From assembly GCF_024713975.1 (NCBI RefSeq), contig NC_091111.1, forward strand, positions 17,519,501-17,583,500: a stretch of 64,000 nucleotides of DNA, in the 5' to 3' direction. The translations under genes were made by a program, and so were the position numbers. The DNA comes from Paralichthys olivaceus. Its lineage: Eukaryota > Chordata > Actinopteri > Pleuronectiformes > Paralichthyidae. The notes below the pieces were generated by a model. That model was given only the letters and a program-made list of their open reading frames with translations. It did not search any database and had not been told where the DNA came from. Below, one piece after another: positions 1 to 64,000 of the stretch. Within the stretch, counting starts at the first letter, position 1. Each line of letters starts with the position of its first letter.

Positions 1-400
1 AGAGCCCCCCCCCCCTTCAGAAGAAACGATTCACTAACATTAACAAGATGTTTGAACGGTTCACGGTAACGTTTCATGTCTTACTTTGTAATGTAAATGA
101 TTTATAATAAAGATTTCAACCCCAGACACGGTTTGTGTGTCTAATGACAGAACCGAGCTTCAGGAAACAAACGAACAACAACAACAACACTACTGAGCTA
201 CAGTCAAACACTCCTGGTGATGGGTTGTGTTATGAAGGGGGCGGGGTCGTTTTGGCGGCTCAGAATATTCAAACTAACGCCGCTTGGGCGCCACCTGGTG
301 GAAGACCGTGGACAGTACACCACCGGATATACAAAAGTTTTTCTATATGTATGTTCGTATTGAATTTTTCTGAAATATTGGTTGGAATGTACTTCCGGCC
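1..400. other. intergenic, possible 3' end of an upstream gene
   Basis: I recognise no gene here. A C-run opens the window and an AATAAA hexamer lies at 106-111 on the plus strand, so the first about 120 bases could be the end of a 3' untranslated region, but nothing else supports this. The last 110 bases hold the left arm of the inverted repeat described separately. Confidence 0.3.
289..337. repeat. left arm of 49-bp inverted repeat with CTCF-like core
   Basis: This segment is the reverse complement of 2368-2416, with one mismatch seen by eye. Bases 289-301 read on the minus strand as CCACCAGGTGGCG, which fits the vertebrate CTCF core consensus. The two arms bracket both tRNA-Tyr genes and the LINE tail. 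Whether CTCF binds is inference. Confidence 0.7.
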
Positions 401-489
401 CCTTCGATAGCTCAGTTGGTAGAGCGGAGGACTGTAGGTTGATGACGTCAGAGATCCTTAGGTCGCTGGTTCGAATCCGGCTCGAAGGA
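401..489 (+). tRNA. tRNA-Tyr (GTA) with 16-nt intron
   Basis: The gene closely matches vertebrate tRNA-Tyr. The acceptor arms CCTTCGA and TCGAAGG pair, the D-arm contains TAGCTCAGTTGGTAGAGC (A box), and the B box is GGTTCGAATCC. The anticodon GTA is at 434-436. An intron lies one base 3' of the anticodon at 438-453, the conserved place for tRNA-Tyr introns. Removing it leaves the usual 73 nt ending in discriminator A. A short T run at 501-505 can serve as the Pol III terminator. It looks functional. Confidence 0.97.
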
Positions 490-642
490 GGTGGCTTTAG
501 TTTTTACCACGTCATAAAAACGTCACAACAACACGGGTGGCCACGTCCGTGATGTTTCCCGCGCCAGGGCGCTGTTGCATCGGTGGAGGCGCGCGTTCGA
601 CACATTTAACCTAAGTTACAAACAAACAGAGCGATATATATT

Positions 643-679
<37 letters not shown>

Positions 680-905
680 CTGCGACAGATGAAAATACAA
701 ACACATTCATAAGTTACATGTTTGTGTTGAACTTTTCTAAACAAGGCTACAGAGTGCTAGCCCTGCTTCACGAAACAGGAAACACGTGACAACGAAGACG
801 CCTGCTGCAGGTGAGTCACGTCAACAGGTGATGAGTGTCGTCATATTCAGGTTATAGATGGGGGGGGGTCAGGTTAGACAACTAGAACTGTAACATGTTT
901 CTTCT
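490..905. other. intergenic with TA/GA microsatellite
   Basis: No gene is seen. An imperfect (TA)n tract at about 634-655 runs directly into a (GA)n tract at about 655-679. The first about 120 bases after the tRNA are relatively CpG-rich. Confidence 0.7.
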
Positions 906-1561
906 TCTGCTGACTTCAACATGCCGCAGAAAGTGATGGTTGAATTCTACACAGCCATCATTGAGTCCATCCTCACCTCATCTATCACCGTCTGGTTCGC
1001 TGCCTCCACTGCCAAGGACAAGGGCAGACTGCAGCGGATCATAAGGTCAGCTGAGAAGGTCATCGGCTGTGACCTGCCGGCCCTCCTAGACCTGTTCCAC
1101 TCCAGGACCAGTAGGAGAGCAGGCAAGATCATTGCTGATCCCTCACATCCCGGTCACCACCTGTTCCAGAGACTTCCCTCCGGAAAAAGGTTTCGGGCCA
1201 TCAGGACTAAAACCTCTCGCCATCTGAACAGTTTTTTCCCCGTGGCAGTGGGGCTCACAAACAAGCCCCCTGCATCACACTGACTCTGCACCGCACTGAC
1301 TCTACCCCACCACACCCCACCACCTGCACATAATTTATAATTTATTACTACTCTGTTACTGCATATATGTATATACTTTACTTTATTTTATTTTACTTTA
1401 TTTTATTTTTATTCTATTTTATTTTATACAATTTCTTATATATTGTTGTTTTTCTACATTGTTGTTTTATGTACATAAGTAGTGCACCAATTACACCAAG
1501 GCAATTTCCTGTATGTGCAAACATACCTGGCAAATAAAAGAATTCTGATTCTGATTCTGAC
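906..1561 (+). mobile_element. 5'-truncated LINE, CR1/L2-like 3' end
   Basis: An open frame runs in from just upstream of the ATG at 921 to the stop at 1281-1283. It has the form of the C-terminal end of a fish non-LTR retrotransposon ORF2: a region around IIESILTSSITVWF, an RIIRSAEKVIGCDLPAL segment, a PSHPGHHLFQRLPSGKRFR segment and a terminal NSFFPVAVGL. Such endings follow the reverse transcriptase domain in L2-type fish LINEs. The rest is an AT-rich 3' UTR with CAAATAAAAG near the end and a tail of repeated GATTCT units at about 1542-1560. The reverse transcriptase and endonuclease are missing, so this is a dead 5'-truncated copy. The family assignment comes from recall of fish LINE endings, not from a search. 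Confidence 0.75.
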
Positions 1562-1643
1562 TTTGATGTTTCTGTGACGTTGTCTCATGTCTTTGAAGTG
1601 TCTTGTGGTCCAACCCTCTCGTGTGGTGGGCTGACACTCGTCC

Positions 1644-1733
1644 CCTTCGATAGCTCAGTTGGTAGAGCGGAGGACTGTAGAGGTATTGACATCAGAGATC
1701 CTTAGGTCGCTGGTTCAAATCCGGCTCGAAGGA
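1644..1733 (+). tRNA. tRNA-Tyr (GTA) with 17-nt intron
   Basis: This is the second tRNA-Tyr. The acceptor, D-arm and anticodon-arm sequences are the same as in the copy at 401-489. The anticodon GTA is at 1677-1679 and the intron is 1681-1697, differing in sequence and by one base in length from the first copy. The T loop reads TTCAAAT instead of TTCGAAT, which is still an acceptable B box. Removing the intron leaves 73 nt. A four-T run follows within about 5 bases. Confidence 0.96.
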
Positions 1734-1758
1734 GGTGGCTTTTGTCTTTGTATTTCTA

Positions 1759-2094
1759 AATGAGAAAAAGACGGTCAATACCACAGACTGTATATAAAGA
1801 GGTCAATACTTATACGTCTTTCCTGGCACTACTCCAGCTGTAGTACAACAGCGCTTCGCTCATAATTCACACGTAATTATCGCGTAAGAGAGTCAAACAC
1901 GACTCACCTTCAACACGGAAATCTAGGGGAGCGGGAGAACAGGCACCGAAAACTAAGCCCACAGAGGAACGTGATTGGTCAAAAGTAAGCCCCAGACGGG
2001 CGTCTATCCCGTCTATTCCGCCAAAGTAAACCCAAAGTAAGCCCATAGTAGCCAATCACGTTCCTCCCCTGGGGCTTACTTTTGGACCGCCTTC
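1759..2094. repeat. tRNA-linked repeat, copy 1, with inverted CCAAT motifs
   Basis: This segment shares most of its length with 3500-3930, starting in both with GAGAAAAAGACGGTCAATA. Its right part folds on itself: GGAACGTGATTGGTC near 1970 is mirrored by GCCAATCACGTTCCTC near 2050, and a segment related to CCCGTCTATTCCGCCAAAGT is found inverted in the other copy. The ATTGG/CCAAT motifs and CpG content look promoter-like on the minus strand, and a potential splice donor (AAGGTGAGT) follows on that strand at about 1905-1913. It could be a foldback transposon or a duplicated promoter plus first exon. I do not recognise the family. Confidence 0.55.
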
Positions 2095-2623
2095 CTCATT
2101 AGCATACGGACACAGAAGTACAGAAATGTATGGAGGACGAGAAATGACTTAAGTATAAATACATAAATAAATACATGTATAAGTAAAGGTAACGTTTATT
2201 TTTTTAATTTCCACATTTATTTATTTCTGTATTTCTGTCTCATATGAACATGACTAGGGGCGGTCCTGACCTCAGTCTTCTGCCTGTCAGTGCTGACTGT
2301 TGTGCAGTAGCTGCTGTTTGCAGTGTTGAGTCAGTTCACGCTTAAAAACGACGAGTTCATAGTTCATCTTTTGTATATCCGGTGGTGTACTGTCCACTGT
2401 CTTCCACCAGGTGGCGCGAGTTATTAATCCGTGGTGTCTGATCATGTCTGCGTGTCGTCATTTTATCACTGAGTCCTGGCTGTGAGCGTCTCGTCTCATG
2501 CTGAACTGAGCACGACATGTTGACGAGTCATGTTTCATGATGTTTAAATGATACGAACCACGATTGAGAACTGTTCACTGCGCGTGGGTATAAATTGCGA
2601 AGTCACCTCTTCATGTGCAGGAC
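2095..2623. other. intergenic
   Basis: No gene is recognised. The stretch contains a T/A-rich tract at about 2150-2240 and the right arm of the 49-bp inverted repeat. Confidence 0.6.
2368..2416. repeat. right arm of 49-bp inverted repeat with CTCF-like core
   Basis: This mirrors 289-337. Bases 2404-2416 read CCACCAGGTGGCG on the plus strand. The cores of the two arms therefore point away from each other across the tRNA-Tyr genes. Confidence 0.7.
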
Positions 2624-2696
2624 GGGGGATTAGCTCAGATGGTAGAGCGCTCGCTTAGCATGCGAGAGGTAGCGGGATCGATGCCCGCATCCTCCA
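2624..2696 (+). tRNA. tRNA-Ala (AGC)
   Basis: This is an intact 73-nt tRNA that matches a known vertebrate tRNA-Ala(AGC) type. The acceptor arms are GGGGGAT and ATCCTCC with discriminator A, the A box is TAGCTCAGATGG, and the anticodon AGC at 2657-2659 sits in a CTCGCTTAGCATGCGAG stem-loop. The B box is GGATCGATGCC. A long T run starting at 2699 is a strong Pol III terminator. Confidence 0.97.
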
Positions 2697-3001
2697 AGTT
2701 TTTTTTTTTTCTTTCGCTTTGAATATTATTTTATTTTCTACATACCGCTTTTTAAAGAGTGGTGATATAGAAAACATATCATGTGTAAAACAGACCTCGG
2801 GATTCAGAGATTCACTCTTCACGTGTTTCTTCTGCTGATAACTGACGTGCAGATTATGAAACTGACACCAACAGTAGTGATATATAGAAGAATTAATGGA
2901 AGTGATATTGCACATGATATCGAAATATGTTATATAATATCACCTTAAGAATCCTTTAGAGGATTCTCTCAGCGCTGACGTCATATGTCGAGAGTCCTCA
3001 C

Positions 3002-3074
3002 GGGGGATTAGCTCAGATGGTAGAGCGCTCGCTTAGCATGCGAGAGGTAGCGGGATCGATGCCCGCATCCTCCA
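3002..3074 (+). tRNA. tRNA-Ala (AGC)
   Basis: The 73-nt sequence is identical to the copy at 2624-2696, including the AGC anticodon and both internal promoter boxes. A T run begins at 3081, shortly after the 3' end. It is the second tRNA of the first tandem unit. Confidence 0.97.
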
Positions 3075-3436
3075 GAGTCCTTTTTTATTTTTTTCTCCTG
3101 ATGATTCATGATTTCTGGACTTTTCAAGACTTCGGTGACCCTGGATAAAAGTCTCCTCTCTCCTGATTTCGAAGCTATACATCTGTAATTCATGTTTTTT
3201 GTTTGGAAACGAGGCAATCTCAAACTCTTAATATAAGTTTATGACACCTCTATGAATAATATACATTTTCTTCATGACTTCATGCAGAATAGTTTTGAGT
3301 ATTCACAACCTGTTCAGCTCAGATACAAGAACAAATTATGTTTTTCTGTTACAGTCTTTTGTAAATCTGAATTTTTAATGTGGATCAGAGCCCTGTCTGC
3401 AAGTGTGTCATGACGTCACACAACTTTTGTTCTCAC

Positions 3437-3978
3437 GGGGGATTAGCTCAAATGGTAAAACACGACTCACCTTAGCGAGGACGCAAAAAACTATTTTTCT
3501 GAATGAAAATGAGAAAAAGACGGTCAATACTTATACGTCTTTCCTGGCACTACTCCAGCTGTAGTACAACAGCGCTTCGCTCATAATTCACACGTAATTA
3601 TCGCGTAAGAGAGTCAAACACGACTTACCTTCAACACGGCGGAACTCGAGGGGAGCGGGAGAACAGGCACCGAAAACTAAGCCCACAGAGGAACGTGATT
3701 GGTCAAAAGTAAGCTCCAGGGGAGGAACGTGATTGGCTACTGTGGGCTTACTTTGGGTTTACTTTGGCGGAATAGACGGGCAGAGGAACGTGATTGGTCA
3801 AAAGTAAGCCCCAGGAGAGGAACGTGATTGGTCAAAAGTACGTGATTGGTCAAAAGTAAGCCCCAGGGGAGGAACGTGATTGGCTACTTTGGGCTTACTT
3901 TGGGCTTACTTTGGCGGAATAGACGGGATAAAGGAAGCGCAAAGCGAGAGGTAGAGGGATCGATGCCCGCATCCTCCA
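3437..3978 (+). pseudogene. tRNA-Ala split by a 485-bp repeat
   Basis: The first about 21 bases (3437-3457) are the 5' end of tRNA-Ala through the D-arm. The last 35 bases (3944-3978) are its 3' part from the anticodon stem onward, with one change in the variable/T-stem region and an intact 3' end CATCCTCCA. The anticodon loop is missing. The intervening DNA is the repeat also found at 1759-2094. Position in the tandem array shows it was once the first tRNA-Ala of the second unit. It cannot yield a normal tRNA. Confidence 0.85.
3459..3942. repeat. tRNA-linked repeat, copy 2, with four CCAAT-type motifs
   Basis: The left part (about 3500-3720) matches 1760-1990 almost base for base. The right part holds repeated blocks built from GAACGTGATTGG, AAAAGTAAGCCCCAGG and TTTACTTTGGCGGAATAGACG, so it has expanded internally by short tandem duplication. 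The two copies differ in the arrangement of these blocks. The function is unknown. Confidence 0.6.
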
Positions 3979-4429
3979 AACGTTTTTTTTTCCTTTCGCT
4001 TAGAATATTATTTTATTTTCTCCTCAAAATGATGATGTCACACCGAGTGTCTCCTTTATCCAGATGTTCTTCTTTTCCATTTGCTTCCTGTATTTTCTGT
4101 GTGCTGAACAGAAAATCTCTGCTGTGAATGAAGATGACACTTTGTGAATGATGTACATTTTTACATACCGCTTTTTAAAGAGTGGTGATATAGAAAACAT
4201 ATAATGTGTAAAACAGACCTCGGGATTCAGAGATTCACTGTTCACGTGTTTCTTCTGTTGATAACTGACCTGACCTGCAGAGTATGAAACTGACACCAAC
4301 AGTAGTGATATATAGAAGAATTAATGGAAGTGATATTGCACATGATATCGAAATATGTTATATAATATCACCTTAAGAATCCTTTAGAGGATTCTCTGAG
4401 TGCTGACATCATATGTTGAGAGTCTTCAC

Positions 4430-4502
4430 GGGGGATTAGCTCAGATGGTAGAGCGCTCGCTTAGCATGCGAGAGGTAGCGGGATCGATGCCCGCATCCTC
4501 CA
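4430..4502 (+). tRNA. tRNA-Ala (AGC)
   Basis: This is the third intact copy, 73 nt and identical to the other two, with a T run from 4506. It is the second tRNA of the second tandem unit. Confidence 0.97.
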
Positions 4503-4833
4503 GAGTTTTTAATTTTTTCTCCTGATGATTCATGATTTCTGGACTTTTCAAGACTTCGGTGACGCCAGATAAAAGTCTCCTCCCTCCTGATTTCGAAGCT
4601 CTACATCTGTAATTCATGTATTTTGTTTGGAAACGAGGCAATCTCAAACTCTTAATATAAGTTTATGACACCTCTATGAATAATATACATTTTCTTCATG
4701 ACTTCATGCTGAATAGTTTTGAGTATTCACAACCTGCTCAGCTCAGATACAAGAACAAATTATGTTTTTCTGTTACAGTTTTCTGTAAATCAGATTGTGT
4801 GACGTGATGACGTCACACAACCTGTGTTCTCAC

Positions 4834-4917
4834 GGGGGATTAGCGCTCTACCATCTGAGCGAGCGCTCAGAGTGGCCACTACATTCAATCAAGTTTATGC
4901 TCTTGATTGAGTGGAGT
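4834..4917. pseudogene. folded-back tRNA-Ala fragment and hairpin at array end
   Basis: Eleven bases of the tRNA-Ala 5' end (GGGGGATTAGC) are followed directly by GCTCTACCATCTGAGC, the reverse complement of the tRNA's own D-arm region. The tRNA gene is thus fused head-to-head to a piece of itself. Next comes GAGTGGCCACTACATTCAAT at about 4871, whose reverse complement recurs imperfectly at 4901-4924. This junction ends the tRNA array and abuts the outer inverted-repeat arm. Confidence 0.7.
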
Positions 4918-6043
4918 GGCCACTCAGTTTTCAGGCCTCACCGCACCCGAGCATCACTACAGGCCTGCAACTAAGTTTCAAGTTGATCATTTCTGAAGTG
5001 GGCCCACATGTGATGTTTGTGAGTTAATTTACAGTTGATAGGAATTGTGTTTGTTTTTATTCAGAGACCTGTGAAAGGTAAAGATTTTATTTAACCAGTG
5101 AATTAAAGGGTACATTGAGAAGTCATAGGAACAGTTTAAACAATTTAAAGAGACCCTGTATTTTATTTTGTGCATTTATTTTGTTTTGTAAATATTTTAC
5201 TTCCTGAGAGGAATTCACAGCCTTTTCATTTATTTCCTATTGTAAATAAACACCTGTGAAGGTTTTGACTTTTAAAATACAGTTGTGGTGGTCTTTAATA
5301 TTAATTAGAGGAATTTAAACAAAAGATAAGATTCGTTTCAAATATTCTTCTGAGATCATATTCATTTTTTTGTGTTTACGAGCTCAGGCCCAGGAGATCT
5401 GGGTTAAATAAATATAAGACTTCATTTGTCCAATTGTTTAATAAGGTTTCATTGAAACCACTACTTCAGGTGATTTTCAGTTGCATAACCTGTGAGTCAC
5501 CGCTTTTCCCACACTAGTTGGCTGCCTAATCACTCCTGGCCCTTTGCTACATACATCAGAAGGGGGTTATCTGTAATCAGCATGATCTTTCACAAGATCC
5601 ATGAGTTTAATTAGCACAAAAAAAAAATGTTGTTAATAATAATAATAAAAAACAGTTCAACATATCTGAAAATAAAATATACAATTATTTGAAACAATAT
5701 GAAATTAAGAGCAAAGTATCGTGATAAAAGGCTGTGTAATGTTTTAGAGTCTAATATTTAGAAAGTAACAAAATGTCCTTTCAGTTTGTCTGATACAAAT
5801 ACATTGTGTATACATCAATCTCTTGTTCTGATTCTGTTTGATGAGTGCATTTGATGGCTCATCAGATTTTTGGTAAATTGAGTGGATTTATTTTGAGAAT
5901 ACTCGAAGTGCACAGTGTGACACTGCACCCCACATTATCACGGACAGCTTTGGAAAAGTACTAGTTTGCAGCAACGTCACTCACATGAGAAGATACTGTA
6001 GCTCTGTGCATCAAACAGTGTCAGGTCTAGGATATGATAAGCT
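4894..6043. repeat. outer inverted repeat, left arm (1.15 kb)
   Basis: This is the reverse complement of 19387-20803, with few differences seen by eye, apart from one 266-bp segment present only in the right arm. The sequence is AT-rich and noncoding and I do not recognise a repeat family. The arms enclose the whole 13.3-kb EFHC1 block. They could be remnants of a large inverted duplication or two insertions of one element. Confidence 0.85.
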
Positions 6044-6058
6044 CGTTTTCGCTAATGC

Positions 6059-6272
6059 TGCGTTCCAGGCAGGCTTTTGAAATCGTAAATTACAGCTTCA
6101 AGTCACAACTTACGACTTTGTAGCGTTTCAGGCAACCCACTCGTGTTTTTCCGACCTGTTTTACCGGTGAAAGTCACTATAACGGCCACTCGTAACTTCC
6201 GACCGGTGAACTCGTACCAGATCGACCTGGTACCACTTCACGGTCGGAAAAATACGAGTTTCCTTGAACGCA
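6059..6272. mobile_element. MITE-like non-autonomous DNA element
   Basis: The ends read TGCGTTCCAGGCA on the left and, as reverse complement, TGCGTTCAAGGAA on the right, giving short imperfect terminal inverted repeats. Internally TCGTGTTTTTCCGACC is mirrored by GGTCGGAAAAATACGA near 6242-6257, so most of the element is foldable. The size (about 214 bp) and palindromic build fit a fish MITE. No target duplication is evident. Confidence 0.5.
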
Positions 6273-6754
6273 CCATAACAGTCCTCGTCCCTACGTCGCC
6301 ACATTCACGGCGTCCCTTGGCTGCACACACAGCCCTGCATGCCGTTCTCTCTCCTCATTGGATAAAAACTGTAGGATACGATAAATGTTTTCTCCTCGGC
6401 TCAGAGCAGAGCAGAGGGACTGACAGACCCGTGTTTCAGTCCAAACACTCTATGTAAGTGATTGCTGTCGGAAGATATAACTATTTAAGACTTATATTAA
6501 CACAAATATATAACTTACTTCTGCTTTAATCAATCCTAAATTCCTACATCAGTTTAACATGTTCCCCCCTACACTATTGTAAAGCAATTCATCTGATAAT
6601 AATGAGTGTGAGTTTTTAAACGTGAATTTAAATTTAAGAGTGCTCAAGTCATTGGTTGCAACCTGATAGTTTCATTTTAAAAATGATCATACACTTTCAA
6701 TACATTTTTATGTCTTCTCACTCTCTACGCATTGTTCTTTTTTTTCTGTTCCAG
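6273..6754. other. intergenic / intron-like, nothing recognised
   Basis: An open reading frame continues from the MITE to 6457, but it has no recognisable domain and overlaps repeat DNA, so I do not call it. The remainder is AT-rich and ends in a polypyrimidine tract with CTGTTCCAG at 6746-6754, a good splice acceptor for the exon that follows. Confidence 0.5.
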
Positions 6755-7066
6755 TCAGGCGAAGACCCCACCCTGTATCTGGAGAAGCGTCCTCTCTCCT
6801 CCCCAGTTTTGCTTTTTGATGGATCAACCACCATCGTGGCTGTTGGTAATGTACCTGTGACCACCCTTCCACAGGAAGATTTCTCAGAAGGGATGTTGGT
6901 GCTATTGGCATACTACTACACGTTGCATTTAACATACCCTAAATGTGTTGCAACGCTCCTCTCTGTTATTCAAACAGAGGTCATTGGTGACACAATCCAC
7001 GATCAAGATGCCACTAGTGCATATAAGAAAGCAATGGCTGATTGGAAATCATTCATTGACAAGTAG
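6755..7066 (+). pseudogene. orphan terminal exon of a fish multicopy gene family
   Basis: Immediately after a strong acceptor an open frame of about 103 codons runs to a TAG. Its middle reads PVLLFDGSTTIVAVGNVPVT, followed by LAYYYTLHLTYPKCVATLL and a C-terminal AMADWKSFIDK. I recall C-terminal segments of this kind (a short strand-rich stretch, then an aromatic segment with a YPKC-like motif) in expanded teleost families of uncharacterised proteins with SAM-type or zinc-finger N-termini, but I cannot confirm the family. No upstream exon is found between here and 4.9 kb. It is best read as the last exon of a gene left behind by duplication. A live gene using distant exons is less likely. Confidence 0.45.
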
Positions 7067-7206
7067 CTGAATGTCAAGCAGTATTTTGTCATGTCAGTTG
7101 TTCTTGTTATTGTTACCCATGCCTTACAATGGTTTTGTGTATTCCACAAGTTTATTACAGTGTCACTTAATTATTTGCTTGAATTGTTTTACCTCATCGA
7201 GGCCTG

Positions 7207-8099
7207 CACTGTAAAATGTAACTAATGGTTTCAACTTAAAAATATGAGCGAAAGGGCTGCCTTAAAATTTCAAGTTAAGTGAAAGAAAAAAAGACGCTAC
7301 GGTCGCGGCCGCACCCCTGTTTCAGTTGAGTTGTCTGAACTAGCAAATCTGTTTAATTTGAATTAAAAATGTAAGTTCTGTAAATCTTTTGTGTCATTTG
7401 ATTTATTAATTGATTGAACTGCTTGGTTGTTATTTGAATTTGCAAATCTATCTTAGTTTAATTAATTTTCAAGATAAACCTGCTTGGATTAAGACAGAGT
7501 TCACTAATAGTATAGTATTTTTCTCTAAATTTAATATTTTTCTTAACTAATCTTCAGCTAAATTTGCTAAAAGAAGGAAAGATTTTGTTTGTAATTGCTT
7601 ATATTTAGTATATTTCACTTATTTTGAGGCTGTAAAAAGTTACTTTTTTAAGTAATCTCATTTTAAAACCAGCATTTTATGCTTAAATTTAGTATGTTTC
7701 ACTTATTTCTAGGCTGTAAAAAGTTACTTTTTAAGTAATCTAATCTTAAAAACGAGCATTTTATGCTTATATTTAGTATATTTCACTTGTTTTGAGGCTG
7801 TAAAAAGTTACTTTTTAAGTAATCTCATCTTAAAACCAGCATTTTATGCTTAAATTTAGTATATTTCACTTGTTTAGAGGCTGTAAAAAGTTACTTTTTA
7901 AGTAATCTCATTTTAAAACCAGCATGTTTGGCTTATTTTAAGCCTTCCAAACACCTCTGTAGACATGCTTATTTCTAGATTTAACAATCTTAATTTAAGA
8001 AATCTTGTCAAGTGAAATTATCTTGCTGCATGGACAGATAATTTCACTTGTTTTGAGTAGTGTTTTTATCTTGTTTTTAGACCCCCCTTTTTTGCAGTG
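7207..8099. mobile_element. fish non-autonomous DNA transposon(s) with CACTG ends
   Basis: The segment starts CACTGTAAAA and ends TTTTTTGCAGTG, typical termini of short hAT-like or Kolobok-like fish elements. The right part, on the minus strand, has the familiar run AAACAAGATAAAAACACTA. There is no transposase. It may be two elements side by side, because the left and right halves differ in style. Its right end abuts the rearrangement breakpoint at 8103. Confidence 0.6.
7590..7925. repeat. 84-bp tandem repeat inside the transposon, about 4 copies
   Basis: GGCTGTAAAAAGTTACTTTT recurs at about 7628, 7712, 7796 and 7879, giving a period of 83-84 bp. Each unit also carries a motif related to CAGCATTTTATGCTTA and a TATTTCACTT motif. 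Confidence 0.8.
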
Positions 8100-8102
8100 T
8101 TA

Positions 8103-8268
8103 AATTTAGGGTGTCAGTTAGAGCCGTGGTCTAATGCTCTAATGTATACATTCAGTTATTCTCAAACAACCTAAAATTCCTCAGATTTTCTTAGGAGCTG
8201 GGGGCCTCAAACCCAAGGATAGACTTCCTTTAAAGGGAAGACAACACATAGGATTTTAAGACACCACA
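8103..8268 (-). mobile_element. LTR fragment, LTR retroelement, truncated by rearrangement
   Basis: This is the first about 166 bp of the same LTR that lies complete at 13936-14493, here on the minus strand and at the same position in EFHC1 exon 2. It ends at 8103, where unrelated transposon DNA begins, so 8103 is a breakpoint of the inverted duplication rather than a natural LTR end. The fossil is broken, and the insertion predates the duplication. Confidence 0.85.
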
Positions 8269-8940
8269 GGTGTTTTGAAGGTCCGCTTGTTGATCTCCTG
8301 CTGGATCACTTGCTCTGACAGAAGAGGATCCTGCCCGATGCCAACAGGGGGGGTACGGAGCCGAAGGAAGCCGTTCTTGAACGTGAGATTCTGTGATCGA
8401 TGGAAGGCAGTCTTCTGCAGAGAATGATCATTAAGAAGTACATGCGTTAGATTTTTTAAATCCGGTAAATAGATATAAATCAATTCAAGAATCCAATTAA
8501 ATTGAAGTCCAATTAACATGGTATGTGATCCTATTGTTACAATACATACAACAGCACTAAACTACATAAAAACCTGTCTGACACACAACCAAAGGAGTGG
8601 ACAGAAAAGAACCAGTACAAGATAAATAATTTGAATATAATATTTTTCATGTTTACTAGTAAACGTCTCTACCTGACAACACTGCAACAGAGAATTTTAG
8701 CTTGGTCATTTGTATAGAAACTTTTGTTTCAGATCCCTCTGTCAACTCTGCAGTTGATAGAAAGTTAAAATTTATATATTCAAATTTGCTTAAACTGGAG
8801 GAATGCAGAAAGTAAACTGTAAATATTATATAACTTCAGTTTTGCTAACTGTACTGAAACATTAAACCCTCATGTTATGTAAACTTAAATACGCTTTAAA
8901 TTAAAAATGATAGCTAGTTTCACTTTAGCATAAAAAACGT

Positions 8941-10440
8941 AAAAAACAGAGAGAAGTTAAGAGACTGAAACTAGAACCGGTTCATTTTCTGCCTCTGTGT
9001 TGATAGCTGTCTGGATCAGAGTTTATAATGGTTACAGAAGGAATTTACTCTACCTTCCCGTCCATAGTGAGAAACCGGTGTTTTTTGTCAAATTCTGAGG
9101 GTGTGGTGTAGCAAGGCAGAGTCATTTTGCGATTGTTGATGTAAGGATCAACTGGCATCGGCTCAGGGTCGTTCAAAATAATGCCCTCACTTTCCATGAA
9201 TTTCTGTTTAGACATAGACAGGGTGTATTTTCAACAACTGACGGGTACATATTAAACATACTGTAAAAAAATAAAGATAAATCAAACAGGTTGTACCATT
9301 GTAAACTCATCGCAATTTGTGATGTGGTACTTGCGCACATACACCACCAGGTCTATGCCAAGGTTAAGGTCTTTATACTCGTAATGCTCTCCTCGTTCAT
9401 TCTTGGGCACACGCTGTCGTTTCAACCGTTTCCCCTGCCATAACCCAGAGTTCTCCACTATGGGCTCATAGATGCACATGCTGTCATCCTCTAGGTAGTA
9501 GTATATAATCACAGGGCGCACACGGTACACCTCGTCACGGGAAAACTGGACATCCTCCTTAAAGTATGCATAGAAGCGCAGCACCTACAAGACAAAAGTT
9601 TGGTGAACAGACAAACAAGGGATTAATTAGTCAGGTTACACAGCAACAAACACCATCAAACACTATTCTAAGTCTTTAAAGTTGTAGCATACCTTCTTGT
9701 CTAAGGTCACGTAAGCTGGTACGAATTGTTTACGCAGGCTCTTGTATGAGGAGCCATGAGTCATGTCCGGTGTTTTGAAGGTCTGCTTGTTGATCTCCTG
9801 CTGGATCACTTGCTCTGACAGAAGAGGATCCTGCCCGATGCCAACAGGGGGGATACGGGGCCGAAGGAAGCCGTTCTTGAACGTGAGATTCTGTGATCGA
9901 TGGAAGGCAGTCTTCTGCAGAGAATGATCATTAAGAAGTACATGCGTTAGATTTTTTAAATCCTGTAAATAGATATAAATCAATTCAAGAATCCAATTAA
10001 ATTGAAGTCCAATTAACATGGTATGTGATCCTATTGTTACAATACATACAACAGCACTAAACTACATAAAAACCTGTCTGACACACAACCAAAGGAGTGG
10101 ACAGAAAAGAACCAGTACAAGATAAATAATTTGAATATAATATTTTTCATGTTTACTAGTAAACGTCTCTACCTGACAACACTGCAACAGAGAATTTTAG
10201 CTTGGTCATTTGTATAGAAACTTTTGTTTCAGATCCCTCTGTCAACTCTGCAGTTGATAGAAAGTTAAAATTTATATATTCAAATTTGCTTAAACTGGAG
10301 GAATGCAGAAAGTAAACTGTAAATATTATATAACTTCAGTTTTGCTAACTGTACTGAAACATTAAACCCTCATGTTATGTAAACTTAAATACGCTTTAAA
10401 TTAAAAATGATAGCTAGTTTCACTTTAGCATAAAAAACGT
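8941..10440 (-). repeat. EFHC1 exon 2-4 tandem unit b (1500 bp)
   Basis: The unit runs from the end of intron 4 (at 8941) to the start of intron 1 (at 10440). It is exactly 1500 bp, as is unit a. The seam joins the pyrimidine tract just before the exon 5 acceptor to sequence a few bases inside intron 1, with a shared T run at the joint. Confidence 0.9.
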
Positions 10441-11940
10441 AAAAAACAGAGAGAAGTTAAGAGACTGAAACTAGAACCGGTTCATTTTCTACCTCTGTGT
10501 TGATAGCTGTCTGGATCAGAGTTTATAATGGTTACAGAAGGAATTTACTCTACCTTCCCGTCCATAGTGAGAAACCGGTGTTTTTTGTCAAATTCTGAGG
10601 GTGTGGTGTAGCAAGGCAGAGTCATTTTGCGATTGTTGATGTAAGGATCAACTGGCATCGGCTCAGGGTCGTTCAAAATAATGCCCTCACTTTCCATGAA
10701 TTTCTGTTTAGACATAGACAGGGTGTATTTTCAACAACTGACGGGTACATATTAAACATACTGTAAAAAAATAAAGATAAATCAAACAGGTTGTACCATT
10801 GTAAACTCATCGCAATTTGTGATGTGGTACTTGCGCACATACACCACCAGGTCTATGCCAAGGTTAAGGTCTTTATACTCGTAATGCTCTCCTCGTTCAT
10901 TCTTGGGCACACGCTGTCGTTTCAACCATTTCCCCTGCCATAACCCAGAGTTCTCCACTATGGGCTCATAGATGCACATGCTGTCATCCTCTAGGTAGTA
11001 GTATATCATCACAGGGCTCACACGGTACACCTCGTCAGGGGAAAACTGGACATCCTCCTTAAAGTATGCATTGAAGCGCAGCACCTACAAGACAAAAGTT
11101 TGGTGAACAGACAAACAAGGGATTAATTAGTCAGGTTACACAGCAACAAACACCATCAAACACTATTCTAAGTCTTCAAAGTTGTACCATACCTTCTTGT
11201 CTAAGGTCACGTAAGCTGGTACGAATTGTTTACGCGGGCTCTTGTATGAGGAGCCATGAGTCATGTCCGGTGTTTTGAAGGTCCGCTTGTTGATCTCCTG
11301 CTGGATCACTTGCTCTGACAGAAGAGGATCCTGCCCGATGCCAACAGGGGGGGTACGGAGCTGAGGGAAGCCGTTCTTGAACGTGAGATTCTGTGATCGA
11401 TGGAAGGCAGTCTTCTGCAGAGAATGATCATTAAGAAGTACATGCGTTAGATTTTTTAAATCCGGTAAATAGATATAAATCAATTCAAGAATCCAATTAA
11501 ATTGAAGTCCAATTAACATGGTATGTGATCCTATTGTTACAATACATACAACAGCACTAAACTACATAAAAACCTGTCTGACACACAACCAAAGGAGTGG
11601 ACAGAAAAGAACCAGTACAAGATAAATAATTTGAATATAATATTTTTCATGTTTACTAGTAAACGTCTCTACCTGACAACACTGCAACAGAGAATTTTAG
11701 CTTGGTCATTTGTATAGAAACTTTTGTTTCAGATCCCTCTGTCAACTCTGCAGTTGATAGAAAGTTAAAATTTATATATTCAAATTTGCTTAAACTGGAG
11801 GAATGCAGAAAGTAAACTGTAAATATTATATAACTTCAGTTTTGCTAACTGTACTGAAACATTAAACCCTCATGTTATGTAAACTTAAATACGCTTTAAA
11901 TTAAAAATGATAGCTAGTTTCACTTTAGCATAAAAAACGT
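10441..11940 (-). repeat. EFHC1 exon 2-4 tandem unit a (1500 bp)
   Basis: This is the unit next to exon 1. It differs from unit b at only about 16 positions seen by eye, nearly all inside exons 2 and 3 or the few bases beside exon 2. A third, partial unit lies at 8269-8940. Confidence 0.9.
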
Positions 11941-12579
11941 ACATACCGTGATATCTTGAAAGGTGTATCCAGGTAAGAACGGTAATCTGTGGCTGTTATT
12001 GTTCCAAGACATTGCCCCAATCAAATCTTTCCTAGTGTTCTTATTCTTGTTTCTTCCCTACAACCTGATAAACAACATAATTTACATTTAATGTTTATTG
12101 TAACCAAATGATCACAATTGCAGCCATGGAAGTTAATTGCATAGTCAGACATGACAGTATGGTGATCGTAGGCAATACTATAATATTGACTCTGATTTTT
12201 ACATTTGCTATGTTTGTTATTCATGTTTAGGCAATATTTTGAAATTAGACTGTAACTAACAAGATATATGGATGGGTTTCAAACTAAGTAAAGAAAAAAA
12301 TGTTTTCCCCCATCATCCATATGGCCCCAGTTAATAAGCAATCGTGTCTGTAGGGGGCAGCTTATGCATGTTTAAAATATACTTCTTTTTCAGATACCTT
12401 TTTCCTCTGGCGAAAAGGTGACTGCAGCTCGTGGTTTATAACTAAAAGTGTCTTTCTGCTTCAAAATACCTTCCTCTTCATCTTTGTTCTCTTTTTTTGT
12501 GGGTGGCAACAAACATTAAAGGGCATTTCCACCATAGCTCACTTGTACTTCATAGGTATAAAGGGTGAAATACCTTTGA
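10441..12579. repeat. inner inverted repeat, left arm
   Basis: This pairs with 12625-15317 as a reverse complement. Mirror positions sum to 25204 up to the LTR in the right arm. The arm contains the upstream region, exon 1 and exons 2-4 of EFHC1. Sequence identity is very high. Confidence 0.9.
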
Positions 12580-13191
12580 AGGACAGTTATTAAGTGTAAA
12601 AATGTAGCATTTAAATAAAAAAGATCAAAGGTATTTCACCCTTTATACCTATGAAGTACAAGTGAGCTATGGTGGAAATGCCCTTTAATGTTTGTTGCCA
12701 CCCACAAAAAAAGAGAACAAAGATGAAGAGGAAGGTATTTTGAAGCAGAAAGACACTTTTAGTTATAAACCACGAGCTGCAGTCACCTTTTCGCCAGAGG
12801 AAAAAGGTATCTGAAAAAGAAGTATATTTTAAACATGCATAAGCTGCCCCCTACAGACACGATTGCTTATTAACTGGGGCCATATGGATGATGGGGGAAA
12901 ACATTTTTTTCTTTACTTAGTTTGAAACCCATCCATATATCTTGTTAGTTACAGTCTAATTTCCAAATATTGCCTAAACATGAATAACAAACATAGCAAA
13001 TGTAAAAATCAGAGTCAATATTATAGTATTGCCTACGATCACCATACTGTCATGTCTGACTATGCAATTAACTTCCATGGCTGCAATTGTGATCATTTGG
13101 TTACAATAAACATTAAATGTAAATTATGTTGTTTATCAGGTTGTAGAGAAGAAACAAGAATAAGAACACTAGGAAAGATTTGATTGGGGCA
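12013..13191. promoter_or_regulatory. head-to-head intergenic region of the two EFHC1 copies
   Basis: The two exon 1 starts diverge from here, each with the same about 570 bp of upstream sequence in mirror image. They meet at a 45-bp non-symmetric AT-rich centre, 12580-12624. Each arm would thus carry the same promoter and 5' UTR. A 67-codon open frame ends 8 bases before each ATG and is identical in both arms; I take it as 5' UTR, not a gene. I see no clear TATA box. A GTTGCCAC half-site resembling an RFX X-box, a motif expected for cilia genes, lies near 12692 and in mirror image near 12505. It is only a weak hint. Confidence 0.5.
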
Positions 13192-16100
13192 ATGTCTTGG
13201 AACAATAACAGCCACAGATTACCGTCCTTACCTGGATACACCTTTCAAGATATCACGGTATGTACGTTTTTTATGCTAAAGTGAAACTAGCTATCATTTT
13301 TAATTTAAAGCGTATTTAAGTTTACATAACATGAGGGTTTAATGTTTCAGTACAGTTAGCAAAACTGAAGTTATATAATATTTACAGTTTACTTTCTGCA
13401 TTCCTCCAGTTTAAGCAAATTTGAATATATAAATTTTAACTTTCTATCAACTGCAGAGTTGACAGAGGGATCTGAAACAAAAGTTTCTATGCAAATGACC
13501 AAGCTAAAATTCTCTGTTGCAGTGTTGTCAGGTAGAGACGTTTACTAGTAAACATGAAAAATATTATATTCAAATTATTTATCTTGTACTGGTTCTTTTC
13601 TGTCCACTCCTTTGGTTGTGTGTCAGACAGGTTTTTATGTAGTTTAGTGCTGTTGTATGTATTGTAACAATAGGATCACATACCATGTTAATTGGACTTC
13701 AATTTAATTGGATTCTTGAATTGATTTATATCTATTTACCGGATTTAAAAAATCTAACGCATGTACTTCTTAATGATCATTCTCTGCAGAAGACTGCCTT
13801 CCATCGATCACAGAATCTCACGTTCAAGAACGGCTTCCTTCGGCTCCGTACCCCCCCTGTTGGCATCGGGCAGGATCCTCTTCTGTCAGAGCAAGTGATC
13901 CAGCAGGAGATCAACAAGCAGACCTTCAAAACACCTGTGGTGTCTTAAAATCCTATGTGTTGTCTTCCCTTTAAAGGAAGTCTATCCTTGGGTTTGAGGC
14001 CCCCAGCTCCTAAGAAAATCTGAGGAATTTTAGGTTGTTTGAGAATAACTGAATGTATACATTAGAGCATTAGACCACGGCTCTAACTGACACCCTAAAT
14101 TAAGCTGGTGCTATTCCCTTCCTGACACCGGACAATCTGGAGGAAAGCCAGATGCATTTTCTTTAGGTTCACGCAAACAACCCTCCTATATAAACGAGGA
14201 GTTGAAGTTGCCCCTCAGAAGAGATTCACATTGGCCCCGAATCTCTCTCCAGGCAGCAGAAGAGATTCACATTGGCCCCGAATCTCTCTCCAGGCAGCAG
14301 AAGAGATTCACATTGGCCCCGAATCTCTCTCCAGGCAGGAGAGATCCACATTGACCCCGGATCTCTCCATATGCAGATTGCATTGCTTGTATTGATGCTG
14401 AACTTTTGTATAATAAACATTTTATACAATTAAGACGGTGTCATCGGAGATTCCTTCATCATCTTCACATCATCGCAACCCCAATATACGACACACCGGA
14501 CATGACTCATGGCTCCTCATACAAGAGCCCGCTTAAACAATTCGAACCAGCTTACGTGACCTTAGACAAGAAGGTATGGTACAACTTTGAAGACTTAGTG
14601 TTTGATGGTGTTTGTTGCTGTGTAACCTGACTAATTAATCCCTTGTTTGTCTGTTCACCAAACTTTTGTCTTGTAGGTGCTGCGCTTCTATGCATACTTT
14701 AAGGAGGATGTCCAGTTTTCCCCTGACGAGGTGTACCGTGTGCGCCCTGTGATTATATACTACTACCTAGAGGATGACAGCATGTGCATCTATGAGCCCA
14801 TAGTGGAGAACTCTGGGTTATGGCAGGGGAAACGGTTGAAACGACAGCGTGTGCCCAAGAATGAACGAGGAGAGCATTACGAGTATAAAGACCTTAACCT
14901 TGGCATAGACCTGGTGGTGTATGTGCGCAAGTACCACATCACAAATTGCGATGAGTTTACAATGGTACAACCTGTTTGATTTATCTTTATTTTTTTTACA
15001 GTATGTTTAATATGTACCCGTCAGTTGTTGAAAATACACCCTGTCTATGTCTAAACAGAAATTCATGGAAAGTGAGGGCATTATTTTGAACGACCCTGAG
15101 CCGATGCCAGTTGATCCTTACATCAACAATCGCAAAATGACTCTGCCTTGCCACACCACACCCTCAGAATTTGACAAAAAACACCAGTTTCTCACTATGG
15201 ACGGGAAGGTAGAGTAAATTCCTTCTGTAACCATTATAAACTCTGATCCAGACAGCTATCAACACAGAGGTAGAAAATGAACCGGTTCTAGTTTCAGTCT
15301 CTTAACTTCTCTCTGTTCAGGTGCTGTGTTTCTTCGCTCTGTGGGATGACGCTGATCGTCTGCAGAAGGACACCAGATCCGTTACCATCCACTATTACCT
15401 TGCAGACGACACAGTGGAGATCAGAGAGATCCATGGACCCAATAGTGGTCGTGATCCCTTCCCTGTTGTGATGCGCCGACTCAAGCTGCACAAGAAACTC
15501 AAACCACGTATGTTGCAAAGTCGAGAGACTGGAAAATGCAATTTCTAAAAGAAACATCCAGTAGATGACAACAAATATTCCAGCTAAAGTGTGATATGGT
15601 GGCATTTTCATTATTGAGTCACTGCATAATTGTTCTTGTCTTATTTCCTTTCAGAGCCCTTCCCCAGCTGTGTGATGCAGTTGTAATGGACATTTTTACA
15701 TTTGTGAATGTGTAATTGCATGAGCAGACATGTATGTGGAGGACTTACCAAATGGTTCACCAAATTGTTTATCTGAAAGGGCAACCTTAAGGTTTACGAT
15801 GGTGGCTTAAGAGACTTGAGTTGTATGGCCTCGAGAAACCAAAACTTTATGGTGTCTCATGGTATCTCTGATTGGGATCTCACACCTGGGGTCTCACAGG
15901 GGGGTCATCCACAGAACATGTAAACAAATGGACAGGATGTCTCCTCCACTGAGTGAAACTACAGGAGGGTAATAAATACCTTTGAATGCTTAGTGGGAGG
16001 GGGCAGAGAGTTATAAGAACACAGATTCTCCTATGTTCTTTGCTCATTTGTGCATGTCATTCAGGTGATGTGTACTGATGAGTCCATCTGCAGATGCTGA

Positions 16101-17832
16101 ATTAAACTTTCAGAAAGAAGTGTTTGACTTTGTGCTTGTTTCACAGAAATTGCCACCACACAGTTCTCAAAGGATGAGGTGGAGGAGTACTACTCACCCA
16201 AAGACTTCCAGGTGGGTCACACAGTGAAGCTGCTGGGTCGTCCCTTCTTGCTGTATGACTGTGATGACTTCACCCGAAAGTATTACCAAACCAACCACCC
16301 TGACATGGATATGAAACCCATTGAAATACAAAAGAAGGTTAAAGTGGAATGGAAGAGGGTGAGAATTAAATAATCTTTCTAGTTTTAGTCTTCATCTTTT
16401 CTTTCACATGTCCATGTCATCACTGACCTGCCTGTGGGTACTTGTGTTGTGGTTACTATTTTCTCTCGTCCATAACCCTCTCATGTCCATGTTGTCCACA
16501 TCTACAGGAGGTTCCTCCCTACAATGGTTTTGGTTCACCTGAAGATTCTCTCCAGAATTGTTTGGCTCTGATTCCCAAGCGTCCAAAAAAGAATGTGAAG
16601 AAGATGCTGGAGAACAATAACAAAGTGTTGTGCTACAGTGCCACACTGGTGAGTCAACATCAGGGAATGGTCACTGGCCACTCAAAATGACCCAGGAATC
16701 TTAACTCTGGAAATACATTTTATTGATTAACCAGACTGAATCAAAGCCAAAATTTAAAGGATGGAGAAAAGACTATATTGCACCAAACTAGCAACTCTAC
16801 ATACCTTCCTGTTGGTTGTAATTTTCCTATTCTCATTCAAAACCCTACATGGGCTTTCTCTTCCTCACAAGGTGGGACAGCCTACCTGAGGAATTCAGAT
16901 CAGGGCTAATCACTCAACCTGTTTTACTTGTTTACATTACACACACTATTAAAATCTATTACACTATATTATGTCATGTTCTGTAAAACATTTTGCAACT
17001 ATGTTATTAGTTTTATTATTATTAAAACAGATCATTTCTCTGTTTGGTTAAGCTGCCCCTATGTTATTGATTCCAGGACTCACAGAATCCCACCGACGAA
17101 GGCCAACCATTTATTCTGTCTTACTTCCTGTCCGACGACACGATCAGTATTTTTGAGCACCCCACTCCCAACTCAGGTATCATCAGTGGCATGTCCCTGA
17201 AAAAGACACGCATCCTCAAGCCGGGCTCTACTGTGGATAATCCTGACTTCTACTCACCTGCAGACTTTGCTATTGGAGCCACTGTGGATGGTGAGCATCA
17301 CAGTCTGGGTTTACAAAGGGATTGCTTACTCAGATACTACAGAGTCAACTAGGATGTGTAGCTCATTATTACAACCAGCACAACTCTCTCTGAACACATT
17401 AACCTGTATCCAAACTAGGAATTGTTGACCCTGCAATTTTAATTTGAGTTTGAGTATGGGGATCGATACCAAAGAGTGAACGCTCAGCTAATGTCACCTC
17501 TCTCTTCTTTGTCGTGTCTGTTACTTTAGTTTTCGGCCGTCGCTTTGTGCTGACCAATGCTGACCAATACGTCCTTACATACCTGGAGTCCATATCAAGC
17601 CAGATCCCTTCTCAGACGCTGGACTCTTTGCGTCAGAAGCTGGGTGAAGGGGCAGCGAATAACCAGCCAGGTGAACAAAATGGTTAAATAGTCAGCTAAT
17701 AATCTCTATTACTTGTTTGTCAGGGATACTTGGTGTCACCTTTTTTAAATGCACTGATACAATACTCAGCAAAGTAAGCCCTAACTTTTCTTTTTTTAAT
17801 CAGGTGATGAAGTAGAGGAGCCATCTGAGTGA
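13192..17832 (+). CDS. efhc1: EFHC1 (myoclonin-1), DM10-domain ciliary protein
   Basis: EFHC1 proteins are microtubule inner proteins of ciliary doublets. Exons by GT/AG sites and frame: 13192-13257, 13790-14573 (with the LTR inside), 14677-14964, 15059-15208, 15321-15507, 16147-16358, 16508-16648, 17077-17290, 17530-17670, 17804-17832. Without the LTR these total 1650 nt, 549 residues. The first DM10 domain is mainly the 14677 exon ([21 protein letters not shown]), the second starts at 15321 ([24 protein letters not shown]) and the third spans the last large exons ([27 protein letters not shown]). A small exon at about 15655-15680 (PFPSCVM, like FPQCVL in human EFHC1) has a good acceptor but no clear GT donor; skipping it keeps frame. 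The protein ends in EVEEPSE, about 90 residues short of human EFHC1 and without its EF-hand region. The LTR makes a normal full-length product doubtful. Skipping exon 2 (222 nt, phase 0) would keep frame. Confidence 0.88.
13936..14493 (+). mobile_element. solo LTR inside EFHC1 exon 2
   Basis: This 558-bp element begins TGTGG and ends CGACA, and is flanked by the 4-bp direct repeat CACC (13932-13935 and 14494-14497), the mark of LTR integration. The parts seen are a TATATAA box at about 14187-14193, a roughly 43-bp tandem repeat containing GATTCACATTGGCCCCGAAT at 14218-14340, and AATAAA at 14412-14417. There is no internal region, so it is a solo LTR left by recombination. The family is not recognised; an ERV-like or Gypsy-like LTR fits. 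The terminal repeats and target duplication look clean, suggesting a fairly young insertion, but it is older than the inverted duplication because the leftward EFHC1 copy carries it too. Confidence 0.88.
14218..14340 (+). repeat. about 43-bp tandem repeat in the LTR, three copies
   Basis: The segment AGATTCACATTGGCCCCGAA followed by TCTCTCTCCAGGCAG occurs three times, then a shorter degenerate fourth copy (GAGATCCACATTGACCCCGG). It lies just downstream of the TATA box, so it would fall in the transcribed part of the LTR. Confidence 0.85.
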
Positions 17833-18000
17833 TGCCAGTGAAAGCATCGACGAGCTAAAAATGTCAAGATGCACGTTTCACACACACACACGCACAGCAC
17901 ACACACAGCACAGACACCACCCCTTCTGAGACACTAGACTCTTTGCGCCAGAAATTGGGTGCAATAAAAGTGTGAGAACATCATGAGGCAATGGGTGACA
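17833..18000 (+). other. EFHC1 3' UTR with CA repeat, exon-10 echo and poly(A) signal
   Basis: After the stop come a (CA)n tract at about 17880-17912, then a 41-bp segment at 17921-17961 that repeats coding bases 17606-17646 of exon 10 with six differences, then AATAAA at 17963-17968. The poly(A) hexamer fits EFHC1 transcript ends. The exon echo is treated under findings. Confidence 0.65.
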
Positions 18001-18492
18001 TCCAACATGTCAGCTCCCGGCTGCAAAATATTTTATTTGGATACATTATTTATTAAAATCTCATATATATATATACCATACAATAATGACTGTTTTCTCA
18101 TTTGTGTCTATGTGTGTCATATGTATCCTGTGTTTGTTAGCATGAGAACATATAGGGTGTGTATATGTGTGTGAATGTGTGTGCACTTATAAGCATATGC
18201 ACAAACATTTGCTCCGTCCCATTCCCATGAATGCAATATCTCAAGAATGCCGTTTTCCTGAAAATAGTTTATTATAGTTTCAATTTGGAAAAACAGTCCA
18301 TAACTTTTTTTCAATAACATTTTCCCTGAATACTGAGATAAATAATTTAATAATAATTTTAATTCTAAAAGGATATGTTTTCCTCAAGTAAATGATTACA
18401 CTCCCAACAACTATTCTCTGTCCCCGCGACCTTCCCCCCCTCCACTGCTGCACTCCCCCCTCCGATGCGGAGAAGTAAACTCTTTTCACTCC

Positions 18493-18568
18493 AAACAGGA
18501 AACACTTTTAACTCTAGAAACAGGAAGCACTTTTAACTCTAGAAACAGGAAACACTTTTAACTCTAGA
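18493..18568 (+). repeat. 25-bp minisatellite, three copies
   Basis: The unit AAACAGGAAACACTTTTAAC plus TCTAG starts at 18493, 18518 and 18543. The middle copy has one base change. Confidence 0.9.
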
Positions 18569-18761
18569 ACCTTTCTAAACCAATACAAAAATTTGTCTTT
18601 CTAGTCATGTGTCACAGCAGTATCTCTGTTGTCACTCGCTGTCACAAGAGATCCCAGCGCACCAGAAGGCAGCGCAACCTGAGTAACCTCAGAGAGATAT
18701 ACTTAACACCTTTCGTCAAAAAGTGACAGTTTTACGACTTTGAACTTTTACCTAGTGAGGT

Positions 18762-18813
18762 CACGAGAAGAGGGGGGAAGAGAAGAGGAGGAGGGGGGTT
18801 TAGGAAGTGGGGG
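18762..18813 (+). repeat. purine-rich G tract
   Basis: The segment is almost only A and G, with several runs of three to six G (GAGGGGGGAAGAG, GAGGAGGGGGG, GTGGGGGG). It could form a G-quadruplex or triplex on the plus strand. Confidence 0.6.
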
Positions 18814-19386
18814 GTCATAAAAAAAAAAAAAAATATATATATACAAAAGTGAGGGGGATTAAAAACCAGATACGGGGTGAGGTCAGAGAGCGCACTTAGC
18901 TGCAGGAGAACTCAGTATGTAAACATCCAAAGAATAACAACAGGTGTGATTGTATGGCTCCTCTCTCTCACAGACAGAGGCCCAAATGATGCAGAAAAAT
19001 AAAAAACTAAATGGGTAAAACAGGAACAAGGGTCCAAGTTGACTTTCTATGGTTTTGACTGTCTCAGATTTGTTCAAGCTTGTCAGGGTGTGTTATCACA
19101 GATCAAAAATGTTATGACTTTTTATTTTAAGGCTGGAGGTTCCCTATCTATCTATCTATCACAAACTGAACTAAATTCTCAAACACTTCCTGTGTGCTCA
19201 AAAGTCCTGTTCGTTTAATAGAGTCTAGAGGTCTAACTACTACCACAAACTAAATCCTCCAGGCTGCTCGTTTACCAGCCAGCTCACAGTATGTTATGTG
19301 TAAATCAGACAGTGTTAGAGTTTAAAAAAAAAAAAAATATTTACACTATGTAGCTAGGCTTGCAGTTCCAGTCTTTATGATATCAA

Positions 19387-20803
19387 AGCTTATCATATCC
19401 TAGACCTGACACTGTTTGATGCACAGAGCTACAGTATCTTCTCATGTGAGTGACGTTGCTGCAAACTAGTACTTTTCCAAAGCTGTCCGTGATAATGTGG
19501 GGTGCAGTGTCACACTGTGCACTTCGAGTATTCTCAAAATAAATCCACTCAATTTACCAAAAATCTGATGAGCCATCAAATGCACTCATCAAACAGAATC
19601 AGAACAAGAGATTGATGTATACACAATGTATTTGTATCAGACAAACTGAAAGGACATTTTGTTACTTTCTAAATATTAGACTCTAAAACATTACACAGCC
19701 TTTTATCACGATACTTTGCTCTTAATTTCATATTGTTTCAAATAATTGTATATTTTATTTTCAGATATGTTGAACTGTTTTCTATTATTATTATTTACAA
19801 CATTTTTTTTTGTGCTAATTAAACTCATGGATCTTGTGAAAGATCATGCTGATTACAGATAACCCCCTTCTGATGTATGTAGCAAAGGGCCAGGAGTGAT
19901 TAGGCAGCCAACTAGTGTGGGAAAAGCAGTGACTCACAGGTTATGCAACTGAAAATCACCTGAAGCAGTGGTTTGAATATGATTATATATGTTATCTAAA
20001 TTAATGGGACCTCTAGTCTGAGTTATTCTTTGACCCTAAATAATAATAAACCAAGGGCATGGAAGTGCCTAATCAATGATTAACTTATTTTAATTTTACT
20101 TTTACTTTAAAATTGATCCTTGAACACAACTTTTGTTCCAGGTGAAGACTCAGGTACAGTTTAAGCTAATTAATTGATTTTTATAAGGACAGATTTTTGT
20201 CTGTGAGCACTGGATGTGTGCTAATTGTTATCTTGGGTTTCAATGAAACCTTATTAAACAATTGGACAAATGAAGTCTTATATTTATGTAACCCAGATCT
20301 CCTGGGCCTGAGCTCGTAAACACAAAAAAAATGAATATGATCTCAGAAGAATATTTGAAACGAATCTTATCTTTTGTTTAAATTCCTCTAATTAATATTA
20401 AAGACCACCACAACTGTATTTTAAAAGTCAAAACCTTCACAGGTGTTTATTTACAATAGGAAATAAATGAAAAGGCTGTGAATTCCTCTCAGGAAGTAAA
20501 ATATTTACAAAACAAAATAAATGCACAAAATAAAATACAGGGTCTCTTTAAATTGTTTAAACTGTTCCTATGACTTCTCAATGTACCCTTTAATTCACTG
20601 GTTAAATAAAATCTTTACCTTTCACAGGTCTCTGAATAAAAACAAACACAATTCCTATCAACTGTAAATTGACTCACAAACATCACATGTGGGCCCACTT
20701 CAGAAATGATCAACTTGAAACTTAGTTGCAGGCCTGTAGTGATGCTCGGGTGCGGTGAGGCCTGAAAACTGAGTGGCCACTCCACTCAATCAAGAGCATA
20801 AAA
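19387..20803. repeat. outer inverted repeat, right arm (1.42 kb)
   Basis: This mirrors 4894-6043. Its outer end CTCAATCAAGAGCATAAA matches the reverse complement of the left arm start. The only large difference is a 266-bp segment at 19975-20240, which accounts for the length difference. Confidence 0.85.
19975..20240. repeat. 266-bp segment present only in right outer arm
   Basis: The segment is bounded by the 5-bp direct repeat GGTTT (19970-19974 and 20236-20240). The left arm has a single copy of the equivalent AAACC at about 5455-5459 and lacks the rest. I see no terminal inverted repeats, poly(A) tail or coding potential. It is either an insertion with target duplication or a microhomology deletion in the left arm. 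Confidence 0.7.
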
Positions 20804-22171
20804 TAAAAGCACGTGCATTGTCATATCAGTTCGATACTCACAGGTCCAAAACGAGGAGCAATGGGGCAACGACAGTCACAGAAAGGGGTGATGGCAGTCA
20901 CAATCCGAACACAGGCAGCGCACACAGTGGCGAAAATCCAGGGAAGAATAAAACAGCAGGGTCCATCCACCGGCAACCATCTCAGTTTCTCTCTCTCTTC
21001 ACAGACGTCCGTCTCCTTTAATTACATGAACTCTATTGAGCCATAATATCATCACGCTAAATCGTACTGACTTAACGTTAGCCCGTTTTAGCATTGAAAA
21101 CAACAGTGCTAAAGCTAAGATATACAGACACGTCATGCTATGCTAGCGGGTGGCTAATCACATTACACCTCGGTCTTTCTCACTACAACATTAAGTTACA
21201 GCTCACAATTTAAGGCACACACATTATATTTACCTTTGGCAGGTTACATAGAAGAGTAATATACAGGACCACGAGTAGTCGACCTCTTAATTGTTTCCCA
21301 CAGCACTATACTGTTCCTCAGGACTCCGGACTCTCTCTCTCTCTCTCACCTGTTTAAAGCTGAACCACACCCTGCACTTCATGTCCCGCCCCATACAAGA
21401 CGGATGACTTGGATTGGCTGTGACTTTGCTACTACCCAATGAGAAATACAGATACTGAATGACTGACACACAACTGAGAACAAGTTAGATTTCACATTAA
21501 AAGCACTCAAATCAATAAGTCTCTTGTCTTCTCAATCACAGAGCCTTTTAACCACACATCTATTTATTGATTTACTTTTTAACTGTAAATAGCTAAACTT
21601 ATTAACTGTACATATTATATTTATTACATTTTATCTCGTATTTAACCTTATTTTAACTCCTATTTTTAATAATATGAACTTATCTAATTATCAGGAACTT
21701 TCTATTTTAATACAACATTTGTTCTGCTATTTTGAGATTCATTTTATGCACTGTATCCTTATGATTTTTATACAGGGCTACATTTATGTTTTTGTTACAT
21801 AGCCAATGTTAGCATTAGCAGCTGTCGACCTATCACTATCTTTTAAAACATGCAAGTTCAGCATCAAACTTTGTCCCTTTACTTACAAAGGTCTGTCTCC
21901 AGCAGTGGAAAGCAACACCAATGTTAACTTTCATTTTGCTTCTTTTTCTATCACTCCTATATGAACTGCAATACCGATCAACTCCGCTATAAAGCACTGG
22001 GTATAATTTCACACTCACTCAGGCATTTGAGGTGATATGTTTCTCATTATCCAATTTATGTGGATGTGAACAGAATTTATGAAAGCAAATCTGAACAAAT
22101 AATTAAAGATATAAATTGACTGTATATTTATTGTGATAATATAATTTTGTATCTGTACTATATGCAGTGTA
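20804..22171. other. intergenic, possible minus-strand 5' exon
   Basis: No protein gene is recognised. On the minus strand a relatively CpG-containing stretch at about 20842-21000 ends in a good splice donor (GACCT then GTGAGT, GT at 20841-20840), so a noncoding first exon is possible. A (CT)n tract lies at about 21327-21347. From about 21540 the DNA is AT-rich up to the sharp satellite start. Confidence 0.4.
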
Positions 22172-24372
22172 TAGATTTGGTGGTTTCACCATTTCCAAAG
22201 GTCGTAGAAGCTCGGGGATGGTCCCAATGGATTGGGCAGAGCCACATTAGTGGAGATGGAACCAACTTCCAAGTCTCTATGACCTTCAGAAAAAAAGTTA
22301 TTGAACAATATCTTGAACTCCTATAGGTTTTCATCCCTAACCCTAATCACAACCAAAAAATCAAACATTAATCACAACCCTAACCCTACCCCTTCCAAAG
22401 GTTGTAGAAGCTCGGGGGTGGTACCAATGGATCGGGCATAGCCACATTAGTGGAGATGGAACCAACTTCCAAGTCTCTATGACCTACAGAAAAAAAGTTA
22501 TTGAAGAATATCTTGAGCTCCAATGGGTATTCATCCCTAACCCTAACCCTAATAGCAACCCTAACCCTAACCCTAATTGCAACCCTAACCCTAACCCTAA
22601 TTGCAACCCTAACCCATATTAGGGATTAATTGAAATAACTCCGCGCTGCTTGCTCGAAATGTGCTGAAATTCGGTGTGGTTGTGTGGCAGGCCACCCTTT
22701 ATTAATCATGAAATGCACAAGTCTCTAGGACTTTCAGAAGAAAAGTTATTCAAAAATATCTTGTACTTTTTTTAATAGATTTGGTGGTTTCACCATTTCT
22801 GAAGGTCGTAGAAGCTCGGGGATGGTCCCAATGGATCGGGCAGAGTCACATTAGTGGAGATGGAACCAACTTCCAAGTCTCTATGACCTTCAAAAAAAAG
22901 TTATTGAACAATATCTTGAACTCCTATAGGTTTTCATCCCTAACCCTAACCCTAATCACAACCAAAAAATCAAACACTAATCACAACCCTAACCCTACCC
23001 CTTCCAAAGGTCGTAGAAGTTCGCTGGTGGTACCAATGGATCGGGCATAGCCACATTAGTGGAGATGGAACCAACTTCCAAGTCTCTATGACCTTCAGAA
23101 AAAAAGTTATTGAACAATATCTTGAACTCCTATAGGTTTTCATCCCTAACCCTAACCCTAATCACAACCAAAAAATCAAACATTAATCACAACCCTAACC
23201 CTACCCCTTCCAAAGGTCGTAGAAGCTCGGGGGTGGTACCAATGGATCGGGCATAGCCACATTAGTGGAGATGGAACCAACTTCAAAGTCTCTATGACCT
23301 ACAGAAAAAAAGTTATTGAAGAATATCTTGAGCTCCAATGGGTATTCATCCCTAACCCTAACCCTAATTGCAACCCTAACCCTAACCCTAATTGCAACCC
23401 TAACCCATATTAGGGATTTATTGGAATAACTCCGCGCTGCTTGCTCGAAACGTGCTGAAATTCGGTGTGGTTGTGTGGCAGGCCACCCTTTATTAATCAT
23501 GAAATGCACAAGTCTCTAGGACTTTCAGAAGAAAAGTTATTCAAAAATATCTTGTACTTTTTTTAATAGATTTGGTGGTTTCACCATTTCCGAAGGTCGT
23601 AGAAGCTCGGAGATGGTCACAATGGATCGGGCAGAGTCACATTAGTGGAGATGGAACCAACTTCCAAGTCTCTATGACCTTCAGAAAAAAAGTTATTGAA
23701 CAATATCTTGAACTCCTATAGGTTTTCATCCCTAACCCTAACCCTAATCACAACCAAAAAATCAAACACTAATCACAACCCTAACCCTACCCCTTCCAAA
23801 GGTCGTAGAAGTTCGGGGGTGGTACCAATGGATCGGGCATAGCCACATTAGTGGAGATGGAACCAACTTCCAAGTCTCTATGACCTTCAGAAAAAAAGTT
23901 ATTGAACAATATCTTGAACTCCTATAGGTTTTCATCCCTAACCCTAACCCTAATTGCAACCCTAACCCTAACCCTAATTGCAACCCTAACCCATATTAGG
24001 GATTAATTGGAATAACTCTGCGCTGCTTGCTCGAAACGTGGTGAAATTCGGTGTGGTTGTGTGGCAGGCCACCCTTTATTAATCATGAAATGCACAAGTC
24101 TCTAGGACTTTCAGAAGAAAAGTTATTCAAAAATATCTTGTACTTTTTTTTATAGATTTGGTGGTTTCACCATTTCCGAAAGTCGTAGAAGCTCGGGGAT
24201 GGTCCCAATGGATCGGGCAGAGTCACATTAGTGGAGATGGAACCAACTTCCAAGTCTCTATGACCTTCAGAAAAAAAGTTATTGAACAATATCTTGAACT
24301 CCTATAGGTTTTCATCCCTAACCCTAACCCTAATCACAACCCAAAAAGCAAACACTAATCACAACCCTAACC
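22172..24372. repeat. proximal edge of the satellite, irregular and more diverged
   Basis: Units here differ more from the consensus (for example TTTCCAAAGGTC or TTTCTGAAGGTC in A and a GTTCGCTGG variant), and extra A-type monomers are interposed (around 22998-23208 and 23795-23935). The regular 610-bp register starts at about 24.4 kb. Array edges typically escape homogenisation. Confidence 0.8.
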
Positions 24373-25390
24373 CTACCCCTTCCAAAGGTCGTAGAAGCTC
24401 GGGGGTGGTACCAATGGATCGGGCATAGCCACATTAGTGGAGATGGAACCAACTTCCAAGTCTCTATGACCTACAGAAAAAAAGTTATTGAAGAATATCT
24501 TGAGCTCCAATGGGTATTCATCCCTAACCCTAACCCTAATAGCAACCCTAACCCTAACCCTAATCACAACCCTAACCCTAACCCTAATTGCAACCCTAAC
24601 CCTAATTGCAACCCTAACCCATATTAGGGATTAATTGGAATAACTCTGCGCTGCTTGCTCGAAACGTGCTGAAATTCGGTGTGGTTGTGTGGCAGGCCAC
24701 CCTTTATTAATCATGAAATGCACAAGTCTCTAGGACTTTCAGAAGAAAAGTTATTCAAAAATATCTTGTACTTTTTTTTATAGATTTGGTGGTTTCACCA
24801 TTTCCGAAAGTCGTAGAAGCTCGGGGATGGTCCCAATGGATCGGGCAGAGTCACATTAGTGGAGATGGAACCAACTTCCAAGTCTCTATGACCTTCAGAA
24901 AAAAAGTTATTGAACAATATCTTGAACTCCTATAGGTTTTCATCCCTAACCCTAACCCTAATCACAACCAAAAAATCAAACACTAATCACAACCCTAACC
25001 CTACCCCTTCCAAAGGTCGTAGAAGCTCGGGGGTGGTACCAATGGATCGGGCACACCCACATTAGTGGAGATGGAACCAACTTCCAAGTCTCTATGACCT
25101 ACAGAAAAAAAGTTATTGAAGAATATCTTGAGCTCCAATGGGTATTCATCCCTAACCCTAACCCTAATAGCAACCCTAACCCTAACCCTAATCACAACCC
25201 TAACCCTAACCCTAATTGCAACCCTAACCCATATTAGGGATTAATTGGAATAACTCTGCGCTGCTTGCTCGAAACGTGCTGAAATTCAGTGTGGTTGTGT
25301 GGCAGGCCACCCTTTATTAATCATGAAATGCACAAGTCTCTAGGACTTTCAGAAGAAAAGTTATTCAAAAATATCTTGTACTTTTTTTTA

Positions 25391-28300
25391 TAGATTTGGT
25401 GGTTTCACCATTTCCGAAAGTCGTAGAAGCTCGGGGATGGTCCCAATGGATCGGGCAGAGTCACATTAGTGGAGATGGAACCAACTTCCAAGTCTCTTTG
25501 ACCTTCAGAAAAAAAGTTATTGAACAATATCTTGAACTCCTATAGGTTTTCATCCCTAACCCTAACCCTAATCACAACCAAAAAATCAAACACTAATCAC
25601 AACCCTAACCCTACCCCTTCCAAAGGTCGTAGAAGCTCGGGGGTGGTACCAATGGATCGGGCACACCCACATTAGTGGAGATGGAACCAACTTCCAAGTC
25701 TCTATGACCTACAGAAAAAAAGTTATTGAAGAATATCTTGAGCTCCAATGGGTATTCATCCCTAACCCTAACCCTAATAGCAACCCTAACCCTAACCCTA
25801 ATCACAACCCTAACCCTAACCCTAATTGCAACCCTAACCCATATTAGGGATTAATTGGAATAACTCTGCGCTGCTTGCTCGAAACGTGCTGGAATTCGGT
25901 GTGGTTGTGTGGCAGGCCACCCTTTATTAATCATGAAATGCACAAGTCTCTAGGACTTTCAGAAGAAAAGTTATTCAAAAATATCTTGTACTTTTTTTTA
26001 TAGATTTGGTGGTTTCACCATTTCCGAAAGTCGTAGAAGCTCGGGGATGGTCCCAATGGATCGGGCAGAGCCACATTAGTGGAGATGGAACCAACTTCCA
26101 AGTCTCTATGACCTTCAGAAAAAAAGTTATTGAACAATATCTTGAACTCCTATAGGTTTTCATCCCTAACCCTAACCCTAATCACAACCAAAAAATCAAA
26201 CACTAATCACAACCCTAACCCTACCCCTTCCAAAGGTCGTAGAAGCTCGGGGGTGGTACCAATGGATCGGGCACACCCACATTAGTGGAGATGGAACCAA
26301 CTTCCAAGTCTCTATGACCTACAGAAAAAAAGTTATTGAAGAATATCTTGAGCTCCAATGGGTATTCATCCCTAACCCTAACCCTAATAGCAACCCTAAC
26401 CCTAACCCTAATCACAACCCTAACCCTAACCCTAATTGCAACCCTAACCCATATTAGGGATTAATTGGAATAACTCTGCGCTGCTTGCTCGAAACGTGCT
26501 GAAATTCAGTGTGGTTGTGTGGCAGGCCACCCTTTATTAATCATGAAATGCACAAGTCTCTAGGACTTTCAGAAGAAAAGTTATTCAAAAATATCTTGTA
26601 CTTTTTTTTATAGATTTGGTGGTTTCACCATTTCCGAAAGTCGTAGAAGCTCGGGGATGGTCCCAATGGATCGGGCAGAGTCACATTAGTGGAGATGGAA
26701 CCAACTTCCAAGTCTCTTTGACCTTCAGAAAAAAAGTTATTGAACAATATCTTGAACTCCTATAGGTTTTCATCCCTAACCCTAACCCTAATCACAACCA
26801 AAAAATCAAACACTAATCACAACCCTAACCCTACCCCTTCCAAAGGTCGTAGAAGCTCGGGGGTGGTACCAATGGATCGGGCACACCCACATTAGTGGAG
26901 ATGGAACCAACTTCCAAGTCTCTATGACCTACAGAAAAAAAGTTATTGAAGAATATCTTGAGCTCCAATGGGTATTCATCCCTAACCCTAACCCTAATAG
27001 CAACCCTAACCCTAACCCTAATCACAACCCTAACCCTAACCCTAATTGCAACCCTAACCCATATTAGGGATTAATTGGAATAACTCTGCGCTGCTTGCTC
27101 GAAACGTGCTGGAATTCGGTGTGGTTGTGTGGCAGGCCACCCTTTATTAATCATGAAATGCACAAGTCTCTAGGACTTTCAGAAGAAAAGTTATTCAAAA
27201 ATATCTTGTACTTTTTTTTATAGATTTGGTGGTTTCACCATTTCCGAAAGTCGTAGAAGCTCGGGGATGGTCCCAATGGATCGGGCAGAGCCACATTAGT
27301 GGAGATGGAACCAACTTCCAAGTCTCTATGACCTTCAGAAAAAAAGTTATTGAACAATATCTTGAACTCCTATAGGTTTTCATCCCTAACCCTAACCCTA
27401 ATCACAACCAAAAAATCAAACACTAATCACAACCCTAACCCTACCCCTTCCAAAGGTCGTAGAAGCTCGGGGGTGGTACCAATGGATCGGGCACACCCAC
27501 ATTAGTGGAGATGGAACCAACTTCCAAGTCTCTATGACCTACAGAAAAAAAGTTATTGAAGAATATCTTGAGCTCCAATGGGTATTCATCCCTAACCCTA
27601 ACCCTAATAGCAACCCTAACCCTAACCCTAATCACAACCCTAACCCTAACCCTAATTGCAACCCTAACCCATATTAGGGATTAATTGGAATAACTCTGCG
27701 CTGCTTGCTCGAAACGTGCTGAAATTCGGTGTGGTTGTGTGGCAGGCCACCCTTTATTAATCATGAAATGCACAAGTCTCTAGGACTTTCAGAAGAAAAG
27801 TTATTCAAAAATATCTTGTACTTTTTTTTATAGATTTGGTGGTTTCACCATTTCCGAAAGTTGTAGAAGCTCGGGGATGGTCCCAATGGATCGGGCAGAG
27901 TCACATTAGTGGAGATGGAACCAACTTCCAAGTCTCTATGACCTTCAGAAAAAAAGTTATTGAACAATATCTTGAACTCCTATAGGTTTTCATCCCTAAC
28001 CCTAACCCTAATCACAACCAAAAAATCAAACACTAATCACAACCCTAACCCTACCCCTTCCAAAGGTCGTAGAAGCTCGGGGGTGGTACCAATGGATCGG
28101 GCACACCCACATTAGTGGAGATGGAACCAACTTCCAAGTCTCTATGACCTACAGAAAAAAAGTTATTGAAGAATATCTTGAGCTCCAATGGGTATTCATC
28201 CCTAACCCTAACCCTAATAGCAACCCTAACCCTAACCCTAATCACAACCCTAACCCTAACCCTAATTGCAACCCTAACCCATATTAGGGATTAATTGGAA

Positions 28301-28660
28301 TAACTCTGCGCTGCTTGCTCGAAACGTGCTGAAATTCGGTGTGGTTGTGTGGCAGGCCACCCTTTATTAATCATGAAATGCACAAGTCTCTAGGACTTTC
28401 AGAAGAAAAGTTATTCAAAAATATCTTGTACTTTTTTTTATAGATTTGGTGGTTTCACCATTTCCGAAAGTCGTAGAAGCTCGGGGATGGTCCCAATGGA
28501 TCGGGCAGAGCCACATTAGTGGAGATGGAACCAACTTCCAAGTCTCTATGACCTTCAGAAAAAAAGTTATTGAACAATATCTTGAACTCCTATAGGTTTT
28601 CATCCCTAACCCTAACCCTAATCACAACCAAAAAATCAAACACTAATCACAACCCTAACC
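25391..28660. repeat. 1220-bp dimeric higher-order repeat
   Basis: Unit variants alternate. GCAGAGCCACATT (instead of GCAGAGTCACATT) recurs at about 26064, 27284 and 28504, and CTCTTTGACC at about 25496 and 26716. Both are spaced by 1220 bp, twice the basic unit. Confidence 0.85.
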
Positions 28661-31600
28661 CTACCCCTTCCAAAGGTCGTAGAAGCTCGGGGGTGGTACC
28701 AATGGATCGGGCACACCCACATTAGTGGAGATGGAACCAACTTCCAAGTCTCTATGACCTACAGAAAAAAAGTTATTGAAGAATATCTTGAGCTCCAATG
28801 GGTATTCATCCCTAACCCTAACCCTAATAGCAACCCTAACCCTAACCCTAATCACAACCCTAACCCTAACCCTAATTGCAACCCTAACCCATATTAGGGA
28901 TTAATTGGAATAACTCTGCGCTGCTTGCTCGAAACGTGGTGAAATTCGGTGTGGTTGTGTGGCAGGCCACCCTTTATTAATCATGAAATGCACAAGTCTC
29001 TAGGACTTTCAGAAGAAAAGTTATTCAAAAATATCTTGTACTTTTTTTTATAGATTTGGTGGTTTCACCATTTCCGAAAGTCGTAGAAGCTCGGGGATGG
29101 TCCCAATGGATCGGGCAGAGTCACATTAGTGGAGATGGAACCAACTTCCAAGTCTCTTTGACCTTCAGAAAAAAAGTTATTGAACAATATCTTGAACTCC
29201 TATAGGTTTTCATCCCTAACCCTAACCCTAATCACAACCAAAAAATCAAACACTAATCACAACCCTAACCCTACCCCTTCCAAAGGTCGTAGAAGCTCGG
29301 GGGTGGTACCAATGGATTGGGCACACCCACATTAGTGGAGATGGAACCAACTTCCAAGTCTCTATGACCTACAGAAAAAAAGTTATTGAAGAATATCTTG
29401 AGCTCCAATGGGTATTCATCCCTAACCCTAACCCTAATAGCAACCCTAACCCTAACCCTAATCACAACCCTAACCCTAACCCTAATTGCAACCCTAACCC
29501 ATATTAGGGATTAATTGGAATAACTCTGCGCTGCTTGCTCGAAACGTGCTGAAATTCAGTGTGGTTGTGTGGCAGGCCACCCTTTATTAATCATGAAATG
29601 CACAAGTCTCTAGGACTTTCAGAAGAAAAGTTATTCAAAAATATCTTGTACTTTTTTTTATAGATTTGGTGGTTTCACCATTTCCGAAAGTCGTAGAAGC
29701 TCGGGGATGGTCCCAATGGATCGGGCAGAGTCACATTAGTGGAGATGGAACCAACTTCCAAGTCTCTTTGACCTTCAGAAAAAAAGTTATTGAACAATAT
29801 CTTGAACTCCTATAGGTTTTCATCCCTAACCCTAACCCTAATCACAACCAAAAAATCAAACACTAATCACAACCCTAACCCTACCCCTTCCAAAGGTCGT
29901 AGAAGCTCGGGGGTGGTACCAATGGATCGGGCACACCCACATTAGTGGAGATGGAACCAACTTCCAAGTCTCTATGACCTACAGAAAAAAAGTTATTGAA
30001 GAATATCTTGAGCTCCAATGGGTATTCATCCCTAACCCTAACCCTAATAGCAACCCTAACCCTAACCCTAATCACAACCCTAACCCTAACCCTAATTGCA
30101 ACCCTAACCCATATTAGGGATTAATTGGAATAACTCTGCGCTGCTTGCTCGAAACATGCTGAAATTCGGTGTGGTTGTGTGGCAGGCCACCCTTTATTAA
30201 TCATGAAATGCACAAGTCTCTAGGACTTTCAGAAGAAAAGTTATTCAAAAATATCTTGTACTTTTTTTTATAGATTTGGTGGTTTCACCATTTCCGAAAG
30301 TCGTAGAAGCTCGGGGATGGTCCCAATGGATCGGGCAGAGTCACATTAGTAGAGATGGAACCAACTTCCAAGTCTCTTTGACCTTCAGAAAAAAAGTTAT
30401 TGAACAATATCTTGAACTCCTATAGGTTTTCATCCCTAACCCTAACCCTAATCACAACCAAAAAATCAAACACTAATCACAACCCTAACCCTACCCCTTC
30501 CAAAGGTCGTAGAAGCTCGGGGGTGGTACCAATGGATCGGGCACACCCACATTAGTGGAGATGGAACCAACTTCCAAGTCTCTATGACCTACAGAAAAAA
30601 AGTTATTGAAGAATATCTTGAGCTCCAATGGGTATTCATCCCTAACCCTAACCCTAATAGCAACCCTAACCCTAACCCTAATCACAACCCTAACCCTAAC
30701 CCTAATTGCAACCCTAACCCATATTAGGGATTAATTGGAATAACTCTGCGCTGCTTGCTCGAAACGTGCTGAAATTCGGTGTGGTTGTGTGGCAGGCCAC
30801 CCTTTATTAATCATGAAATGCACAAGTCTCTAGGACTTTCAGAAGAAAAGTTATTCAAAAATATCTTGTACTTTTTTTTATAGATTTGGTGGTTTCACCA
30901 TTTCCGAAAGTCGTAGAAGCTCGGGGATGGTCCCAATGGATCGGGCAGAGTCACATTAGTGGAGATGGAACCAACTTCCAAGTCTCTTTGACCTTCAGAA
31001 AAAAAGTTATTGAACAATATCTTGAACTCCTATAGGTTTTCATCCCTAACCCTAACCCTAATCACAACCAAAAAATCAAACACTAATCACAACCCTAACC
31101 CTACCCCTTCCAAAGGTCGTAGAAGCTCGGGGGTGGTACCAATGGATCGGGCATAGCCACATTAGTGGAGATGGAACCAACTTCCAAGTCTCTATGACCT
31201 ACAGAAAAAAAGTTATTGAAGAATATCTTGAGCTCCAATGGGTATTCATCCCTAACCCTAACCCTAATAGCAACCCTAACCCTAACCCTAATCACAACCC
31301 TAACCCTAACCCTAATTGCAACCCTAACCCTAATTGCAACCCTAACCCATATTAGGGATTAATTGGAATAACTCTGCGCTGCTTGCTCGAAACGTGCTGA
31401 AATTCGGTGTGGTTGTGTGGCAGGCCACCCTTTATTAATCATGAAATGCACAAGTCTCTAGGACTTTCAGAAGAAAAGTTATTCAAAAATATCTTGTACT
31501 TTTTTTTATAGATTTGGTGGTTTCACCATTTCCGAAAGTCGTAGAAGCTCGGGGATGGTCCCAATGGATCGGGCAGAGTCACATTAGTGGAGATGGAACC

Positions 31601-34600
31601 AACTTCCAAGTCTCTATGACCTTCAGAAAAAAAGTTATTGAACAATATCTTGAACTCCTATAGGTTTTCATCCCTAACCCTAACCCTAATCACAACCAAA
31701 AAATCAAACACTAATCACAACCCTAACCCTACCCCTTCCAAAGGTCGTAGAAGCTCGGGGGTGGTACCAATGGATTGGGCACACCCACATTAGTGGAGAT
31801 GGAACCAACTTCCAAGTCTCTATGACCTACAGAAAAAAAGTTATTGAAGAATATCTTGAGCTCCAATGGGTATTCATCCCTAACCCTAACCCTAATAGCA
31901 ACCCTAACCCTAACCCTAATCACAACCCTAACCCTAACCCTAATTGCAACCCTAACCCATATTAGGGATTAATTGGAATAACTCTGCGCTGCTTGCTCGA
32001 AACGTGCTGAAATTCGGTGTGGTTGTGTGGCAGGCCACCCTTTATTAATCATGAAATGCACAAGTCTCTAGGACTTTCAGAAGAAAAGTTATTCAAAAAT
32101 ATCTTGTACTTTTTTTTATAGATTTGGTGGTTTCACCATTTCCGAAAGTCGTAGAAGCTCGGGGATGGTCCCAATGGATCGGGCAGAGTCACATTAGTGG
32201 AGATGGAACCAACTTCCAAGTCTCTATGACCTTCAGAAAAAAAGTTATTGAACAATATCTTGAACTCCTATAGGTTTTCATCCCTAACCCTAACCCTAAT
32301 CACAACCAAAAAATCAAACACTAATCACAACCCTAACCCTACCCCTTCCAAAGGTCGTAGAAGCTCGGGGGTGGTACCAATGGATCGGGCATAGCCACAT
32401 TAGTGGAGATGGAACCAACTTCCAAGTCTCTATGACCTACAGAAAAAAAGTTATTGAAGAATATCTTGAGCTCCAATGGGTATTCATCCCTAACCCTAAC
32501 CCTAATAGCAACCCTAACCCTAACCCTAATCACAACCCTAACCCTAACCCTAATTGCAACCCTAACCCATATTAGGGATTAATTGGAATAACTCTGCGCT
32601 GCTTGCTCGAAACGTGCTGAAATTCGGTGTGGTTGTGTGGCAGGCCACCCTTTATTAATCATGAAATGCACAAGTCTCTAGGACTTTCAGAAGAAAAGTT
32701 ATTCAAAAATATCTTGTACTTTTTTTTATAGATTTGGTGGTTTCACCATTTCCGAAAGTCGTAGAAGCTCGGGGATGGTCCCAATGGATCGGGCAGAGTC
32801 ACATTAGTGGAGATGGAACCAACTTCCAAGTCTCTATGACCTTCAGAAAAAAAGTTATTGAACAATATCTTGAACTCCTATAGGTTTTCATCCCTAACCC
32901 TAACCCTAATCACAACCAAAAAATCAAACACTAATCACAACCCTAACCCTACCCCTTCCAAAGGTCGTAGAAGCTCGGGGGTGGTACCAATGGATTGGGC
33001 ACACCCACATTAGTGGAGATGGAACCAACTTCCAAGTCTCTATGACCTACAGAAAAAAAGTTATTGAAGAATATCTTGAGCTCCAATGGGTATTCATCCC
33101 TAACCCTAACCCTAATAGCAACCCTAACCCTAACCCTAATCACAACCCTAACCCTAACCCTAATTGCAACCCTAACCCATATTAGGGATTAATTGGAATA
33201 ACTCTGCGCTGCTTGCTCGAAACGTGCTGAAATTCAGTGTGGTTGTGTGGCAGGCCACCCTTTATTAATCATGAAATGCACAAGTCTCTAGGACTTTCAG
33301 AAGAAAAGTTATTCAAAAATATCTTGTACTTTTTTTTATAGATTTGGTGGTTTCACCATTTCCGAAAGTCGTAGAAGCTCGGGGATGGTCCCAATGGATC
33401 GGGCAGAGTCACATTAGTGGAGATGGAACCAACTTCCAAGTCTCTTTGACCTTCAGAAAAAAAGTTATTGAACAATATCTTGAACTCCTATAGGTTTTCA
33501 TCCCTAACCCTAACCCTAATCACAACCAAAAAATCAAACACTAATCACAACCCTAACCCTACCCCTTCCAAAGGTCGTAGAAGCTCGGGGGTGGTACCAA
33601 TGGATCGGGCACACCCACATTAGTGGAGATGGAACCAACTTCCAAGTCTCTATGACCTACAGAAAAAAAGTTATTGAAGAATATCTTGAGCTCCAATGGG
33701 TATTCATCCCTAACCCTAACCCTAATAGCAACCCTAACCCTAACCCTAATCACAACCCTAACCCTAACCCTAATTGCAACCCTAACCCATATTAGGGATT
33801 AATTGGAATAACTCTGCGCTGCTTGCTCGAAACATGCTGAAATTCGGTGTGGTTGTGTGGCAGGCCACCCTTTATTAATCATGAAATGCACAAGTCTCTA
33901 GGACTTTCAGAAGAAAAGTTATTCAAAAATATCTTGTACTTTTTTTTATAGATTTGGTGGTTTCACCATTTCCGAAAGTCGTAGAAGCTCGGGGATGGTC
34001 CCAATGGATCGGGCAGAGTCACATTAGTAGAGATGGAACCAACTTCCAAGTCTCTTTGACCTTCAGAAAAAAAGTTATTGAACAATATCTTGAACTCCTA
34101 TAGGTTTTCATCCCTAACCCTAACCCTAATCACAACCAAAAAATCAAACACTAATCACAACCCTAACCCTACCCCTTCCAAAGGTCGTAGAAGCTCGGGG
34201 GTGGTACCAATGGATCGGGCACACCCACATTAGTGGAGATGGAACCAACTTCCAAGTCTCTATGACCTACAGAAAAAAAGTTATTGAAGAATATCTTGAG
34301 CTCCAATGGGTATTCATCCCTAACCCTAACCCTAATAGCAACCCTAACCCTAACCCTAATCACAACCCTAACCCTAACCCTAATTGCAACCCTAACCCAT
34401 ATTAGGGATTAATTGGAATAACTCTGCGCTGCTTGCTCGAAACGTGCTGAAATTCAGTGTGGTTGTGTGGCAGGCCACCCTTTATTAATCATGAAATGCA
34501 CAAGTCTCTAGGACTTTCAGAAGAAAAGTTATTCAAAAATATCTTGTACTTTTTTTTATAGATTTGGTGGTTTCACCATTTCCGAAAGTCGTAGAAGCTC

Positions 34601-35998
34601 GGGGATGGTCCCAATGGATCGGGGAGAGTCACATTAGTGGAGATGGAACCAACTTCCAAGTCTCTTTGACCTTCAGAAAAAAAGTTATTGAACAATATCT
34701 TGAACTCCTATAGGTTTTCATCCCTAACCCTAACCCTAATCACAACCAAAAAATCAAACACTAATCACAACCCTAACCCTACCCCTTCCAAAGGTCGTAG
34801 AAGCTCGGGGGTGGTACCAATGGATCGGGCACACCCACATTAGTGGAGATGGAACCAACTTCCAAGTCTCTATGACCTACAGAAAAAAAGTTATTGAAGA
34901 ATATCTTGAGCTCCAATGGGTATTCATCCCTAACCCTAACCCTAATAGCAACCCTAACCCTAACCCTAATCACAACCCTAACCCTAACCCTAATTGCAAC
35001 CCTAACCCATATTAGGGATTAATTGGAATAACTCTGCGCTGCTTGCTCGAAACATGCTGAAATTCGGTGTGGTTGTGTGGCAGGCCACCCTTTATTAATC
35101 ATGAAATGCACAAGTCTCTAGGACTTTCAGAAGAAAAGTTATTCAAAAATATCTTGTACTTTTTTTTATAGATTTGGTGGTTTCACCATTTCCGAAAGTC
35201 GTAGAAGCTCGGGGATGGTCCCAATGGATCGGGCAGAGTCACATTAGTAGAGATGGAACCAACTTCCAAGTCTCTTTGACCTTCAGAAAAAAAGTTATTG
35301 AACAATATCTTGAACTCCTATAGGTTTTCATCCCTAACCCTAACCCTAATCACAACCAAAAAATCAAACACTAATCACAACCCTAACCCTACCCCTTCCA
35401 AAGGTCGTAGAAGCTCGGGGGTGGTACCAATGGATCGGGCACACCCACATTAGTGGAGATGGAACCAACTTCCAAGTCTCTATGACCTACAGAAAAAAAG
35501 TTATTGAAGAATATCTTGAGCTCCAATGGGTATTCATCCCTAACCCTAACCCTAATAGCAACCCTAACCCTAACCCTAATCACAACCCTAACCCTAACCC
35601 TAATTGCAACCCTAACCCATATTAGGGATTAATTGGAATAACTCTGCGCTGCTTGCTCGAAACGTGCTGAAATTCGGTGTGGTTGTGTGGCAGGCCACCC
35701 TTTATTAATCATGAAATGCACAAGTCTCTAGGACTTTCAGAAGAAAAGTTATTCAAAAATATCTTGTACTTTTTTTTATAGATTTGGTGGTTTCACCATT
35801 TCCGAAAGTCGTAGAAGCTCGGGGATGGTCCCAATGGATCGGGCAGAGTCACATTAGTGGAGATGGAACCAACTTCCAAGTCTCTTTGACCTTCAGAAAA
35901 AAAGTTATTGAACAATATCTTGAACTCCTATAGGTTTTCATCCCTAACCCTAACCCTAATCACAACCAAAAAATCAAACACTAATCACAACCCTAACC

Positions 35999-38900
35999 CT
36001 ACCCCTTCCAAAGGTCGTAGAAGCTCGGGGGTGGTACCAATGGATCGGGCATAGCCACATTAGTGGAGATGGAACCAACTTCCAAGTCTCTATGACCTAC
36101 AGAAAAAAAGTTATTGAAGAATATCTTGAGCTCCAATGGGTATTCATCCCTAACCCTAACCCTAATAGCAACCCTAACCCTAACCCTAATCACAACCCTA
36201 ACCCTAACCCTAATTGCAACCCTAACCCTAATTGCAACCCTAACCCATATTAGGGATTAATTGGAATAACTCTGCGCTGCTTGCTCGAAACGTGCTGAAA
36301 TTCGGTGTGGTTGTGTGGCAGGCCACCCTTTATTAATCATGAAATGCACAAGTCTCTAGGACTTTCAGAAGAAAAGTTATTCAAAAATATCTTGTACTTT
36401 TTTTTATAGATTTGGTGGTTTCACCATTTCCGAAAGTCGTAGAAGCTCGGGGATGGTCCCAATGGATCGGGCAGAGTCACATTAGTGGAGATGGAACCAA
36501 CTTCCAAGTCTCTATGACCTTCAGAAAAAAAGTTATTGAACAATATCTTGAACTCCTATAGGTTTTCATCCCTAACCCTAACCCTAATCACAACCAAAAA
36601 ATCAAACACTAATCACAACCCTAACCCTACCCCTTCCAAAGGTCGTAGAAGCTCGGGGGTGGTACCAATGGATCGGGCATAGCCACATTAGTGGAGATGG
36701 AACCAACTTCCAAGTCTCTATGACCTTCAGAAAAAAAGTTATTGAAGAATATCTTGAGCTCCTATAGGTTTTCATCCCTAACCCTAACCCTAATCACAAC
36801 CAAAAAATCAAACACTAATCACAACCCTAACCCTACCCCTTCCAAAGGTCGTAGAAGCTCGGGGGTGGTACCAATGGATCGGGCATAGCCACATTAGTGG
36901 AGATGGAACCAACTTCCAAGTCTCTATGACCTACAGAAAAAAAGTTATTGAAGAATATCTTGAGCTCCAATGGGTATTCATCCCTAACCCTAACCCTAAT
37001 AGCAACCCTAACCCTAACCCTAATCACAACCCTAACCCTAACCCTAATTGCAACCCTAACCCTAATTGCAACCCTAACCCATATTAGGGATTAATTGGAA
37101 TAACTCTGCGCTGCTTGCTCGAAACGTGCTGAAATTCGGTGTGGTTGTGTGGCAGGCCACCCTTTATTAATCATGAAATGCACAAGTCTCTAGGACTTTC
37201 AGAAGAAAAGTTATTCAAAAATATCTTGTACTTTTTTTTATAGATTTGGTGGTTTCACCATTTCCGAAAGTCGTAGAAGCTCGGGGATGGTCCCAATGGA
37301 TTGGGCAGAGTCACATTAGTAGAGATGGAACCAACTTCCAAGTCTCTATGACCTTCAGAAAAAAAGTTATTGAACAATATCTTGAACTCCTATAGGTTTT
37401 CATCCCTAACCCTAACCCTAATCACAACCAAAAAATCAAACACTAATCACAACCCTAACCCTACCCCTTCCAAAGGTCGTAGAAGCTCGGGGGTGGTACC
37501 AATGGATCGGGCATAGCCACATTAGTGGAGATGGAACCAACTTCCAAGTCTCTATGACCTACAGAAAAAAAGTTATTGAAGAATATCTTGAGCTCCAATG
37601 GGTATTCATCCCTAACCCTAACCCTAATAGCAACCCTAACCCTAACCCTAATCACAACCCTAACCCTAACCCTAATTGCAACCCTAACCCTAATTGCAAC
37701 CCTAACCCATATTAGGGATTAATTGGAATAACTCTGCGCTGCTTGCTCGAAACGTGCTGAAATTCGGTGTGGTTGTGTGGCAGGCCACCCTTTATTAATC
37801 ATGAAATGCACAAGTCTCTAGGACTTTCAGAAGAAAAGTTATTCAAAAATATCTTGTACTTTTTTTTATAGATTTGGTGGTTTCACCATTTCCGAAAGTC
37901 GTAGAAGCTCGGGGATGGTCCCAATGGATCGGGCAGAGTCACATTAGTAGAGATGGAACCAACTTCCAAGTCTCTATGACCTTCAGAAAAAAAGTTATTG
38001 AACAATATCTTGAACTCCTATAGGTTTTCATCCCTAACCCTAACCCTAATCACAACCAAAAAATCAAACACTAATCACAACCCTAACCCTACCCCTTCCA
38101 AAGGTCGTAGAAGCTCGGGGGTGGTACCAATGGATCGGGCATAGCCACATTAGTGGAGATGGAACCAACTTCCAAGTCTCTATGACCTACAGAAAAAAAG
38201 TTATTGAAGAATATCTTGAGCTCCAATGGGTATTCATCCCTAACCCTAACCCTAATAGCAACCCTAACCCTAACCCTAATCACAACCCTAACCCTAACCC
38301 TAATTGCAACCCTAACCCTAATTGCAACCCTAACCCATATTAGGGATTAATTGGAATAACTCTGCGCTGCTTGCTCGAAACGTGCTGAAATTCGGTGTGG
38401 TTGTGTGGCAGGCCACCCTTTATTAATCATGAAATGCACAAGTCTCTAGGACTTTCAGAAGAAAAGTTATTCAAAAATATCTTGTACTTTTTTTTATAGA
38501 TTTGGTGGTTTCACCATTTCCGAAAGTCGTAGAAGCTCGGGGATGGTCCCAATGGATCGGGCAGAGTCACATTAGTGGAGATGGAACCAACTTCCAAGTC
38601 TCTATGACCTTCAGAAAAAAAGTTATTGAACAATATCTTGAACTCCTATAGGTTTTCATCCCTAACCCTAACCCTAATCACAACCAAAAAATCAAACACT
38701 AATCACAACCCTAACCCTACCCCTTCCAAAGGTCGTAGAAGCTCGGGGGTGGTACCAATGGATCGGGCATAGCCACATTAGTGGAGATGGAACCAACTTC
38801 CAAGTCTCTATGACCTTCAGAAAAAAAGTTATTGAAGAATATCTTGAGCTCCTATAGGTTTTCATCCCTAACCCTAACCCTAATCACAACCAAAAAATCA

Positions 38901-40806
38901 AACACTAATCACAACCCTAACCCTACCCCTTCCAAAGGTCGTAGAAGCTCGGGGGTGGTACCAATGGATCGGGCATAGCCACATTAGTGGAGATGGAACC
39001 AACTTCCAAGTCTCTATGACCTACAGAAAAAAAGTTATTGAAGAATATCTTGAGCTCCAATGGGTATTCATCCCTAACCCTAACCCTAATAGCAACCCTA
39101 ACCCTAACCCTAATCACAACCCTAACCCTAACCCTAATTGCAACCCTAACCCTAATTGCAACCCTAACCCATATTAGGGATTAATTGGAATAACTCTGCG
39201 CTGCTTGCTCGAAACGTGCTGAAATTCGGTGTGGTTGTGTGGCAGGCCACCCTTTATTAATCATGAAATGCACAAGTCTCTAGGACTTTCAGAAGAAAAG
39301 TTATTCAAAAATATCTTGTACTTTTTTTTATAGATTTGGTGGTTTCACCATTTCCGAAAGTCGTAGAAGCTCGGGGATGGTCCCAATGGATTGGGCAGAG
39401 TCACATTAGTAGAGATGGAACCAACTTCCAAGTCTCTATGACCTTCAGAAAAAAAGTTATTGAACAATATCTTGAACTCCTATAGGTTTTCATCCCTAAC
39501 CCTAACCCTAATCACAACCAAAAAATCAAACACTAATCACAACCCTAACCCTACCCCTTCCAAAGGTCGTAGAAGCTCGGGGGTGGTACCAATGGATCGG
39601 GCATAGCCACATTAGTGGAGATGGAACCAACTTCCAAGTCTCTATGACCTACAGAAAAAAAGTTATTGAAGAATATCTTGAGCTCCAATGGGTATTCATC
39701 CCTAACCCTAACCCTAATAGCAACCCTAACCCTAACCCTAATCACAACCCTAACCCTAACCCTAATTGCAACCCTAACCCTAATTGCAACCCTAACCCAT
39801 ATTAGGGATTAATTGGAATAACTCTGCGCTGCTTGCTCGAAACGTGCTGAAATTCGGTGTGGTTGTGTGGCAGGCCACCCTTTATTAATCATGAAATGCA
39901 CAAGTCTCTAGGACTTTCAGAAGAAAAGTTATTCAAAAATATCTTGTACTTTTTTTTATAGATTTGGTGGTTTCACCATTTCCGAAAGTCGTAGAAGCTC
40001 GGGGATGGTCCCAATGGATCGGGCAGAGTCACATTAGTAGAGATGGAACCAACTTCCAAGTCTCTATGACCTTCAGAAAAAAAGTTATTGAACAATATCT
40101 TGAACTCCTATAGGTTTTCATCCCTAACCCTAACCCTAATCACAACCAAAAAATCAAACACTAATCACAACCCTAACCCTACCCCTTCCAAAGGTCGTAG
40201 AAGCTCGGGGGTGGTACCAATGGATCGGGCATAGCCACATTAGTGGAGATGGAACCAACTTCCAAGTCTCTATGACCTACAGAAAAAAAGTTATTGAAGA
40301 ATATCTTGAGCTCCAATGGGTATTCATCCCTAACCCTAACCCTAATAGCAACCCTAACCCTAACCCTAATCACAACCCTAACCCTAACCCTAATTGCAAC
40401 CCTAACCCTAATTGCAACCCTAACCCATATTAGGGATTAATTGGAATAACTCTGCGCTGCTTGCTCGAAACGTGCTGAAATTCGGTGTGGTTGTGTGGCA
40501 GGCCACCCTTTATTAATCATGAAATGCACAAGTCTCTAGGACTTTCAGAAGAAAAGTTATTCAAAAATATCTTGTACTTTTTTTTATAGATTTGGTGGTT
40601 TCACCATTTCCGAAAGTCGTAGAAGCTCGGGGATGGTCCCAATGGATCGGGCAGAGTCACATTAGTAGAGATGGAACCAACTTCCAAGTCTCTATGACCT
40701 TCAGAAAAAAAGTTATTGAACAATATCTTGAACTCCTATAGGTTTTCATCCCTAACCCTAACCCTAATCACAACCAAAAAATCAAACACTAATCACAACC
40801 CTAACC
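35999..40806. repeat. 2090-bp higher-order repeat (834+628+628)
   Basis: The B-monomer starts at 35999, 36833, 37461, 38089, 38923, 39551, 40179 and 40807 give the spacing pattern 834, 628, 628 and again 834, 628, 628. The private variant GGATTGGGCAGAGTC followed by AGTAGAG recurs at about 37301 and 39391, exactly 2090 bp apart. The 834-bp units contain an extra 206-bp A/B chimeric monomer. Confidence 0.88.
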
Positions 40807-41458
40807 CTACCCCTTCCAAAGGTCGTAGAAGCTCGGGGGTGGTACCAATGGATCGGGCATAGCCACATTAGTGGAGATGGAACCAACTTCCAAGTCTCTA
40901 TGACCTACAGAAAAAAAGTTATTGAAGAATATCTTGAGCTCCAATGGGTATTCATCCCTAACCCTAACCCTAATAGCAACCCTAACCCTAACCCTAATAG
41001 CAACCCTAACCCTAACCCTAATCACAACCCTAACCCTAACCCTAATTGCAACCCTAACCCTAATTGCAACCCTAACCCATATTAGGGATTAATTGGAATA
41101 ACTCTGCGCTGCTTGCTCGAAACGTGCTGAAATTCGGTGTGGTTGTGTGGCAGGCCACCCTTTATTAATCATGAAATGCACAAGTCTCTAGGACTTTCAG
41201 AAGAAAAGTTATTCAAAAATATCTTGTACTTTTTTTTATAGATTTGGTGGTTTCACCATTTCCGAAAGTCGTAGAAGCTCGGGGATGGTCCCAATGGATC
41301 GGGCAGAGTCACATTAGTGGAGATGGAACCAACTTCCAAGTCTCTATGACCTTCAGAAAAAAAGTTATTGAACAATATCTTGAACTCCTATAGGTTTTCA
41401 TCCCTAACCCTAACCCTAATCACAACCAAAAAATCAAACACTAATCACAACCCTAACC

Positions 41459-44400
41459 CTACCCCTTCCAAAGGTCGTAGAAGCTCGGGGGTGGTACCAA
41501 TGGATTGGGCACACCCACATTAGTGGAGATGGAACCAACTTCCAAGTCTCTATGACCTACAGAAAAAAAGTTATTGAAGAATATCTTGAGCTCCAATGGG
41601 TATTCATCCCTAACCCTAACCCTAATAGCAACCCTAACCCTAACCCTAATCACAACCCTAACCCTAACCCTAATTGCAACCCTAACCCATATTAGGGATT
41701 AATTGGAATAACTCTGCGCTGCTTGCTCGAAACGTGCTGAAATTCAGTGTGGTTGTGTGGCAGGCCACCCTTTATTAATCATGAAATGCACAAGTCTCTA
41801 GGACTTTCAGAAGAAAAGTTATTCAAAAATATCTTGTACTTTTTTTTATAGATTTGGTGGTTTCACCATTTCCGAAAGTCGTAGAAGCTCGGGGATGGTC
41901 CCAATGGATCGGGCAGAGTCACATTAGTGGAGATGGAACCAACTTCCAAGTCTCTTTGACCTTCAGAAAAAAAGTTATTGAACAATATCTTGAACTCCTA
42001 TAGGTTTTCATCCCTAACCCTAACCCTAATCACAACCAAAAAATCAAACACTAATCACAACCCTAACCCTACCCCTTCCAAAGGTCGTAGAAGCTCGGGG
42101 GTGGTACCAATGGATCGGGCACACCCACATTAGTGGAGATGGAACCAACTTCCAAGTCTCTATGACCTACAGAAAAAAAGTTATTGAAGAATATCTTGAG
42201 CTCCAATGGGTATTCATCCCTAACCCTAACCCTAATAGCAACCCTAACCCTAACCCTAATCACAACCCTAACCCTAACCCTAATTGCAACCCTAACCCTA
42301 ATTGCAACCCTAACCCTAATTGCAACCCTAACCCATATTAGGGATTAATTGGAATAACTCTGCGCTGCTTGCTCGAAACATGCTGAAATTCGGTGTGGTT
42401 GTGTGGCAGGCCACCCTTTATTAATCATGAAATGCACAAGTCTCTAGGACTTTCAGAAGAAAAGTTATTCAAAAATATCTTGTACTTTTTTTTATAGATT
42501 TGGTGGTTTCACCATTTCCGAAAGTCGTAGAAGCTCGGGGATGGTCCCAATGGATCGGGCAGAGTCACATTAGTGGAGATGGAACCAACTTCCAAGTCTC
42601 TTTGACCTTCAGAAAAAAAGTTATTGAACAATATCTTGAACTCCTATAGGTTTTCATCCCTAACCCTAACCCTAATCACAACCAAAAAATCAAACACTAA
42701 TCACAACCCTAACCCTACCCCTTCCAAAGGTCGTAGAAGCTCGGGGGTGGTACCAATGGATCGGGCACACCCACATTAGTGGAGATGGAACCAACTTCCA
42801 AGTCTCTATGACCTACAGAAAAAAAGTTATTGAAGAATATCTTGAGCTCCAATGGGTATTCATCCCTAACCCTAACCCTAATAGCAACCCTAACCCTAAC
42901 CCTAATCACAACCCTAACCCTAACCCTAATTGCAACCCTAACCCATATTAGGGATTAATTGGAATAACTCTGCGCTGCTTGCTCGAAACGTGCTGAAATT
43001 CGGTGTGGTTGTGTGGCAGGCCACCCTTTATTAATCATGAAATGCACAAGTCTCTAGGACTTTCAGAAGAAAAGTTATTCAAAAATATCTTGTACTTTTT
43101 TTTATAGATTTGGTGGTTTCACCATTTCCGAAAGTCGTAGAAGCTCGGGGATGGTCCCAATGGATCGGGCAGAGTCACATTAGTGGAGATGGAACCAACT
43201 TCCAAGTCTCTTTGACCTTCAGAAAAAAAGTTATTGAACAATATCTTGAACTCCTATAGGTTTTCATCCCTAACCCTAACCCTAATCACAACCAAAAAAT
43301 CAAACACTAATCACAACCATAACCCTACCCCTTCCAAAGGTCGTAGAAGCTCGGGGGTGGTACCAATGGATCGGGCATAGCCACATTAGTGGAGATGGAA
43401 CCAACTTCCAAGTCTCTATGACCTACAGAAAAAAAGTTATTGAAGAATATCTTGAGCTCCAATGGGTATTCATCCCTAACCCTAACCCTAATAGCAACCC
43501 TAACCCTAACCCTAATCACAACCCTAACCCTAACCCTAATTGCAACCCTAACCCTAATTGCAACCCTAACCCATATTAGGGATTAATTGGAATAACTCTG
43601 CGCTGCTTGCTCGAAACGTGCTGAAATTCGGTGTGGTTGTGTGGCAGGCCACCCTTTATTAATCATGAAATGCACAAGTCTCTAGGACTTTCAGAAGAAA
43701 AGTTATTCAAAAATATCTTGTACTTTTTTTTATAGATTTGGTGGTTTCACCATTTCCGAAAGTCGTAGAAGCTCGGGGATGGTCCCAATGGATCGGGCAG
43801 AGTCACATTAGTGGAGATGGAACCAACTTCCAAGTCTCTATGACCTTCAGAAAAAAAGTTATTGAACAATATCTTGAACTCCTATAGGTTTTCATCCCTA
43901 ACCCTAACCCTAATCACAACCAAAAAATCAAACACTAATCACAACCCTAACCCTACCCCTTCCAAAGGTCGTAGAAGCTCGGGGGTGGTACCAATGGATC
44001 GGGCAGAGTCACATTAGTGGAGATGGAACCAACTTCCAAGTCTCTATGACCTTCAGAAAAAAAGTTATTGAACAATATCTTGAACTCCTATAGGTTTTCA
44101 TCCCTAACCCTAACCCTAATCACAACCAAAAAATCAAACACTAATCACAACCCTAACCCTACCCCTTCCAAAGGTCGTAGAAGCTCGGGGGTGGTACCAA
44201 TGGATTGGGCACACCCACATTAGTGGAGATGGAACCAACTTCCAAGTCTCTATGACCTACAGAAAAAAAGTTATTGAAGAATATCTTGAGCTCCAATGGG
44301 TATTCATCCCTAACCCTAACCCTAATAGCAACCCTAACCCTAACCCTAATCACAACCCTAACCCTAACCCTAATTGCAACCCTAACCCATATTAGGGATT

Positions 44401-47400
44401 AATTGGAATAACTCTGCGCTGCTTGCTCGAAACGTGCTGAAATTCAGTGTGGTTGTGTGGCAGGCCACCCTTTATTAATCATGAAATGCACAAGTCTCTA
44501 GGACTTTCAGAAGAAAAGTTATTCAAAAATATCTTGTACTTTTTTTTATAGATTTGGTGGTTTCACCATTTCCGAAAGTCGTAGAAGCTCGGGGATGGTC
44601 CCAATGGATCGGGCAGAGTCACATTAGTGGAGATGGAACCAACTTCCAAGTCTCTTTGACCTTCAGAAAAAAAGTTATTGAACAATATCTTGAACTCCTA
44701 TAGGTTTTCATCCCTAACCCTAACCCTAATCACAACCAAAAAATCAAACACTAATCACAACCCTAACCCTACCCCTTCCAAAGGTCGTAGAAGCTCGGGG
44801 GTGGTACCAATGGATCGGGCACACCCACATTAGTGGAGATGGAACCAACTTCCAAGTCTCTATGACCTACAGAAAAAAAGTTATTGAAGAATATCTTGAG
44901 CTCCAATGGGTATTCATCCCTAACCCTAACCCTAATAGCAACCCTAACCCTAACCCTAATCACAACCCTAACCCTAACCCTAATTGCAACCCTAACCCTA
45001 ATTGCAACCCTAACCCTAATTGCAACCCTAACCCATATTAGGGATTAATTGGAATAACTCTGCGCTGCTTGCTCGAAACATGCTGAAATTCGGTGTGGTT
45101 GTGTGGCAGGCCACCCTTTATTAATCATGAAATGCACAAGTCTCTAGGACTTTCAGAAGAAAAGTTATTCAAAAATATCTTGTACTTTTTTTTATAGATT
45201 TGGTGGTTTCACCATTTCCGAAAGTCGTAGAAGCTCGGGGATGGTCCCAATGGATCGGGCAGAGTCACATTAGTGGAGATGGAACCAACTTCCAAGTCTC
45301 TTTGACCTTCAGAAAAAAAGTTATTGAACAATATCTTGAACTCCTATAGGTTTTCATCCCTAACCCTAACCCTAATCACAACCAAAAAATCAAACACTAA
45401 TCACAACCCTAACCCTACCCCTTCCAAAGGTCGTAGAAGCTCGGGGGTGGTACCAATGGATCGGGCACACCCACATTAGTGGAGATGGAACCAACTTCCA
45501 AGTCTCTATGACCTACAGAAAAAAAGTTATTGAAGAATATCTTGAGCTCCAATGGGTATTCATCCCTAACCCTAACCCTAATAGCAACCCTAACCCTAAC
45601 CCTAATCACAACCCTAACCCTAACCCTAATTGCAACCCTAACCCATATTAGGGATTAATTGGAATAACTCTGCGCTGCTTGCTTGAAACGTGCTGAAATT
45701 CGGTGTGGTTGTGTGGCAGGCCACCCTTTATTAATCATGAAATGCACAAGTCTCTAGGACTTTCAGAAGAAAAGTTATTCAAAAATATCTTGTACTTTTT
45801 TTTATAGATTTGGTGGTTTCACCATTTCCGAAAGTCGTAGAAGCTCGGGGATGGTCCCAATGGATCGGGCAGAGTCACATTAGTGGAGATGGAACCAACT
45901 TCCAAGTCTCTTTGACCTTCAGAAAAAAAGTTATTGAACAATATCTTGAACTCCTATAGGTTTTCATCCCTAACCCTAACCCTAATCACAACCAAAAAAT
46001 CAAACACTAATCACAACCATAACCCTACCCCTTCCAAAGGTCGTAGAAGCTCGGGGGTGGTACCAATGGATCGGGCATAGCCACATTAGTGGAGATGGAA
46101 CCAACTTCCAAGTCTCTATGACCTACAGAAAAAAAGTTATTGAAGAATATCTTGAGCTCCAATGGGTATTCATCCCTAACCCTAACCCTAATAGCAACCC
46201 TAACCCTAACCCTAATCACAACCCTAACCCTAACCCTAATTGCAACCCTAACCCATATTAGGGATTAATTGGAATAACTCTGCGCTGCTTGCTCGAAACG
46301 TGCTGAAATTCGGTGTGGTTGTGTGGCAGGCTACCCTTTATTAATCATGAAATGCACAAGTCTCTAGGACTTTCAGAAGAAAAGTTATTCAAAAATATCT
46401 TGTACTTTTTTTTATAGATTTGGTGGTTTCACCATTTCCGAAAGTCGTAGAAGCTCGGGGGTGGTACCAATGGATCGGGCATAGCCACATTAGTGGAGAT
46501 GGAACCAACTTCCAAGTCTCTATGACCTTCAGAAAAAAAGTTATTGAAGAATATCTTGAGCTCCTATAGGTTTTCATCCCTAACCCTAACCCTAATCACA
46601 ACCAAAAAATCAAACACTAATCACAACCCTAACCCTACCCCTTCCAAAGGTCGTAGAAGCTCGGGGGTGGTACCAATGGATCGGGCATAGCCACATTAGT
46701 GGAGATGGAACCAACTTCCAAGTCTCTATGACCTACAGAAAAAAAGTTATTGAAGAATATCTTGAGCTCCAATGGGTATTCATCCCTAACCCTAACCCTA
46801 ATAGCAACCCTAACCCTAACCCTAATCACAACCCTAACCCTAACCCTAATTGCAACCCTAACCCTAATTGCAACCCTAACCCATATTAGGGATTAATTGG
46901 AATAACTCTGCGCTGCTTGCTCGAAACGTGCTGAAATTCGGTGTGGTTGTGTGGCAGGCCACCCTTTATTAATCATGAAATGCACAAGTCTCTAGGACTT
47001 TCAGAAGAAAAGTTATTCAAAAATATCTTGTACTTTTTTTTATAGATTTGGTGGTTTCACCATTTCCGAAAGTCGTAGAAGCTCGGGGATGGTCCCAATG
47101 GATCGGGCAGAGTCACATTAGTGGAGATGGAACCAACTTCCAAGTCTCTATGACCTTCAGAAAAAAAGTTATTGAACAATATCTTGAACTCCTATAGGTT
47201 TTCATCCCTAACCCTAACCCTAATCACAACCAAAAAATCAAACACTAATCACAACCCTAACCCTACCCCTTCCAAAGGTCGTAGAAGCTCGGGGGTGGTA
47301 CCAATGGATCGGGCAGAGTCACATTAGTGGAGATGGAACCAACTTCCAAGTCTCTATGACCTTCAGAAAAAAAGTTATTGAACAATATCTTGAACTCCTA

Positions 47401-50400
47401 TAGGTTTTCATCCCTAACCCTAACCCTAATCACAACCAAAAAATCAAACACTAATCACAACCCTAACCCTACCCCTTCCAAAGGTCGTAGAAGCTCGGGG
47501 GTGGTACCAATGGATTGGGCACACCCACATTAGTGGAGATGGAACCAACTTCCAAGTCTCTATGACCTACAGAAAAAAAGTTATTGAAGAATATCTTGAG
47601 CTCCAATGGGTATTCATCCCTAACCCTAACCCTAATAGCAACCCTAACCCTAACCCTAATCACAACCCTAACCCTAACCCTAATTGCAACCCTAACCCAT
47701 ATTAGGGATTAATTGGAATAACTCTGCGCTGCTTGCTCGAAACGTGCTGAAATTCAGTGTGGTTGTGTGGCAGGCCACCCTTTATTAATCATGAAATGCA
47801 CAAGTCTCTAGGACTTTCAGAAGAAAAGTTATTCAAAAATATCTTGTACTTTTTTTTATAGATTTGGTGGTTTCACCATTTCCGAAAGTCGTAGAAGCTC
47901 GGGGATGGTCCCAATGGATCGGGCAGAGTCACATTAGTGGAGATGGAACCAACTTCCAAGTCTCTTTGACCTTCAGAAAAAAAGTTATTGAACAATATCT
48001 TGAACTCCTATAGGTTTTCATCCCTAACCCTAACCCTAATCACAACCAAAAAATCAAACACTAATCACAACCCTAACCCTACCCCTTCCAAAGGTCGTAG
48101 AAGCTCGGGGGTGGTACCAATGGATCGGGCACACCCACATTAGTGGAGATGGAACCAACTTCCAAGTCTCTATGACCTACAGAAAAAAAGTTATTGAAGA
48201 ATATCTTGAGCTCCAATGGGTATTCATCCCTAACCCTAACCCTAATAGCAACCCTAACCCTAACCCTAATCACAACCCTAACCCTAACCCTAATTGCAAC
48301 CCTAACCCTAATTGCAACCCTAACCCTAATTGCAACCCTAACCCATATTAGGGATTAATTGGAATAACTCTGCGCTGCTTGCTCGAAACATGCTGAAATT
48401 CGGTGTGGTTGTGTGGCAGGCCACCCTTTATTAATCATGAAATGCACAAGTCTCTAGGACTTTCAGAAGAAAAGTTATTCAAAAATATCTTGTACTTTTT
48501 TTTATAGATTTGGTGGTTTCACCATTTCCGAAAGTCGTAGAAGCTCGGGGATGGTCCCAATGGATCGGGCAGAGTCACATTAGTGGAGATGGAACCAACT
48601 TCCAAGTCTCTTTGACCTTCAGAAAAAAAGTTATTGAACAATATCTTGAACTCCTATAGGTTTTCATCCCTAACCCTAACCCTAATCACAACCAAAAAAT
48701 CAAACACTAATCACAACCCTAACCCTACCCCTTCCAAAGGTCGTAGAAGCTCGGGGGTGGTACCAATGGATCGGGCACACCCACATTAGTGGAGATGGAA
48801 CCAACTTCCAAGTCTCTATGACCTACAGAAAAAAAGTTATTGAAGAATATCTTGAGCTCCAATGGGTATTCATCCCTAACCCTAACCCTAATAGCAACCC
48901 TAACCCTAACCCTAATCACAACCCTAACCCTAACCCTAATTGCAACCCTAACCCATATTAGGGATTAATTGGAATAACTCTGCGCTGCTTGCTTGAAACG
49001 TGCTGAAATTCGGTGTGGTTGTGTGGCAGGCCACCCTTTATTAATCATGAAATGCACAAGTCTCTAGGACTTTCAGAAGAAAAGTTATTCAAAAATATCT
49101 TGTACTTTTTTTTATAGATTTGGTGGTTTCACCATTTCCGAAAGTCGTAGAAGCTCGGGGATGGTCCCAATGGATCGGGCAGAGTCACATTAGTGGAGAT
49201 GGAACCAACTTCCAAGTCTCTTTGACCTTCAGAAAAAAAGTTATTGAACAATATCTTGAACTCCTATAGGTTTTCATCCCTAACCCTAACCCTAATCACA
49301 ACCAAAAAATCAAACACTAATCACAACCATAACCCTACCCCTTCCAAAGGTCGTAGAAGCTCGGGGGTGGTACCAATGGATCGGGCATAGCCACATTAGT
49401 GGAGATGGAACCAACTTCCAAGTCTCTATGACCTACAGAAAAAAAGTTATTGAAGAATATCTTGAGCTCCAATGGGTATTCATCCCTAACCCTAACCCTA
49501 ATAGCAACCCTAACCCTAACCCTAATCACAACCCTAACCCTAACCCTAATTGCAACCCTAACCCATATTAGGGATTAATTGGAATAACTCTGCGCTGCTT
49601 GCTCGAAACGTGCTGAAATTCGGTGTGGTTGTGTGGCAGGCTACCCTTTATTAATCATGAAATGCACAAGTCTCTAGGACTTTCAGAAGAAAAGTTATTC
49701 AAAAATATCTTGTACTTTTTTTTATAGATTTGGTGGTTTCACCATTTCCGAAAGTCGTAGAAGCTCGGGGGTGGTACCAATGGATCGGGCATAGCCACAT
49801 TAGTGGAGATGGAACCAACTTCCAAGTCTCTATGACCTTCAGAAAAAAAGTTATTGAAGAATATCTTGAGCTCCTATAGGTTTTCATCCCTAACCCTAAC
49901 CCTAATCACAACCAAAAAATCAAACACTAATCACAACCCTAACCCTACCCCTTCCAAAGGTCGTAGAAGCTCGGGGGTGGTACCAATGGATCGGGCATAG
50001 CCACATTAGTGGAGATGGAACCAACTTCCAAGTCTCTATGACCTACAGAAAAAAAGTTATTGAAGAATATCTTGAGCTCCAATGGGTATTCATCCCTAAC
50101 CCTAACCCTAATAGCAACCCTAACCCTAACCCTAATCACAACCCTAACCCTAACCCTAATTGCAACCCTAACCCTAATTGCAACCCTAACCCATATTAGG
50201 GATTAATTGGAATAACTCTGCGCTGCTTGCTCGAAACGTGCTGAAATTCGGTGTGGTTGTGTGGCAGGCCACCCTTTATTAATCATGAAATGCACAAGTC
50301 TCTAGGACTTTCAGAAGAAAAGTTATTCAAAAATATCTTGTACTTTTTTTTATAGATTTGGTGGTTTCACCATTTCCGAAAGTCGTAGAAGCTCGGGGAT

Positions 50401-50572
50401 GGTCCCAATGGATCGGGCAGAGTCACATTAGTAGAGATGGAACCAACTTCCAAGTCTCTTTGACCTTCAGAAAAAAAGTTATTGAACAATATCTTGAACT
50501 CCTATAGGTTTTCATCCCTAACCCTAACCCTAATCACAACCAAAAAATCAAACACTAATCACAACCCTAACC
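41459..50572. repeat. 2700/3310-bp higher-order repeat
   Basis: B-monomer spacings run 610, 646, 610, 834 (2700 bp), then 610, 646, 610, 610, 834 (3310 bp), then 610, 646, 610, 610, 628. Private variants confirm the 3310-bp step: GCTTGCTTGAAACG at about 45676 and 48986, and CAGGCTACCC at about 46327 and 49637. CAACCATAACCC recurs at about 43315, 46015 and 49325. Confidence 0.88.
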
Positions 50573-53500
50573 CTACCCCTTCCAAAGGTCGTAGAAGCTC
50601 GGGGGTGGTACCAATGGATCGGGCATAGCCACATTAGTGGAGATGGAACCAACTTCCAAGTCTCTATGACCTACAGAAAAAAAGTTATTGAAGAATATCT
50701 TGAGCTCCAATGGGTATTCATCCCTAACCCTAACCCTAATAGCAACCCTAACCCTAACCCTAATCACAACCCTAACCCTAACCCTAATTGCAACCCTAAC
50801 CCTAATTGCAACCCTAACCCTAATTGCAACCCTAACCCATATTAGGGATTAATTGGAATAACTCTGCGCTGCTTGCTCGAAACATGCTGAAATTCGGTGT
50901 GGTTGTGTGGCAGGCCACCCTTTATTAATCATGAAATGCACAAGTCTCTAGGACTTTCAGAAGAAAAGTTATTCAAAAATATCTTGTACTTTTTTTTATA
51001 GATTTGGTGGTTTCACCATTTCCGAAAGTCGTAGAAGCTCGGGGATGGTCCCAATGGATCGGGCAGAGTCACATTAGTGGAGATGGAACCAACTTCCAAG
51101 TCTCTTTGACCTTCAGAAAAAAAGTTATTGAACAATATCTTGAACTCCTATAGGTTTTCATCCCTAACCCTAACCCTAATCACAACCAAAAAATCAAACA
51201 CTAATCACAACCCTAACCCTACCCCTTCCAAAGGTCGTAGAAGCTCGGGGGTGGTACCAATGGATCGGGCATAGCCACATTAGTGGAGATGGAACCAACT
51301 TCCAAGTCTCTATGACCTACAGAAAAAAAGTTATTGAAGAATATCTTGAGCTCCAATGGGTATTCATCCCTAACCCTAACCCTAATAGCAACCCTAACCC
51401 TAACCCTAATCACAACCCTAACCCTAACCCTAATTGCAACCCTAACCCATATTAGGGATTAATTGGAATAACTCTGCGCTGCTTGCTCGAAACGTGCTGA
51501 AATTCGGTGTGGTTGTGTGGCAGGCCACCCTTTATTAATCATGAAATGCACAAGTCTCTAGGACTTTCAGAAGAAAAGTTATTCAAAAATATCTTGTACT
51601 TTTTTTTATAGATTTGGTGGTTTCACCATTTCCGAAAGTCGTAGAAGCTCGGGGATGGTCCCAATGGATCGGGCAGAGTCACATTAGTGGAGATGGAACC
51701 AACTTCCAAGTCTCTTTGACCTTCAGAAAAAAAGTTATTGAACAATATCTTGAACTCCTATAGGTTTTCATCCCTAACCCTAACCCTAATCACAACCAAA
51801 AAATCAAACACTAATCACAACCATAACCCTACCCCTTCCAAAGGTCGTAGAAGCTCGGGGGTGGTACCAATGGATCGGGCATAGCCACATTAGTGGAGAT
51901 GGAACCAACTTCCAAGTCTCTATGACCTACAGAAAAAAAGTTATTGAAGAATATCTTGAGCTCCAATGGGTATTCATCCCTAACCCTAACCCTAATAGCA
52001 ACCCTAACCCTAACCCTAATCACAACCCTAACCCTAACCCTAATTGCAACCCTAACCCTAATTGCAACCCTAACCCATATTAGGGATTAATTGGAATAAC
52101 TCTGCGCTGCTTGCTCGAAACATGCTGAAATTCGGTGTGGTTGTGTGGCAGGCCACCCTTTATTAATCATGAAATGCACAAGTCTCTAGGACTTTCAGAA
52201 GAAAAGTTATTCAAAAATATCTTGTACTTTTTTTTATAGATTTGGTGGTTTCACCATTTCCGAAAGTCGTAGAAGCTCGGGGATGGTCCCAATGGATCGG
52301 GCAGAGTCACATTAGTGGAGATGGAACCAACTTCCAAGTCTCTTTGACCTTCAGAAAAAAAGTTATTGAACAATATCTTGAACTCCTATAGGTTTTCATC
52401 CCTAACCCTAACCCTAATCACAACCAAAAAATCAAACACTAATCACAACCCTAACCCTACCCCTTCCAAAGGTCGTAGAAGCTCGGGGGTGGTACCAATG
52501 GATCGGGCACACCCACATTAGTGGAGATGGAACCAACTTCCAAGTCTCTATGACCTACAGAAAAAAAGTTATTGAAGAATATCTTGAGCTCCAATGGGTA
52601 TTCATCCCTAACCCTAACCCTAATAGCAACCCTAACCCTAACCCTAATCACAACCCTAACCCTAACCCTAATTGCAACCCTAACCCATATTAGGGATTAA
52701 TTGGAATAACTCTGCGCTGCTTGCTCGAAACGTGCTGAAATTCGGTGTGGTTGTGTGGCAGGCCACCCTTTATTAATCATGAAATGCACAAGTCTCTAGG
52801 ACTTTCAGAAGAAAAGTTATTCAAAAATATCTTGTACTTTTTTTTATAGATTTGGTGGTTTCACCATTTCCGAAAGTCGTAGAAGCTCGGGGATGGTCCC
52901 AATGGATCGGGCAGAGTCACATTAGTGGAGATGGAACCAACTTCCAAGTCTCTTTGACCTTCAGAAAAAAAGTTATTGAACAATATCTTGAACTCCTATA
53001 GGTTTTCATCCCTAACCCTAACCCTAATCACAACCAAAAAATCAAACACTAATCACAACCATAACCCTACCCCTTCCAAAGGTCGTAGAAGCTCGGGGGT
53101 GGTACCAATGGATCGGGCATAGCCACATTAGTGGAGATGGAACCAACTTCCAAGTCTCTATGACCTACAGAAAAAAAGTTATTGAAGAATATCTTGAGCT
53201 CCAATGGGTATTCATCCCTAACCCTAACCCTAATAGCAACCCTAACCCTAACCCTAATCACAACCCTAACCCTAACCCTAATTGCAACCCTAACCCTAAT
53301 TGCAACCCTAACCCATATTAGGGATTAATTGGAATAACTCTGCGCTGCTTGCTCGAAACGTGCTGAAATTCGGTGTGGTTGTGTGGCAGGCCACCCTTTA
53401 TTAATCATGAAATGCACAAGTCTCTAGGACTTTCAGAAGAAAAGTTATTCAAAAATATCTTGTACTTTTTTTTATAGATTTGGTGGTTTCACCATTTCCG

Positions 53501-54098
53501 AAAGTCGTAGAAGCTCGGGGATGGTCCCAATGGATCGGGCAGAGTCACATTAGTGGAGATGGAACCAACTTCCAAGTCTCTATGACCTTCAGAAAAAAAG
53601 TTATTGAACAATATCTTGAACTCCTATAGGTTTTCATCCCTAACCCTAACCCTAATCACAACCAAAAAATCAAACACTAATCACAACCCTAACCCTACCC
53701 CTTCCAAAGGTCGTAGAAGCTCGGGGGTGGTACCAATGGATTGGGCACACCCACATTAGTGGAGATGGAACCAACTTCCAAGTCTCTATGACCTACAGAA
53801 AAAAAGTTATTGAAGAATATCTTGAGCTCCAATGGGTATTCATCCCTAACCCTAACCCTAATAGCAACCCTAACCCTAACCCTAATCACAACCCTAACCC
53901 TAACCCTAATTGCAACCCTAACCCATATTAGGGATTAATTGGAATAACTCTGCGCTGCTTGCTCGAAACGTGCTGAAATTCAGTGTGGTTGTGTGGCAGG
54001 CCACCCTTTATTAATCATGAAATGCACAAGTCTCTAGGACTTTCAGAAGAAAAGTTATTCAAAAATATCTTGTACTTTTTTTTATAGATTTGGTGGTT

Positions 54099-54420
54099 TC
54101 ACCATTTCCGAAAGTCGTAGAAGCTCGGGGGTGGTACCAATGGATCGGGCATAGTCACATTAGTGGAGATGGAACCAACTTCCAAGTCTCTATGACCTTC
54201 AGAAAAAAAGTTATTGAAGAATATCTTGAGCTCCAATGGGTATTCATCCCTAACCCTAACCCTAATAGCAACCCTAACCCTAACCCTAATCACAACCCTA
54301 ACCCTAACCCTAATTGCAACCCTAACCCTAATTGCAACCCTTTCATCCCTGCAACCCTTTCATCCCTAACCCTAACCCTAATCACAACCAAAAAATCAAA
54401 CACTAATCACAACCCTAACC
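54099..54420. repeat. aberrant satellite unit with 17-bp direct repeat
   Basis: A B-type tail is joined to an A-type tail through GCAACCCTTTCATCCCT repeated twice (54334-54350 and 54351-54367), a motif not seen in other units. The C monomer is skipped here. Confidence 0.8.
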
Positions 54421-56878
54421 CTACCCCTTCCAAAGGTCGTAGAAGCTCGGGGGTGGTACCAATGGATCGGGCATAGCCACATTAGTGGAGATGGAACCAA
54501 CTTCCAAGTCTCTATGACCTACAGAAAAAAAGTTATTGAAGAATATCTTGAGCTCCAATGGGTATTCATCCCTAACCCTAACCCTAATAGCAACCCTAAC
54601 CCTAACCCTAATCACAACCCTAACCCTAACCCTAATTGCAACCCTAACCCTAATTGCAACCCTAACCCATATTAGGGATTAATTGGAATAACTCTGCGCT
54701 GCTTGCTCGAAACATGCTGAAATTCGGTGTGGTTGTGTGGCAGGCCACCCTTTATTAATCATGAAATGCACAAGTCTCTAGGACTTTCAGAAGAAAAGTT
54801 ATTCAAAAATATCTTGTACTTTTTTTTATAGATTTGGTGGTTTCACCATTTCCGAAAGTCGTAGAAGCTCGGGGATGGTCCCAATGGATCGGGCAGAGTC
54901 ACATTAGTGGAGATGGAACCAACTTCCAAGTCTCTTTGACCTTCAGAAAAAAAGTTATTGAACAATATCTTGAACTCCTATAGGTTTTCATCCCTAACCC
55001 TAACCCTAATCACAACCAAAAAATCAAACACTAATCACAACCCTAACCCTACCCCTTCCAAAGGTCGTAGAAGCTCGGGGGTGGTACCAATGGATCGGGC
55101 ACACCCACATTAGTGGAGATGGAACCAACTTCCAAGTCTCTATGACCTACAGAAAAAAAGTTATTGAAGAATATCTTGAGCTCCAATGGGTATTCATCCC
55201 TAACCCTAACCCTAATAGCAACCCTAACCCTAACCCTAATCACAACCCTAACCCTAACCCTAATTGCAACCCTAACCCATATTAGGGATTAATTGGAATA
55301 ACTCTGCGCTGCTTGCTCGAAACGTGCTGAAATTCGGTGTGGTTGTGTGGCAGGCCACCCTTTATTAATCATGAAATGCACAAGTCTCTAGGACTTTCAG
55401 AAGAAAAGTTATTCAAAAATATCTTGTACTTTTTTTTATAGATTTGGTGGTTTCACCATTTCCGAAAGTCGTAGAAGCTCGGGGATGGTCCCAATGGATC
55501 GGGCAGAGTCACATTAGTGGAGATGGAACCAACTTCCAAGTCTCTTTGACCTTCAGAAAAAAAGTTATTGAACAATATCTTGAACTCCTATAGGTTTTCA
55601 TCCCTAACCCTAACCCTAATCACAACCAAAAAATCAAACACTAATCACAACCATAACCCTACCCCTTCCAAAGGTCGTAGAAGCTCGGGGGTGGTACCAA
55701 TGGATCGGGCATAGCCACATTAGTGGAGATGGAACCAACTTCCAAGTCTCTATGACCTACAGAAAAAAAGTTATTGAAGAATATCTTGAGCTCCAATGGG
55801 TATTCATCCCTAACCCTAACCCTAATAGCAACCCTAACCCTAACCCTAATCACAACCCTAACCCTAACCCTAATTGCAACCCTAACCCTAATTGCAACCC
55901 TAACCCATATTAGGGATTAATTGGAATAACTCTGCGCTGCTTGCTCGAAACGTGCTGAAATTCGGTGTGGTTGTGTGGCAGGCCACCCTTTATTAATCAT
56001 GAAATGCACAAGTCTCTAGGACTTTCAGAAGAAAAGTTATTCAAAAATATCTTGTACTTTTTTTTATAGATTTGGTGGTTTCACCATTTCCGAAAGTCGT
56101 AGAAGCTCGGGGATGGTCCCAATGGATCGGGCAGAGTCACATTAGTGGAGATGGAACCAACTTCCAAGTCTCTATGACCTTCAGAAAAAAAGTTATTGAA
56201 CAATATCTTGAACTCCTATAGGTTTTCATCCCTAACCCTAACCCTAATCACAACCAAAAAATCAAACACTAATCACAACCCTAACCCTACCCCTTCCAAA
56301 GGTCGTAGAAGCTCGGGGGTGGTACCAATGGATCGGGCACACCCACATTAGTGGAGATGGAACCAACTTCCAAGTCTCTATGACCTACAGAAAAAAAGTT
56401 ATTGAAGAATATCTTGAGCTCCAATGGGTATTCATCCCTAACCCTAACCCTAACCCTAATCACAACCCTAACCCTAACCCTAATTGCAACCCTAACCCAT
56501 ATTAGGGATTAATTGGAATAACTCTGCGCTGCTTGCTCGAAACGTGCTGAAATTCGGTGTGGTTGTGTGGCAGGCCACCCTTTATTAATCATGAAATGCA
56601 CAAGTCTCTAGGACTTTCAGAAGAAAAGTTATTCAAAAATATCTTGTACTTTTTTTTATAGATTTGGTGGTTTCACCATTTCCGAAAGTCGTAGAAGCTC
56701 GGGGATGGTCCCAATGGATCGGGCAGAGTCACATTAGTGGAGATGGAACCAACTTCCAAGTCTCTATGACCTTCAGAAAAAAAGTTATTGAACAATATCT
56801 TGAACTCCTATAGGTTTTCATCCCTAACCCTAACCCTAATCACAACCAAAAAATCAAACACTAATCACAACCCTAACC

Positions 56879-58714
56879 CTACCCCTTCCAAAGGTCGTAG
56901 AAGCTCGGGGGTGGTACCAATGGATCGGGCACACCCACATTAGTGGAGATGGAACCAACTTCCAAGTCTCTATGACCTACAGAAAAAAAGTTATTGAAGA
57001 ATATCTTGAGCTCCAATGGGTATTCATCCCTAACCCTAACCCTAATAGCAACCCTAACCCTAATCACAACCCTAACCCTAACCCTAATTGCAACCCTAAC
57101 CCATATTAGGGATTAATTAGAATAACTCTGCGCTGCTTGCTCAAAACGTGCTGAAATTCAGTGTGGTTGTGTGGCAGGCCACCCTTTATTAATCATGAAA
57201 TGCACAAGTCTCTAGGACTTTCAGAAGAAAAGTTATTCAAAAATATCTTGTACTTTTTTTTATAGATTTGGTGGTTTCACCATTTCCGAAAGTCGTAGAA
57301 GCTCGGGGATGGTCCCAATGGATCGGGCAGAGTCACATTAGTGGAGATGGAACCAACTTCCAAGTCTCTATGACCTTCAGAAAAAAAGTTATTGAACAAT
57401 ATCTTGAACTCCTATAGGTTTTCATCCCTAACCCTAACCCTAATCACAACCAAAAAATCAAACACTAATCACAACCCTAACCCTACCCCTTCCAAAGGTC
57501 GTAGAAGCTCGGGGGTGGTACCAATGGATCGGGCATAGCCACATTAGTGGAGATGGAACCAACTTCCAAGTCTCTATGACCTACAGAAAAAAAGTTATTG
57601 AAGAATATCTTGAGCTCCAATGGGTATTCATCCCTAACCCTAACCCTAATAGCAACCCTAACCCTAACCCTAATCACAACCCTAACCCTAACCCTAATTG
57701 CAACCCTAACCCTAATTGCAACCCTAACCCATATTAGGGATTAATTGGAATAACTCTGCGCTGCTTGCTCCAAACGTGCTGAAATTCGGTGTGGTTGTGT
57801 GGCAGGCCACCCTTTATTAATCATGAAATGCACAAGTCTCTAGGACTTTCAGAAGAAAAGTTATTCAAAAATATCTTGTACTTTTTTTTATAGATTTGGT
57901 GGTTTCACCATTTCCGAAAGTCGTAGAAGCTCGGGGATGGTCCCAATGGATCGGGCAGAGTCACATTAGTGGAGATGGAACCAACTTCCAAGTCTCTATG
58001 ACCTTCAGAAAAAAAGTTATTGAACAATATCTTGAACTCCTATAGGTTTTCATCCCTAACCCTAACCCTAATCACAACCAAAAAATCAAACACTAATCAC
58101 AACCCTAACCCTACCCCTTCCAAAGGTCGTAGAAGCTCGGGGGTGGTACCAATGGATCGGGCACACCCACATTAGTGGAGATGGAACCAACTTCCAAGTC
58201 TCTATGACCTACAGAAAAAAAGTTATTGAAGAATATCTTGAGCTCCAATGGGTATTCATCCCTAACCCTAACCCTAATAGCAACCCTAACCCTAATCACA
58301 ACCCTAACCCTAACCCTAATTGCAACCCTAACCCATATTAGGGATTAATTAGAATAACTCTGCGCTGCTTGCTCAAAACGTGCTGAAATTCAGTGTGGTT
58401 GTGTGGCAGGCCACCCTTTATTAATCATGAAATGCACAAGTCTCTAGGACTTTCAGAAGAAAAGTTATTCAAAAATATCTTGTACTTTTTTTTATAGATT
58501 TGGTGGTTTCACCATTTCCGAAAGTCGTAGAAGCTCGGGGATGGTCCCAATGGATCGGGCAGAGTCACATTAGTGGAGATGGAACCAACTTCCAAGTCTC
58601 TATGACCTTCAGAAAAAAAGTTATTGAACAATATCTTGAACTCCTATAGGTTTTCATCCCTAACCCTAACCCTAATCACAACCAAAAAATCAAACACTAA
58701 TCACAACCCTAACC
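56879..58714. repeat. 1232-bp higher-order repeat (604+628)
   Basis: Spacings are 604, 628, 604. Units with one CCCTAA fewer in the B tail share the private changes GATTAATTAGAATAAC and GCTCAAAACGTG at about 57111-57150 and 58343-58382, 1232 bp apart. Confidence 0.85.
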
Positions 58715-60365
58715 CTACCCCTTCCAAAGGTCGTAGAAGCTCGGGGGTGGTACCAATGGATCGGGCATAGCCACATTAGTGGAGATGGAACCAACTTCCA
58801 AGTCTCTATGACCTACAGAAAAAAAGTTATTGAAGAATATCTTGAGCTCCAATGGGTATTCATCCCTAACCCTAACCCTAATAGCAACCCTAACCCTAAC
58901 CCTAATCACAACCCTAACCCTAACCCTAATTGCAACCCTAACCCATATTAGGGATTAATTGGAATAACTCTGCGCTGCTTGCTCCAAACGTGCTGAAATT
59001 CGGTGTGGTTGTGTGGCAGGCCACCCTTTATTAATCATGAAATGCACAAGTCTCTAGGACTTTCAGAAGAAAAGTTATTCAAAAATATCTTGTACTTTTT
59101 TTTATAGATTTGGTGGTTTCACCATTTCCGAAAGTCGTAGAAGCTCGGGGATGGTCCCAATGGATCGGGCAGAGTCACATTAGTGGAGATGGAACCAACT
59201 TCCAAGTCTCTATGACCTTCAGAAAAAAAGTTATTGAACAATATCTTGAACTCCTATAGGTTTTCATCCCTAACCCTAACCCTAATCACAACCAAAAAAT
59301 CAAACACTAATCACAACCCTAACCCTACCCCTTCCAAAGGTCGTAGAAGCTCGGGGGTGGTACCAATGGATTGGGCACACCCACATTAGTGGAGATGGAA
59401 CCAACTTCCAAGTCTCTATGACCTACAGAAAAAAAGTTATTGAAGAATATCTTGAGCTCCAATGGGTATTCATCCCTAACCCTAACCCTAATAGCAACCC
59501 TAACCCTAACCCTAATCACAACCCTAACCCTAACCCTAATTGCAACCCTAACCCATATTAGGGATTAATTGGAATAACTCTGCGCTGCTTGCTCGAAACG
59601 TGCTGAAATTCAGTGTGGTTGTGTGGCAGGCCACCCTTTATTAATCATGAAATGCACAAGTCTCTAGGACTTTCAGAAGAAAAGTTATTCAAAAATATCT
59701 TGTACTTTTTTTTATAGATTTGGTGGTTTCACCATTTCCGAAAGTCGTAGAAGCTCGGGGATGGTCCCAATGGATCGGGCAGAGTCACATTAGTGGAGAT
59801 GGAACCAACTTCCAAGTCTCTTTGACCTTCAGAAAAAAAGTTATTGAACAATATCTTGAACTCCTATAGGTTTTCATCCCTAACCCTAACCCTAATCACA
59901 ACCAAAAAATCAAACACTAATCACAACCCTAACCCTACCCCTTCCAAAGGTCGTAGAAGCTCGGGGGTGGTACCAATGGATCGGGCACACCCACATTAGT
60001 GGAGATGGAACCAACTTCCAAGTCTCTATGACCTACAGAAAAAAAGTTATTGAAGAATATCTTGAGCTCCAATGGGTATTCATCCCTAACCCTAACCCTA
60101 ATAGCAACCCTAACCCTAACCCTAATCACAACCCTAACCCTAACCCTAATTGCAACCCTAACCCTAATTGCAACCCTAACCCTAATTGCAACCCTAACCC
60201 ATATTAGGGATTAATTGGAATAACTCTGCGCTGCTTGCTCGAAACATGCTGAAATTCGGTGTGGTTGTGTGGCAGGCCACCCTTTATTAATCATGAAATG
60301 CACAAGTCTCTAGGACTTTCAGAAGAAAAGTTATTCAAAAATATCTTGTACTTTTTTTTATAGAT

Positions 60366-61878
60366 TTGGTGGTTTCACCATTTCCGAAAGTCGTAGAAGC
60401 TCGGGGATGGTCCCAATGGATCGGGCAGAGTCACATTAGTGGAGATGGAACCAACTTCCAAGTCTCTATGACCTACAGAAAAAAAGTTATTGAAGAATAT
60501 CTTGAGCTCCAATGGGTATTCATCCCTAACCCTAACCCTAATAGCAACCCTAACCCTAACCCTAATCACAACCCTAACCCTAACCCTAATTGCAACCCTA
60601 ACCCTAATTGCAACCCTAACCCTAATTGCAACCCTAACCCATATTAGGGATTAATTGGAATAACTCTGCGCTGCTTGCTCGAAACATGCTGAAATTCGGT
60701 GTGGTTGTGTGGCAGGCCACCCTTTATTAATCATGAAATGCACAAGTCTCTAGGACTTTCAGAAGAAAAGTTATTCAAAAATATCTTGTACTTTTTTTTA
60801 TAGATTTGGTGGTTTCACCATTTCCGAAAGTCGTAGAAGCTCGGGGATGGTCCCAATGGATCGGGCAGAGTCACATTAGTGGAGATGGAACCAACTTCCA
60901 AGTCTCTTTGACCTTCAGAAAAAAAGTTATTGAACAATATCTTGAACTCCTATAGGTTTTCATCCCTAACCCTAACCCTAATCACAACCAAAAAATCAAA
61001 CACTAATCACAACCCTAACCCATATTAGGGATTAATTGGAATAACTCTGCGCTGCTTGCTCGAAACGTGCTGAAATTCGGTGTGGTTGTGTGGCAGGCCA
61101 CCCTTTATTAATCATGAAATGCACAAGTCTCTAGGACTTTCAGAAGAAAAGTTATTCAAAAATATCTTGTACTTTTTTTTATAGATTTGGTGGTTTCACC
61201 ATTTCCGAAAGTCGTAGAAGCTCGGGGATGGTCCCAATGGATCGGGCAGAGTCACATTAGTGGAGATGGAACCAACTTAGATTTGGTGGTTTCACCATTT
61301 CCGAAAGTCGTAGAAGCTCGGGGATGGTCCCAATGGATCGGGCAGAGTCACATTAGTGGAGATGGAACCAACTTCCAAGTCTCTTTGACCTTCAGAAAAA
61401 AAGTTATTGAACAATATCTTGAACTCCTATAGGTTTTCATCCCTAACCCTAACCCTAATCACAACCAAAAAATCAAACACTAATCACAACCCTAACCCAT
61501 ATTAGGGATTAATTGGAATAACTCTGCGCTGCTTGCTCGAAACGTGCTGAAATTCGGTGTGGTTGTGTGGCAGGCCACCCTTTATTAATCATGAAATGCA
61601 CAAGTCTCTAGGACTTTCAGAAGAAAAGTTATTCAAAAATATCTTGTACTTTTTTTTATAGATTTGGTGGTTTCACCATTTCCGAAAGTCGTAGAAGCTC
61701 GGGGATGGTCCCAATGGATCGGGCAGAGTCACATTAGTGGAGATGGAACCAACTTCCAAGTCTCTTTGACCTTCAGAAAAAAAGTTATTGAACAATATCT
61801 TGAACTCCTATAGGTTTTCATCCCTAACCCTAACCCTAATCACAACCAAAAAATCAAACACTAATCACAACCATAACC
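60366..61878. repeat. recombined satellite segment with missing B monomers
   Basis: At about 60366-60590 an A monomer turns into a B monomer midway, giving a 440-bp unit. At about 61017 and 61491 A joins directly to C, so B is absent. At 61278 a truncated A (ending ACCAACTT) is followed at once by a fresh A. Regular 610/628-bp units resume at 61879. Confidence 0.85.
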
Positions 61879-64000
61879 CTACCCCTTCCAAAGGTCGTAG
61901 AAGCTCGGGGGTGGTACCAATGGATCGGGCATAGCCACATTAGTGGAGATGGAACCAACTTCCAAGTCTCTATGACCTACAGAAAAAAAGTTATTGAAGA
62001 ATATCTTGAGCTCCAATGGGTATTCATCCCTAACCCTAACCCTAATAGCAACCCTAACCCTAACCCTAATCACAACCCTAACCCTAACCCTAATTGCAAC
62101 CCTAACCCTAATTGCAACCCTAACCCATATTAGGGATTAATTGGAATAACTCTGCGCTGCTTGCTCGAAACGTGCTGAAATTCGGTGTGGTTGTGTGGCA
62201 GGCCACCCTTTATTAATCATGAAATGCACAAGTCTCTAGGACTTTCAGAAGAAAAGTTATTCAAAAATATCTTGTACTTTTTTTTATAGATTTGGTGGTT
62301 TCACCATTTCCGAAAGTCGTAGAAGCTCGGGGATGGTCCCAATGGATCGGGCAGAGTCACATTAGTGGAGATGGAACCAACTTCCAAGTCTCTTTGACCT
62401 TCAGAAAAAAAGTTATTGAACAATATCTTGAACTCCTATAGGTTTTCATCCCTAACCCTAACCCTAATCACAACCAAAAAATCAAACACTAATCACAACC
62501 CTAACCCTACCCCTTCCAAAGGTCGTAGAAGCTCGGGGGTGGTACCAATGGATCGGGCACACCCACATTAGTGGAGATGGAACCAACTTCCAAGTCTCTA
62601 TGACCTACAGAAAAAAAGTTATTGAAGAATATCTTGAGCTCCAATGGGTATTCATCCCTAACCCTAACCCTAATAGCAACCCTAACCCTAACCCTAATCA
62701 CAACCCTAACCCTAACCCTAATTGCAACCCTAACCCATATTAGGGATTAATTGGAATAACTCTGCGCTGCTTGCTCGAAACGTGCTGAAATTCGGTGTGG
62801 TTGTGTGGCAGGCCACCCTTTATTAATCATGAAATGCACAAGTCTCTAGGACTTTCAGAAGAAAAGTTATTCAAAAATATCTTGTACTTTTTTTTATAGA
62901 TTTGGTGGTTTCACCATTTCCGAAAGTCGTAGAAGCTCGGGGATGGTCCCAATGGATCGGGCAGAGTCACATTAGTGGAGATGGAACCAACTTCCAAGTC
63001 TCTTTGACCTTCAGAAAAAAAGTTATTGAACAATATCTTGAACTCCTATAGGTTTTCATCCCTAACCCTAACCCTAATCACAACCAAAAAATCAAACACT
63101 AATCACAACCATAACCCTACCCCTTCCAAAGGTCGTAGAAGCTCGGGGGTGGTACCAATGGATCGGGCATAGCCACATTAGTGGAGATGGAACCAACTTC
63201 CAAGTCTCTATGACCTACAGAAAAAAAGTTATTGAAGAATATCTTGAGCTCCAATGGGTATTCATCCCTAACCCTAACCCTAATAGCAACCCTAACCCTA
63301 ACCCTAATCACAACCCTAACCCTAACCCTAATTGCAACCCTAACCCTAATTGCAACCCTAACCCATATTAGGGATTAATTGGAATAACTCTGCGCTGCTT
63401 GCTCGAAACGTGCTGAAATTCGGTGTGGTTGTGTGGCAGGCCACCCTTTATTAATCATGAAATGCACAAGTCTCTAGGACTTTCAGAAGAAAAGTTATTC
63501 AAAAATATCTTGTACTTTTTTTTATAGATTTGGTGGTTTCACCATTTCCGAAAGTCGTAGAAGCTCGGGGATGGTCCCAATGGATCGGGCAGAGTCACAT
63601 TAGTGGAGATGGAACCAACTTCCAAGTCTCTATGACCTTCAGAAAAAAAGTTATTGAACAATATCTTGAACTCCTATAGGTTTTCATCCCTAACCCTAAC
63701 CCTAATCACAACCAAAAAATCAAACACTAATCACAACCCTAACCCTACCCCTTCCAAAGGTCGTAGAAGCTCGGGGGTGGTACCAATGGATTGGGCACAC
63801 CCACATTAGTGGAGATGGAACCAACTTCCAAGTCTCTATGACCTACAGAAAAAAAGTTATTGAAGAATATCTTGAGCTCCAATGGGTATTCATCCCTAAC
63901 CCTAACCCTAATAGCAACCCTAACCCTAACCCTAATCACAACCCTAACCCTAACCCTAATTGCAACCCTAACCCATATTAGGGATTAATTGGAATAACTC

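Follow-up and report, generated by a model that had tools for sequence, protein, structure and literature searches.

EFHC1 (myoclonin1) is a RIB72-type microtubule inner protein that acts in motile cilia or sperm, and its N-terminal part, comprising exon 1 and the start of exon 2, matters for microtubule association. Microtubule inner proteins are usually viewed as a conserved scaffold. The locus described here also resembles two classes of genomic duplication, namely the tandem duplication of symmetric (phase 0) exons and the ampliconic or pericentromeric segmental duplicates, as the latter class is generally understood. Table 1 of PMC10973386 groups human EFHC1, EFHC2, NME7 and CAPS2 under DM10. 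In titles and abstract openings from the EFHC1, DM10 and exon-duplication literature, we found no EFHC1 exon array of the kind reported below.

We analysed a stretch of 64,000 nucleotides from Paralichthys olivaceus (GCF_024713975.1, contig NC_091111.1, called C19 here; C19:17519501-17583500), hereafter the window, and searched the genome to which it belongs (588 Mb, 25 contigs). A unit of exactly 1,500 bp is arranged head to tail on the minus strand at 8269-11941, in two full copies and part of a third that are ~99% identical to one another (Table 1). Each full copy carries exons 2, 3 and 4 of an EFHC1-type gene, which measure 222, 288 and 150 nt and are all in phase 0, and the exon lengths of the array in order are 66/222/288/150/222/288/150/146 nt. 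GT-AG is present at all internal exon boundaries except the cut end of copy C, and modules A and B, which differ at 11 coding sites, have an open frame with zero stops. The unit, its exons and the intact frame described in the initial annotation were thus confirmed. The intron that leads from A to B is 639 nt long and is a fusion, in which intron 4, ending immediately ahead of the exon 5 acceptor, is followed by a few T and then by intron 1, beginning immediately behind the exon 1 donor. Splice junctions from 10554 to 9914 and from 9054 to 8414 would be diagnostic of tandem splicing, whereas 11414 is the ordinary acceptor between exon 1 and exon 2 and is not. Origin as a processed pseudogene was ruled out, as the introns are kept and are ~99% alike. 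The arrangement has the three phase-0 exons, the intron-intron junction and the preserved splice sites and frame of a tandem duplication of symmetric exons, and the number of such triplets can change without loss of frame. It differs from that class in that the array is now cut from the 3' half of the gene and fragments bearing its junction lie elsewhere.

Table 1. Features of the window (position 1 is its first nucleotide).
Feature	Position	Strand	Remarks
LTR, first 166 bp, within exon 2 of copy C	8103-8268	-	in-frame stop at 8258 (TFKTPVVS, then stop)
Partial module C	8269-8941	-	part of intron 1 and 146 nt of exon 2 (8269-8414)
Tandem junction B/C	8915-8970	-	identical to A/B junction
Module B	8942-10441	-	exon 2 9693-9914, exon 3 9297-9584, exon 4 9054-9203; equals A minus 1500
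Tandem junction A/B	10415-10470	-	intron 4 end (without exon 5 acceptor AG) fused to intron 1 start
Module A with introns	10442-11941	-	exon 2 11193-11414, exon 3 10797-11084, exon 4 10554-10703
Exon 1, left-arm copy	11947-12012	-	22 residues
Inner left arm of inverted repeat	11269-12579	-	pairs with 12625-13935
Right arm of inverted repeat	12625-13935	+	5' flank, exon 1 (13192-13257), intron 1, first part of exon 2
LTR splitting exon 2, right-arm copy	13936-14493	+	TG...CA ends, CACC both sides, by eye
Remainder of right-arm copy	14494-17835	+	end of exon 2, exons 3, 4 and 5-10; single module
Second insert, exon 6 of right-arm copy	15681-16160	+	~480 bp by alignment breakpoints; CAGTT both sides
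CCCTAA-bearing satellite	22193-64000	+	~206/610-bp units, interspersed CCCTAA runs

The product that splicing of the left-arm array would yield has 514 residues and consists of exon 1, two modules and part of a third exon 2. The segment encoded by exon 1 and module A aligns ungapped with residues 4-239 of human EFHC1 (E 9.5e-100), including the first DM10 domain, and EFHC1 chains are its top matches. Two DM10 domains were recognized in the whole product by Pfam, both of the DM10-1 type. In contrast to EFHC1, which combines three DM10 domains in one protein with a C-terminal EF-hand region, the array contains the N-terminal region with DM10-1 in repeated form and is without DM10-2, DM10-3 and the EF-hand region. 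Even the intact full-length copies in this genome encode 552 residues, versus 640 in the human chain, and a Pfam search at E 0.001 of the array product and of the 552-residue product of one such copy (PAR, below) found DM10 and no EF-hand. A tblastn search of window positions 1 to 8268 found no EFHC1 exon, exons 5-10 included, to the left of the array. Because copy C also runs into the LTR stop, 514 residues with two DM10-1 domains are the upper limit of what the array can encode, and the proposal in the initial annotation that extra modules extend a complete EFHC1 fails for the left-arm copy; in addition, both full-length copies with an open frame are single-module. A longer EFHC1 read from the left arm was rejected on the same ground, as the downstream exons were not found there. 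The nearest polyadenylation-like signals past the stop are ATTAAA at ~720 bp and AATAAA at ~850 bp, which counts against the reading favoured below. An open reading frame at 6752-7066 had no Pfam match.

The array is accompanied by an inverted partner. The two inner arms lie 45 nt apart and are reverse complements at 99.5% identity (7 differences in 1,311), and the right arm begins a partner gene copy that spans 13192-17835 on the plus strand and is disrupted in exon 2 by an LTR and in exon 6 by the second insert. In copy C and in the right-arm copy the LTR starts at the same base (839 bp aligned with no gap), so that these two share the insertion; modules A and B are without it, and the arms differ in LTR length and inserts. 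The LTR is a dispersed repeat, with at least 47 matches to 13936-14488 (553 bp searched; 40 of 292 candidates scored). An 84-bp tandem repeat is present in four copies at 7596-7940, just past the left-arm LTR breakpoint. In the gene copy at C19:15.84 Mb, window 12569-13935 aligns as a single block, and the 45-nt spacer there leads straight on to the 5' flank; this points to the left arm as the inverted newcomer. An inverted repeat running from 4894 to 20802 was considered and dropped: with 40 of 208 candidates scored, at least 39 additional copies of 18687-20802 were found, which marks it as a dispersed repeat. The outer match between 4894-6043 and 19387-20802, inverted around the EFHC1 copies, falls in this repeat. 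These two window copies are 99.0-99.5% identical to each other versus 94-98% for the others among the matches listed; the outer part may belong to a palindrome, and the inner part alone is counted as firm. Many copies of the dispersed repeat (18687-20802, 4894-6043) among the matches listed lie at coordinates below 1 Mb.

To the right of the partner copy, a satellite fills the remainder of the window from 22193. Satellite matches were also detected on C1, C2, C3, C7, C8, C12, C13 and C18 (40 of 1331 candidates scored), and matches on nine contigs, C19 included, at coordinates of several Mb mark it as a candidate for a (peri)centromeric satellite that contains telomere-like motifs. A fragment that bears the tandem junction (T, at C19:17.722 Mb) abuts the satellite on one side, ~180 kb past the point where the satellite starts in the window, and the intervening stretch, a small part of which was read, has satellite matches listed at several positions as far as 17.711 Mb. 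On its other side fragment T has a tRNA-Ala-like piece, and tRNA-Ala genes also lie on the left side of the window, where ARAGORN in its bacterial setting called three tRNA-Ala (AGC) genes in direct order at 2624-4502 and a tRNA-Leu at 1644-1733. The inverted copies, repeat-rich borders and adjoining satellite are shared with ampliconic or pericentromeric segmental duplicates, but the amplified module here differs from that class in that its replacement changes exceed its intron changes.

Searches of the genome returned at least 28 matches to DM10 and at least 15 to the module. EFHC1-type loci on C19 lie at 15.01 Mb (full gene PAR and fragment N01), 15.84 Mb (full gene F84), 17.53 Mb (the window) and 17.72 Mb (fragment T), and others lie at C16:23.34 Mb (Q16) and C1:27.95 Mb (Q1a and Q1b); a locus on C10 looks like EFHC2. 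PAR and F84 each have an open frame of 552 residues, GT-AG internal boundaries and one module, and they are the only copies found whose full-length frame was read as open. Exon 3 of Q16 contains a stop, and Q1 is scrambled. The 33-base core of the tandem junction occurs at four places in the genome, all with zero mismatches: twice in the window, at C19:17722901-17722933 and at C19:15010278-15010310. No further place was found in the genome with two mismatches allowed, and a backward control pattern gave 0 matches. The base-identical junction at four places suggests that the tandem duplication was probably a single event, and the two occurrences outside the window lend support to the in-frame duplication of exons 2-3-4 first proposed from the window alone. 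N01 joins this junction to an exon 2 of the F84 kind, which suggests that the duplication probably preceded the changes characteristic of the window exons. PAR is a mosaic relative to the window, being ~86-88% alike in exons 2-5 and ~92-97% in the 3' part, which suggests exchange between copies. Taken together, the window locus is probably a lateral offshoot of a multi-copy gene family that is young and derives from EFHC1.

We also compared the changes that have accumulated in exons and introns of the family. When family pieces were compared with F84, divergence was higher in exons than in introns and flanks in all seven cases; module A differs at 28 of 726 exon positions versus 9 of 1409 in introns and flank. 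PAR shows no such excess against F84 (127/1641 in exons, 100/1206 in noncoding sequence). Sites were divided between a window lineage (A, B, C, the right-arm copy, and T where present) and the other copies (F84, Q16, Q1a, Q1b, N01). There are 49 variable sites in exons 1-4, and the 27 that involve the window lineage comprise 26 replacement changes and 1 silent change, versus 16 and 6 for the 22 confined to other copies; in introns 1-4 (844 columns), the corresponding counts of variable sites are 6 and 13. Under this grouping, which was made post hoc once the sites had been seen, replacement changes in the window lineage exceed the neutral rate, as in a positively selected family, but the silent-versus-replacement test alone gives only P 0.003-0.004, and its contrast between the window lineage and the others only Fisher P 0.036. 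For replacement versus silent plus intron changes, the two groups differ at Fisher P 0.0064. Over eight neutral mutation models, with CpG weights of 1 to 15 and two GC biases, the probability of at least 26 replacement changes out of 33 in the window lineage is 1.6e-7 to 2e-5, and it remains 4.7e-5 to 1.2e-3 once the cluster at codons 17-23 and the sites that vary in both groups are removed. Under the same models the other copies look neutral (P 0.1 to 0.4). The first 138 nt, that is exon 1 and 24 codons of exon 2, hold 10 of the 26 window-lineage replacement sites (P 0.017). Exons 1-4 of the window lineage thus contain more amino-acid changes than the introns predict, and this excess fits past diversifying selection on the amplified module. 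Since copies seem to exchange sequence, the sites behind these values are not fully independent. The singletons in exons 5-10 of the broken right-arm copy are also mostly replacement (5 versus 1 silent, with the first four bases of the exon 7 piece left out), which indicates that part of the excess arose in a copy that possibly makes no protein.

Based on these data, we lean towards a reading in which this side branch of the EFHC1 family left an array that is cut off but whose module copies once made protein and were driven to change; as a whole we hold it to be fairly probable. Present-day expression of the array is clearly less probable than this. A plain, decaying segmental duplication, in which every copy in the window is a pseudogene and modules A and B have stayed open only because they are young, is a substantial possibility that we place short of even. 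Copy C, the right-arm copy, Q16 and Q1 are all broken, and the locus adjoins satellite and dispersed repeats. The chance that 21 random changes would introduce no stop is 0.57-0.67, and the open frame of A and B therefore proves little. However, decay at the intron rate predicts ~11-14 replacement changes among the 33, whereas 26 were observed.

The exon excess might instead be mutational rather than selective, through error-prone cDNA-mediated conversion or CpG/GC hypermutability, a proposal that is compatible with either of the readings above and that we judge unlikely. It would account for an intron 1 that is nearly unchanged across chromosomes, with 0 to 2 differences from F84 in ~530 positions, PAR aside, and for the 27 CpG in exons versus 7 in introns of the inferred ancestral module. 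Between F84 and Q16, silent sites likewise change more than introns (14/298 versus 16/1803 noncoding), so that selection may not explain all of the exon excess. In contrast, the CpG- and GC-weighted models still give P <= 2e-5, and about one silent change in four would be expected, whereas 1 in 27 was observed. Near-identical repeats next to a long satellite are hard to assemble, and collapsed or chained alleles could in principle have produced both the tandem copies and the inverted arm. Such an artefact is quite improbable given that the same junction lies in different surroundings at C19:15.01 and 17.72 Mb, that A and B differ at their 11 coding sites, and that the arms differ in LTR length and inserts.

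Under the reading that we favour, the observed fusion of the end of intron 4 to the start of intron 1, which makes a unit of exons 2-3-4 that repeats in frame, would go back to one duplication event, followed by expansion, inversion and truncation. At some time the module copies would have been translated into protein that was under pressure to diverge, with motile cilia or sperm as the probable site. If transcribed and spliced, the array would join exon 1 to two DM10-1 modules and part of a third exon 2, and it may still make a short protein. Such a putative repeated-DM10-1 protein would most likely bind the microtubule wall as EFHC1 does, without the remainder of EFHC1, and could act as a competitor or partner of full EFHC1 in motile cilia or sperm. 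A bolder version, which we consider rather unlikely, sees in the left-arm gene a still active EFHC1 derivative that is truncated and evolving fast, for example a sperm-axoneme competitor of the intact C19 copies, shaped by sperm competition or meiotic drive, with unequal crossing-over shifting its dose and length.

If the array is not expressed, the locus would be an ordinary segmental duplication and a caution against reading tandem exons as a longer protein. If the favoured reading is true, the locus would demonstrate that a set of three exons can be multiplied without loss of frame, and diversifying selection would have acted where it was not expected, on a dispersed EFHC1 family whose amplified N-terminal DM10 module gathers amino-acid replacements next to nearly static introns.
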